59,710 nt of DNA, taken from NCBI GenBank assembly GCA_903922825.1, contig CAIXVE010000018.1, positions 1-59,710 on the forward strand, written 5' to 3'. Position 1 is the stretch's first letter. Every line of letters begins with the position of its first letter. The notes below the pieces were generated by a model, which ran no database searches, was not told the origin of the DNA, and worked only from the letters and a program-made list of their open reading frames with translations. Origin of the DNA: an uncultured Micrococcales bacterium. GTDB lineage: Bacteria > Actinomycetota > Actinomycetes > Actinomycetales > Microbacteriaceae. This document shows, piece after piece, positions 1-59,710 of the stretch. The translations under genes and the position numbers were made by a program.

Positions 1-2
1 CG

Positions 3-407
3 GTCGCAGGTATTATCTGGGCTGGTGACTTGATTGGTGCAAACATTGAACTTGGTAGCGAAGAATTAGGTGTAGTTCTAGTTGACTCAGGTTCGACTTT
101 TGCCTGTGACAACTTCGTAATTCCGATGGGCTCACCTCACTTCTCAAACGCAGAAGCAATTATCGACAACTACTTCCGTCCTGAAGTTTCAGCTCAGTTA
201 GCCCTTGCGGGTGTTTACTATGTTGAACCAGTTGATGGTGTGAAAGAGATTGTTACAGCCAAGCAGCCTTCACTTGGATCAAATCCTTTGATGTTCCCAA
301 CAGCTGAAATGTTTGCCACCAAGTTGAAGCAATTCCGTGCGTTAACTGCAAAGGAAGACAAAGATTTCTCTAAGGCTTGGTCTGATGCATCGAACGGAGT
401 TGTGTAG
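3..407 (+). CDS. potD: Spermidine/putrescine ABC transporter substrate-binding protein, C-terminal fragment (5' truncated by window)
   Basis: Frame is open from the window edge (VAGIIWAGDLIGANIELGSEELGVVLVDSGSTFACDNFVIP...); directly followed by potA, potB, potC homologs. Confidence 0.8.
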   Translation, partial: VAGIIWAGDLIGANIELGSEELGVVLVDSGSTFACDNFVIPMGSPHFSNAEAIIDNYFRPEVSAQLALAGVYYVEPVDGVKEIVTAKQPSLGSNPLMFPTAEMFATKLKQFRALTAKEDKDFSKAWSDASNGVV

Positions 408-1532
408 TTGGCAACAAGCAACGCTTTCGCAGGTGCAGACCTCGAACTTATTGACATCAGAAAAGACTTTCCTGGCTTCACTGCTTTAGATGATATGGAT
501 CTACATATCCCAGCAGGGCAGTTCTTTGCACTTCTCGGACCATCCGGTTGTGGAAAGACAACAACTCTTCGTATTGTCGCCGGTCTTGAAACTCCAACTC
601 AAGGCCAGGTAATGCTAGGTGGAAAAGACATCACAGCAGCCAAGCCGCACGAGAGGCCTATCAACACTGTGTTCCAGTCTTACGCTCTTTTCCCACACAT
701 GACCGTGTTGGATAACGTAGCTTTCGGCCTTCGTCAACGTAAAGTTGCTGATGCTCAAAAGCTTGCCGTTGATGCACTCAATTTGGTTGAGCTTGGTCAT
801 TTAGCAGATAGAAGACCGCAGCAACTTTCAGGTGGGCAGCAACAGCGCGTTGCTTTAGCCAGAGCCTTAGTTAACCGTCCATCACTTCTGCTTTTGGATG
901 AACCGCTTGGTGCTTTGGATCTAAAGCTTCGTCGTCAAATGCAAATAGAGCTAAAAGCAATTCAGCTTGAAGTTGGTTTGACCTTCTTGCACGTAACTCA
1001 CGACCAAGAAGAGGCTATGGACATGGCAGACATTGTTGCTGTGATGAACAAGGGCCGCATTGAGCAGATGGGTGCACCAGAAGTTTTGTATGACCGCCCT
1101 AAGACTGTTTTCGTTTCTAAGTTCCTGGGTCAGTCAAACTTGTTCGTCGGTGACATTGTTGAAAAGAACGCATCTTCAGTTTCTATTGAAGTTGGTGGCA
1201 ACAAGATCACTGTTGACAAGAAGCGAGCCGAAAAGCACACCGGCAAGATTGCTATCGGTGTTAGGCCAGAAAAGGCTGACTTCCACGAAAAGAAGCCAAA
1301 ACTTGGTGCAGATCACATTGTTATTGGTCCTGGTGAAATCATCGACATTCGTTTCACCGGTGTTAGCAACCAGTATCTAATCGACATTCCTAATGTTGGT
1401 GAAATAACTGTGTTTGCTCAAAACATCGGTAAGTCTCCTGAAGTTGCACTTGGTGCTCAGGTTTATGTTTCTTGGAAGGTTGAGCACAGTTACGGTTTGG
1501 CAGATCTTCCTAGCGGAATCGAAGAGGCCTAG
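408..1532 (+). CDS. potA: Polyamine ABC transporter ATP-binding protein
   Basis: Walker A GPSGCGKTT, signature [15 protein letters not shown], Walker B LLLLDEPLGALD; C-terminal TOBE-like region; TTG start abutting the upstream stop. Confidence 0.92.
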   Translation: MATSNAFAGADLELIDIRKDFPGFTALDDMDLHIPAGQFFALLGPSGCGKTTTLRIVAGLETPTQGQVMLGGKDITAAKPHERPINTVFQSYALFPHMTVLDNVAFGLRQRKVADAQKLAVDALNLVELGHLADRRPQQLSGGQQQRVALARALVNRPSLLLLDEPLGALDLKLRRQMQIELKAIQLEVGLTFLHVTHDQEEAMDMADIVAVMNKGRIEQMGAPEVLYDRPKTVFVSKFLGQSNLFVGDIVEKNASSVSIEVGGNKITVDKKRAEKHTGKIAIGVRPEKADFHEKKPKLGADHIVIGPGEIIDIRFTGVSNQYLIDIPNVGEITVFAQNIGKSPEVALGAQVYVSWKVEHSYGLADLPSGIEEA

Positions 1533-1534
1533 AA

Positions 1535-2452
1535 GTGGCTTTCGCTGCATTCGGTGGTGGAGCTCCGGCTAAAGATAACTCAACTAAGCGCAAGGGTGGA
1601 CCCATAGTCCTGGCTTTGATTTTGCCTGGCTTAATCTATCTTGGGTTGTTCTTCATGACTCCGCTTGTTTCACTTTTAGTGACAGCTTTGGAATCCCCTG
1701 ACCCATCTGGAGCCATAGGCGCGTATTTCTATGATTTGAATTTCGGCAACTTTGCAACTGTTCTTACCGACTACATGCCACAGATTCTTAGATCTTTTGG
1801 TTACGCTTTCGCTGCAACAGTTTTTGCTCTAGCAATCAGTTATCCGTTGGCCTATTTCATCGGAGTTAAATTAAGAACCAGTCCACTAATCCAGAGACTG
1901 ATGCTTACTCTGGTTATCGCCCCTTTCTTTATTTCTTTTCTACTTCGAACCATCGCCTGGAAACAGCTTTTGAGTGATGACTCTGGTTTCGTTTCATTGC
2001 TGCATTCACTTCACATCCTTGCTCCAAGTCAATTCTTCCTCGGGTCAGATGCAGCAGTTATTTTTGGCCTCACGTACAACTTCATTCCATTCATGACACT
2101 TCCGTTGTTTACTAACCTTGAACGCCTTGACACCAGATTGCTCGAAGCAGCAAGCGATCTTTATGCAAGCCCAAATAAGGTATTCAGAAAAGTTACGCTC
2201 CCACTTTCAATGCCTGGCATTATTTCTGGAACACTTTTGACCTTTATTCCTATAGCCGGTGACTATGTAAACGCCAGCAGAGATTTCTTAGGTTCATCCA
2301 AGACATCCATGATTGGAACAATGGTTGAAGCTGACTTCTTGCAGAACTGGAATTACCCTTCTGCTTCAGCCCTATCTGTTCTACTTATGGGTTTGATTCT
2401 GGTTATGGTCACTGTTTATGTTCGTAGGTCAGGAACTGAGGATCTACTGTGA
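1535..2452 (+). CDS. potB: Polyamine ABC transporter permease (PotB-like)
   Basis: Multi-TM binding-protein-dependent permease with EAASDLYASPNKVFRKVTLPLSMPGI loop; operon position. Confidence 0.88.
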   Translation: MAFAAFGGGAPAKDNSTKRKGGPIVLALILPGLIYLGLFFMTPLVSLLVTALESPDPSGAIGAYFYDLNFGNFATVLTDYMPQILRSFGYAFAATVFALAISYPLAYFIGVKLRTSPLIQRLMLTLVIAPFFISFLLRTIAWKQLLSDDSGFVSLLHSLHILAPSQFFLGSDAAVIFGLTYNFIPFMTLPLFTNLERLDTRLLEAASDLYASPNKVFRKVTLPLSMPGIISGTLLTFIPIAGDYVNASRDFLGSSKTSMIGTMVEADFLQNWNYPSASALSVLLMGLILVMVTVYVRRSGTEDLL

Positions 2453-3249
2453 GAAAGTTTTCTTTAGGCAAGTTAGCTCTACCGGTTTACTCTGTATTAG
2501 CGCTTGTTTTTCTTCTAACCCCGATTGCATACACAATCCTCTTTTCCTTCAACGACTCAACTCGTTCCAACACAGTTTGGGAAGGCTTCACACTAAGGCA
2601 CTGGGCTCAGGTTTGTAATCGTCAAGATGTTTGTGATGCGGTCACTAACTCCATTGTTATTGGAATCATTTCCACTATCTTTGCCACCATTCTTGGAACA
2701 GCTTTGGCTATTGCCCTAGTTCGTTATTCATTCCGAGCAAGATCACTGGTTAGCTTGTCGCTGTTTTTGCCAATGGCAACACCTGAAGTTGTTCTTGGTG
2801 CGGGTCTTGCAGGTTTGTTCTTCAACGCAGGCGTTGGCGCTGGCATGGTGACTATCATCATCGCTCACGTCATGTTTTGTTTGAGCTTTGTTGTTGTCAC
2901 CGTCAAGGCGCGTGTTCAGACACTAGACCCAACCCTTGAAGAAGCCGGTGCTGATTTGTATGCAAACCCACGTCAGGTGTTTAGAAAGATCACTTTGCCA
3001 CTACTGATGCCAGGTATTATTTCTGCAGCGTTACTGTCATTTGCACTTAGTTTCGACGATTTCATCATCACCTACTTCAACTCAGGATCAGTTTCAACTT
3101 TCCCTAAATACATCTACGTTGCTGCTGCTAGAGGAGTTCCAGCTGAGGCTAACGTGATTGCATCTGCAGTGTTTATTCTTGCCATCGTGATTGTTTTGGC
3201 GACCCAAATCCGCGGTGCGATTAAGCGTGCAAAGTTAGCTAAGTCCTAG
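2449..3249 (+). CDS. potC: Polyamine ABC transporter permease (PotC-like)
   Basis: Multi-TM permease with EEAGADLYANPRQVFRKITLPLLMPGI loop; GTG start overlapping potB. Confidence 0.88.
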   Translation: MRKFSLGKLALPVYSVLALVFLLTPIAYTILFSFNDSTRSNTVWEGFTLRHWAQVCNRQDVCDAVTNSIVIGIISTIFATILGTALAIALVRYSFRARSLVSLSLFLPMATPEVVLGAGLAGLFFNAGVGAGMVTIIIAHVMFCLSFVVVTVKARVQTLDPTLEEAGADLYANPRQVFRKITLPLLMPGIISAALLSFALSFDDFIITYFNSGSVSTFPKYIYVAAARGVPAEANVIASAVFILAIVIVLATQIRGAIKRAKLAKS

Positions 3250-3262
3250 AACCTAAGTTGTT

Positions 3263-4588
3263 TTATAGAGCAGCGATTCCTGCTTCAACAACATCAAGTG
3301 CATCGTTGATAAGTTCGTCACTGATAGCAAGTGAAGGCAAGAAGCGAATTACGTTTCCGTAGGTTCCAGCGTTTAGGACTACAACACCATTCTGGTGGCT
3401 GTGCTTCACAACAGCATCAACAGCTGCAGAGTTAGGTGTCCTAGTTCCAGGCTGAACAAATTCGATTGCGAGCATCGCTCCGCGACCACGAATTTCACCA
3501 ATAACCGAATACTTAGCTTTCATAGCTTCAAGTCTTGGTTTCATGACGTTTTCGATGTGAACTGCCTTCTCCAAAATGCCACCAGCTTCGATCTGCTTTA
3601 GAACAGCAACAGCTGCGGCTGCTGCCACAGGGTTACCACCGAAGGTGCCACCAATTCCACCTGCGTGAGAGGAGTCCATGATTTCTGCTCTTCCGGTAAC
3701 AGCCGAGATAGGCATACCGCCAGCAATACCTTTAGCAATGGTCATAAGGTCCGGTTCAAAACCTTCTTCATGCTCAGTTGCAAACCACTTACCAGTTCTG
3801 GCTATACCTGCTTGAACTTCATCTGCAACCAAAACAATTCCGTTTGCTTTAGTCCAAGCACTTAGAGTTTTTAGGAAGCCAGGAGCTGGGACGATGAAAC
3901 CACCTTCACCTTGGATAGGTTCAATGACAACAGCTGCAAAGTTTTTTGCACCGATGCGCTTTTCCATGTAGTTGATGGCACGGGTTGCAGCTTCTTCACC
4001 AGTCATGCCCTCAGGGTCATGGAACGGATAAGACATTGGTACGTGGGTAACGCTGCCTGCGAACGGACCGAAACCATCTGCGTAAGGCATGTTCTTGAAG
4101 TTCATGGCCATGGTTAGGTTTGTGCGGCCGTGATACGCGTGATCGAATACTGCGACTTCGCCTCGACCAGTGAACTTGCGGGCAAGCTTGATTGCGTTTT
4201 CAACAGCCTCCGCACCTGAGTTGAACAGGGCGGAACGCTTTTTGAAGTTTCCTGGCATGTGACGGTTAAGAATTTCACAAACCTCAACGTAAGGAGTGTA
4301 TGGAGTAACAGTGAAAAGAGTGTGGGTCAGTTTTGCAACCTGTGCTGACACTGCTTGAACGACACCTTCGTTGGTGTGACCGATGGTAGTAACACCGATG
4401 CCAGAGCCCATGTCAATGAATTGGTTCCCGTCGACATCAACCAAGATGGCTCCGTGCGCTGCATCAATATAAACCGGTAGGGTAGTGCCAACTCCATGAC
4501 CTACTTGTTCTAGTCGGTTTACGTGGAGGGCTTGGGACTTAGGTCCAGGAATTGAAGTAACAAGGTTGCGGCGTTGTTCAATAGTCAT
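3263..4588 (-). CDS. gabT: 4-aminobutyrate aminotransferase (PLP class III)
   Basis: Class-III aminotransferase motifs (GAEAVENAIKLAR, YHGRTNLTMA, VIEPIQGEGGF, LVADEVQAGIARTG, AKGIAGGMP); convergent with pot operon. Confidence 0.88.
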   Translation of the reverse strand: MTIEQRRNLVTSIPGPKSQALHVNRLEQVGHGVGTTLPVYIDAAHGAILVDVDGNQFIDMGSGIGVTTIGHTNEGVVQAVSAQVAKLTHTLFTVTPYTPYVEVCEILNRHMPGNFKKRSALFNSGAEAVENAIKLARKFTGRGEVAVFDHAYHGRTNLTMAMNFKNMPYADGFGPFAGSVTHVPMSYPFHDPEGMTGEEAATRAINYMEKRIGAKNFAAVVIEPIQGEGGFIVPAPGFLKTLSAWTKANGIVLVADEVQAGIARTGKWFATEHEEGFEPDLMTIAKGIAGGMPISAVTGRAEIMDSSHAGGIGGTFGGNPVAAAAAVAVLKQIEAGGILEKAVHIENVMKPRLEAMKAKYSVIGEIRGRGAMLAIEFVQPGTRTPNSAAVDAVVKHSHQNGVVVLNAGTYGNVIRFLPSLAISDELINDALDVVEAGIAAL

Positions 4589-4660
4589 GTCTATATTCTA
4601 CGCCTGACTTATTTGCCTTTGGGGAGACAGATTGCCCTGCGAGATGGCAATATTGAACCC

Positions 4661-5749
4661 ATGAAGCGAATAATCGTGCTTGGTAGCACAGGATCCATAG
4701 GTACCCAAGCCTTAGAGATTATTGCTAGCAATCCAGACAAGTTTGAAGTAGCGGGTTTGGTTGCCAACAGAAACAGTGAACTATTGGACCAGCAGGCAAA
4801 GAAATTCGGGGTTTCTCAAGAAAAAGCGGTTATCGGTGCTGATGCCGCGGTTGAGCTAATTGAAAACACCGAAGCGGATGTTGTTCTGAACGGAATTACT
4901 GGTTCAGTTGGATTGAAGCCAACCATCGCAGCGCTCAAAACAGGTAAGCGCTTAGCTCTTGCGAACAAAGAGTCGTTGATTGTTGGTGGTCATTTGGTCA
5001 CCGCTCTTGCAGCACCAGGTCAGATTGTTCCGGTTGATTCAGAGCACTCAGCCTTAGCCCAATGTTTACTTTCAGGGAACAGATCCGAAGTTGCCAAGTT
5101 AATCATCACTGCTTCTGGTGGGCCGTTTAGAGGTTTTACTAAGGAGCAGCTGGCTCAGGTAACCCCTGCGCAAGCACTAAAGCACCCAACCTGGAATATG
5201 GGGAAGGTGGTTACCACTAACTCTGCAACCATGGTGAATAAAGGGTTAGAGATAATCGAAGCTCATCTACTGTTCGGCGTTCCATTTGATCAGATAGCGG
5301 TAACAGTTCACCCTCAATCTGTGGTTCACTCAATGGTTGAGTTTATCGATGGTTCGATCATCGCTCAGTGTTCACCGCCAGATATGAAGCTACCTATCGC
5401 ACTTGGACTAACCTGGCCTGATCGGATAGACGCTGTCTCACCTCCAGTTGACTTCACTAAATCTCATTCATGGCAGTTTGACCCTCTGGATGAGGAAGTC
5501 TTTATCGCCATTAGGTTGGCTAGACAGGTAGGTAAAGCTGGATCAACATATCCTGCTGTTTATAACGCTGCTAATGAAGAAGCAGTTGAAGCTTTCCATG
5601 AAGGAAAAATAGGTTTTACCGCAATAACGGAAATTATTGAAGCGGTAATTGAGAGGCACCAACCTCAAAGTGAGTTAACTCTTCAAAGTGTGCTTGCAGC
5701 TGAGAGTTGGGCTCGGGAAACTGCTAATAACCTGACTGCTAAACGATAA
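4661..5749 (+). CDS. dxr: 1-deoxy-D-xylulose 5-phosphate reductoisomerase; start moved to ATG 4661 (MKRIIVLGSTGSIGTQ)
   Basis: GSTGSIGTQALEI NADPH-binding N-terminus, LANKESLIVGG, VDSEHSA, HPTWNMG motifs. Confidence 0.95.
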   Translation: MKRIIVLGSTGSIGTQALEIIASNPDKFEVAGLVANRNSELLDQQAKKFGVSQEKAVIGADAAVELIENTEADVVLNGITGSVGLKPTIAALKTGKRLALANKESLIVGGHLVTALAAPGQIVPVDSEHSALAQCLLSGNRSEVAKLIITASGGPFRGFTKEQLAQVTPAQALKHPTWNMGKVVTTNSATMVNKGLEIIEAHLLFGVPFDQIAVTVHPQSVVHSMVEFIDGSIIAQCSPPDMKLPIALGLTWPDRIDAVSPPVDFTKSHSWQFDPLDEEVFIAIRLARQVGKAGSTYPAVYNAANEEAVEAFHEGKIGFTAITEIIEAVIERHQPQSELTLQSVLAAESWARETANNLTAKR

Positions 5750-5787
5750 AAGAAGTAAATGTCAGTGAACTTAGTTAGGTTGAATAC

Positions 5788-7032
5788 ATGAATTTCATTT
5801 ATGTTTTGGGTGGCTGGCTTTTTCTTCTTCTAGGTCTCGCAATATCAATCGCACTGCATGAACTTGGTCATCTACTTCCAGCCAAAAAGTTTGGGGTGAA
5901 GGTAACCAAATATATGGTTGGTTTTGGACCAACTGTTTTCTCTCGTAAACGTGGAGAAACAGAATATGGAATTAAGTTAATTCCACTAGGTGGATACATT
6001 CAAATGGTGGGAATGGTGCCACCGCTTGATAAACAAGTGAAGCAAAATTTTTGGCGAAAGCTAACTAATTCTGTGACTCAATCAGAGGAACCAATCCCAG
6101 AACATGATGCTAGAGCTTTCTATCGACTTGCTCCGTGGAAGAAACTTATTGTTATGTTTGGTGGACCTTTTGCAAATCTTTTGATTGCAACAGTTCTTTC
6201 ACTTGCTCTTTTTGCTGGCTTTGGTGGCTATGACCGAAACAACACTGTCCATCAGATTGTCAGTTGCATTCCAAGCGATCAGAATCCTGACTGCACTCAG
6301 GTGGGAGAGCCATCGCCTGCGTCGGTTGCGGGTTTGAAGGCGGGAGATAAAATTGTGTCTTTCGCAGGCCACAAAATTTCGCGCTGGTCAGACATTGATC
6401 CTTTGCTGGCTAAATATGTTGGAGCCCCGGAAACACTGGTCGTTGAACGTCAAGGAGCCAAGCTTGCTCTAACAATCACCGTTATCAAGTTCACTTACGG
6501 CGGCCAAACCAGACCTTTTATTGGCGTCTATTTGGAATCCCAGCGTTATCAGCAAACCCCAGTCCAAGCCTTAGGTAATCTGGGCTCAATGTTGAGCGGT
6601 ACCGGTGAAATGATTCTTCAGTTACCTGCACAGGCTGTAAAGGCGATTGCCGAAATAGCACCGGGTTCCACTCGAAACCCAAATGGAGCTATTTCGATCA
6701 TTGGTTTGGGTCAATATTCGGGAGATCTCGCATCAAGCAACACCATGAGCTTTGAGGACAAGATTCTTTCTCAGCTGGCCATGATCTTGAGCTTGAATGT
6801 GGCCCTGTTCGTATTCAATATGTTGCCTTTGGTTCCGCTGGATGGTGGACATATTGCTGGTGCTCTATATGAATCGGTCAAACGAGGAATCTGGCGCATT
6901 CGTGGCAAGAAACTTGAGAAACCAGTAGCCACTGCCATGATGATGCCAATCGCCTATATGGTCGCCTCGCTGATGTTTGTCTTGACCATAATCTTGGTGC
7001 TACGAGACGTCATAAACCCTGTCCATCTCTAG
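5788..7032 (+). CDS. rseP: Site-2 protease family membrane metalloprotease (RseP/M50)
   Basis: HELGH zinc motif, PDZ-like middle region, MLPLVPLDGGHI C-terminal motif; dxr-rseP-ispG order. Confidence 0.92.
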   Translation: MNFIYVLGGWLFLLLGLAISIALHELGHLLPAKKFGVKVTKYMVGFGPTVFSRKRGETEYGIKLIPLGGYIQMVGMVPPLDKQVKQNFWRKLTNSVTQSEEPIPEHDARAFYRLAPWKKLIVMFGGPFANLLIATVLSLALFAGFGGYDRNNTVHQIVSCIPSDQNPDCTQVGEPSPASVAGLKAGDKIVSFAGHKISRWSDIDPLLAKYVGAPETLVVERQGAKLALTITVIKFTYGGQTRPFIGVYLESQRYQQTPVQALGNLGSMLSGTGEMILQLPAQAVKAIAEIAPGSTRNPNGAISIIGLGQYSGDLASSNTMSFEDKILSQLAMILSLNVALFVFNMLPLVPLDGGHIAGALYESVKRGIWRIRGKKLEKPVATAMMMPIAYMVASLMFVLTIILVLRDVINPVHL

Positions 7033-7087
7033 TGACAAGCCTTAGGCGTTTAGACTTAGAAGCACAATAAAGAACTTTTGAAAGAAG

Positions 7088-8254
7088 TTGATTAAAGTGC
7101 CAGCGATTAACCTAAATAAACCAAGCGCTCCTGAGGTCTTAACTCCTCGCCGTAAGAGTCGCAAGATTATGGTGGGAAATGTCGCTGTTGGTGGTGATGC
7201 ACCTATCTCGGTGCAGTCGATGACCACAACGCCAACTACAGATATCAACGCGACCCTTCAGCAGATCGCGGAGCTAACTGCAACAGGTTGTGACATCGTC
7301 CGCGTTGCTTGTCCGTCTCAAGATGATGCTGATGTTCTGAGAATTATTGCTAAGAAATCACCTATTCCGGTGATTGCAGACATCCACTTCCAGCCTAAGT
7401 ATGTTTTTCAGGCCATTGATGCTGGATGCGGTGCTGTTCGAGTAAACCCTGGCAACATTCGTCAATTTGATGACCAGGTAGGTGCAATTGCTAAAGCTGC
7501 CAAAGATGCCGGTGTCTCAATTCGTATTGGTGTGAACGCTGGTTCTTTGGATCCTCGTTTGCTACAAAAATATGGAAAGGCAACAGCTGAAGCTTTGGTT
7601 GAATCGGCTGTTTGGGAAGCCTCACTTTTTGAAGAGCATGATTTTCATGACTTTAAGATTTCTGTTAAGCACAACGACCCGGTTGTGATGGTTAAGGCAT
7701 ATGAACTTCTTGCAGAAAGAGGGGACTGGCCTCTTCACCTAGGTGTTACTGAAGCGGGACCAGCATTCCAGGGAACTATCAAGTCATCTGTTGCCTTTGG
7801 CGCATTGCTAAGTAAGGGAATTGGTGACACTATTCGTGTTTCACTTTCTGCTCCACCTGTCGAAGAAATCAAAGTTGGTTCTAAGATTCTTGAATCACTA
7901 AATCTACGTCCTCGTAAGTTTGAGATTGTTTCTTGTCCTTCATGTGGACGAGCCCAGGTTGATGTTTACAAGTTGGCTGAGGATGTTACAGCAGGCCTTG
8001 AACACATGACTGTTCCACTTCGTGTTGCAGTTATGGGCTGTGTTGTTAATGGACCTGGTGAGGCACGTGAAGCTGACCTAGGTGTAGCTTCAGGTAACGG
8101 CAAGGGCCAGATCTTCGTTAAGGGAGAAGTCATAAAGACAGTTCCTGAAAGTGAAATTGTAAAGACTCTGATCGAAGAAGCTAACCGTATGGCCGCAGAG
8201 ATGGACCCCGCGCTTATCGGTTCACCACAAGTTGTAGTTGCGAAGAAGGACTAA
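7088..8254 (+). CDS. ispG: 4-hydroxy-3-methylbut-2-enyl diphosphate synthase
   Basis: [34 protein letters not shown] and [11 protein letters not shown] Fe-S motifs. Confidence 0.96.
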
Positions 8255-8257
8255 TTA

Positions 8258-10012
8258 ATGTTGCTAAAAATGAGCAGCCTTTTTCTTCGCACTTTGCGCG
8301 AAGATCCGGCCGAAGCTGAAGTGGCAAGCCACAAACTCTTAGTCAGAGCGGGATATATCCGCAGAGCAGCACCGGGAATCTATACCTGGCTACCGCTTGG
8401 TTTGGCTGTTAAAGCTCGTGTCGAGCAAATCGTTCGCGAAGAAATGTCAAATGCTGGAGCACAAGAAGTTTTCTTCCCAGCATTACTTCCTAGAGAACCT
8501 TTTGAGGTTACTGGTCGTTGGACTGAATATGGTGACAACTTGTTCCGCTTGCAAGATCGTAAGAAGGCAGATTACCTTCTAGCTCCAACACATGAAGAGA
8601 TGTTCACACTTTTAGTAAAGGATCTTTACTCAAGCTATAAAGATTTACCTTTAACTTTGTTCCAAATTCAAAACAAATATCGTGATGAGGCTCGTCCTCG
8701 TGCAGGGCTTTTGCGTGGACGTGAGTTCGTCATGAAGGACGCTTACTCTTTCGATGTCACTCACGAAGGTTTGGTTAAGAGTTACCAAGCTCAGCGTGAT
8801 GCTTACGAGAGTATTTTCACCCGCCTTGGTTTGGAATACGTAATTGTGAAAGCAGATGCAGGTGCCATGGGTGGTTCTGCTAGTGAGGAATTCCTTTCAC
8901 CATCACCTATCGGCGAGGACACTTTCGTTAGATCGGCTGGAGGTTATGCTGCGAATGTTGAAGCAGTTACGATTAGTGCTCCTGCAGCAAGTTCAATTGA
9001 AGGCAAGCCAGTAGCCGAAACGAAGTCAACACCAGGCACTACTTCAATTGATGCTGTTGTTAGCTTCGCTCAGGAAAACCTAGGCTTCACAGACATAACT
9101 GCAGCTAGCACTTTGAAGCACATTGTTCTTGCAGTCACTGATGTAAATAAGAAACGTTCGTTAGTTGTAGTTGCCATTCCGGGAGATCGTGAAATGGAAC
9201 CCAAGCGAGCTGAAATTGTTTTCGCTGGATGCGACGTCGAGCCTGCTGGCGATGAAGATTTTGCTAAGCATCCTGAATTGGTCAAAGGTTACATCGGCCC
9301 GGTCAAGGACGGTAAACAGTTCCTCGGCGAGAAGGCTGAAAGCAAAATCAAGTATTTAGTTGATCCAAGAGTTGTTGTTGGTTCAAGTTGGGTAGCTGGA
9401 GCAAACACTAAAGATAATCACACCTTCAATCTTGTATTCGGCAGAGACTTTGACGCCGATGGTGTTGCAGATTTAGCTGAAATCAAAGCTGGAGATCCGG
9501 CTCCTGATGGCAGCGGCCCTTTGGAACTTGCACGTGGAATTGAAATCGGGCACGTCTTCCAGTTGGGTAAGAAATATGCTGAAGCGCTAGATCTAAAGGT
9601 CTTGGATGAGAATGGCAAACTTGTGACCGTGACTATGGGTTCCTACGGCGTCGGTGTCACCAGAATTATTGCTGTCTTGGCTGAAGCTAATAACGATGAT
9701 AAGGGACTTATCTGGCCTGAGGCAGTTGCTCCTGCTGATATTCACGTTGTTGCGGCTGGAAAAGAAGATGAAGTTTATGAAACCGCTGAGCGTTTAGCAT
9801 CTGAATTGCAAGCTAAAGGCAAGTCTGTTCTTTTGGATGATCGCTTGAAAGTTAGCCCAGGCGTGAAGTTCAGCGATGCCGAATTGCTTGGTATTCCTAA
9901 GATTTTGATTGTTGGTAGAGGTTTAGCTACAGGTGAAGTGGATATTTGGGACAGACGCTCTGGCGAGCGTCGCTCAGTCAAGGTAGAATTGGCAGTAGCC
10001 GAGCTGGCTTGA
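8258..10012 (+). CDS. proS: Prolyl-tRNA synthetase (start at 8258 or the in-frame ATG at 8270)
   Basis: Class II aaRS motifs ([33 protein letters not shown]), internal editing (INS) domain, C-terminal anticodon-binding domain. Confidence 0.95.
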
Positions 10013-10058
10013 ATGTCCCTGCCGCTCGCATAATTGACTAGCGGCCAGGAGGCGTCTC

Positions 10059-11093
10059 ATGGATATTGACTTAAGTGCACTTCGACTTGTCGAGCGTGAC
10101 AAAGAAATTCCATTCAATGAACTGGTTGAAATCATTGAGGCAGCCATTGTTGCGGCCTATCACAAGAGTGTTGGTAATAGCGATCCAGCTAGGGCTGTTC
10201 TAGATCAGAAGACCGGTAAGGTTTCTATTCTTGTTCCAGACACTGAAGAACGCGATGCCTTCGACAAGTTGATTACTGAACTTCCTGATGGAACAAAGGT
10301 TCCTGAAGTTGATAAGACTCCTGAAAACTTTGGTCGTATTGCCGCTGCAGCCGCAAAGCAAGTTATCGGTCAGCGTATTCGTGGTCTTTCTGATGAAGGT
10401 CTATTCGGTGAGTTCAAGGCCAAAGTTGAAGACATTGTGGCTGGTGAAATTCAGCAGGGTTCTCGCTCCTACATGGTTTATGTGAAGATTGGCGATGTTG
10501 AAGCCATCATGCCTCCCGAAGAGCAGGTCCCAGGTGAAGATTATTCACATGGTAAGCGAATGCGTTTTTATGTAACCAAAGTAGATAAGAACGCTCGTGG
10601 TCAGGTCCAGATCAACGTGTCTAGAACCCACCCAAGCTTGATTCGTAAGCTTTTCGCTTTAGAAGTTCCTGAGATTGCATCAGGTCAGGTGGAGATTGTT
10701 CAGGTTGCTCGTGAAGCTGGGCAGCGTACCAAGATTGCGGTTAGAACTTCAGTTCCAGGTTTGAATGCAAAGGGCGCATGTATTGGTGAATTGGGTCAAA
10801 GAGTTCGTGCCGTCACAGCTGAACTGAATGACGAGAAAATCGACATTGTTGACTACTCGGATGACATCACGAAGTTTGTCTCTAATGCACTTTCGCCAGC
10901 TAAAGTTTCAGCTGCTTTTATTGTCCATGAGGGCCCTGGAACTAGGGAAGATCGCCCTAAAGTTCGAGTTTTGGTGCCTGAATACCAGTTGTCTTTGGCT
11001 ATCGGTAAGGAAGGCCAGAACTCGCGTCTAGCTAGCAAGCTAACTGGGGCCAAGATTGACATCATGGCTGATGAAGACGGGGACGACGAGTAA
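10059..11093 (+). CDS. nusA: Transcription termination/antitermination factor NusA
   Basis: N-terminal domain, S1 region, KH domains (LAIGKEGQNSRLASKLTGAKIDI); upstream of ylxR-infB. Confidence 0.96.
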   Translation: MDIDLSALRLVERDKEIPFNELVEIIEAAIVAAYHKSVGNSDPARAVLDQKTGKVSILVPDTEERDAFDKLITELPDGTKVPEVDKTPENFGRIAAAAAKQVIGQRIRGLSDEGLFGEFKAKVEDIVAGEIQQGSRSYMVYVKIGDVEAIMPPEEQVPGEDYSHGKRMRFYVTKVDKNARGQVQINVSRTHPSLIRKLFALEVPEIASGQVEIVQVAREAGQRTKIAVRTSVPGLNAKGACIGELGQRVRAVTAELNDEKIDIVDYSDDITKFVSNALSPAKVSAAFIVHEGPGTREDRPKVRVLVPEYQLSLAIGKEGQNSRLASKLTGAKIDIMADEDGDDE

Positions 11094-11139
11094 TTAGACC
11101 CGAAGTCGGGGCTATTACTTTCTCAATCTGGGCATTAGA

Positions 11140-11400
11140 ATGGATGCTGTTAGAACCTGTGTTGGCTGTCGTCAGCAGGGGAGCCGTAAAGATTTAGTTC
11201 GTTTAGTCATTTCTCAAAACAATTTGAGTTTCGATTTGAACAAAAATTTACCCGGTCGGGGTTCTTGGCTTCATAAGCAAACAAGTTGTTTTGATCAGGC
11301 GGTAAACCGCGGATCTTTCAATCGAGCTGTGAAAGCTAAGTTGAGTCCTGAGAGTCTAGCCAAACTGAAAGAACAGGCAGAAAAGATGTTGGAAATCTAA
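11140..11400 (+). CDS. ylxR: YlxR family RNA-binding protein (DUF448)
   Basis: RTCVGCRQQGSRKDLVRLV N-terminus, GRGSWLH motif; between nusA and infB. Confidence 0.9.
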   Translation: MDAVRTCVGCRQQGSRKDLVRLVISQNNLSFDLNKNLPGRGSWLHKQTSCFDQAVNRGSFNRAVKAKLSPESLAKLKEQAEKMLEI

Positions 11401-11473
11401 TGAGTACCTCGAAATGAGTACCCAGCACTAAAGCCTGCCCTGACTGGGGTAGGCCCCAGACAGGAGAAATAAA

Positions 11474-14038
11474 TTGGCGTTACCACGTGTATACGACATA
11501 GCTAAAGAGCTTGGCATTGAAACTGCTGAAGCCTTAGCAAAACTAAGCGAACTAGGCGAATACGTTAAGAGCGGTTCATCAACCATTGCTCCGCCAGTTG
11601 CAAACAAGCTTCGTGCTGCTTTCCCGAATGCAAAACCCAAGGAAGAAGCACCTAAAGAAACTAAGGCATCTAAAGCTAAGGCTGCAAAAGAAGCTGAAGC
11701 CAAAGTTGAAGAAGTGAAGCCTGAAGCGAAGGTGGAGCCTAAAGCAGATGCTGCACCGGCTGCACCGTCGGCTGTTCCAGGTATTCCGCGTCCAGGAAAT
11801 AATCCATTTGCCGCAGCCCAGGGTATGGGTATTCCTCGACCTATGGCAAGACCTGGAAATAATCCTTTTGCATCTAATCAAGGTATGGGTCGATCAAACA
11901 CAACTGGACGCCCTCAAGGTAATCGTCCAGCTGGTGCTGGTGGCCCGAATCGTCCAGGCGGACCGCGTCCTGCTGGAACTGGTGCACCTCGTCCTGCTGG
12001 TGGTTATCAAGGTAATCGTCCTGGTGGTGCAACTGGTGCTCCGGCTACGCCTGGTGCTTTCCCAGCCCCAGGAAGGCCTGGTGCTGGTGGCCGTGGTCGT
12101 GGTGGAACAGCTGCGGGTGCTTTCGGTAAGGGTGGATCTAGATCTTCGTCTAAGGCTAGAAAGTCGAAGAGAGCAAAGCGTGAAGAATTCGAACAGCGAT
12201 CTGCACCGAGCCTAGGTGGAGCTGTTGTTCCAAGAGGTGACGGTAATACAGTTCTTCGTTTGCGTCGTGGATCTTCAATTCAAGATTTTGCAGACAAGAT
12301 TGATGCCAATGCAGGTCAGCTAATAACTGTGCTGTTCCATTTAGGTCAGATGGCTACTGCTACTGCATCTCTAGATGAAGAGACCTTCCAGATTCTTGGA
12401 GCCGAACTTGGTTACAAGATTGAAGTTGTGTCTCCAGAAGATGAAGAGCGTGAACTATTCGATTCATTCGGTTTAGATATCGATGAGGAAGATGCTGAAG
12501 AGGATCTAGAATACAGAGCTCCGGTTGTTACAGTTATGGGTCACGTTGATCATGGTAAGACCAGATTGCTTGACAAGATTCGTAACGCCAATGTTCAGGC
12601 AGGTGAAGCCGGTGGTATTACTCAGCACATCGGTGCTTACCAGGTTCACACCACACACGAGGGCATTGATCGTGCAATCACTTTCATTGACACTCCAGGT
12701 CACGAGGCGTTCACCGCTATGCGTGCCCGTGGTGCTCAGGTAACAGACATTGCAATTCTTGTTGTTGCAGCTGATGACGGCGTTATGCCTCAGACAGTCG
12801 AAGCATTGAACCATGCTCAGTCTGCTGGAGTTCCAATCGTTGTTGCAGTGAACAAGGTTGATAAAGAAGGGGCTAACCCTGCCAAGATTCGTCAGCAGCT
12901 AACCGAGTTCAATTTGGTTGCTGAAGAGTATGGTGGCGATGTCATGTTTGTGGACGTATCTGCTTTAACCGGTGCTGGTATCCAGAACCTGCTTGATGCC
13001 GTTATTTTGACTGCAGATGCTGCTCTGGACCTTCGCGCGAATCCAAACCGCGATGCTCGAGGTGTTGCTATTGAAGCGAACCTAGACAAAGGTCGTGGAG
13101 CAGTTGCAACTGTTTTGATTCAGGCCGGAACTCTGCGTGTTGGTGACTCAATTGTTGCTGGTGCAGCCCACGGTCGTGTTCGTGCGATGTTTGATGAGAA
13201 CGGCGCCCCAGTGCTAGCGGCTGAACCATCAAGACCAGTTCAGGTTTTGGGATTACAGTCAGTTCCTCGAGCTGGTGACACGTTCGTTGTTACCGAAGAT
13301 GAGAGACAAGCTCGTCAGATCGCTGAGAAGCGTGAAGCTGCTGACCGTAATGCGCTATTGGCTAAGACTCGTAAGCGCGTCAGCCTTGAAGACTTCACTA
13401 AAGCATTCGAAGATGGCAAGGTTTCATCTCTTAACTTGGTTATCAAGGGTGACGTTTCTGGTGCTGTTGAAGCACTTGAAGATTCATTATTGAAAATTGA
13501 AGTCGATGACTCAGTTTCATTGCGCATTATTCACCGTGGTGTTGGTGCGATTACTGAAAGCGATGTTAACTTGGCAACTGTTGACAATGCGATCATCATC
13601 GGATTCAACGTGCGTCCAGATAACAAGGCTAAGGAACGTGCTGACCGCGAAGGTGTTGACATTCGTTTCTACTCAGTCATTTATGCAGCCCTTGAAGATA
13701 TCGAAAGATCACTTAAGGGAATGCTTAAGCCTGAGTTTGAAGAGGCTCAGCTTGGAACAGCTGAAGTTAGAGACATCTTCAAGTCTTCTAAGGTTGGAAC
13801 CATCGCTGGTTCTATCGTTAGATCTGGTTCAATCAAGCGAAACAGCATGGCAAGAATCTCTCGCGATGGTGTCTTGCTAGCTGAGAACCTAAAGATTGAA
13901 TCACTAAAGAGATTCAAAGATGACGCGAACGAAGTCAAGACAGATTTCGAGTGTGGTATTGGTCTTTCAAACTTCAACGAAATTCAAATAGGTGACATTA
14001 TCGAAACCTATGAGATGCGTGAGAAGCCGAGGGTCTAA
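11474..14038 (+). CDS. infB: Translation initiation factor IF-2 (TTG start)
   Basis: IF2_N domain, P/G/R-rich linker ([12 protein letters not shown]), GTPase motifs [24 protein letters not shown]. Confidence 0.97.
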
Positions 14039-14472
14039 TGGTTGACGCCGCTAGAGCTAGAAGATTAGCTGAGCGAATCAAGGTGTTGGCAGCCGGAGCA
14101 TTAGAGAAGGTTGTTAAAGATCCTGATTTAGGTTTTGTGACGATCACCGATGTTAGGGTTACACCTGATTTAGCTTCAGCCAAGATCTACTACACGGTTT
14201 TTGGTGATAAGGCTCAGCAGGAAAAATCTGCTGAAATCCTTGCTCGTTTCACTGGAAAAGTTCGTGGTGAAATTGGTCATCAACTTGGTATTCGCCTTAC
14301 TCCCACCGTTGAATTCTTAACTGATGAAGTTCCAGAAACTGCTCAACAGATGAATGATCTGCTGGCTGAAGCCAGGGCTCGTGATGCTGAATTGAAAAAG
14401 TTAGCCAAAGATGCACAGTTTGCTGCTGGTGAGAACCCTTATCGTGAAGATAAATCTGCGGACGAAGAGTAA
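14038..14472 (+). CDS. rbfA: Ribosome-binding factor A
   Basis: RARRLAERIKVL N-terminus, GFVTITDVRVTPDLASAKIYYTV; infB-rbfA-truB order. Confidence 0.95.
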   Translation: MVDAARARRLAERIKVLAAGALEKVVKDPDLGFVTITDVRVTPDLASAKIYYTVFGDKAQQEKSAEILARFTGKVRGEIGHQLGIRLTPTVEFLTDEVPETAQQMNDLLAEARARDAELKKLAKDAQFAAGENPYREDKSADEE

Positions 14473-14477
14473 TTTAC

Positions 14478-15362
14478 TTGGCTCAATCAGGTCTGATACT
14501 TGTCGATAAGCCTCAGGGCTTCACTAGCCACGATGTTGTTGCGAAGGTTCGTAAAGCGGTTGGCACTAGAAGCGTAGGTCACGCCGGAACTTTAGATCCA
14601 ATGGCGACTGGTTTACTGGTTTTGGGTATTGAATCAGGAACTAAGTTGCTGACCTTTATCGTTGGTGCTGATAAAACGTATGAAGCTACTATCAGACTCG
14701 GTGCCAGCACAATCACCGATGATGCTGAGGGGGAACTACTAAGGCAAACCGACGCGAGTGGTGTTTCAGCTGAACAAATCTTTGCTGAGATAAAAAAACT
14801 CACCGGTCAGATTAGTCAGCGACCTTCATCTGTTTCAGCCATCAAAGTTAATGGCGTTCGAGCTTACGATCAGGTTCGTGCGGGAGTTGAAGTTGAACTC
14901 AAGTCCAGAGATGTTCTGGTAAGTCGATTTGAGGTCATTGGGGAAATTCGAAAAGATTCGAGCTTTGTTGATTTAGATGTGTCGATTGATTGTTCTTCTG
15001 GCACATACATCAGAGCTTTAGCTAGAGATCTAGGGGAAGCCTTAGGGGTTGGCGGACATCTAACTAAACTTCGTCGAACAAGGGTGGGGAGCTTTAATGT
15101 TGCTGATGCGGTGACCTTAGACGATTTAGCTTCTGGTAAGTATGAAGTCGAAGCGCTTTTAACAGCAGCCAAGTCTGTTTTACCTACATTTGAAATAAGC
15201 GAACAGCAGGCGATTGATCTTCGCAACGGCAAAAGGTTGGCAGGCTCCGTTGAAACCCTTACCGGCGTATTTCATGACTCTGATTTTGTTGCTGTGGTGG
15301 AGAATGCTTCTGCAGGTTCACTGAAATCCGTTGCTGTCTTTGCTAAGGAAAATCATGGTTGA
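14478..15362 (+). CDS. truB: tRNA pseudouridine(55) synthase TruB (TTG start)
   Basis: GLILVDKPQGFTSHDVV, GHAGTLDPMATGLL catalytic region, SSGTYIRALARDLG. Confidence 0.96.
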   Translation: MAQSGLILVDKPQGFTSHDVVAKVRKAVGTRSVGHAGTLDPMATGLLVLGIESGTKLLTFIVGADKTYEATIRLGASTITDDAEGELLRQTDASGVSAEQIFAEIKKLTGQISQRPSSVSAIKVNGVRAYDQVRAGVEVELKSRDVLVSRFEVIGEIRKDSSFVDLDVSIDCSSGTYIRALARDLGEALGVGGHLTKLRRTRVGSFNVADAVTLDDLASGKYEVEALLTAAKSVLPTFEISEQQAIDLRNGKRLAGSVETLTGVFHDSDFVAVVENASAGSLKSVAVFAKENHG

Positions 15363-15729
15363 GTCTGGTTATCAGATCTTTTTAGGTATTTGTGTTCTGG
15401 CTGGTATTTATGCTCTATTGCTGGGTTTATTCAAGCGGGAGCCATCTTGGGTCTCTGTCGGGGCAGTGAGTGCCGTTGAGTTAGTTTTAGTTATCCAGCT
15501 GATTTGGAGCATAGTTTTAGTTAGCGGCGGAGCACAAGCCAAAGGGGATACCGTCGAATATTTCGGTTACATAATCACGGCTTTGCTTGTTCCGCCAGCC
15601 AGTGTTTTCTGGGCAATCATTGAAAGATCCAGGTGGGCAACAGTAGTTATGGGCATTGCAGGCCTAACCGTTGCGGTTATGTTGGTCAGAATGTGGCAAA
15701 TATGGTCAGGAAATGTGCCTAATTTCTAG
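15355..15729 (+). CDS. Small multi-TM hypothetical membrane protein
   Basis: ATG at 15355 overlaps the truB stop; about four hydrophobic segments. Confidence 0.7.
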   Translation: MVESGYQIFLGICVLAGIYALLLGLFKREPSWVSVGAVSAVELVLVIQLIWSIVLVSGGAQAKGDTVEYFGYIITALLVPPASVFWAIIERSRWATVVMGIAGLTVAVMLVRMWQIWSGNVPNF

Positions 15730-15734
15730 AACTT

Positions 15735-15774
15735 GTTAACCTTCCGTTAACCTGCTTTCTAACTCCGTTTAATG
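15735..15774 (+). promoter_or_regulatory. Putative Pho box: GTTAACC tree at exact 11-nt period upstream of pstC
   Basis: GTTAACC (15735), GTTAACC (15746), TTCTAAC (15757), TTTAATG (15768), each 11 nt apart; resembles actinobacterial PhoP direct-repeat units. Confidence 0.65.
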
Positions 15775-15796
15775 CTACAAAGACACACTTGAGGCT

Positions 15797-16765
15797 ATGA
15801 GCGAGCCTGTCCAGAGACGTAAACTTGTCGCTGGTCCTTTAAGTAAGGGCGACAAGTGGTTCTTTAGATCCACATCCATCGCTGCTCACTTCGCGTTTGT
15901 GCTTGTTGCTCTAGTTCTGGTTTTCCTTTTAGTGCGAGCCTGGCCAGTATTACAAAGTCAGGGACTGGGTTTCATTACTGGAAATACTTGGTCACCGGAT
16001 CAAAAACCTATCGTTTTGCAACTAGGTCCAATGCTTTGGGGATCGATTCTTATCGCCTTTGTTGGAATTTTGATCGCAACACCGATGGCAGTTTCGATGG
16101 CTTATCTGATTGTGTTCATGCTGCCTAAACGTCTTGCTAAAGCTTTCACAACTCTGGTCGACCTTTTAGCCGCACTACCATCAGTTGTTATTGGTCTTTG
16201 GGGACTTTTAGTTTTCACCCCGTTGGCTGCATCTTGGGCTGAAGTTCTAAACAAATATCTTGGTTGGATTCCAATATTTGGCGTTAGTAATGCAGAGAAC
16301 GGTTTCATGAGTTCACCGTTTATTGCAGGTTGGATCGTGGCGGTAATGATAGTTCCAATCATTACTTCGGTGACCAGAGAAATCTTTAGCCAACTTGATA
16401 AAGACCTGATCAATGGAGCTCTAGCTCTTGGCGGATCTAGGCTCTCAACTTTTAGAAAAGTTATTTTGCCAACCTCATCCGGTGGTGTTGTTGGTGGTGT
16501 GCTTTTGGGACTTGGACGAGCTGTTGGTGAAACGGTAGCCATCTTCTATGTTTTGAACCTAACCATGGACATCAACTGGGCTCAACTACTAGAACCACAT
16601 GGTGGAGCGGTTGCATCTTGGATTTTGGCTCGATTTGGTGAAGCGAGCGGAACCGAGAAGCAGGGGCTTATGGCAGCTGGTTTAGTTTTGTTCGTGATCA
16701 CTTTGATCATCAACTATCTAGCTAACTTCATCGTGAATCGTGCTCAGCCTTGGAGGAAAAACTAA
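15797..16765 (+). CDS. pstC: Phosphate ABC transporter permease PstC
   Basis: Multi-TM permease with LINGALALGGSRLSTFRKVILPTSSGGVVGGVLLGLGRAVGET motif. Confidence 0.93.
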   Translation: MSEPVQRRKLVAGPLSKGDKWFFRSTSIAAHFAFVLVALVLVFLLVRAWPVLQSQGLGFITGNTWSPDQKPIVLQLGPMLWGSILIAFVGILIATPMAVSMAYLIVFMLPKRLAKAFTTLVDLLAALPSVVIGLWGLLVFTPLAASWAEVLNKYLGWIPIFGVSNAENGFMSSPFIAGWIVAVMIVPIITSVTREIFSQLDKDLINGALALGGSRLSTFRKVILPTSSGGVVGGVLLGLGRAVGETVAIFYVLNLTMDINWAQLLEPHGGAVASWILARFGEASGTEKQGLMAAGLVLFVITLIINYLANFIVNRAQPWRKN

Positions 16766-17820
16766 TGGCTAAAGCATTAGCAAACCAACCATGGCGTAAA
16801 GCAAACGTTGCTAGAAGACTCCAGATCTTTGTTGCATCATTGATTCCACTGCCTTTAGTTGTGTTGATTACTATCACTGCTCACCTAAACCCAATCTTGA
16901 GTTTCGCGGGCCTCTTCCTTCCACTGCAGCTAATAGCTGCTTCAGTTGTTGGCTATCTTGCCTACGGCCGCAGAGGTGTCGGAGATGCAGTTCTCGTTGT
17001 TCTGACTTTTTTCTTCTCGGCTTTTGTTTTGATTTTGCTGTTGAGCGTGCTTTCATCTGTGGTTATTCAGGGATCTAGAGCCATCTCTTGGCAGTTCATT
17101 TCCCAGAACAACGTCTATGTCTCACCGACTACATCGTTGGATTACGGAGGCGTTGGGCACGCAGTCGTTGGAACACTTCTGGTAGTTTTGCTCACCACCA
17201 TTGCCGCTGTTCCTTTGGGTCTAGCCATGGCTATTTACCTTACCCAGAGCCAATCGAAGACTCGAAACCTGGTCAGGACTTTCACCCAGGCGCTATCTGG
17301 ATTACCTTCTGTAGTTTCTGGTTTGTTTATTCTTTCGATCATTGAAGCTACCCACATTGGCCGTTCTGGTTTCACCGGTGCACTTGCGCTATTTCCGCTA
17401 ATGCTTCCAACAGTGGCTCGTGTTGCTGAAGAAGCTCTGAAACTTGTGCCAGTTGATCTTCGTTACGCAGCTCTGGCTCTAGGTGCTCCAAACTACCGCG
17501 CATTTTTTCAGGTGATTCTGCCGGCAGCCAAATCAGGTCTTTTGACAGCATTACTTTTAGGTCTTGCACGTGTTGTTGGTGAAACCGCTCCTTTGATTTT
17601 GACCATGAACCCTTCAAGCTCAACCTCGTTGAATCCTTTCAATGGTGGAATGACAACTCTGCCAACCTATATCTACAACTACCTCGCGTCTTCTTATGAG
17701 ACCAGTCAGGCTCGTGCCTGGGGAGCAGCATTGGTTCTTTTGATCCTGGTTGGATTCTTGTTTGGATTGGCCCGAGTTTTAGGTAAAAATAAATCGATTA
17801 AAAGTAAGGCAAGTAAATGA
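16765..17820 (+). CDS. pstA: Phosphate ABC transporter permease PstA
   Basis: Permease motif [44 protein letters not shown] 16765 with GGAGG upstream. Confidence 0.93.
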
Positions 17821-18602
17821 CTAACTTAATCACTTCATCTTCACTGCGTGCTGAGAATGTCAGCGTTTGGTTTGGTGAGCGTCAGGTTTTGAAAGACGTG
17901 AACCTTGTCTTTCCAGCTAATCAGGTAACTGCTTTGATTGGTCCATCCGGTTGCGGTAAGTCAACCTTCCTAAGAACCCTTAACCGCATGCACGAGCTAA
18001 TTCCTGGTGCTGGTCTAGCCGGTGCTGTTTACCTAGATGAACAGGACATCTATTCTGAGGCTATGGATGCTGTTAGCGTTCGAATTAAAGTAGGGATGGT
18101 TTTCCAGAAGCCAAACCCATTCCCAACCATGTCAATCAAAGAGAACATTCTGAGTGGTTTGAAACTAAGCGGTCGCAAAATCAAAGATGCAGACCAACTT
18201 GTGGAAACCTCACTTAGAAGAGCATCCATTTGGAACGAAGTGAAAGACCGTCTTAGTGATCAGGCTATTTCACTCTCAGGTGGACAACAGCAGCGTCTGT
18301 GTATTGCTCGAAGCCTAGCCATGGACCCAGAGGTTTTGCTTATGGATGAGCCTTGTTCAGCTCTCGACCCAGGTTCAACCCGTCGAATCGAAGAGACGAT
18401 TAGCGAATTGGCTGAAAGCATGTCAATTGTTATTGTGACCCACAACATGCAGCAGGCGCAGCGTGTTTCAGACCAAACAGCATTCTTCCTAGCTGAAGAA
18501 GGCATGCCTGGTGGGGTAGTGGAGTTCGGCTCAACCGAGCAGGTTTTCAATGGCCCTATCGACCAGAGAACCAATGACTATGTGAACGGTCACTTCGGTT
18601 AA
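17817..18602 (+). CDS. pstB: Phosphate ABC transporter ATP-binding protein PstB
   Basis: [49 protein letters not shown]. Confidence 0.95.
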
Positions 18603-18718
18603 CACCATTTGTTAACCTGACATTTGCCCACTCGAAAGGTTAAACAAACCATTCGTTTATCAAGGAACCAAATACTGAACACATCGAAACCTCGATAAAA
18701 ACGACATCAAGGAGAAAA

Positions 18719-19822
18719 ATGCGTAACAAGCTAATGACCGTGATTGCAGCTATTGCTGTTGTTGCCGGTGTAGTTATTTCAGCTCCAGCTAACGCTGCGG
18801 GCGTATCAATTGCAGGTAAGGGATCATCTTTCGCTAACGGCATGCTTCAGGTTTGTACTGCTGCTTACCCAACCAACACTGCCTCTTACACTTCAACCGG
18901 ATCAGGTACTGGTCGTACCGAGTTCGCTGCTGGAAACGTTCAGTGGGCCGCTTCTGACAACCAGTACACAACTGCTCCACTTCCTGGCTTCAACTACACA
19001 ACAGTTCCACTATTCGGTGGCCCAGTAGTATTTGCTTACTCAGCTGTTGGTGTTGGAGACGGTCTAAACCTAGACGCTTCAGTAATTTCAGGTATCTTCA
19101 AGGGAACAATCACCAAGTGGAACGACGCTGCAATCAAGGCTCTAAACACAAAGGTCAAGCTTCCAAACAAGAGCATCAAGGTTGCATACCGCGCATCAGG
19201 TTCAGGTACAACTGCAAACCTAACTAGCTACCTAAACCAGACTGTTGGTGGATGGCTAGCAAACAACAAGGATCTTGTTGCTTCTGCTGGTGGTTCAGGT
19301 TCATTCTCAACCAACTCAACTTCATTCGCTACTTCACAGCTTCTAGCTGCTTACATTGAAGACAACTCAAACGCATTTGGTTACTTCGATCTATCAGACG
19401 CTCTAACTGCTGACGTGGGTATCGCAAAGCTAAAGAACGCTGCTGGCGCATTCGTTATGCCAACTGCTTCTGCTGCTGGTAAGTTCATCAACGCACAACC
19501 AATTATCACTGGTTCAACTGATGCACTAAACGGAACAATTGGTTTCACCTCAAACGGAACGCTAGTTCTAGGTCCAAACTTCACAAAGGTTATTCCTGGT
19601 GCTTACCAGCTATCAATCGTGACTTATGGCCTAGCACCTCGTTTCGACAACGGTGGCAACTCAAAGCTTAAGAGCACAGACGCAACCAAGTTGGCTGTTC
19701 AAGACTTCTTCAACTACGTTGTGAAGACCTGTGTTCCAGCAAAGGCTGCAAGCTTGGGCTACGTACCTCTAGGTTCAGCATTGAAGACTTCAGTGCTAGC
19801 TCAGATCAAGAACATCGGCTAA
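18719..19822 (+). CDS. pstS: Phosphate ABC transporter substrate-binding protein PstS; type I (AxA) signal peptide, no lipobox Cys
   Basis: Signal peptide ...VVISAPANA|AG; STGSGTGR, IFKGTITKWND, YRASGSGTTANL phosphate-binding motifs. Confidence 0.92.
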   Translation: MRNKLMTVIAAIAVVAGVVISAPANAAGVSIAGKGSSFANGMLQVCTAAYPTNTASYTSTGSGTGRTEFAAGNVQWAASDNQYTTAPLPGFNYTTVPLFGGPVVFAYSAVGVGDGLNLDASVISGIFKGTITKWNDAAIKALNTKVKLPNKSIKVAYRASGSGTTANLTSYLNQTVGGWLANNKDLVASAGGSGSFSTNSTSFATSQLLAAYIEDNSNAFGYFDLSDALTADVGIAKLKNAAGAFVMPTASAAGKFINAQPIITGSTDALNGTIGFTSNGTLVLGPNFTKVIPGAYQLSIVTYGLAPRFDNGGNSKLKSTDATKLAVQDFFNYVVKTCVPAKAASLGYVPLGSALKTSVLAQIKNIG

Positions 19823-19841
19823 TAACCACAAATAGCTAAAG

Positions 19842-19873
19842 AAGTGGTGCAGAGTTAAACTCTGCACCACTTT
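19842..19873 (+). terminator. Perfect 13-bp hairpin between pstS and the downstream pstS-like gene (terminator/attenuator or 3' stabiliser)
   Basis: AAGTGGTGCAGAG-TTAAA-CTCTGCACCACTT then TCTTGG; short pyrimidine tail only. Confidence 0.75.
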
Positions 19874-19895
19874 CTTGGCGTTTAGAAGGAGAGAC

Positions 19896-20957
19896 ATGAA
19901 GTTTGGAAGACTGCTGAGCGCGGTTGCCATCATGGGTACTGCCGCAATTTCTTTGACCGCTTGTGATCCTCCAATGCCCCCAGAGGTTGCTGCTGCGCTA
20001 GCAGAGCAAACCTACACCTGCATCCAAGGCGATTCCAAAATAAGTTCTCCCACAGCGATGACAGACCTAGTTGCTGGTTGGGCTGATTCGCTTACCTACG
20101 CTTGTGTTGACCCTGAGCCGGTTATGACCTTGACCTCAACGGATACTCCTGCGGATGCTCAGATGGTCATTTCTGAATACGCGCCAGAGTGCACTTTCTC
20201 AAATTCAGTTCCGTTTGCAGTTGATGCTGGGGCTTTTATTTATACCGAGTCGGATCTCGGAACTCTAAATCTTTCACCAAAGAGCATGGCCGGCATTTTG
20301 ACCGGAAAAATTACCAACTGGAACCAACTTGCAAAGGACAATGCTGGTTATGAAATGCCTGACCTACCTTTGGTGCTATCTCCAAAAGCTGACACATTGG
20401 CATTGAAATCTGTAACCGATTACCTGGCAAATCAGGGAATTACGCTTCCCGCAACCCTCAAGGTTCAGGCTGTTGATCATTTAGACAACACAGAGTCTGC
20501 AATGTTGCCTCAAGGATCAATGGCTATCGTTCCAAACAGTTTTGCAGTGAGCATGGGGCTATATCCTGCCAACATCTACTTGGGCGTGGATGCAGATGGA
20601 CAAGACATCTTGGCGATGGCTGATGTGTCTGGAATTCAATCGGCAAGCACTCAATGGGATAGCAACACATCCGGTAGCTCTGTTTCTGTGAAGTTGAATA
20701 CTTCAAATAAACCGGTTGCTCCTGAAGGTTCGGATGTTGCTCCGACTCCCTATCAGATGATTTATCCAGTAAATCTTTATGCATGTGGTGCAGATGAACT
20801 TCTTCCAAGAGCTATTGCAAGATTCTTGCTACGCCTGGACTCACAAGGTGCTCTGGCTGCTTCTAACTACGCTCCACTGCCTGAAGCTGTGCGAATTCAG
20901 GCACTCGTGAGTATCAGCAAGGGTCTACCAACTCCAAAGCCAACTCCAACTAACTAG
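19896..20957 (+). CDS. Divergent PstS-fold lipoprotein
   Basis: Signal peptide with lipobox LTAC (SLTAC|DPP); PstS-like segment LSPKSMAGILTGKITNWNQLAKDN; canonical SGSGT phosphate motif not visible; Pro/Thr tail. Confidence 0.8.
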   Translation: MKFGRLLSAVAIMGTAAISLTACDPPMPPEVAAALAEQTYTCIQGDSKISSPTAMTDLVAGWADSLTYACVDPEPVMTLTSTDTPADAQMVISEYAPECTFSNSVPFAVDAGAFIYTESDLGTLNLSPKSMAGILTGKITNWNQLAKDNAGYEMPDLPLVLSPKADTLALKSVTDYLANQGITLPATLKVQAVDHLDNTESAMLPQGSMAIVPNSFAVSMGLYPANIYLGVDADGQDILAMADVSGIQSASTQWDSNTSGSSVSVKLNTSNKPVAPEGSDVAPTPYQMIYPVNLYACGADELLPRAIARFLLRLDSQGALAASNYAPLPEAVRIQALVSISKGLPTPKPTPTN

Positions 20958-20974
20958 CCGATTAGGCTAGAGGC

Positions 20975-21358
20975 ATGGAACAGAAGCGCTCTAGTTTAGG
21001 TGTCGGCAATCTAGTAATTGCCATTTACGCGATCTTTGCTCTATCTGCGACGGTTAGAGCTGCCTATCAGTTGGCTCGTAAATTTCAAGATGCACCAGTT
21101 GCCTATTCTTTGAGTTTGCTATCTGGACTTATTTATGTTGTGGCAACGGTTGCTTTAGTTAGAAAAGATTTCAAGTTGGCGAGAATCACCTTGATTTTTG
21201 AGTTAGTCGGTGTTCTGCTTGTGGGTTCGTTGAGTTTGCTTTTGCCTGAACTTTTTGCTCATCCCAGTGTCTGGTCATATTTTGGTATTGGTTATGGCTT
21301 TGTTCCCTTGGCTTTGCCTATATTTGGTTTGTGGTGGCTTAGGAGAGTTTCTAAATGA
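20975..21358 (+). CDS. Small multi-TM hypothetical membrane protein upstream of ribF
   Basis: Hydrophobic segments; ATG preceded by TAGGCT-N6. Confidence 0.7.
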   Translation: MEQKRSSLGVGNLVIAIYAIFALSATVRAAYQLARKFQDAPVAYSLSLLSGLIYVVATVALVRKDFKLARITLIFELVGVLLVGSLSLLLPELFAHPSVWSYFGIGYGFVPLALPIFGLWWLRRVSK

Positions 21359-22281
21359 TCACCGTTACTGAAGCAACTTCTCTGCCTGAGTCTCTAAAGC
21401 CCACTGTAGTTACCATTGGCAAATTTGATGCCATCCATTTAGGTCACCAAGAGTTACTCAGAGAAACTATTGAAATCGCTGAAGAGCACATGTTGGTGCC
21501 AGCAGTGGTGACCTTTGATAGGCATCCAAGTGAGATTCTCAATCCTGGTAACGCTCCTGAACCTGTCATCGGCATCAACCAGAAGAAAGAACTATTGGAT
21601 GAGGCTGGCATTGAATTAATGGTTGCTTTAGCCTTCGATAATGCTTTGGCTAAATCTTCAGCTGAGGATTTTGTTAGTGAGGTATTAGTAGAAGGTTTAA
21701 ATGCCAAAGTTGTTGTAGTCGGAGATGGCTTTAGATTTGGAGCAGAAGCTAAAGGCGATATTGCCTTGCTTAAGGAACTGGGCGAGCAGTATGGCTTCAC
21801 TGTTCGGGTCATGGCTCCAGTTGAAATTGACGGGGCAATAGTTTCAACCAGCAGAGTCCGAGAGTTGCTTTTGGCCGGTGAGGTTACAGCGGTTGCAAGG
21901 TTACTTGGTAGAAGGCATTCAACTACCGGGGTAGTTGAGCACGGTCTGAAGATTGGCCGCGAAATAGGCTTTCCAACTGCAAACATGTCTCGTGACTCTG
22001 AAGGGTTCCTTCCTAGAGATGCCGTTTATGCTGGTTGGCTCTATGTCGATGGGGAAAGGTATATGACCGCGCTTTCGGTTGGCATAAACGAGACTTTTAC
22101 TGCAGTTCCAAGACTTATCGAAGCTCACGTCATTGGCGTTACAGGTTTAGACCTCTATGACAAAGTGGTCACTGTTGAATATGTTGAATTTATTAGATTG
22201 GCAGCCAAATTCAACGGGGTTGAAGATTTGGTTGCTGAAATCAATAGAGATATAGAGAAAATCAAGGAAATACTTTCCTAG
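21355..22281 (+). CDS. ribF: Bifunctional riboflavin kinase/FAD synthetase
   Basis: VVTIGKFDAIHLGHQELL, VGDGFRFG, STSRVRELL, IGFPTANM motifs. Confidence 0.95.
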   Translation: MITVTEATSLPESLKPTVVTIGKFDAIHLGHQELLRETIEIAEEHMLVPAVVTFDRHPSEILNPGNAPEPVIGINQKKELLDEAGIELMVALAFDNALAKSSAEDFVSEVLVEGLNAKVVVVGDGFRFGAEAKGDIALLKELGEQYGFTVRVMAPVEIDGAIVSTSRVRELLLAGEVTAVARLLGRRHSTTGVVEHGLKIGREIGFPTANMSRDSEGFLPRDAVYAGWLYVDGERYMTALSVGINETFTAVPRLIEAHVIGVTGLDLYDKVVTVEYVEFIRLAAKFNGVEDLVAEINRDIEKIKEILS

Positions 22282-22405
22282 GGGGCTGGTTTTGACAGTC
22301 CAATCTGGGCTATCATAGACAGGTTGCCGTGTATCGGCCGCGGGTTATCAATGCTCTAAACATAATGTTTATTGCGCCGCGCAACGAGCCTTGAAAGGAA
22401 ATCAA

Positions 22406-22675
22406 ATGGCATTGGACGCAGCTAAAAAGACAGAAATTATTAACGCATACGCAACTCACCCTGGTGACACTGGTTCTCCTGAGGTTCAGATTGCAGTTAT
22501 GACTGAGCGCATCAAGGATCTAACCGAGCACCTTAAGGACCACAAGCACGACCACCACTCACGTCGTGGCCTTTTGCTTCTTGTTGGTCAGCGTCGTCGT
22601 CTGCTTGGTTACTTGCAGAATGTTGACATTGCTCGTTACCGTAGTTTGATTGAGCGTCTAGGTCTACGTCGCTAA
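22406..22675 (+). CDS. rpsO: 30S ribosomal protein S15
   Basis: [19 protein letters not shown]...[28 protein letters not shown]. Confidence 0.98.
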
Positions 22676-22687
22676 TTTTGTAAAAAG

Positions 22688-22717
22688 AAAAGCCATCTCG
22701 AAAGAGGTGGCTTTTTT
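22688..22717 (+). terminator. Rho-independent terminator after rpsO
   Basis: AAAAGCCATCTC-GAAA-GAGGTGGCTTTTTT stem-loop with U tract. Confidence 0.92.
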
Positions 22718-22761
22718 GTTTAAAGTGCTTATTCTTAATTTAGAAAAGTAAGGGAGTTACT

Positions 22762-23307
22762 GTGGATTTCGTTGGCGCAATCAAAGCTGGTTTCACTAAT
22801 TATGCAAACTTTAGGGGAATGGCATCCCGATCTGAGTTTTGGTACTGGTACCTGTTCATTGTTTTAGCTGGGGTTGTTCTTTCTGCTATTGACCAGTTTT
22901 CAAACCTAATGGTCCTACAGTCTGCTTTCTCGGCAATTACTTTTATTCCCTACCTCGCAGTCCAAGTTAGGCGTCTAAGAGATGCTGGACACACTTGGAA
23001 ATGGCTACTTCTTGAGATCCCTTTGCTAGCTGTATTCTTCGTTGGAATTATTGGGTTAGTTGTTCGTGCAATCGCTCTTGTACCAGACTTCCAAGCGCTT
23101 GTTGAGAATCAAGATCCAAGCTTGCTTCAAAACCAAATTGACATACTTGCCGCTGATCAAAGTTTCGTGAGTTTTGCGCTGCTTCTGCTGTTTTCTTTTT
23201 TGCTGTTATTGGCCTTTGTGATATTTATGATTGTGTTACTGGTCAAGCCAACTAAGACTTTTGAGCAGGGAAACAAGTATTTAGCTGCTCCAACACCTGA
23301 AAACTAG
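22762..23307 (+). CDS. DUF805 family membrane protein
   Basis: N-terminal FTNYANFRGMASRSEFWYWYLF and QVRRLRDAGHTWKWLLL, hallmark of DUF805. Confidence 0.85.
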   Translation: MDFVGAIKAGFTNYANFRGMASRSEFWYWYLFIVLAGVVLSAIDQFSNLMVLQSAFSAITFIPYLAVQVRRLRDAGHTWKWLLLEIPLLAVFFVGIIGLVVRAIALVPDFQALVENQDPSLLQNQIDILAADQSFVSFALLLLFSFLLLLAFVIFMIVLLVKPTKTFEQGNKYLAAPTPEN

Positions 23308-23546
23308 GGGATAAAGACCCTATAGGCGTTTGACGGGGGTCGCTGGTAGTCTTATCTAAGAGCCGAACGGCAGGTTTGCTGGTCATCGGTGGTGGACCTT
23401 GGGGCAAAGATTTCCCAAGATTTTCTACTGTTGGCCAGGGCATCCCTCAAAAAATCATTAATCAGACGCTTCTATTGTCGTGCGTGCTCCAGCGAATAAA
23501 TCAAAATTTGATTGTCGCTTATTTATGAAAACAAAGAGGAGGGACC

Positions 23547-25772
23547 ATGGAAGGTCCAGAAATCAAAGCACAAGAAGTAATCATCGACAACGGTAAGCAC
23601 GGTAAGCGTGTTATTCGTTTTGAAACTGGTCGTCTAGCTCAGCAGGCACAAGGTGCAGCTGCAGTTTATATCGACGAAGAAACAATGTTGTTCTCAGCAA
23701 CAACAGCATCAAAGACCCCTAAAGATCAGTTCGACTTCTTCCCACTAACTATCGATGTTGAAGAGAAGATGTATGCAGCAGGAAAGATTCCTGGTAGCTT
23801 CTTCCGTCGTGAAGGTCGTCCATCAACTGATTCAATCTTGGCCTGTCGTCTAATCGACCGTCCACTACGTCCATCTTTCCCAGATGGTCTACGTAACGAA
23901 ATTCAGGTTGTTGTAACCGTATTTTCTATCCACCCAGATGAGCTTTACGACGTAGTTGCTATCAACGCAGCTTCAATGTCAACTCAGCTTGCTGGTCTAC
24001 CTTTCTCAGGTCCTATCGGTGGTGTTCGTGTAGCACTTATCGATGGTCAGTGGGTTGCTTTCCCTAAGCACTCACAATTAGATCGCGCAGTGTTCGACAT
24101 GGTTGTTGCTGGTCGTCTAGTTTCTGAGAATGGTAAAGAAGATGTTGCCATCATGATGGTGGAAGCTGAAGCTACAGAGAACTCTTGGAACCTTATCAAG
24201 GATGAAGGAGCAACTGCTCCTAGTGAAGATATCGTCGCTCAAGGACTTGAAGCAGCTAAGCCTTTCATTGCTCAGCTGGTTAAAGCACAGCAGGCACTTG
24301 CTGCAGAAGCTGCTAAGCCAACCGCTGACTATCCACTGTTCGCTCCATACTCTGATGAGGTTTACGAGGCTGTTGCTAAGTTGGCTGAAACTGAACTTGG
24401 AAGCATCTACTTGATTGCTGATAAGACTGAACGTCAGAACGCAGATGATGCACTAAAGGCATCTGTTAAAGAGAAGCTAGTTGAAACTCTAGATGAGGCT
24501 CAGCAGAACCAGATCTCGGCAGCATACAAGTCTGTTACCAAGAAGGTTGTTCGTACTCGTGTTCTAAAAGAGGGTATCCGTATCGACGGTCGTGGCAAGA
24601 AGAACATCAGAAAGATTGACTGTGAAGTTGCAGTTATTCCTCGCGTTCATGGTTCAGCTATCTTCCAGCGTGGAGAGACACAGATTCTTGGTATCACCAC
24701 TTTGAACATGTTGAAGATGGAACAGCAGATTGACTCACTGTCACCTGTTACCTCTAAGCGCTACATGCACAACTATAACTTCCCACCTTATTCAACTGGT
24801 GAAGTTGGTCGTGTTGGAACTCCTAAGCGTCGTGAAATTGGTCACGGTGCTCTAGCAGAGCGTGCGTTGGTTCCAGTTCTACCTTCACGTGAAGAATTCC
24901 CTTACGCTATCCGTCAGGTGTCTGAAGCTCTAGGTTCAAACGGTTCAACCTCAATGGGTTCTGTTTGTGCTTCGACTTTGTCACTACTTAATGCTGGTGT
25001 TCCACTACGTGCACCAGTCGCAGGTATCGCTATGGGTCTTATTTCTGACACTGTAGACGGCAAGACCGAGTATGCAGCTTTGACTGATATCTTGGGTGCT
25101 GAAGATGCTCTAGGGGACATGGACTTCAAGGTTGCTGGAACATCAGAGTTCATTACAGCAATTCAGTTGGACACCAAGCTAGACGGTATTCCATCATCAG
25201 TTCTTGCAGGTGCGCTATCTCAGGCTAAGGAAGCTCGTTTGAGCATTCTTGATCTGATGAAAGAAGCGATCAGCACTCCAGACGAAATGTCTCCTTACGC
25301 TCCAAGAATCATCGCTGTGAAGATTCCTATCGACAAGATCGGTGAAGTTATTGGCCCTAAGGGCAAGATGATTAACCAGATCCAGGAAGACACTGGCGCT
25401 GACATCTCAATCGAAGATGACGGAACTGTTTACATTGGTGCAACTGATGGCCCTGCAGCTGAAGCTGCTAAGGCCATGGTTAACGCCATTGCTAACCCTC
25501 ACGTCCCTGAGATTGGTGAGCGTTTCCTAGGAACAGTTGTGAAGCTTGCCACATTTGGTGCATTCATCTCACTACTTCCAGGTAAGGACGGTCTATTGCA
25601 CGTTTCTGAGCTGCGCAAGCTAGCTGGTAAGCGTGTTGAGAATGTTGAAGATGTTCTATCTGTTGGCCAAAAGCTGATGGTTGAACTAGTCAAGATTGAT
25701 GACCGCGGCAAGCTATCTCTCGCTCCTGTAGTTGAGGGTGAAGTTACCTCAGCCGATTCTGACGAAGAGTAG
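23547..25772 (+). CDS. pnp: Polyribonucleotide nucleotidyltransferase (PNPase)
   Basis: Two RNase PH domains ([24 protein letters not shown]), KH ([24 protein letters not shown]), S1 domain. Confidence 0.97.
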
Positions 25773-25784
25773 TAATACTTTTCT

Positions 25785-27119
25785 ATGACTCAAGTTCAAT
25801 TCAAACTTGAACAACCCGATTTAGAGTTCACCGCATCGGGAGGCAGTACGGTACGCCGAACTGTTCTCCCATGCGGTGTTCGCGTTTTAACCGAAACTGT
25901 GCCTGGTGCTCAAAGCGCATCCGTTTCGTTTTCGGTTGCGGTTGGATCTCGAGATGAAACCAATGGCCATTTCGGTTCAACTCACTTCTTAGAACACCTT
26001 TTATTCAAAGGCACTAAGACCAGGACAGCACTGGATATTGCTGTTGCATTTGATTCGGTTGGTGGAGCTTCTAATGCGCTAACCGGTAAAGAACACACCA
26101 GTTACTACGCAAGAGTTCAAGACAGTGCTCTTCCGGTGGCTGTTGAAGTTATTGCAGACATGCTCACATCTTCAGTCATTGATGCCAAAGAATTTGAGAA
26201 TGAACGAACTGTCATTCTTGAAGAGCTAGCTATGAATGATGATGATCCTTCGGATGTCGCTCATGAAGAATTCTTTGAAGCTGTTCTAAAAGGCCATCCT
26301 TTGGGTCGCCCGATAGGTGGAACACCTGAAACTATCAATGCTGTTGATCGGGACGCAGTCTGGGAGCACTATCAAGATAACTACCGTCCAGAAGATTTGG
26401 TGGTTACCGCAGCAGGTGGATTAGATCACAACATGATCTTGGAATTGGTCACTAGCAACCTTGATAAAGCTGGCTGGGATTTGGGTAAAAAGGTTCACCC
26501 TAAACCTTGGCGGATAAAGAACCTTCAACCGGTTGAAGCTGACACCACTGTGAAGGTTATTAATCGACCGATAGCTCAGGCAAATATTGTTTTCGGAGGC
26601 CAGGGCATAGTTGGCTCAGATGATCGTCGTTATGCGATGGCTATTTTGAACACTGTTTTAGGTGGTGGCATGTCTTCGAGATTGTTCCAAGAGATTAGAG
26701 AAAAACGCGGACTTGCTTACTCTGTTTACTCTTTCAATCAGGGTTATAGCGATGGCGCTGTTTTCGGTCTTTATGCGGGATGTTCCCCGGCTAAGGCTAA
26801 AGAGGTTACCAGGCTCATGATTGAGGAACTTGAAAAGGTCGCTAACCAAGGTATTACTGATGCTGAACTTGATTTGGCTAAAGGTAACATCTCGGGAGGT
26901 TTAGCTTTGAAGTTTGAGAGCACCCAGGCTCGCATGGGTAGGCTCTCTTCAGCTGAACTAAGTGATGGTCTGTTCTTTGATTTAGATGAGTCTTTGGCGC
27001 AATTTGGAGCCGTTGCTTTAGCTGATGTTCAAGGCATAGCTCAGGCGATGTTTGCCTCGCCAAGGTCTTTTGTGGCAGTTGGCGATCTAAAGCCTGATGT
27101 TTTTGATGAGTTCAACTAG
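25785..27119 (+). CDS. M16 family zinc metallopeptidase
   Basis: HFLEHLLFKGT (HxxEH), ENERTVILEELAM; next to pnp as in other actinobacteria. Confidence 0.92.
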   Translation: MTQVQFKLEQPDLEFTASGGSTVRRTVLPCGVRVLTETVPGAQSASVSFSVAVGSRDETNGHFGSTHFLEHLLFKGTKTRTALDIAVAFDSVGGASNALTGKEHTSYYARVQDSALPVAVEVIADMLTSSVIDAKEFENERTVILEELAMNDDDPSDVAHEEFFEAVLKGHPLGRPIGGTPETINAVDRDAVWEHYQDNYRPEDLVVTAAGGLDHNMILELVTSNLDKAGWDLGKKVHPKPWRIKNLQPVEADTTVKVINRPIAQANIVFGGQGIVGSDDRRYAMAILNTVLGGGMSSRLFQEIREKRGLAYSVYSFNQGYSDGAVFGLYAGCSPAKAKEVTRLMIEELEKVANQGITDAELDLAKGNISGGLALKFESTQARMGRLSSAELSDGLFFDLDESLAQFGAVALADVQGIAQAMFASPRSFVAVGDLKPDVFDEFN

Positions 27120-27139
27120 AGCAAGGTAAGTTTTATCTC

Positions 27140-27868
27140 ATGACAATAAAAGTTGCAGTTGTTGGTGCCACCGGCCGAATGGGCAAATTAGCCCTAGATA
27201 TCATTCACGGGTCTCAAGATCTTCATCTTCACGCTGCTTTGGATAGCAAATCTGAGTTAGCTCAAGCTATTGGTGCCGATGTGATTTTTGATGTTACTAA
27301 CCTTGAAGTTAGTAAGCAGGTTGTTGAATTTGGTATCGCTAAGGGAATAAAGGTTTTGGTCGGAACAAGTGGTTGGACCAAATCGGCTTTGAATCAAGTC
27401 GAAGCTAATCTTTCAGATTCTTCTGCGATTGTTTTCGTGCCAAACTTTTCGATTGGTTCAGTTTTGGCGAGCAAATTTGCCGCTGATGCTGGAAAGTATT
27501 TTGACTCGATTGAGATTATTGAAACTCATCATGCAGGAAAAGTTGATTCACCTTCTGGGACTGCAATTAGAACTGCAGAACTTATTGCCGATTCCAGAAA
27601 CGAAGCTGGTAAAACTCAGCCGCTTATTCCAGGTGTTGGGCAAGATGCACGTGGGGAAGTGGTTGCAGGAGTCCCGATTCATTCTTTACGGATTGATGGA
27701 GTATCGGCTAAACAGGATGTAGTGCTTGGTGGATCAGCGGAGGTGCTAACCATTTCTCATCAGACTAGTTCAGTTCAGGCTTATGCACTTGGAATTCTGG
27801 AATCATTGAAGTTCACTGCTAACGCATCAGGTTTAGTTGTTGGCCTAGATAAGGTTTTAGGTATTTAG
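27140..27868 (+). CDS. dapB: 4-hydroxy-tetrahydrodipicolinate reductase
   Basis: VAVVGATGRMGKLALDII, HHAGKVDSPSGTAIRTAE. Confidence 0.95.
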   Translation: MTIKVAVVGATGRMGKLALDIIHGSQDLHLHAALDSKSELAQAIGADVIFDVTNLEVSKQVVEFGIAKGIKVLVGTSGWTKSALNQVEANLSDSSAIVFVPNFSIGSVLASKFAADAGKYFDSIEIIETHHAGKVDSPSGTAIRTAELIADSRNEAGKTQPLIPGVGQDARGEVVAGVPIHSLRIDGVSAKQDVVLGGSAEVLTISHQTSSVQAYALGILESLKFTANASGLVVGLDKVLGI

Positions 27869-27870
27869 TT

Positions 27871-28311
27871 ATGGCTGGAGCCAAACTGGGCGCGCTGGTG
27901 ATGGCCGCATTGGTGCTGATGTATGTGGCGCTAATGAGCCAGCAGGGATATCTATTTCTTATCCAACCGAACCCGGTTTCTAGAGTCATGGGTTTTGTCA
28001 TTCTGGTTTTGCCGGTCTTTGGTGCTTGGGGAATTTATCGTGAACTAAGGTTCGGAATTAGTGTTGAAAAGCTGGGTAGGCAGTTAGAAGCCGAAGGGGC
28101 TTGGCCAAGATTCAAGTTCAGTGTCATGCCTTCCGGCAGGGCTAATAAAACTGAAGCGCTTCAGGAATTTGGGGACTACAAGGAAGCCGCTGAATCTGAT
28201 CCAGAAAATTGGCGGAACTGGTTTGCTCTGGGGCTAATTTATGATGCCTGTGGGGACAGGAAACGCGCCAGACTAGCGATGCGTAAAGCAATAACACTTG
28301 TCAAAAGGTAA
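27871..28311 (+). CDS. Membrane protein with TPR-like C-terminus
   Basis: Two TM segments, then YKEAAESDPENWRNWFALGLIYDACGDRKRARLAMRKAI. Confidence 0.7.
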   Translation: MAGAKLGALVMAALVLMYVALMSQQGYLFLIQPNPVSRVMGFVILVLPVFGAWGIYRELRFGISVEKLGRQLEAEGAWPRFKFSVMPSGRANKTEALQEFGDYKEAAESDPENWRNWFALGLIYDACGDRKRARLAMRKAITLVKR

Positions 28312-28320
28312 GGTTAACAG

Positions 28321-29055
28321 GTGTCTGAGATTATTTTTCGTAGTGATGTAACAGTCGAACTAGTGCGATCTAGCGCTTCTGATAGCGATGTTCTTTTCGC
28401 CGCCAGAGTGTCTACTCAAGGTGAGCAGTCCCTTGAGGCAGCTGCTGCGGCCACTGATGCCAGTGAAGATGAGAAACGCAGTAAAGGTCTAATCAATTAC
28501 CTGATGCGTGACCGTCACGGTTCCCCTTTTGAGCACAACTCAATGACTTTCTATGTTCAGGCACCGATTTTTGTGTTTCGTGAGTTTATGCGCCACCGTA
28601 TTGCCTCTTATAACGAAGAGTCTGGTCGCTATAAGGAGCTGAACCCTGTGTTTTATGTTCCAGGCCCTGACCGTAATCTTTTGCAGGTTGGTAAAACTGG
28701 TCACTATGAGTTCTTGCCGGGATCTGCCGAGCAGATTGCTTTGGTTGAGCAGGAGACCAGAACCACTTCAGTTCAGGCTTACGAGTCTTATAAGCGCATG
28801 CTTGAAGCTGGTGTTGCACGTGAAGTTGCCCGAATAGTTTTGCCACTCAACATTTATTCTTCGATGTATGTGACCATGAACTCCAGAGCTCTTATGAACT
28901 TCCTAAGCCTTAGAACTAAGCGTGAAGGAACTCATTTCCCTTCTTTCCCTCAGCGTGAAATTGAGATGTGTGCTGAAAAGATGGAAGATTTCTGGGCTAA
29001 GTTGATGCCTTATACCTACGAGGCGTTCAACGCTAATGGCCGCGTAGCCCCATAG
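28321..29055 (+). CDS. thyX: FAD-dependent thymidylate synthase ThyX (GTG start)
   Basis: FMRHRIASYNEESGRY ThyX motif. Confidence 0.95.
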   Translation: MSEIIFRSDVTVELVRSSASDSDVLFAARVSTQGEQSLEAAAAATDASEDEKRSKGLINYLMRDRHGSPFEHNSMTFYVQAPIFVFREFMRHRIASYNEESGRYKELNPVFYVPGPDRNLLQVGKTGHYEFLPGSAEQIALVEQETRTTSVQAYESYKRMLEAGVAREVARIVLPLNIYSSMYVTMNSRALMNFLSLRTKREGTHFPSFPQREIEMCAEKMEDFWAKLMPYTYEAFNANGRVAP

Positions 29056-29096
29056 TTCGTTTTAGTATTTCCGCTCTAGAGCACTAATCTTGACCT

Positions 29097-30077
29097 ATGT
29101 CTGAAAAAGATAAAGACCTATTTGGTCAAATGCTTGTGGCGCTAGTCACACCAATGACCCCTGAAGGTGAAGTTGACTGGGACGCGACAGAGCGTCACCT
29201 TGACTATGTCATCTCTAATGGTGCCGATGGTGTTGTCGTTACCGGAACCACCGGTGAAACTAGCACACTGACCGATGCTGAGAAACTTCAGTTAGTTCGT
29301 ATAGGCAAGCAAGTAGCTTCTGGTAGAGCAAAAATCATCACCGGTGGCGGATCAAACGAAACCGCTCACGCTATCCAGCTTTATAAAGCAAGCGAAGCAG
29401 CTGGTGCCGACGGTGTGATGATCGTCACCCCTTACTACAACAAGCCAACTCAGGCTGGTGTTCTAACTCACTTTCGGATGATTGCAGATTCAACTGATCT
29501 TCCAGTTATTTTGTATGACATCCCAGGCAGAACTGGTATTCCTATTGCCTTAGAAACCATTCTTCGTGCAGCAAAGCACCCAAACATCGTTGCGGTGAAG
29601 GATGCTAAAGGTGATTTTGCCCAAGTATCTCGTGTTCTAAATGACACTGACCTGCTTTATTTCTCAGGTGATGACAGCAACGTTCTGGCTCACTTGGCTA
29701 TAGGTGCAACCGGTTTGATTGGTGTGACAGCAAACATTGCTCCACATGCTTATCGCGAAATGATTGATGCAACAAATAGGAATGATTTCCATTCCGCTCT
29801 AACTGTTCACAATCAACTAGAGCCGCTAGTTCGTGCTGCTATGACCCACGTTCCAGGAACTGTTGCAGCGAAATATATTCTTCACGGCTTAGGCCTAATC
29901 GATTCTCCGCGAGTTCGTCTTCCTTTGGTTGGACCAGAAGAAGCCGAGGCTGCTCGCATCGAATCAGACATCGACAAAGTTATTTCGGTGCCAGGTTTGA
30001 ACTTCACAAACTTCCGTCCAGATAGAAATGCCGCCGCCGGCGGTGCACTGCCTAAGGTGGCCGGAACCACTCGATAG
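29097..30077 (+). CDS. dapA: 4-hydroxy-tetrahydrodipicolinate synthase
   Basis: LVALVTPMTPEGEVDW, GTTGETSTL, VTPYYNKPTQ, VAVKDAKGD. Confidence 0.96.
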   Translation: MSEKDKDLFGQMLVALVTPMTPEGEVDWDATERHLDYVISNGADGVVVTGTTGETSTLTDAEKLQLVRIGKQVASGRAKIITGGGSNETAHAIQLYKASEAAGADGVMIVTPYYNKPTQAGVLTHFRMIADSTDLPVILYDIPGRTGIPIALETILRAAKHPNIVAVKDAKGDFAQVSRVLNDTDLLYFSGDDSNVLAHLAIGATGLIGVTANIAPHAYREMIDATNRNDFHSALTVHNQLEPLVRAAMTHVPGTVAAKYILHGLGLIDSPRVRLPLVGPEEAEAARIESDIDKVISVPGLNFTNFRPDRNAAAGGALPKVAGTTR

Positions 30078-30084
30078 GGTTTCC

Positions 30085-31758
30085 ATGTTTGATTCTTTAC
30101 CAAATCCACCAGCAGTTAATCCTGGTGTCTTACGAATAATTCCTCTCGGTGGGTTAGGCGAGATTGGTCGTAACATGACCGTATTCGAACTAAACGGAAA
30201 ACTTCTTATTGTTGATTGTGGTGTTCTATTCCCAGAGGAACACCAGCCAGGTGTTGACCTCATTCTTCCTGATTTCAATTATCTAAACGATCGTATGGAT
30301 GACATTGTTGGTCTTGTTCTTACACATGGCCACGAAGATCATATTGGCGGAGTTCCTTACCTTCTGCGCAAGCGGGAGGATGTGCCGATTTACGGCTCGG
30401 AACTTACTTTGGCATTCTTAGATGCGAAGTTGAAAGAGCACAAGATTCTTGGAGTTCAATATGTTGTTCGCGAAGGCGATAAAAAGCAGTTAGCCGACTT
30501 TGGGTTGGAGTTCATTGCAGTGAACCACTCAATCCCAGATGCGCTTGCTGTTGTGATTAGGACTGAAGCTGGCTCTGTCCTTCACACAGGTGATTTCAAG
30601 ATGGACCAACTTCCGTTGGATAATCGTTTGACTGACTTGCGTGCGTTTGCGAAATTGGGCGAAGAGGGTCTTGATTTGTTTATGGTTGATTCAACCAACG
30701 CGGATGTTCCTGGCTTTACCCCATTGGAGAAAGACATCGGTCCGGTTATTGACGAAGTTATTTCAAGAACCTCAGGCAAAGTCGTTGTTGCATCCTTCTC
30801 ATCCCATGTCCACCGTGTTCAACAGGTGCTAAACGCAGCTGAAGCTCACAACCGAAAAGTTGCGCTTGTTGGTAGATCCATGGTTAGAAACATGCAGATA
30901 GCCAATGATCTCGGCTATCTAAAAGTCCCAGAGAACATTTTGATTGACTTGAAGGATGCCAACAGTATTCCTGTGAACCAGATTGTTTATATGTGCACCG
31001 GTTCTCAGGGTGAACCGATGGCAGTTTTATCCAAGATGTCTAATAGTGAGCATGAGATTGAAGTTGGTGAGGGTGACACAGTTATTCTTGCCTCTTCTTT
31101 GATTCCAGGTAATGAGAATGCCGTTTACCGCGTGATTGATCAGTTGACTAGATTACGCGCGAATGTGGTTCATAAGGGCAATGCCAAAGTCCACGTTTCA
31201 GGCCATGCTGCAGCAGGTGAGCTTCTGTATTGCTATAACTTGCTTAAGCCTAGAAACGTTTTGCCGGTGCATGGTGAGTATCGGCACCTGATTGCTAACG
31301 GGCGATTGGCTGAACAGACAGGTGTCCCGCATAACCGAGTTCACATCATCGAAGATGGCTGGGTTCTTGACATGCGCGAGGGCATAGCTGAAATCGTTGG
31401 TCAGGTTGAATGTGGCATGCTCTATGTTGATGGAAAGACTGTTGGCAAGATAACTGATGAAGATCTGAAAGATCGTCGAATTTTGGCTCAAGAAGGATTC
31501 ATCTCAATTTTTGCAGTTGTTGATGAAAATGGTCGGGTAGTGGTCGGACCAGAAATTAGAGCAAGGGCCTATGCCGAAGATGATCATGTCTTTGATGAGG
31601 TGAAACCCCTGATTGAGAAGGCTCTAGCAGAAGCTGCTAACGAGGGAATCAAGGACACCTATGCTCTTCAACAAGTGATCAGGCGAACCATCGGAACCTT
31701 CGTGAATAGAAGCCACAGGCGTCGGCCAATCATAATTCCAGTGGTAATTGCTCGATAG
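30085..31758 (+). CDS. rnj: Ribonuclease J
   Basis: Metallo-beta-lactamase LTHGHEDHIGGVPYLL, SGHA, PVHGEYRHL; start reset to ATG 30085. Confidence 0.95.
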   Translation: MFDSLPNPPAVNPGVLRIIPLGGLGEIGRNMTVFELNGKLLIVDCGVLFPEEHQPGVDLILPDFNYLNDRMDDIVGLVLTHGHEDHIGGVPYLLRKREDVPIYGSELTLAFLDAKLKEHKILGVQYVVREGDKKQLADFGLEFIAVNHSIPDALAVVIRTEAGSVLHTGDFKMDQLPLDNRLTDLRAFAKLGEEGLDLFMVDSTNADVPGFTPLEKDIGPVIDEVISRTSGKVVVASFSSHVHRVQQVLNAAEAHNRKVALVGRSMVRNMQIANDLGYLKVPENILIDLKDANSIPVNQIVYMCTGSQGEPMAVLSKMSNSEHEIEVGEGDTVILASSLIPGNENAVYRVIDQLTRLRANVVHKGNAKVHVSGHAAAGELLYCYNLLKPRNVLPVHGEYRHLIANGRLAEQTGVPHNRVHIIEDGWVLDMREGIAEIVGQVECGMLYVDGKTVGKITDEDLKDRRILAQEGFISIFAVVDENGRVVVGPEIRARAYAEDDHVFDEVKPLIEKALAEAANEGIKDTYALQQVIRRTIGTFVNRSHRRRPIIIPVVIAR

Positions 31759-31817
31759 TTAGCCTTTTTGGTCGTGCCTGACCTGTATTGACGGGGGTCG
31801 CTGTTAAATTTGATGAC

Positions 31818-34412
31818 ATGGCATCACGTAAACCAGCAAAACCCAAATCTCGAACTTCAAGTACTAGGGATAAAGCGCCAGCTGCACCTAGGCATAACTG
31901 GTTTATAAGAGCAATCGCTTGGCTATATCTAGCTGGGGCAGCCATTATTGGTTGGGTAGCCAGATCCCTGGCTTCGGAGAAAATAGCTCCAGAAGACAGG
32001 CGAGATGGTCCGCCTTTTGCCCTATTCCTTTTAGGTGTTGCTGGCATCGTGAACAGCTGGTTCTTGGCTGATAACACGTATGCACAGATTCTCAATAACT
32101 ACACTGCCGGCCTGCTTTTTGGAAAGCTATCGTTAGCTCTTCCGGTGGTGCTGATCGTATTTTCTATGTATTTGATGAGGCATCCATCCCACGTGAAAGA
32201 TAACTCTAGGGTGGGACTTGGTTGGCTGTTGCTTTTGATGAGCATTTCTGGTTGGTTCCACATTTTTAGTGAAAAGGCTCAGCCTTCAGCTGGTGTTGAT
32301 GCTTTGGCCAGAGCTGGTGGATTGTTTGGTTGGCTGATTTCAGTTCTGTTCATTAATTTGATAACACAGTGGGGTGCGCTGGCGGTTGTGACTTTAATAG
32401 GCTTTAGTGCAATTTTGATTATGACTAGAACTGCTCCAAACAAAATAATCGCGAGGTTGAAAGAGTTCTACCAAAAACTCTTCCCTGGTGATTCAGATAA
32501 GACTGAAGTTATCGAAGAAGAAATCGACGATGCTTTTGATGGAACTAAGGTTCCTTGGTGGAAGAGAAGTAAGAACGATAAGCAGGCTTTCGACACACCG
32601 GTAGTTACCGGTCAAGACACAACATCGCTTGAAGATATTTTTGGATCAGACGCAATAGAAAATCCAACCGAGCCTATCGCTCAGGTAGATAGCAGTGTTA
32701 CTGAACCAATCAACACAATTGTTGAAGAACCGGTTATCCCTGAAGCTATTTCTGCAGTGGCAGCTGTTGGAGTGTCTGCGGCATCTGTGGCAAAACCTAA
32801 ACGGGAATATGTTCTTCCGCCCCAATCACTTTTAGTTGCTGGAACGCCACCTAAGAGTAAAACTGCGGCCAATGATGCAATCGTGGAATCTTTGAACTCA
32901 GTTTTCAAAGAGTTTGGCGTGGATGCGACAGTTAGTGGATTCTCAAGAGGCCCAACAGTTACCAGATATGAAGTTGAAGTTAAGCCAGGTGTGAAAGTTG
33001 AAGCCGTTACTCGACTAGCCGGCAACATCTCGTATGCAGTTGCCAGCAACGAAGTTCGTATTTTGGCTCCAATTCCTGGTAAGTCAGCAATTGGTATTGA
33101 AATTCCAAATATTGATCGTGAGACAGTTTCACTAGGCGATGTGCTGCGATCTTCTGTTGCATCTCAAAGCAAACATCCGCTCACCATCGGTATTGGTAAA
33201 GATGTTGAAGGCGGCTTTGTTGTTGCTAACTTGGCAAAAATGCCGCACCTTTTGGTTGCTGGAGCAACCGGTGCCGGTAAATCCTCATTCGTGAACTCTA
33301 TGATTTCCTCGATTTTGATGCGAGCAAAGCCAGCGGAAGTTCGCATGGTGCTGATTGACCCTAAACGTGTTGAACTTGCCGCATACGAGGGTGTTCCGCA
33401 CTTGATTACTCCTATCATCACCAATCCAAAGAAAGCATCAGAGGCTTTGCAGTGGGTTGTGAAGGAGATGGATTCACGCTACGACGACCTAGCTTCGTTT
33501 GGGTATAAACATGTTGACGATTTCAACAGAGCCTTGGTTGCTGGAGAAATAAAGCTGCCGGAGAATTCAAGCCGAAAATTGCAGCCTTACCCTTATCTCT
33601 TGGTAGTAGTTGATGAGTTAGCTGACCTGATGATCGTTGCACCTCGTGAGGTTGAAGATTCAATCGTTCGAATCACACAGTTGGCAAGAGCCGCCGGTAT
33701 TCATCTTGTTCTGGCAACTCAAAGACCATCCGTTGACGTGGTGACTGGGCTTATCAAAGCCAACGTGCCATCGAGACTTGCTTTCTCTGTTTCCTCATTG
33801 ACCGACTCGAGGGTTATTCTGGACCAACCTGGCGCTGAGAAACTTATCGGTCAGGGTGATGCTCTATTCTCACCAATGGGTACCAATAAGCCAATGCGTG
33901 TTCAAGGTGCTTGGATTGGCGAAGGGGAGTTGCATGAGATTGTTTCTCACGTAAAGAACCAGATGCAGCCTGAGTACCGTCAGGATGTGAATGAAGTCGC
34001 CGCAACAAGAATCGTTGACGCGGATATTGGTGATGACCTAGACGTACTTCTTCAAGCTGCGGAACTCATTATTTCCTCACAGTTTGGTTCTACTTCTATG
34101 TTGCAGCGAAAACTTCGAGTTGGTTTTGCTAAGGCTGGCAGGCTTATGGATCTCCTTGAATCAAGAAACATAGTTGGTCCAAGTGAGGGTTCTAAAGCAC
34201 GTGAAGTTTTGGTTGGTTCTGAGGAGCTGCCAAAAGTTCTGGCTCAGTTGCGCGGTGAGTCTGGAACTAAAACCAGCAAGGATGTTGCTGATGTTGCTGC
34301 GGTTATTGACCAATCAGCAATGGCTGCGGGAGACTTTGACGACTTTATCCCAAGAGCCACTGATGATGACGAGGATGACGGTGATGCTTGGCAGCTCACT
34401 GGCAGGAATTAG
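31818..34412 (+). CDS. ftsK: DNA translocase FtsK/SpoIIIE
   Basis: N-terminal TMs; [26 protein letters not shown], gamma domain; start reset to ATG 31818. Confidence 0.95.
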
Positions 34413-34422
34413 GCTTGACTGG

Positions 34423-34956
34423 ATGTCAAATTTAGCCAATGCAATTACTGTTCTTAGGATCTTACTTGCACCCGTGTTTCTGTGGTTTCTGTATTTCTTT
34501 TTCACCCCTGCAGAAATTGTGAATTGGTTTTTACTCGCGGCATTTGTTTTGGTTGCGGCAACCGATGGAATTGATGGCGCTATTGCAAGAAAGACTCAAA
34601 CAATATCAAAGCTAGGAAAGCTATTAGACCCGATTGCTGACAAGGTTTTGATTGGCGGCGCATTTTTTGTGCTTTCATTGCTGGATGTGATTCCGTGGTG
34701 GGTTACGGTGGCAATCTTGGTTCGTGAGATCGGCATGACGATTTATCGGCTGATAGTGATCAAGGATCGGGTTATTCCAGCAAGCAGTGGTGGCAAGTTT
34801 AAGACAGTCTTGCAATGCATAGCAATTGGTTGGTTTATTTCTCCGTTGAATGTTTTGACCTATAACAACACGCTTACGATTGGGTTTGGATTACTTTACC
34901 TGACAGTTTTTATCACTTGGTCGACGGCATTGCAATATTTGAAGGCAGCAAAGTGA
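34423..34956 (+). CDS. pgsA: CDP-diacylglycerol--glycerol-3-phosphate 3-phosphatidyltransferase
   Basis: CDP-alcohol phosphotransferase motif (TDGIDGAIARKTQTISKLGKLLDPIADKVL). Confidence 0.93.
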   Translation: MSNLANAITVLRILLAPVFLWFLYFFFTPAEIVNWFLLAAFVLVAATDGIDGAIARKTQTISKLGKLLDPIADKVLIGGAFFVLSLLDVIPWWVTVAILVREIGMTIYRLIVIKDRVIPASSGGKFKTVLQCIAIGWFISPLNVLTYNNTLTIGFGLLYLTVFITWSTALQYLKAAK

Positions 34957-35441
34957 CCGACGCGAAGCAATTGATTGCAAAGCTAGCGAGCAAGGGTTTG
35001 TTTGTTGGTCTAGCCGAGTCTCTGACTGGCGGGGCTTTATGTTCGGAGCTTGTGAGTGTTCCTGGAGCATCCAAGGTCGTTCTGGGTTCGATTGTGGCAT
35101 ATCAAACCGGATTGAAATCTAGTGCTTTGGGTGTGAGTGCAGACTTATTGAGCGCTGTTGGAGCCGCAGATGCACAAGTTGCTGTTCAAATGGCTGAGGG
35201 AATCAGATCCAGACTCGCACTTCAATTATTAAAAAACACTGACGATGTGATCGGCGTTTCAACGACCGGGGTAGCAGGTCCAGATGAGCAGGATGGCAAA
35301 CCTGTTGGTCTAGTGTTTATTTCCGTGGTAGGACGAAAAGGCATCCAGGTTTGGGAAGAACGCTTTAGCGGTGACAGGCAGGCAATTCGTAAGCAAACAG
35401 TGGATAAAGCGATAGAGCTAATCTGGGAATACTTAGGCTAA
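34953..35441 (+). CDS. CinA C-terminal domain nicotinamide-nucleotide amidase (GTG start)
   Basis: LFVGLAESLTGGALCSELVSVPGASKVVLGSIVAYQ, GVSTTGVAGPDEQDGKPVG. Confidence 0.92.
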   Translation: MTDAKQLIAKLASKGLFVGLAESLTGGALCSELVSVPGASKVVLGSIVAYQTGLKSSALGVSADLLSAVGAADAQVAVQMAEGIRSRLALQLLKNTDDVIGVSTTGVAGPDEQDGKPVGLVFISVVGRKGIQVWEERFSGDRQAIRKQTVDKAIELIWEYLG

Positions 35442-35565
35442 TTCTCTAGTTATTAGTTATATCTGCAGAATTCATAGGTTAGAGATTCCAAGGTAATTTT
35501 CAGTAATCTAGGCTATAAATGTCAGTAGGAACAGGTAAATTGTCTTTACGGGATACAAGTTCCGA

Positions 35566-35587
35566 CTGTGAATCGAAGGATTCACAG
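35566..35587 (+). other. Perfect 9-bp hairpin in the 5' UTR of clgR-like gene
   Basis: CTGTGAATC-GAAG-GATTCACAG. Confidence 0.8.
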
Positions 35588-35611
35588 CTCATTTTGAAAG
35601 GAGGCCCAAAA

Positions 35612-35923
35612 ATGGCTCTAGTTCGTCAAGAAATTGGTGATGTACTGCGAGATCTTCGTCAAATGAAGGGCTTCACTCTTCGCCAGGTGGCTAGCCGTGC
35701 TTCAGTGGCTCTTGGTTACCTAAGTGAGATTGAGCGTGGCCAGAAAGAGGCCTCATCGGAGATTTTAGCCTCCGTTGCAGATGCTCTGGATGTTCCCATC
35801 TCTCAAATCATGCACATGGTGGCGGAACGCTTTGCAGCGGTTGAAACGGTTGTTATTCCTGATACCGTACCTGCGGAGTTTGTCACTAATTACGACTCGG
35901 CAAGGCTAGCAAACACGCGTTAG
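35612..35923 (+). CDS. clgR: HTH (XRE-family) regulator, ClgR-like
   Basis: IGDVLRDLRQMKGFTLRQVASRASVALGYLSEIERGQKEASSEIL; between cinA and recA; AAGGAGG SD before ATG 35612. Confidence 0.85.
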   Translation: MALVRQEIGDVLRDLRQMKGFTLRQVASRASVALGYLSEIERGQKEASSEILASVADALDVPISQIMHMVAERFAAVETVVIPDTVPAEFVTNYDSARLANTR

Positions 35924-35936
35924 ATCTTGTTTTAGA

Positions 35937-35971
35937 GAACCCCCGAGACTAATAATCTTGGGGTTCCTTTT
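35937..35971 (+). terminator. Rho-independent terminator after clgR-like gene
   Basis: GAACCCCCGAGA-ctaataa-TCTTGGGGTTC then CTTTTTA. Confidence 0.85.
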
Positions 35972-36023
35972 TATGGTTTGGGTATGTCTTCGAGGTATTG
36001 CCTTCTTCACCAGTTATCTTCTA

Positions 36024-36260
36024 ATGGTGCGACACAGCGACTTCCAAATCCTTATGAACGATGAGTTCGGCGCTGAGTATGCCGCTGTTCTGCTCAGGGA
36101 TTTAGCGCTGATTGAGTTCGGTGATTTGACTGGCAATAAGGCTCTAGAAGCCGGGTTTGAGCCTAAATCAATCTGGCTAGCTATTTGCAAGGCACAAGGG
36201 ATCCCTGAGGATCGCTGGCTGGGTTTGAACAAAAAGCCGAAAGATAAACACGCCGAATAG
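36024..36260 (+). CDS. DUF3046 family protein
   Basis: MVRHSDFQILMNDEFG...LALIEFGDLTGNKALEAGFEPKSIWLAICKAQGIPEDRWLG; conserved recA neighbour. Confidence 0.88.
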   Translation: MVRHSDFQILMNDEFGAEYAAVLLRDLALIEFGDLTGNKALEAGFEPKSIWLAICKAQGIPEDRWLGLNKKPKDKHAE

Positions 36261-36268
36261 GTATTTGT

Positions 36269-36284
36269 TCGTAAATTTGTTCGA
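36269..36284 (+). promoter_or_regulatory. Putative LexA (SOS) box upstream of recA
   Basis: TCGTAAATTTGTTCGA vs actinobacterial consensus TCGAAC-N4-GTTCGA (10 of 12 defined positions). Confidence 0.65.
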
Positions 36285-36423
36285 AATATTGCTAGGCTAT
36301 AAACAGTTGAGTTTTTGATGAGTTATCAACAATTCACGTGGACACCGCCACCAAAGCAGTGTTCCGACGTAGTGTCATGACAGCATAAAACCAGTTGCTA
36401 AGGCAACAGAAAAGGATAAAGAA

Positions 36424-37482
36424 ATGCCATCAGCATCAGACCGCGATAAAGCGCTAGACACTGCGCTCGCACAGATCGACAAGCAGTTCGGTAAAGGCTC
36501 AGTTATGAGACTAGGTTCAGACGAGCGTGCACCAGTCGAAGTTATTCCAACCGGATCTATAGCCCTGGACGTGGCTCTAGGTATCGGAGGCTTCCCGAAG
36601 GGAAGAATCGTAGAGGTTTACGGTCCAGAATCTTCAGGTAAAACAACAGTTGCCCTCCACGCAATCGCTAACTGCCAGAAGGCAGGTGGAACAGCAGTTT
36701 TCATCGACGCTGAGCACGCACTTGATCCTGAGTATGCAAAAGCGCTAGGCGTTGATATTGATGCACTTTTGGTTAGCCAGCCTGATACCGGTGAACAAGC
36801 CCTTGAAATTGCTGACACTTTGATTCGCTCGGGTTCGATTGACATCATTGTTATTGACTCGGTTGCGGCACTTGTTCCGAGAGCCGAAATCGAAGGTGAT
36901 ATGGGTGATTCACACATGGGTCTTCAGGCTCGCTTGATGTCTCAGGCGCTTCGTAAGTTGACCGGTGTTCTAAACAACACCAAGACAACAGCGATTTTCA
37001 TCAACCAGCTACGCGAAAAAATCGGTGTGTTCTTCGGTTCACCTGAAACTACCGCTGGTGGTAAGGCGTTGAAATTCTATGCGTCAGTTCGTTTGGATGT
37101 TAGAAGAATTGAGACTCTAAAGGATGGCCAGGAAGCAGTTGGTAACCGCACACGCGTAAAGGTTGTAAAAAACAAGATGGCAGCTCCTTTCAAGCAGGCA
37201 GAATTCGACATTATTTACGGTGTTGGAATCTCTCGCGAGGGAAGCCTTTTGGACTTTGGCGTCGAGCAGGAGATTGTTAAGAAATCTGGTGCTTGGTATA
37301 CCTACGAAGGCGAGCAGTTAGGTCAGGGTAAAGAGAATTCTCGTAACTACCTTTTGGATAACCCGGCAGTTGCAGATGAGATTGAACAAAAGATCAAGGC
37401 CAAGCTCGGTATTGGTGTTCCACGTGCAGTCGCAGATCTTCCTGAAGAGGAAACTGTTGACCTGAAAGCTGTTAACGACTAA
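36424..37482 (+). CDS. recA: Recombinase RecA
   Basis: [49 protein letters not shown]. Confidence 0.98.
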
Positions 37483-37484
37483 CA

Positions 37485-38027
37485 GTGAACATAGACGACG
37501 CCCTCAAAGCTGCTGCTGAAAGCGGGGATAAGCCGAAGTATTCGCTCCGTTCGGTTGATTCCTTAGAAGAAGACGTTCGTCAGGCATTGTTGAAGATGCT
37601 TGAACGAGGCAGTAAACCTTCAAGTGCAATCAGAGCAGCTTTGTTGGCGAAGGAACACCCTGTTGAGATTGTTGACCAATTAATCGAGCGCTTTAAAGAA
37701 GTTGGACTAATCGACGACTTTGCATTGGCCAAAGATTTGGCTGAACGGTTATTTTTGCGCAAATCGCAAGCGAAGAAAGTGATTGCGATGGCACTTCGTG
37801 AAAAGGGCTTTGGAGCTGAAGCAATTGAATACGCCATTGAAGATTTGGATTCGGATGCGGAACTTGAGTCGGCTAAGGCTCTTGCTGCATCAAGGATTGC
37901 GCGAATGTCAGATTTAGATGGTGATGCACGATCCCGAAAGTTAGCTGGATTTCTTAGTCGCAAGGGCTATTCCAGCAGTGTGGTTTGGGCAGCCATCAAG
38001 TACGCCGCGGATCAACGCTCTGCTTAG
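37485..38027 (+). CDS. recX: Regulatory protein RecX
   Basis: Three-helix repeats (LIDDFALAKDLAERLF, KGFGAEAIEYAIEDL, KGYSSSVVWAAI); directly after recA. Confidence 0.92.
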   Translation: MNIDDALKAAAESGDKPKYSLRSVDSLEEDVRQALLKMLERGSKPSSAIRAALLAKEHPVEIVDQLIERFKEVGLIDDFALAKDLAERLFLRKSQAKKVIAMALREKGFGAEAIEYAIEDLDSDAELESAKALAASRIARMSDLDGDARSRKLAGFLSRKGYSSSVVWAAIKYAADQRSA

Positions 38028-38054
38028 TTTTATCTAGGCTGTAAAATTGGGGGA

Positions 38055-39533
38055 ATGAAGATTAAAGCACGCAGCTATGAGGTTAAGACTTTCGGCTGTC
38101 AAATGAATGTCCACGATAGCGAGCGGCTATCGGGCCTTCTCGAGTCTTCTGGTTACGTTCCTGTGGCTCCGGGGGAAGACGCCGATGTGTTGGTTTTCAA
38201 TACCTGTGCGGTTCGTGAGAATGCCGACAACAAACTTTATGGGAATCTGGGTCAGCTTTTTGAGCGCAAGCAGGACAATCCCGATTTTCAGATAGCGGTT
38301 GGTGGTTGTTTGGCTCAGAAGGACAAGGACACCATTGTTCAAAAAGCACCTTGGGTTGATGTTGTTTTCGGAACACACAACATAGGTTCTCTGCCTGCAC
38401 TTTTGGATAGAGCTAGACACAACACTGAGGCTCAGGTTGAGATTCTCGAAGCCTTAGAGACCTTCCCAAGCGATTTGCCGACTAAGCGCGACTCAATTTA
38501 TGCTGCTTGGGTTTCAATCAGCGTTGGTTGTAATAACACTTGCACGTTTTGTATTGTTCCTAGCTTGAGAGGTAAAGAGAAGGACCGTCGCCCTGGTGAA
38601 ATTCTCGCCGAAATAAAAGCATTGGTTGAGCAAGGGGTTGTAGAAGTTACGCTTTTAGGTCAAAACGTAAACACCTATGGTGTTGAGTTTGGCGATAAGG
38701 GCGCATTTGCAAAATTGCTTAGAGCCTGTGGAGAAATTGAAGGGTTGGAACGAGTTCGTTTCACTAGTCCTCACCCGGCAGCTTTCACTGATGATGTTAT
38801 TCAAGCGATGGCGGAAACCCACAATGTTATGCCGCAACTTCACATGCCTCTGCAGTCGGGTAGCGATCGAATCTTGAAAGAGATGAAACGCAGTTACCGA
38901 AGCGAAAAGTATTTAGGAATTCTTGATCGGGTTCGTGCTGCGATTCCAGACGCAGCTATTTCGACTGACATTATTGTTGGATTTCCAGGAGAGACTGAGG
39001 AAGATTTCCAAGACACACTTAGAGTGATTGAAGCTTCGAGATTTTCTATCGTCTACACATTCCAGTATTCGATTCGTCCTGGCACTCCTGCAGCGCAGTT
39101 CCCAGATCAACTTCCTAAGGAGGTCGTTCAAGAGCGTTATGAAAGACTTTTGGAAGTTGTCAATCAAATCGCTTGGGATGAGAACAAACTTCAGATTGGC
39201 AAACGCGTTGAAGTTCTAATCGGTAACAATTCAGGTCGAAAAGATGATAGAACCAATCGCTTGACCGGTCGCGCACGAGATAACCGTTTGGTGCACATCG
39301 ATTGGAATAGTGACGCTACGCCACCGCGTCCAGGTGATCTGCTTTGGGCAACAGTTACAGATGCTAAACCTTATTTCTTAATTGCTGAAGCTGGAGCTAA
39401 GCCTGAATTTAAGAGGACTAAGGCAGGGGATGTATTTGAAACCCAGGATGCTTCAAGCTGCGATGTTCCGGTAGTGGCAAGTTCGCCTAAGGGCGCAATC
39501 GGGTTGAGTGTTTCGGTCAAGAGTAATTCTTAG
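38055..39533 (+). CDS. miaB: tRNA-2-methylthio-N6-dimethylallyladenosine synthase
   Basis: [35 protein letters not shown] radical-SAM CxxxCxxC, TRAM domain. Confidence 0.96.
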
Positions 39534-40472
39534 ATGTCTGATAAGCCCAAATTCATTTCAGTGGTTGGCCCTACTGGCTCAGGAAAAAGTGCACTCGCGC
39601 TAACTCTGATTCACGATCTTGCTAGCCGGGGAATCAAGGCTGAGGTAATTAATGCAGATGCCATGCAGTTTTACAAAGGCATGGATATTGGAACTGCAAA
39701 GCTTTCAATCGAAGAGAGAGAAGGGGTCGAACATCACCTTCTGGACTGGCTTGATATCAGCCAAGAGAGCACGGCCGCTAACTATCAGGTGAAGGGAAGA
39801 GCCAAGATTGATGAGCTTCTCTCGAGGGGGGTTCTTCCAGTGGTTGTTGGCGGTTCGATGCTCTACATCGCATCACTGCTGAACACTTTTGAGTTTCCTG
39901 GACGTGATGAGGATTTACGTGCGGATCTTGAACAAGAACTTATCGATAAAGGCCCTATCTACATGCATGAGAAGTTAGCAAAGTTGGATGCACTGGCAGC
40001 GAGCCGAATTGAACCTAATAATGGTAGAAGAACTGTTAGGGCACTCGAGATAGTTCTAATTACTGGTGAACCTTTCGCCGCATCGCTGCCTGATCAGTTT
40101 GTTTCTTATTTGCCTAATCTGCAGATTGGTTTGAATTCAGAACGTGAGCATTTGGTTCAACGCCTGGCTAAACGAGTTGAGTTGATGTGGGAAAAGGGAT
40201 TGGTCGGTGAAGTTAACGGACTGCTGGAGAAGGGTCTTCGTTCCTCTAAAACGTCAAGTCAGGCAATCGGTTATTCTCAGGCTTTAGCGCAATTGGATGG
40301 GGAACTCACTGAACAGGAAGCGATTGATCAAACCATCCAGCTCACCCAGAGATATGCCAGAAGACAAATGTCATGGTTCCGAAGAGATCCAAGGATCAAC
40401 TGGTTTGATTACCAGAACGAGCATTTAGTTTCTGGTGTTGAAGCCTTGGTTTTTCAAGCCTTAGAAGTTTAG
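39534..40472 (+). CDS. miaA: tRNA dimethylallyltransferase
   Basis: VVGPTGSGKSALAL, NADAMQFYKGMDIGTAK, VVGGSMLY. Confidence 0.95.
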   Translation: MSDKPKFISVVGPTGSGKSALALTLIHDLASRGIKAEVINADAMQFYKGMDIGTAKLSIEEREGVEHHLLDWLDISQESTAANYQVKGRAKIDELLSRGVLPVVVGGSMLYIASLLNTFEFPGRDEDLRADLEQELIDKGPIYMHEKLAKLDALAASRIEPNNGRRTVRALEIVLITGEPFAASLPDQFVSYLPNLQIGLNSEREHLVQRLAKRVELMWEKGLVGEVNGLLEKGLRSSKTSSQAIGYSQALAQLDGELTEQEAIDQTIQLTQRYARRQMSWFRRDPRINWFDYQNEHLVSGVEALVFQALEV

Positions 40473-40489
40473 ACAAGTAGGCTTGAACC

Positions 40490-41365
40490 ATGGCAAAAAT
40501 CTCATTCACTAAGGGCAATGGAACAGGCAATGACTTTGTTCTGGTCTTTGACCCAAACAATGAGCTTGTAATTGATGAGAAGCAAGTTGCCAAGATTTGC
40601 GATCGCCACTTAGGCATTGGCGCTGATGGCTTGATTCGAATTGTGCCTTCTAAAGATGTTCCTGAAGGTGAAGCCATTCTCGCTGAAGAACCGAATGCGT
40701 ATTGGTTCATGGATTATAGAAATGCCGATGGTTCAATTGCTGAGATGTGTGGCAATGGTATCCGAGTCTTTGCAAGGTACCTTACGGACAGAGTTGGGGT
40801 TCAGCTTGCTGAAAGTGAAACCCTCCACGTTGGCACAAGGTCCGGAGTTAAGGACATTCAACGAAACACAGCGGGGTTTGTAGTTGACATGGGTAGATGG
40901 CGTCCAGAGGCTGATGATGTTCTTGTGAAAACCAATGGCATGGATGTGCCAAGACCTGGTCAAGGAATCAACGTTGGTAACCCACACGTTGTTGTTGCTC
41001 TTGCTTCGAACGAAGAACTCAAAGAACTTGATCTGAATCAACTACCCAAATTGAATCCAGCACCTGAGTATGGTGCGAATGTTGAATTTGTAGTTCCAAA
41101 TGAACCGCTAGTGGCTAATGGCGTCGGTCGAATCAGCATGCGCGTTTATGAGCGTGGTGTTGGAGAAACGCTTTCATGTGGAACTGGAATTGTTGCTGCA
41201 GCGTTGGCAACGAGATTGTGGGCTGGAGCAGATGCACCTAATCATTGGATTGTTCAAGTTCCAGGCGGATCTTGCGGCGTTAGAATGTTTGCCACTGAAG
41301 AAGGGGAACATGTTGGTCTGAGCGGACCAGCTGAACTAACTTTCGATGGGGAATACGAACTTTAG
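40490..41365 (+). CDS. dapF: Diaminopimelate epimerase
   Basis: [43 protein letters not shown]. Confidence 0.96.
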
Positions 41366-41967
41366 TTTTTGATTACCGAGATAATTCTGAAACCTTTGCT
41401 GGTTTCAATTCTTTCTGTCGAGAACTCCTTGAACTCATCCTGCAACCACTTCTGAAGTGAGTCCGCACCAAGGTTCTTTTGAACTACTAGCAGTGCTTCG
41501 GATTTTGATTTCAATCTTGGTAGCCAGCTTTGCATAATCTCGTGAAGTACTACTTTGCCAACTCTGATAGGAGGATTTGACCAAATTCCATCAAATTGAA
41601 TCTCTGTAGGTAAATCTTCAGGAGTTGTGATGATGATGTTATTAACACCAAGCCTCTCAGCGTTGATTCGGGTTAGTTCAAGACTTCGCTGGTTCACATC
41701 AATTGCGTAAATGGTTGAAGCTGGGGAAGCTAATGCAAGAGCAAGAGAAATTGGCCCCCAACCACAACCGATGTCCAACAGAGTTGAGTTAGGTTCCATT
41801 TCATTTATGTGTTTTAGCAGTACTGAAGTTCCCTGATCAATGTGATCTGGGCTGAAAACGTTACCAGCAGTGACCACTTTGTATTTCGTATCAAAGAGTT
41901 CAATGTTTATCTCTTTAGTTTTGAACTCGCCTTCAGGCTGTTCTGAGAAGTAGTGATTGGTGGACAC
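41362..41967 (-). CDS. Class I SAM-dependent methyltransferase (RsmC/RlmG-like)
   Basis: [19 protein letters not shown] motif, [11 protein letters not shown] (NPP) motif; GTG start. Confidence 0.87.
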
Positions 41968-42008
41968 TCAACAAACTTTACCCCAGTGAAGGTAGTCTTG
42001 AAATAGAC

Positions 42009-43478
42009 ATGGCTGAAAATGAGATAGAACAAAATGATGAGGTCGTCCAACGCATCCTCAAGCGCGATGCTCGTGCTCAAGCTCTAGGAGTCCCGGATCA
42101 AATTCCAAATGAATTTGATGGTGATCAGCAAGACCTAGCTGATCGTGCAGCGCTGCAGAGAGTACCTGGACTTTCGACTCAGCTTCAAGACATCACTGAG
42201 GTTGAATACCGCGAACTTCAACTTGAGAAAGTTGTGTTGATAGGCATCTGGGGTGAGAACTCTCAGATTGAGGCAGAGAACTCACTGCACGAACTTATGG
42301 CGCTCGCAGAAACCGCAGGTGCTCAAGTTTTAGATGGTTTGCTGCAGCGAAGATATCATCCCGATCCAGCAACCTACCTGGGTAAAGGTAAGGCTCAGGA
42401 ACTTAAAGACTTAGTTCAAGCGCTAGGCGCAGACACAGTTGTTGCTGACACTGAATTAGCACCATCACAACGACGTTCTCTGGAAGATGTTGTCAAGGTG
42501 AAAGTTATTGACCGAACCGCAATCATTCTTGAAATATTCGCTCAACATGCAAAATCTCGTGAGGGTAAAGCCCAGGTCGAGTTAGCTCAACTTGAGTATT
42601 TGTTGCCACGCCTTCGTGGTTGGGGTGAGTCTATGTCTCGTCAAGCCGGTGGTCGCGCCGCTGGAGGTGAAGGTATTGGTTCTCGAGGTCCAGGTGAAAC
42701 CAAGATTGAGCTTGACCGTAGGCGAATAAATACCCGCATGGCAAAGCTTCGCAAACAAATAGTAGCTATGAAACCAGCTCGTGAAACTAAAAGAGCAAAC
42801 AGAAACCGAACACAGATTCCTAGCGTTGCAATAGCTGGCTACACAAACGCAGGTAAATCTTCTCTGCTGAACAGGCTTACTTCCGCCGGAGTGCTAGTTC
42901 AGAATGCTCTCTTCGCAACGCTTGATCCGACTGTTCGTCACTATAAGACGCCGGACGGTAGGGAATACACACTGTCTGACACCGTTGGGTTTGTGAGAAA
43001 TCTTCCGCATCAATTAGTTGAAGCGTTTAGGTCAACGTTGGAAGAAATCGGGGATAGCGACCTGATTTTGCATGTTGTTGACGCATCACATCCAGATCCT
43101 GGCTCTCAGATTGAAACAGTTAGAAAAGTAATCTCTGAAGTAGATGCCCATGATGTGAGGGAGATTATTGTGTTCAACAAGGTGGACCTAGTTGATCAAA
43201 CAACCATCGTGGCACTGCGTTCGCTTGCGCCAAGTTCTATTTTTGTTTCAAGTAGAACGGGAGAAGGATTCGATGAGCTGCAAAAAGTTATTGCAGAAAA
43301 TTTGCCTCGACCAAATGTTTTCGTTAAAGCTCTTGTTCCATACAACAGGGGAGAACTTGTTTCTAGGATGCATTTGAACTCTGAAATTCAAAAACTTGAA
43401 TACAAAGAAGATGGAACTTATGTTGAAGCTTTAGTCAGGGAAGATCTAGCTGCAGAGCTGAAACCTTATCTGGTTTAG
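42009..43478 (+). CDS. hflX: GTPase HflX
   Basis: RYHPDPATYLGKGKAQEL, GPGETKIELDRRRI, AIAGYTNAGKSSLLNRLT. Confidence 0.96.
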   Translation: MAENEIEQNDEVVQRILKRDARAQALGVPDQIPNEFDGDQQDLADRAALQRVPGLSTQLQDITEVEYRELQLEKVVLIGIWGENSQIEAENSLHELMALAETAGAQVLDGLLQRRYHPDPATYLGKGKAQELKDLVQALGADTVVADTELAPSQRRSLEDVVKVKVIDRTAIILEIFAQHAKSREGKAQVELAQLEYLLPRLRGWGESMSRQAGGRAAGGEGIGSRGPGETKIELDRRRINTRMAKLRKQIVAMKPARETKRANRNRTQIPSVAIAGYTNAGKSSLLNRLTSAGVLVQNALFATLDPTVRHYKTPDGREYTLSDTVGFVRNLPHQLVEAFRSTLEEIGDSDLILHVVDASHPDPGSQIETVRKVISEVDAHDVREIIVFNKVDLVDQTTIVALRSLAPSSIFVSSRTGEGFDELQKVIAENLPRPNVFVKALVPYNRGELVSRMHLNSEIQKLEYKEDGTYVEALVREDLAAELKPYLV

Positions 43479-44128
43479 ACCTTACGTAAAACAGTTACGA
43501 CTTTACCCATAATCTTTGCGTGCGTTCCATCAATAGGCTCGAATGCGCTGTTGCGAGGAAGCAACCAAGTCTTACCATCTCGTTGTCTGAAAGCTTTAAC
43601 CGTTGCTTCACCGTCAAGCTCTGCTGCAACTATGTCCCCGGTGTCTGCATTGTTTTGTTTACGAACCACAACCCAGTCGCCATCGCAGATTTGGGCATCA
43701 ATCATCGATTCTCCGACTACCTTGAGCATAAAGAGTTCACCGGAACCGACGAGATCAAGTGGAAGAGGGTAGTAGCCGTCTACATTTTCTTCAGCGGTGA
43801 GAGGGATACCGGCTGCAATTCGACCAACCATTGGTATAACAACCGAAGCAGATCTAGGAGCGGCGTTTTCGGATGCAGGTGAATCATCCCAGTCGTCTAT
43901 GTTGATCAGAATCTCGGTATTGCGAGAAGTGTTGCCTTCGCGACGGATGTAACCCTTTTCCTCGAGGTTCTCAAGCTGATAGGCGATGCTCGCTACTGAA
44001 CTGAGTCCAACTTTTTCGGCGATTTCACGCATCGACGGAATTATGCCTCGGTGAGCTTTGCTCTGCATGATCACCTGGAGGATTGCAGTCTGGATTTCGG
44101 TTAGTGAGTCAGAGGAGCGCTTAGCCAT
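43475..44128 (-). CDS. lexA: LexA repressor
   Basis: HTH MREIAEKVGLSSVASIAYQLENLEEKGYIRR; catalytic Ser GESMIDAQICDGD; Lys region. Confidence 0.96.
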   Translation of the reverse strand: MAKRSSDSLTEIQTAILQVIMQSKAHRGIIPSMREIAEKVGLSSVASIAYQLENLEEKGYIRREGNTSRNTEILINIDDWDDSPASENAAPRSASVVIPMVGRIAAGIPLTAEENVDGYYPLPLDLVGSGELFMLKVVGESMIDAQICDGDWVVVRKQNNADTGDIVAAELDGEATVKAFRQRDGKTWLLPRNSAFEPIDGTHAKIMGKVVTVLRKV

Positions 44129-44311
44129 GTCTGCCTTTCCGCTCCTAGGAAGTAGTCCATAAGAAGCAAATGTCGGTGGTTCCTACTTGAATAGCTCAAG
44201 AGGTAACTATCGCAAATCTATTCGGTTTTCTTTCAAAAATCAAACACATTTACGAGAAAAAACTCAAAATGATTGACAATTTTGTTCAAATAGGCGTAAT
44301 CTTGTTCGTAT

Positions 44312-44327
44312 TAGAACAAATGTTCGA
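44312..44327 (+). promoter_or_regulatory. LexA (SOS) box in the lexA / LysM-protein divergent region
   Basis: TAGAACAAATGTTCGA, one mismatch to TCGAAC-N4-GTTCGA, downstream of TTGACA(44273)-N18-TAATCT(44297). Confidence 0.85.
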
Positions 44328-44341
44328 AGAAAGGTACTCAG

Positions 44342-44749
44342 ATGTCAGCTCAAATCATTGAATTCCCAATGGACAGAGTAAAGCCAGTAAGTGCTTCGAT
44401 AGCGAGAACTTCTCGCCAGGTTAGGTACGAGAATCAGGCAGCGCCTCGGGTGAACTATTTCCGCGTTGCTATGTTCTGGCTGGTTGTTTTGGGTTTGATC
44501 TACGCGATGCTTTCTTCTACTTTTGGTGCTGGGCAATCAGCTCAGGCCACAAACACTAGTCCTGTCGCAAGTCAGTCCGGCCACTTCAAATACGTGACTG
44601 TCATGCAAGGAGACACGATGTGGAGTCTTGCGAGCCGCTATGCACCAGATCGTGACTCTTGGAGTTTCATTTCTGATGTTATGGCTCTAAATAACCTAAG
44701 TGACAGCTTGCTTAGCCCTGGTCAAAGATTAGCTTTACCTAAGAACTAG
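44342..44749 (+). CDS. Single-TM LysM-domain protein (candidate SOS cell-division regulator, YneA/DivS/ChiZ-like)
   Basis: TM segment, then LysM domain (VTVMQGDTMWSLASRYAPDRDSWSFISDVMALNNLSDSLLSPGQRLALP); divergent from lexA. Confidence 0.85.
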   Translation: MSAQIIEFPMDRVKPVSASIARTSRQVRYENQAAPRVNYFRVAMFWLVVLGLIYAMLSSTFGAGQSAQATNTSPVASQSGHFKYVTVMQGDTMWSLASRYAPDRDSWSFISDVMALNNLSDSLLSPGQRLALPKN

Positions 44750-44817
44750 CTTCAGGTTTCGGCTTCGAGCGATGGGATAATTGAACAATTCCCTCTTTTG
44801 AGATTTAGGTGGACCTC

Positions 44818-45546
44818 ATGGCCAATCAGCTTCAGTTGCTTCCAGCAATTGATATCTCAAACGGAAGTTCTGTTCGGCTTAGCCAGAACAAAATTGATAA
44901 AAACATCGAATACGGTTCCCCTCTCGAAGTGGCTCAGGATTTTGTTAATCAAGGGGCAAGTTGGATTCATTTAGTTGACTTGGATCAGGCTTTTGGAAGT
45001 GGCGACAACCGCATCTTGATCTCGGAAGTTATTGAAACCCAGAAGAACGTGAAAATTCAACTTTCAGGTGGAATAAAGAACCAAGAAACATTGGACTTTG
45101 CGGTCTCGAGTGGAGCAGAAAGATTCAATCTGAGTACTGGAGCCTTGATTGATTTGGATTGGGTGGCGAAAGTTATATCAGAGCACGGATCACGTGCGGT
45201 TATCGGTCTTGATGTTTTGGGTGATGAGCTAGTGGCAAGAGGGGAAACTGTCCAAGCAGGGAAGATCTTTGAAGTCTTAGATAAATTAGAGTCTTTCGGA
45301 GCCCAAAGATATTTGGTCACAGACGTTAGCAAAGACGGAATGCTTCTTGGTCCGAACATTGAATTATTGAAGGCTGTTCTCGACAAAACTGAAAAGCCTG
45401 TTTTAGCTTCTGGCGGAGTATCTTCATTGCAGGATATCGAGGAACTCAAAGCGTTGGTTTCGTTGGGTCTTGAAGGCTTGGTGCTCGGTAAGGCTTTGTA
45501 TGAAGGTAATTTCACACTTACCCAGGCTTTGGAAATTGCTGGCTAA
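44818..45546 (+). CDS. hisA: HisA/PriA-type phosphoribosyl isomerase
   Basis: LLPAIDISNGSSVRL, WIHLVDLDQAFG, LSGGI, VTDVSKDGMLLGPN, ASGGVSSL, GKALYEG. Confidence 0.88.
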   Translation: MANQLQLLPAIDISNGSSVRLSQNKIDKNIEYGSPLEVAQDFVNQGASWIHLVDLDQAFGSGDNRILISEVIETQKNVKIQLSGGIKNQETLDFAVSSGAERFNLSTGALIDLDWVAKVISEHGSRAVIGLDVLGDELVARGETVQAGKIFEVLDKLESFGAQRYLVTDVSKDGMLLGPNIELLKAVLDKTEKPVLASGGVSSLQDIEELKALVSLGLEGLVLGKALYEGNFTLTQALEIAG

Positions 45547-46313
45547 TGTCTGAACGGTCCGAGTTCACTGACTCAGCAGGAGTGCCTTGGGAGGGCCGCA
45601 ACTTTTCGGAGAATAAGTTCGCTTCCGACAATGGTTTAGCGGATGAGAGACTCATGGAAGCAATTATTAGATTCCAATCAGGCGTTGGACTCCCTGAACA
45701 AGTTATGGAAGCTTTCGCTCAGGCACGCCTTTTGATTCCTTTGATTGCAAACCTTGGTGAAAGTGGAGAAGGCGCTCATGGTCTAACCGAAGATAAGAGC
45801 GCTGAACTGTCAATTGTGACGGTAAGAACGCCTGATGGGCAAACCGCATTACCGATTTTTAGTTCCGTTGAGGCCATGAACAATTGGAATTCACAAGCAC
45901 GCCCGGTCCCAAATTATGGACGTCAAGTGGCTTTTGCAGCGGCTAGCGAAGGGAACACTCGCATTGTTTTAGACCCTATGGCACCTTCCGAGTTCGTGAT
46001 TAGAAGACCGGGAATCGCTCATCTCGCTCAAGGCTTTGAATGGATTTCTCCCGATAGGCATCCAGAAGTTGCTGAGATTATTCAATTTGAGTTAGGGAAG
46101 TTCGACATAGTCGATAGCTTTGCTCTGGTTTCTGGAGATCCTGAGTATCGACTTCGTGGCCAGGAACTAGTTATTGAGCTTTATCTTGAAGAAGGTTTGT
46201 CTCAGGACAGACTTAGAACCTTTGAAGAAGAATTCTTTGGAAATATTTCGAGAAGTGAAAAATTCATTGAGCTGGTGGATTCAGTAGCTGTGAAGTTTTC
46301 GACTGCTAGCTAA
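45546..46313 (+). CDS. SseB family protein
   Basis: VRTPDGQTALPIFSSVEAMNNW and VLDPMAPSEFVIRRP; usual hisA neighbour in actinobacteria. Confidence 0.82.
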   Translation: MSERSEFTDSAGVPWEGRNFSENKFASDNGLADERLMEAIIRFQSGVGLPEQVMEAFAQARLLIPLIANLGESGEGAHGLTEDKSAELSIVTVRTPDGQTALPIFSSVEAMNNWNSQARPVPNYGRQVAFAAASEGNTRIVLDPMAPSEFVIRRPGIAHLAQGFEWISPDRHPEVAEIIQFELGKFDIVDSFALVSGDPEYRLRGQELVIELYLEEGLSQDRLRTFEEEFFGNISRSEKFIELVDSVAVKFSTAS

Positions 46314-46641
46314 CCGGTCCTGTGTATTTTTCGCCAGGTCCTTGACCGGGAGTATCTTTTATCACTGATGCTTCTCGGAACGCCAATTGAAGGCTACGTA
46401 GGCCATCTCTAAGCGGTCTGGCATGGTGATCGCCAATCTCTGCAGCGCTTGCAGTAACAAGCCCTGCAAGAGCATTAATTAGCTTTCGAGCTTCATCAAG
46501 GTCGCCCTTATAGCCTGATTCGGCTAGTCCAACCTGAACAGCAGCAGCACTCATCAGGTGAACAGCAGTTGCGGTGATGACTTCAACAGCAGGAACTTCT
46601 TCGAGTTCTCTTAGAGCTCGGGTTTCTTCGTTTTCGGTCAT
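46306..46641 (-). CDS. DUF1844 family protein
   Basis: AVHLMSAAAVQVGLAE...DLDEARKLINALAGLV; conserved upstream neighbour of infC. Confidence 0.85.
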   Translation of the reverse strand: MTENEETRALRELEEVPAVEVITATAVHLMSAAAVQVGLAESGYKGDLDEARKLINALAGLVTASAAEIGDHHARPLRDGLRSLQLAFREASVIKDTPGQGPGEKYTGPVS

Positions 46642-46731
46642 TCGGGGGCTTCCTTTTTCTATTGATTCTCTGCTAGGCTAGCCTACGGCTCTGTTGACTT
46701 AGGTCAGCAGTCAGAAGTGGATTCATTTCCC

Positions 46732-46765
46732 ACCCGCGATCACCGATTTCTTTAGGTGGCCGGGT
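46732..46765 (+). other. Nested hairpin in infC leader region
   Basis: ACCCG-cgat-CACC-gatttcttta-GGTG-gc-CGGGT. Confidence 0.55.
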
Positions 46766-46851
46766 AAAGCTTTGAACTTACGTTCTGCGCGTCGACAAGC
46801 AAATGCTTGTGCTGATGTGGCCATCTTAGTCACGTCTAAAGGAGTAAGCAG

Positions 46852-47430
46852 ATCAGCGATCCGCGTATAAATGAACGAATCCGTGTTCCTGAGGTTCGAC
46901 TCGTCGGCCTTAACGGTGAGCAGCTTGGCATTGTCAAAACAGACATGGCTTTGCGTATGGCTCAGGAAGCCGACCTTGATTTAGTTGAAGTTTCGCCTAA
47001 CTCAGAACCACCGGTTTGCAAACTTATGGATTTCGGTAAGTTCAAATACGAAGCTGCCCAGAAGGTTCGTGAAGCAAGAAAGAATCAGACCAACACTGTT
47101 GTGAAGACAGTCAAGTTCGGTTTGAAGATTGAAGGCCATGACTTTGGAACTAAAAAGGGTCAGATCGAGAAATTCCTTAAAGCCGGTGACAAGGTTCGTG
47201 TTGTAGTCACATTCAGAGGTCGAGAGCAGTCTCGTCCTGAGATGGGTGTGAAGCTATTGCAAAGAGTTGCAGAGGAAGTAACCGAATTCGGTTCCGTTGA
47301 GTCATCACCATCTGTTGATGGTAAGGGATTGGTTATGGTTATCGCTCCACTGAGAAACAAGGCTGATGCTAAAGCTGATGCGAAGCGAAGTGCTGAGCGT
47401 CAACCTAAAGCAGAAGCATCAGAAGAATAA
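46852..47430 (+). CDS. infC: Translation initiation factor IF-3, apparent ATC start codon
   Basis: Conserved (I)SDPRINERIRVPEVRLVGLNGEQLGIVKTDMAL is open from the in-frame stop at 46837, with no ATG/GTG/TTG/CTG before 46945; AAAGGAG 7-8 nt before ATC 46852. Confidence 0.92.
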   Translation: MSDPRINERIRVPEVRLVGLNGEQLGIVKTDMALRMAQEADLDLVEVSPNSEPPVCKLMDFGKFKYEAAQKVREARKNQTNTVVKTVKFGLKIEGHDFGTKKGQIEKFLKAGDKVRVVVTFRGREQSRPEMGVKLLQRVAEEVTEFGSVESSPSVDGKGLVMVIAPLRNKADAKADAKRSAERQPKAEASEE

Positions 47431-47477
47431 AGAATTCTGCAGTTGAATCTGCAGATTAGATAAACAGGAGAGCAGTT

Positions 47478-47672
47478 ATGCCAAAGCAGAAGACCCACTC
47501 TGGCGCTAAGAAGCGTTTTCGTTTCACCGGAAGCGGCAAGTTGATGAAGCAACAGATCAACATGCGTCACAACCTAGAACACAAGTCATCTCGACGTACT
47601 CGTCGTTTGAACCAGGATCAGGTTGTCAGTGCAGCTGACTTCAAGACCATCAAGAAGCAGCTCGGACACTAA
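47478..47672 (+). CDS. rpmI: 50S ribosomal protein L35
   Basis: [22 protein letters not shown]. Confidence 0.97.
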
Positions 47673-47696
47673 GTAAAAGACTTTTAGGAGAAAACA

Positions 47697-48080
47697 ATGG
47701 CAAGAGTAAAAAACGCAGTAAACGCTTTGAAGAAGCGTCGTACCGCACTAGAGCGCGCCAAGGGTTACCGTGGACAGCGTTCACGTTTGTACCGCATGGC
47801 AAAGCAGCAGGTTCTGCACTCACTTGTTTATGCATACAACGACCGTCGCGACAAGAAGGGTAACTTCCGTCGTCTATGGATTCAGCGTATTAACGCCGCT
47901 TCACGCGCTAACGGACTTACCTACAACCGTCTAATCCAGGGGCTAAACCTGGCTGGTGTTGGTGTTGACCGTCGTATCTTGGCTGACCTTGCAGTTAACG
48001 AACCTAAAGCTTTTGCTTCTTTGGTTGCCACTGCTAAAGCTGCACTTCCTGCTGACACTTCAGCCCCAAAGGTTAAGTAA
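47697..48080 (+). CDS. rplT: 50S ribosomal protein L20
   Basis: [39 protein letters not shown]. Confidence 0.98.
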
Positions 48081-48087
48081 GTAGAAC

Positions 48088-48882
48088 GTGTTAACTGATC
48101 CCAAGGCCAGTAAGGTTCGCGGGGTTGCCAAGTTAGTTAAGAAAGATGCCCGGGCTGAGACCGGGCTCTTTCTGCTTGAAGGACCGCAAGGTTTTAGCGA
48201 GGCGCTCGATCGACCAAAACTAATCCTCGAAGCTTTTGCTACCGAGGAGGCCTTGGCTCGCCATAAAGAACTGTTTGAAAAAGCTGAAGCTCTTCGAATC
48301 AATGTTCAATTGGTAAGTGACAGTGTGCTGGCTGCTTTATCAGATACCAATACTCCTCAAGGGGTGGTTGCAGTTTGTGAGCAATTCGATGTCTCTCTTG
48401 AGAGCATTCTCGAAACGAAGCCAACTCTGGTTGCCGTGCTATCTCAAATCAGGGATCCAGGTAATGCTGGAACTGTCTTGCGTGCAGCTGATGCGGCTGG
48501 TGCTGATGCGGTTATTTTCACTTCTGGAAGTGTTGATATCTATAACCCGAAGGTTGTTCGCTCAACTACAGGTTCGATGTTTCATTTGCCATTCGCTGTT
48601 GATGTTGATGTCAATGAAGCTATTGCTTTACTAAAGTCTGCGGGAATCCAAGTCCTTGCCGCTGATGCCGGGGGTGCAGTTCTTAATGAGCTGGCTTCAA
48701 GCGGTGAACTTAAGAAGCCAACCGCTTGGCTTTTTGGCAATGAAGCATGGGGCTTTGAACCTGAGCTCTTAGCCCAGGCAGATAAGGTCGTCGCAGTTCC
48801 AATCTATGGCGCTGCGGAGTCTCTAAACCTTGCAACTGCAGCCAGTGTGTGTTTATACATGAGTGCATTCGCTCAGAACTAA
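48088..48882 (+). CDS. TrmH/SpoU family RNA methyltransferase (GTG start)
   Basis: LSQIRDPGNAGTVLRAADAAGADAVIF, LFGNEAWG, VPIYGAAESLNLATAASVCLY. Confidence 0.93.
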   Translation: MLTDPKASKVRGVAKLVKKDARAETGLFLLEGPQGFSEALDRPKLILEAFATEEALARHKELFEKAEALRINVQLVSDSVLAALSDTNTPQGVVAVCEQFDVSLESILETKPTLVAVLSQIRDPGNAGTVLRAADAAGADAVIFTSGSVDIYNPKVVRSTTGSMFHLPFAVDVDVNEAIALLKSAGIQVLAADAGGAVLNELASSGELKKPTAWLFGNEAWGFEPELLAQADKVVAVPIYGAAESLNLATAASVCLYMSAFAQN

Positions 48883-48912
48883 TTCAACTTCGAAAGATAT
48901 ACTTAGAATCAA

Positions 48913-49953
48913 ATGTCAGAACATAAGGAAATCTCAAAACCTGTCGTTGACGGGATAGTTTCTGACGCGCTCGCCAAGATTCAAGCAACTACAGATTTGG
49001 CTGAGCTTAAGGCGGTTAAGCCTCAAACTATCGGAGAAGGGTCTGCATTTGCATCTCTAAGCTCAAGTCTGGGAAAGCTTCCGGCAGATCAAAAAGCTAC
49101 AGCCGGAAAGCTTATTACTGAAGCTCGAGTTTTACTCAACCAAGCCTTCACCGAACGTGAAGCTGAGTTCTATAGCGTTGAGCAACAGGCGAAACTCGAA
49201 GCCGAACGAGTAGACATCACGGCAGCACCTCTAACTCAAGTATTTGGTGCTAGGCATCCACTTTCTTTATTGCAGGATGAGATTTCAGACATCTTCGTTG
49301 GCATGGGTTGGGAAATTGCGGAAGGACCTGAAGTTGAGAGTGAATGGTTCAACTTTGATGCGTTGAACTTTGATGCAGATCATCCAGCGCGCGCGATGCA
49401 GGACACTTTCTTCATTGAACCTGTTGAGCAACACCTTGTGCTTAGAACACACACTTCGCCGGTTCAGGTTCGTTCGCTCTTAGAACGTGATCTTCCGGTT
49501 TATGTTTTATGTCCTGGTCGAGTTTTTAGAACTGATGAACTTGATGCCACGCACACACCAGTCTTCCACCAGGTTGAAGGGCTAGCGGTTGATAAAGGTT
49601 TGACCATGGCAGATCTAAAGGGAACTTTGGAGCACTTTGCTCGAATTATGTTTGGCGATGATGCCAAGATTCGTCTTCGTCCTTCTTTCTTCCCTTTTAC
49701 TGAACCTTCAGCTGAGTTAGATGTTTGGCACCCTGGTGCTAAAGGTGGAGCTCGTTGGGTTGAGTGGGGTGGCTGTGGCATGGTGAACCCTAACGTTTTG
49801 AAAGCAGCAGGTGTTGATCCTGAGGTTTACACAGGTTTTGCTTTCGGTATGGGTATCGAAAGAACTTTGATGTTCCGCAACGATGTTATAGACATGCACG
49901 ACATGGTTGAAGCAGACGTTAGATTCTCACAGCAGTTCGGTGGTGTTCTGTAA
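48913..49953 (+). CDS. pheS: Phenylalanyl-tRNA synthetase alpha subunit
   Basis: GMGWEIAEGPEVESEWFNFDALNFDADHPARAMQDTFF, FFPFTEPSAELDV, GMGIERTLM. Confidence 0.97.
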   Translation: MSEHKEISKPVVDGIVSDALAKIQATTDLAELKAVKPQTIGEGSAFASLSSSLGKLPADQKATAGKLITEARVLLNQAFTEREAEFYSVEQQAKLEAERVDITAAPLTQVFGARHPLSLLQDEISDIFVGMGWEIAEGPEVESEWFNFDALNFDADHPARAMQDTFFIEPVEQHLVLRTHTSPVQVRSLLERDLPVYVLCPGRVFRTDELDATHTPVFHQVEGLAVDKGLTMADLKGTLEHFARIMFGDDAKIRLRPSFFPFTEPSAELDVWHPGAKGGARWVEWGGCGMVNPNVLKAAGVDPEVYTGFAFGMGIERTLMFRNDVIDMHDMVEADVRFSQQFGGVL

Positions 49954-52442
49954 TGAGAGTGCCGCTATCTTGGCTAGGTGAATATGTAACCCTACCGGCG
50001 AATGCAACTGCTGATTCTGTGATGGCAGAGCTAGTGAAGATTGGTTTAGAAGAAGAAGGGTCGCACTCTTTTGATCTTCAAGGTCCGATAGTTGTTGGTG
50101 AAGTTTTAGAGTTCGTTGAAGAAGCTCAAAGTAATGGCAAGACCATCAGATGGTGTCAAGTTCGTGTTGCTAAAGACGGTGAATCTTCTGTTCGCGGAAT
50201 TGTTTGTGGTGCCAGCAATTTTGAAGTAGGGGACAAGGTTGTTGTTACATTGCCGGGAGCAGTTCTACCCGGAGATTTCAAGATTGCTGCTCGAAGCACC
50301 TATGGTCACACCTCAGATGGAATGATTGCTTCCGGTCGTGAACTTGGACTTAGTGATGACCACGATGGCATTCTGCTTCTAAAGAATTTGGGATTAGATC
50401 CTGAAGTTGGCACTGATGCACTTGAACTTCTAGCGCTGAATGACTCAGCGGCTGAAGTAAACGTCACTCCAGATCGCGGTTACTGTTTCTCTATCAGAGG
50501 CATCGCCAGAGAGTATTCACACGCAAGTGGTGCCCGTTTCACTGACCCGATTAGTCGAATCAACCCTGTTTTAGGAACTGGATTTGCTGTTGGGATAACT
50601 GATCAAGAGCCTATTCGCGGGAAGCATGGCGTTATAAAGTTTGTTACTCGAGTTGTTAGAAACATTGATGCAACTGCGCCAACCCCAACCTGGATGGTTA
50701 GCCGGCTAAAACTTGCAGGTATGAGATCAATCTCTGTTGTAGTGGATATCACCAACTACGTCATGTTGGAGCTGGGCCAACCGATTCATGCTTACGACTT
50801 GGACAAACTAGGTTCTGGTTTTGGAGTTAGAAGAGCATCAAACAGTGAAAAGATAACCACGCTTGATGGTGCTGAGCGAACTTTGAGCAGTGAAGATCTT
50901 GTAATCATAGATACCTCTGGTCCGATTGGCATTGCCGGTGTTATGGGTGGAGCATCAACCGAAGTTAGTAGTTCCACCAAGAATGTCTTAATTGAATCTG
51001 CAAACTTCGATGGGGTTTCGATTGCGAGATCGGCAAGAAGACACAAACTTCCTAGCGAAGCATCCAAGCGTTTCGAAAGAGGAGTTGACCCCAAGGTTGC
51101 TGAATACGCAGCGGCAAGAGTGGTGCAGTTGCTAGAGGAATTAACTGGAGCAAAAGCTGACGAACTAGGTTCATTCTTTGATAGCAGCGCTACACCGGCA
51201 ACTATTTTCTTGCCCAATGACTTTGCGAAATCTCTAACTGGTGTTTCTTACAGTCCTGAAGACATTGATGAAACATTGCGAGCTATCGGATGTGTAGTGG
51301 CAACAGTGTCAGACGGCTTTGAAGTTATTCCACCATCATGGAGACCAGACCTTACTCACAAGACAGATTTAGTTGAAGAGGTAGCTCGCATAACGGGATA
51401 TGAGCAAATCCCTTCGCGTCTACCTGTTGCACCTCCTGGACGAGGCCTAACTAGAAAACAGAAGTTGAAGAGAATCGTTTCAAACACTTTGGCTTTCACC
51501 GGTCACACCGAAGTGTTGAACTATCCGTTCCTAACAGCAGAACAGAATTCATATTTCCATGCTGCTGATTTCAAGAGGGTAGTGCTTGCAAATGCAATGC
51601 AGGAGAGCAGCAACGAACTTCGTTTGAGTTTGCTTCCAGGGCTGATTGATGCTGCCAAGCGCAACGCTTCAAGAACTCTAGTTGATTTAGCGCTCTTTGA
51701 AATTGGTTTGGTCTTCCTACCTGCAACTTCTAATGCCACAGTTGAGCTTCCAGCTGGAAACGTCTTGCCATCGCAAGCAGAACTTCAAAGACTTCAAGAC
51801 AGCATTCCTCTGCAACCGTTAACTCTTGCTGCTTTGTTTATGGGTGATCGAGTTGGTCAGCAGGTGGGTCGAAAGAGCATCAAATCATCTTATGCAGATG
51901 CAATCTCTTTGGTTAGGAACATCGCCAATGTTCTTTCCGTTGAATTAGTTATTGAGCAAGCTGAACCTCAAGGATTCCATCCTGGTAGAAGTGCTGTGAT
52001 CAAAACGGTTGACGGTGTGAAACTCGGTTTTGCTGGTGAATTAAACCCTGAGTTAACCGCTCAAAACGACCTTCCTCGTCAAGTTAGCGTTGTTGAAATT
52101 AACCTCGATGTTCTATTCGATGCGGTTCCGGCAACTGTTTCTGCAACTGCTATTCACACCTTCCCAGCGGCTACCCAAGATCTTTCCTTGGTCATGGACC
52201 AAAACGTTTCAGCTGCAGAGGTTCTAAATGTCATTAGGGTCTCATGTGGTGAGTTACTCGAAGACGTGGTGCTGGTAGATGACTATCGGGGTGGCAATCT
52301 AGAGGCAAACCAAAAGTCCTTAACTTTTGCACTTCGCTTTAGAGCACAGGACAGAACTTTGACACAGGTTGAAGCGAGTGAGGCTAGAGACAAGGCTGTC
52401 TCAGAAGCTAATCGCTTATTTGGCGCAACTCTTCGAGCCTGA
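49953..52442 (+). CDS. pheT: Phenylalanyl-tRNA synthetase beta subunit
   Basis: N-terminal MRVPLSWLGEYV, tRNA-binding domain, B5 domain, C-terminal FDX-ACB. Confidence 0.97.
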   Translation: MRVPLSWLGEYVTLPANATADSVMAELVKIGLEEEGSHSFDLQGPIVVGEVLEFVEEAQSNGKTIRWCQVRVAKDGESSVRGIVCGASNFEVGDKVVVTLPGAVLPGDFKIAARSTYGHTSDGMIASGRELGLSDDHDGILLLKNLGLDPEVGTDALELLALNDSAAEVNVTPDRGYCFSIRGIAREYSHASGARFTDPISRINPVLGTGFAVGITDQEPIRGKHGVIKFVTRVVRNIDATAPTPTWMVSRLKLAGMRSISVVVDITNYVMLELGQPIHAYDLDKLGSGFGVRRASNSEKITTLDGAERTLSSEDLVIIDTSGPIGIAGVMGGASTEVSSSTKNVLIESANFDGVSIARSARRHKLPSEASKRFERGVDPKVAEYAAARVVQLLEELTGAKADELGSFFDSSATPATIFLPNDFAKSLTGVSYSPEDIDETLRAIGCVVATVSDGFEVIPPSWRPDLTHKTDLVEEVARITGYEQIPSRLPVAPPGRGLTRKQKLKRIVSNTLAFTGHTEVLNYPFLTAEQNSYFHAADFKRVVLANAMQESSNELRLSLLPGLIDAAKRNASRTLVDLALFEIGLVFLPATSNATVELPAGNVLPSQAELQRLQDSIPLQPLTLAALFMGDRVGQQVGRKSIKSSYADAISLVRNIANVLSVELVIEQAEPQGFHPGRSAVIKTVDGVKLGFAGELNPELTAQNDLPRQVSVVEINLDVLFDAVPATVSATAIHTFPAATQDLSLVMDQNVSAAEVLNVIRVSCGELLEDVVLVDDYRGGNLEANQKSLTFALRFRAQDRTLTQVEASEARDKAVSEANRLFGATLRA

Positions 52443-52452
52443 GGAAGCCCCC

Positions 52453-53483
52453 ATGACTTATAAGGTGGGAATAGTTGGTGCCAGCGGCTATGTTGGCGGA
52501 GAATTGATGCGTCTGATTGCATCTCACAAAGATCTTGAACTGGTCACAATCACTGCAAATAGCAATGTTGGTGAGAGCGTGGCAGTTTTTCATCCTGACT
52601 TGGATAAATACAAAAACATGAAGTTTGTAAAGACCTCTCGAGAAAATCTTGAGGGTCTGGATGTTATTTTCCTAGCTCTCCCACACACTAAATCTGCTGA
52701 AGTTGCCGCTTGGTTACCCGAAGATGTTTTGGTTTTGGATTGTGGTGCAGACTTTCGTTTGGAATCCAGTGAAGAGTTTGAAAAGTTTTATGGAACAAAG
52801 CATGCAGGGACCTGGGTCTATGGCATGCCTGAATTGTTGATTTCTATAGAAGATAAACTTCGTGCAAAATTAGTTGGCGCTAAACGAGTTGCAGTTCCTG
52901 GATGTAATGCGACTGCTATCACCTTGGCCTATGCACCATTGCTAGCTGCAGGTTTGATTGAATCCGATGACTTAGTTGCTACGCTTTCGGTTGGCACTAG
53001 TGGAGCTGGTAGAAACTCTGAAGCGAATAAAGATAGTTCACCTGCAATTGATTCGGCTTACGCCTATCAGGTTGGCGGTGTTCATCGACACATTCCTGAG
53101 GTCATTCAGAATCTTCAACGAGTTAGCCCAAACAAAGTCACCTTGAGTTTCACCCCAGTTTTGGTTCCGATGTTTAGGGGGATTCTTGCAGTTAACACCG
53201 CAAAGCTAGTTTCTGGTGTTTCAAGTTCTGACATCCGTGCTGCTTTTGAAAAAAGTTATGGATCTGAAGTTCACATTGAGCTTCTGCCCGAAGGATCATT
53301 CCCAGACACGGGCAATGTTTCACTCACCAATAAGGTTCAGATTGGTTTCAAGATTGATGAAGCCAACAACCGAATTGTTGTGATTAGCGCTATAGATAAT
53401 TTGGTTAAAGGAACAGCCGGAGCTGCCTTGCAGAGTATGAATCTGGGGCTGGGGTTGCCTGAGAATACTGGCATTGACTACTG

Positions 53484-53484
<1 letters not shown>
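52453..53484 (+). CDS. argC: N-acetyl-gamma-glutamyl-phosphate reductase
   Basis: VGIVGASGYVGGELMRLI, VPGCNATAITLAYAPLL; start reset to ATG 52453. Confidence 0.96.
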
Positions 53485-55219
<1,735 letters not shown>

Positions 55220-55271
55220 AATCAAACTAATCCCAACGTTGCTAAGCGATGGTGGGTATTTAAGGAGCGAA

Positions 55272-56477
55272 ATGTCTGAACGTGTAGTGCTTGCCTATTC
55301 TGGTGGCCTAGATACCTCGGTTGGTATTGGGTGGTTGAAGGAAGCGACCGGTAAAGAAGTTGTAGCGCTTGCTATTGACGTAGGTCAAGGTGGCGAGGAC
55401 ATGAATGTTATTCGTCAGCGTGCTCTGGATTGTGGTGCGGTTGAGGCAATCGTGATTGATGCGAAAGCGGAATTCGCAGATGACTATCTAATGCCAGCTT
55501 TGAAGGCTAACGCGATGTATCAGAAGAGATACCCGTTGGTATCTGCTCTATCCAGACCTTTGATTGGTAAGCATCTTGCCAGCGTCGCAAAGTCTTTGGG
55601 TGCAGATTCAGTGGCTCATGGATGCACAGGTAAAGGAAATGATCAGGTTCGTTTTGAAGCTGCGGTTGCGGCTATTGCTCCGGAACTAAAGCCCATTGCA
55701 CCGATTAGAGATTTGGCTCTGACTCGCGATAAGGCTATCGAATTTGCTGAAAAGAATAACTTACCTATCGCGCAGAGCAAGAAGTCTCCTTACTCAGTTG
55801 ATCAAAATGTTTGGGGTCGTGCGGTTGAAACTGGATTCTTGGAAGATCCTTGGAACGCACCAATCGAAGATTTGTATTCCTACACTCAAGATCCCGATGT
55901 TTTTAGAGAACCAACAGAGATTACTATTGCTTTTGAATCCGGGATTCCGGTTTCTATTGATGGTGTGCGGTATTCAGCAATTGAGTTAATTCAAAAGATG
56001 AACGATTTGGCTGGAGCTCACGGGGTTGGTCGTATCGACATTGTTGAAGACAGATTGGTTGGTATCAAGAGTCGTGAAGTTTACGAATCTCCAGCAGGTA
56101 TTGCCTTAATCGCAGCTCACGAAGAACTTGAAAATCTAACTCTTGAACGCGATGTTAATCGTTATAAGCGCGGAGTCGAATCCCGTTGGGCTGATTTGGT
56201 TTATGAAGGACTATGGTTCTCAGGATTGAAGAAGTCTTTGGATGTTTTCATCGATCACACACAGGAATATGTAACCGGTGCAGTTCGTTTGAAACTTCAA
56301 GGTGGTAGGGCAGTGGTGACTGGTCGTAAATCAGAAGAATCACTTTACGATTTTGATCTTGCAACTTATGACACCGGTGACACTTTTGATCAGTCGATGG
56401 CTAAAGGTTTTATTGAGCTATGGGCTTTGCCAAGCAAGATTGCCGCAAAGCGCGAAAGTAACAGGAAGAGCAAGTAA
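55272..56477 (+). CDS. argG: Argininosuccinate synthase
   Basis: [28 protein letters not shown]; start reset to ATG 55272. Confidence 0.96.
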
Positions 56478-57874
56478 TGTCTGAAAGCTCTAATCTTTGG
56501 GGTGGTCGATTTAGCGGCAGCACAAATGATGCTGTTGCAGCGTTGAGTCGCTCTATTGACTTTGATTGGCGCTTAGCTAAATACGACATCCTGGGAACCA
56601 AGGCTCATATCCTTGCTTTGAAAGCTGCAGGTTACCTCTCTGATGCGGAACAAACTCGAATCGACAAGGCTCTTACCGAATTAGATAAGCGAGTTGCATC
56701 TGGAATGTTCCAGGCCAAGCCAATCGACGAGGACGTCCATTCCGCACTAGAGCGTGGACTTATTGAAATGGTCGGACCTGAGTTAGGCGGCAAGGTTCGA
56801 GCAGGAAGATCCCGCAATGATCAGATTGCAACTTTAATCAGAATTTATTTACTGGACCAAGCCGGTTTGATTCGCGATCAGGTTTTGGATTTGATTGATG
56901 TTTTAGCAACCTTGGCTCAAGAGCACATGAGCGCCCCTATGCCAGGTAGAACACATTTCCAACATGCACAACCAGTGTTACTTTCACACCACCTTCTGGC
57001 TCACGCTTGGCCACTAGTCAGAGATCTTGAGCGCTTATCAGAGTGGAAAGCGAGAGCTTCTTTCTCTCCTTATGGAGCTGGAGCTCTGGCTGGCACCTCA
57101 CTAGCACTTGATCCAAACATTGTTTCTCAGGCGCTTGGGTTAACTGCACCGATGGCTAACTCTATGGATGCTACAGCTAGTCGTGATGTGGTTGCGGAGT
57201 TTGCTTTTATCGGTTCATTGATTGCAATAAATCTTTCAAGATTTGCTGAAGAGATTATTATTTGGGCTAGTGCGGAGTTCAATTACGTGAAGTTAGCTGA
57301 TGCATTCTCAACTGGCTCATCAATTATGCCGCAGAAGAAAAATCCAGATGTGGCAGAGTTGGCTCGTGGCAAAGCAGGTCGAATCATTGGTGATCTCACT
57401 GGACTACTTGCAACGCTTAAGGGGCTTCCACTTTCATACAACAGAGATCTTCAAGAAGACAAAGAACCAGTTTTTGACATCGTGGATAATCTTTCTCTGT
57501 TGCTTCCAGCTTTCACGGGAATGGTAGCGACTCTAACTTTCAATACTGAACGTATGGAAGAACTTTCTTCCGCAGGATATTCTCTTGCAACGGATGTTGC
57601 CGAGTGGTTAGTGAAGCAAAAAGTTCCTTTCCGTGACGCACACGAAATCACTGGTCAGTTAGTTTCATTTGCCGAGGCAAAAAATATTGAACTGAGCGAT
57701 GTGACCGACGTTGAGTTTGCGGCTATTAGCAAACATCTGACTCCTGAAGTTAGAGAAGTCCTAACTGTCGCAGGGTCAATTAAATCTCGAACTGGTGCAG
57801 GTGGCACTTCAGTTGCAAGAGTGTTGGATCAAATTAGTGCGTTGCGTAAGCTTGTGCCGCAAGGGTCCAGATAG
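56477..57874 (+). CDS. argH: Argininosuccinate lyase
   Basis: [29 protein letters not shown]. Confidence 0.97.
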
Positions 57875-57883
57875 GTTTTTATT

Positions 57884-59182
57884 ATGAGCAATCCGGCATT
57901 GAACGCACAGAAGAACGATGAGTCTTTCAAAGAGATTTGGGAAGAGCTTCGTTGGCGAGGACTGATTGCTTTATCTACGGATGAAGACGAGCTACGTAAA
58001 GCGTTGAACAGTGGACCAATCTCTTACTACTGTGGGTTCGACCCAACCGCACCTAGCTTGCATTTAGGTAACTTGGTTCAACTTTTGGTGATGCGTCGAT
58101 TGCAACTTGCTGGCCACAATCCGATAGCTGTTATTGGTGGCGCGACAGGTTTGATTGGAGACCCGAAGCCGACTGCAGAAAGAACTTTGAACACAAAGGA
58201 CACAGTTGCTGAGTGGGTTGAAAGTTTGAGAAACCAGGCAGCAAAGTTTTTGTCTTTCGAGGGTAGCAATGCGGCAACGTTAGTAAACAACCTGGATTGG
58301 ACTCAACCGATGAGTTCAATTGATTTCTTGAGAGACATTGGTAAGCACTTCAGAGTTGGAAAAATGTTGAGTAAGGACGCAGTTTCTGCTCGGCTTAATT
58401 CAGATGCAGGTATTTCTTTCACTGAGTTCTCTTATCAAATTTTGCAGGGGATGGATTTTCTGGAACTTTACCGAAGAAACAATTGTGTTTTGCAAATCGG
58501 TGGAAGTGATCAATGGGGGAACCTAACCAGCGGAACAGATTTGATTCACAAGGTTGAAGGGAAGAGCGCTCACATTCTTGCCACACCATTGATTACTGAC
58601 TCGGAAGGTAAGAAGTTTGGTAAGTCGGAGGGCAACGCAGTTTGGTTAGATTCAGAGCTGACATCTCCTTACGCCTTCTATCAGTTCTGGCTAAACGTTG
58701 AAGATTCAAACGTAATCAACTTGCTTAGAGTTTTTACTTTCTTGACTAGAACAGAAATTGAAGATCTTGAATCACAGTTAGCAAGTGAGCCGCATCTTCG
58801 CGCTGCTCAAAAGCGTTTAGCTTTGGAAGTGACATCACTGGTTCATTCAGCAGAGGCCGCAAATGGTGCCATTGCCGCATCCGCTGCACTTTTTGGACAG
58901 GGTGATCTCGAGAGCTTGGATAAGGCAACTTTGCTGGCTGCACTCAAGGAGTTACCAAATACTCAGGCAAAACTAGGAGCAACAGTTGTTGATCTTCTAG
59001 TTGAGACTGGTCTGGTGGCAAGTAACAGCGCCGGACGTCGAGCCATTGCCGAAGGTGGGGTTTACGTCAATAATTTGAAGGTAGAAGATGAACTGGCCAA
59101 ACTTGATGGAGCTTTGATGGGGGAGTTCGCGGTACTTCGTCGTGGCAAGAAGACTTTGGCTGGAATTTTTATTCAGAAATAG
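57884..59182 (+). CDS. tyrS: Tyrosyl-tRNA synthetase
   Basis: CGFDPTAPSLHLGNLV, GGSDQWGNLTSGTDLI, KFGKSEG (KMSKS-like), C-terminal S4 domain. Confidence 0.96.
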   Translation: MSNPALNAQKNDESFKEIWEELRWRGLIALSTDEDELRKALNSGPISYYCGFDPTAPSLHLGNLVQLLVMRRLQLAGHNPIAVIGGATGLIGDPKPTAERTLNTKDTVAEWVESLRNQAAKFLSFEGSNAATLVNNLDWTQPMSSIDFLRDIGKHFRVGKMLSKDAVSARLNSDAGISFTEFSYQILQGMDFLELYRRNNCVLQIGGSDQWGNLTSGTDLIHKVEGKSAHILATPLITDSEGKKFGKSEGNAVWLDSELTSPYAFYQFWLNVEDSNVINLLRVFTFLTRTEIEDLESQLASEPHLRAAQKRLALEVTSLVHSAEAANGAIAASAALFGQGDLESLDKATLLAALKELPNTQAKLGATVVDLLVETGLVASNSAGRRAIAEGGVYVNNLKVEDELAKLDGALMGEFAVLRRGKKTLAGIFIQK

Positions 59183-59189
59183 TCAAAAA

Positions 59190-59209
59190 CCCTTGAAATA
59201 GGGGTGTTT
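59190..59209 (+). terminator. Weak hairpin after tyrS, possible terminator
   Basis: CCCT-TGAAAT-AGGG then GTGTTT. Confidence 0.5.
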
Positions 59210-59213
59210 GGAT

Positions 59214-59242
59214 TTGACTATATTGTTATTCAGGCGTAATGT
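59214..59242 (+). promoter_or_regulatory. Candidate rrn promoter P1
   Basis: TTGACT-N17-TAATGT. Confidence 0.8.
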
Positions 59243-59317
59243 AGTGACTCGTTGCCCAAAGTTTGGGAATCCTGCTTAGGAACCCGGCTCAAGTGCAACC
59301 AATCAAAGTTCGAGAAA

Positions 59318-59340
59318 AGCCTTGAAAATAGGCTGTTTTT
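59318..59340 (+). terminator. Terminator-like hairpin A in the rrn upstream region
   Basis: AGCCT-TGAAAAT-AGGCT then GTTTTT. Confidence 0.7.
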
Positions 59341-59376
59341 GGTGTCTTTGGTTGAAAAATTTATCATGATAAAGAG

Positions 59377-59398
59377 CCTGAAAAATATCAGGTTTTTT
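59377..59398 (+). terminator. Terminator-like hairpin B in the rrn upstream region
   Basis: CCTGA-AAAATA-TCAGG then TTTTTT. Confidence 0.72.
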
Positions 59399-59411
59399 CT
59401 CGTATATCTCT

Positions 59412-59439
59412 TTGATTTACGAGAAATAAGTGGTAAGTT
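59412..59439 (+). promoter_or_regulatory. Candidate rrn promoter P2
   Basis: TTGATT-N16-TAAGTT. Confidence 0.5.
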
Positions 59440-59493
59440 AGTGAAGTTGCTCTGCGTAGGACCCTAGCGGGAAATCGTAGATGCATCCGATCC

Positions 59494-59512
59494 TTGAGAA
59501 CTCAACAGCGTG
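59494..59512 (+). promoter_or_regulatory. Conserved actinobacterial rrn leader motif (antitermination region)
   Basis: TTGAGAACTCAACAGCGTG(C), resembling the GAGAACTCAACAG leader motif recalled from actinobacterial rrn operons. Confidence 0.6.
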
Positions 59513-59585
59513 CACAATGTCGATGCCAAGAACCTGGCTTCAAGAAGGCTTGCCTTTTTGATTGTTCAGTAGTAATTGGATTAGA

Positions 59586-59604
59586 CAGATTGTCAGACAA
59601 TCTG
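59586..59604 (+). other. Perfect 8-bp hairpin in pre-16S leader (possible processing structure)
   Basis: CAGATTGT-CAG-ACAATCTG. Confidence 0.7.
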
Positions 59605-59686
59605 ATTTAGTCAGATCAAATTGATGTCCCCAATTTCCGGGGATTTCGTAAAACTTGGAACAGAGCTTGCTTTGTTCCTAAAAAAC

Positions 59687-59710
59687 TTTTACGGAGAGTT
59701 TGATCCTGGC
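59687..59710 (+). rRNA. rrs: 16S ribosomal RNA, 5' end only
   Basis: TTTTACGGAGAGTTTGATCCTGGC is the canonical bacterial 16S 5' end. Confidence 0.95.

Follow-up and report, generated by a model that had tools for sequence, protein, structure and literature searches.

A non-lipidated PstS and a co-occurring PstS-fold lipoprotein without predicted phosphate ligands: a possible split of the phosphate-binding function in freshwater actinobacteria

Introduction

In monoderm bacteria, a lipid or transmembrane anchor is thought to be needed to keep the binding proteins of importers near the permease. The pst locus described here raises the question of how a phosphate importer operates when its PstS (hereafter P1) carries no such anchor and is followed by a second, lipidated protein of the same fold (P2). 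The original prediction was that the two proteins may constitute a two-part phosphate capture system. The locus lies in a 59,710-nt stretch of DNA (the window), contig 18 of a draft genome that spans 1.22 Mb and is about 86% complete. We took the genus of this genome to be Rhodoluna; its sister genus (g34) is probably Aquiluna. This Luna-1 pair of genera has been described, and passages of the comparative paper report pst genes in both, with the arrangement described here unmentioned in those passages (PMC12422013). We came across no account of such a pair of proteins in the literature searched.

Results

Organization of the pst operon

The pst operon of the window is encoded on the forward strand between truB and ribF in the order pstC-pstA-pstB-pstS-P2, which differs from the S-C-A-B order of the PstSCAB importer. 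The two permease genes, pstC (positions 15797–16765) and pstA (16765–17820), and the ATPase gene pstB (17817–18602) resemble those of that importer, and all three products score above the NCBIfam equivalog cut-offs (TIGR02138, 237 bits; TIGR00974, 225 bits; and TIGR00972, 359 bits, respectively). The pstA start was placed at the ATG at 16765; an alternative TTG at 16750 is likewise open. A PHO-box-like direct repeat, GTTAACC-TTCC-GTTAACC (15735–15752, forward strand), is located 45 bp upstream of pstC and is the sole perfect match to GTTMACC-N4-GTTMACC in the window. Its form agrees with that of the PHO box, in which a 4-nt spacer separates two 7-nt units (PMC4415409). Imperfect repeats of the same type, TAACACC-ATTT-GTTAACC-TGAC-ATTTGCC (18600–18628, forward strand), form two overlapping matches with three mismatches each upstream of pstS, and similar 11-nt repeats were seen by eye upstream of pstS in most relatives. 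Downstream of P2, a conserved gene for a 127-aa membrane protein (20975–21358) without a Pfam match adjoins ribF. It was rejected as a part of the pst system, as it is also present in genomes that lack P2 and in other genera.

PstS retains the phosphate site and lacks an anchor

The pstS gene (18719–19822, forward strand) codes for a 367-aa protein that was identified as a soluble, non-lipidated phosphate-binding protein from its PF12849 match, ligand residues and AF2 model. The N-terminus reads MRNKLMTVIAAIAVVAGVVISAPANA/AG and corresponds to a type I signal peptide of the AxA kind, as anticipated in the original prediction, with the first cysteine at residue 46. A pattern scan detected a lipobox in none of the 30 P1 orthologues, so the usual lipid anchor of monoderm binding proteins is missing, and a further eight P1 N-termini (L102–L109) likewise read as type I. 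Both cysteines of P1, C46 and C338, are present throughout the P1 alignment except in L050, which has neither. The match to PF12849 (PBP_like_2) reaches 89.7 bits (cut-off 27), and the match to the PstS equivalog TIGR00975 stays below its cut-off (144 versus 205 bits). P1 is a divergent PstS, and its function is assigned by its ligands, fold and operon.

The predicted retention of SGSGT-type phosphate motifs was borne out. GSSF (residues 35–38), GSGTG (61–65), SD (79–80) and RASGSGTT (158–165) are all intact, and the ligand positions of both lobes align with the motifs of E. coli PstS. In a 31-row alignment, S62, D80, R158, S162, G163 and T164 are invariant, and S37 and F38 are nearly so. The AF2 model (pLDDT 90.5) superimposes on solved PstS folds with TM scores of 0.65–0.83, closer than P2 does. 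P1 and P2 are the only PF12849 matches in the draft genome of the window, which is about 86% complete, and P1 is the sole phosphate-binding PstS found there; G006, a complete Rhodoluna genome that we take to be that of R. lacicola MWH-Ta8, likewise contains only this pair.

P2 is an anchored protein of PstS fold

P2 (19896–20957, forward strand; 353 aa) begins with MKFGRLLSAVAIMGTAAISLTAC/DPPMPPE, comprising the lipobox LTAC/D and a conserved CDPPMPPE motif, and contains MAGILTGKITNWNQL and LSPKADTLALKSV. The lipobox, the PstS-like segment and the altered SGSGT region that had been noticed from the sequence were all found in place. A lipobox with an invariant cysteine was detected by pattern scan in 30/30 P2 orthologues, which identifies P2 as a bacterial lipoprotein; set against 0/30 for P1, the split is more than would be expected by chance. 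The match of P2 to PF12849 (32.7 bits, cut-off 27) places it in the PstS-like fold, and its AF2 model is confident (pLDDT 89.2, pTM 0.85). The solved structures closest to this model are PstS proteins, the best being M. tuberculosis PstS1 (E 4e-16, TM 0.54–0.57); by profile, the best match is M. tuberculosis PstS3, which shares with P2 the lipobox and three cysteine positions.

PstS1 and PstS3 were solved as phosphate-binding proteins, whereas the alignment and the model of P2 show phosphate ligands in neither lobe. In the C-lobe, the loop that matches the P1 ligand loop reads LSPKADTLALK and is variable among orthologues. In the N-lobe, the phosphate helix that would follow strand 77–81 is absent from the P2 model; the P1 model has this helix at residues 62–70. 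The residues of P2 that are invariant lie elsewhere: the lipobox cysteine, PPxP, E37, C42, C70, P106, W142, R313, G318, R333 and GL 343–344.

The preserved fold would also suit a binding protein that uses PstCAB alongside P1 but recognizes another ligand (a phosphate ester, phosphonate, other anion or peptide), with P1 serving phosphate. Two binding proteins per permease are common, both lobes of P2 are kept in a confident PstS-like fold, and a set of residues particular to P2, among them S215, R305, R313, D315 and Q317, is conserved. However, unconserved residues take the place of the anion-binding loop where the C-lobe helix begins, and the N-lobe helix is missing from the model. An independent specificity would also not be expected to come with obligate pairing to P1 and the lower expression inferred for P2 (both described below), and we regard this explanation as unlikely.

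Cysteines 42 and 70 are invariant in P2, and C99 and C298 occur together in 22 of the 29 aligned rows and are jointly missing from the other 7, a pattern that suggests two disulphides. Cysteines 42, 70 and 99 align with cysteines of PstS3, and C298 with a cysteine of a conventional actinobacterial PstS (L128); because of these matches, the P2 cysteines can be regarded as ancestral PstS disulphides. The original prediction had listed several extra cysteines and a Pro/Thr tail. Both features are present, but the cysteines are not extra, and the tail is short and variable. A special adaptation of the P2 cysteines was rejected on the basis of their match to conventional PstS and the joint loss of C99 and C298 in 7/29 rows.

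The N-terminus shows a different type of conservation. In ordinary lipoproteins, the stretch after the lipidated cysteine is a variable tether. In P2, the 19 residues past this cysteine are the best conserved part of the protein besides the lipobox, with a mean identity of 66% versus 29% among conventional PstS proteins, although for the whole protein the identities are 38% for P2 and 60% for conventional PstS. This suggests that the conserved N-terminus of P2 may form a contact site.

P2 is the fastest evolving gene among those compared (mean distance of 1.33 versus 1.0 for PstS and 0.24 for PstB), and in a tree with other PstS proteins its stem branch of 1.35 gives it no firm place among them. 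Its rate could be taken to indicate that P2 is a PstS duplicate in decay, or that it is merely linked to the operon as a surface protein with no part in transport. Against this stand the invariance of the lipobox cysteine, PPxP and cysteines 42 and 70 in the aligned rows, the retention of P2 in 40/40 genomes that carry P1, and its position beside pstB in two rearranged operons, which together make decay or mere linkage highly doubtful.

P1 and P2 co-occur and are inherited together

The presence of P1 and P2 was compared across 50 genomes of Rhodoluna and its sister genus. Both proteins are encoded in 40 genomes and neither in 10, with no discordant case. The 40 genomes are that of the window, 31/35 and 4/5 further Rhodoluna genomes and 4/9 genomes of the sister genus. 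No P2 was detected beyond the two genera in 346 genomes of the order and 396 of the phylum. Membership of P2 in a wider family was rejected, as at E<1e-21 the order genomes yielded no match and the phylum genomes ordinary PstS alone; two weak matches (L127 and L128) were also dismissed as ordinary lipidated PstS proteins. In two genomes (G023 and G012), pstS is located elsewhere and P2 lies directly downstream of pstB, in G023 with its start codon about a dozen bases past the pstB stop. P2 thus stays with pstCAB where pstS does not.

The P1 and P2 trees both nest the sister-genus copies (L103, L104, L106 and L109) inside Rhodoluna, beside R. lacicola, as would be expected if P1 and P2 travelled together. 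This suggests that the operon was transferred between the genera at the same truB-ribF site.

Other pst systems occur in the same lineage. Among the conventional pstS-pstC-pstA-pstB operons of the family, 29 PstS proteins have a clear lipobox and one (L114) a weak one, and three genomes that carry P2 (G017, G149 and G070) have a second, conventional operon with a lipidated PstS. A third type of PstS, about 520–560 aa long and with a type I signal, is encoded after pstC-pstA (L069, L070, L071, L072, L111, L121 and L122); the C-termini were examined for L111, L121 and L122 and end in a likely transmembrane helix. One genome that is 99% complete and has neither P1 nor P2 (G306) contains two operons of the long-PstS type.

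These systems bear on the idea that P2 is a regulator, namely a pseudo-binding protein held at the membrane that gates the permease or signals the state of P1/PstCA to PhoR/PhoU. This idea is favored by the role of Pst complexes as signalling hubs, by the PHO-box-like element ahead of the operon and by phoU, which was found elsewhere in the genome of the window. P2, however, has no transmembrane or cytoplasmic part, no sensor gene adjoins it, and the conventional and long-PstS systems of the same genera do without P2. A regulatory role is accordingly rated as quite unlikely.

Unanchored binding proteins without a partner

In five Rhodoluna genomes, 20 of the 24 SBP_bac_1 proteins have a lipobox. 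Three others (L141, L151 and L154) are sugar-binding proteins with type I signals and no lipobox, and the signal of L160 looks uncleaved. No partner lipoprotein was found beside L141, L151 or L154, which are encoded in ordinary sugar operons. The notion that every non-lipidated binding protein of the genus has a partner lipoprotein was rejected on these grounds; the Rhodoluna lineage tolerates unanchored binding proteins, and a missing anchor alone does not imply a docking protein. At L163:5195–8263, the genome of the window also encodes a non-lipidated MalE-like protein beside a 537-aa MalF-like permease, in which a segment of roughly 200 residues, without a match to Pfam MalF-P2, separates the N-terminal helices from the permease domain.

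Across the phylum, 23 of the 24 best sampled P1 relatives are lipidated. The exception (L168/L192, genome G1002) belongs to the same phylum and lies outside the class of the window. In the tree, the L192 PstS groups with P1 as its sister (100/99). It has no lipobox, and its operon belongs to the closest operon relatives of the P1 operon (PstB 63%). It differs in its order, pstC-pstA-pstS-pstB, and in having no P2. The L192 PstS (7303–8640), the closest outside relative of P1, has a C-terminal extension that forms an extra domain with two cysteines. The lack of both a lipid anchor and P2 in this relative counts against a tether or docking role for P2, although this PstS carries the extra domain.

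Possible coevolution and predicted relative dose of the two proteins

After removal of the RibF and TruB background, the correlation between P1 and P2 distances was 0.67; when PstC, PstA and PstB were also removed, the residual correlation was 0.30 (p 0.0015). Given P1, the values for P2 were 0.18 with PstC and 0.01 with PstA, neither of them significant, and 0.44 with PstB. This weak mirror-tree signal leans towards a link of P2 with PstS rather than with PstA or PstC; it may alternatively stem from shared operon history or saturation.

A conserved hairpin lies between pstS and P2 (19835–19879, forward strand; fold of -32 kcal/mol, z -6.9). A strong hairpin is predicted in 26/26 folded pstS-P2 intergenic regions (-28.8 to -46.8 kcal/mol), with diverse stem sequences, and the z values in five other intergenic regions tested were -3.9 to -7.3. 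The effective codon number of pstS (Nc 32.3) is the lowest among 14 window genes tested, compared with 34.8 for PNPase and 52.6 for P2. Together, the hairpin and the codon bias suggest that PstS would be produced in large excess over P2.

Discussion

The refuting observations named with the original prediction did not materialize: no P1 orthologue begins with a lipobox, the ligands of P2 are lost rather than intact, and the two genes are concordant in 50/50 genomes. Its two-part reading stands in so far as the pairing is genuine and obligate, is inherited jointly, and comes with complementary loss of the anchor and the ligand site. Its reasoning is weakened by the three sugar-binding proteins that lack both an anchor and a partner, and by the ancestral character of the P2 cysteines.

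We consider it probable that P2 serves the Pst system of this clade as an obligate accessory subunit. In the mechanism that we favor, the binding function of a Pst-type importer would be divided between two PstS-fold proteins. P1, which keeps the phosphate site and would be exported through its type I signal without a membrane anchor, may be present in excess, released or loosely held, and bind phosphate in the wall zone. P2, which keeps the lipid anchor and the PstS fold but has phosphate ligands in neither lobe, would be fixed to the membrane at lower copy, where it may hold or receive loaded P1, sit on PstCA, or both, so that P1 would hand phosphate to PstCA locally. Taken separately, this tether or docking role for P2 falls a little short of an even chance. 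The full proposal is that Rhodoluna, together with part of its sister genus, has a split PstS, in which an abundant unanchored PstS captures phosphate and a ligand-less lipidated PstS-fold protein retains it or hands it over at the membrane, as a dedicated docking subunit of an ABC importer that arose through complementary loss; we assign it a probability of about 0.38.

The arrangement can be compared with known systems. It shares with the PstSCAB importer the PstC, PstA and PstB equivalogs and, in P1, the PstS fold and phosphate ligands, and differs from it in the non-lipidated PstS in a monoderm lineage and in the second, ligand-less PstS-fold lipoprotein. Importers with two substrate-binding domains, such as OpuA and PstS1/PstS2 pairs, likewise have two binding-protein folds per permease. 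In those systems, both binding proteins are anchored and both bind ligand, whereas here one protein is unanchored and has the site and the other is anchored and lacks it.

R. lacicola MWH-Ta8 has been described in pure culture (PMC4156110), and the split-PstS idea is therefore open to biochemistry and cell fractionation. The pair belongs to actinobacteria that are abundant in freshwater and often face phosphate scarcity. A sole unanchored PstS with an obligate, anchored look-alike devoid of the phosphate site would be another way to keep the binding protein of an importer near its permease.
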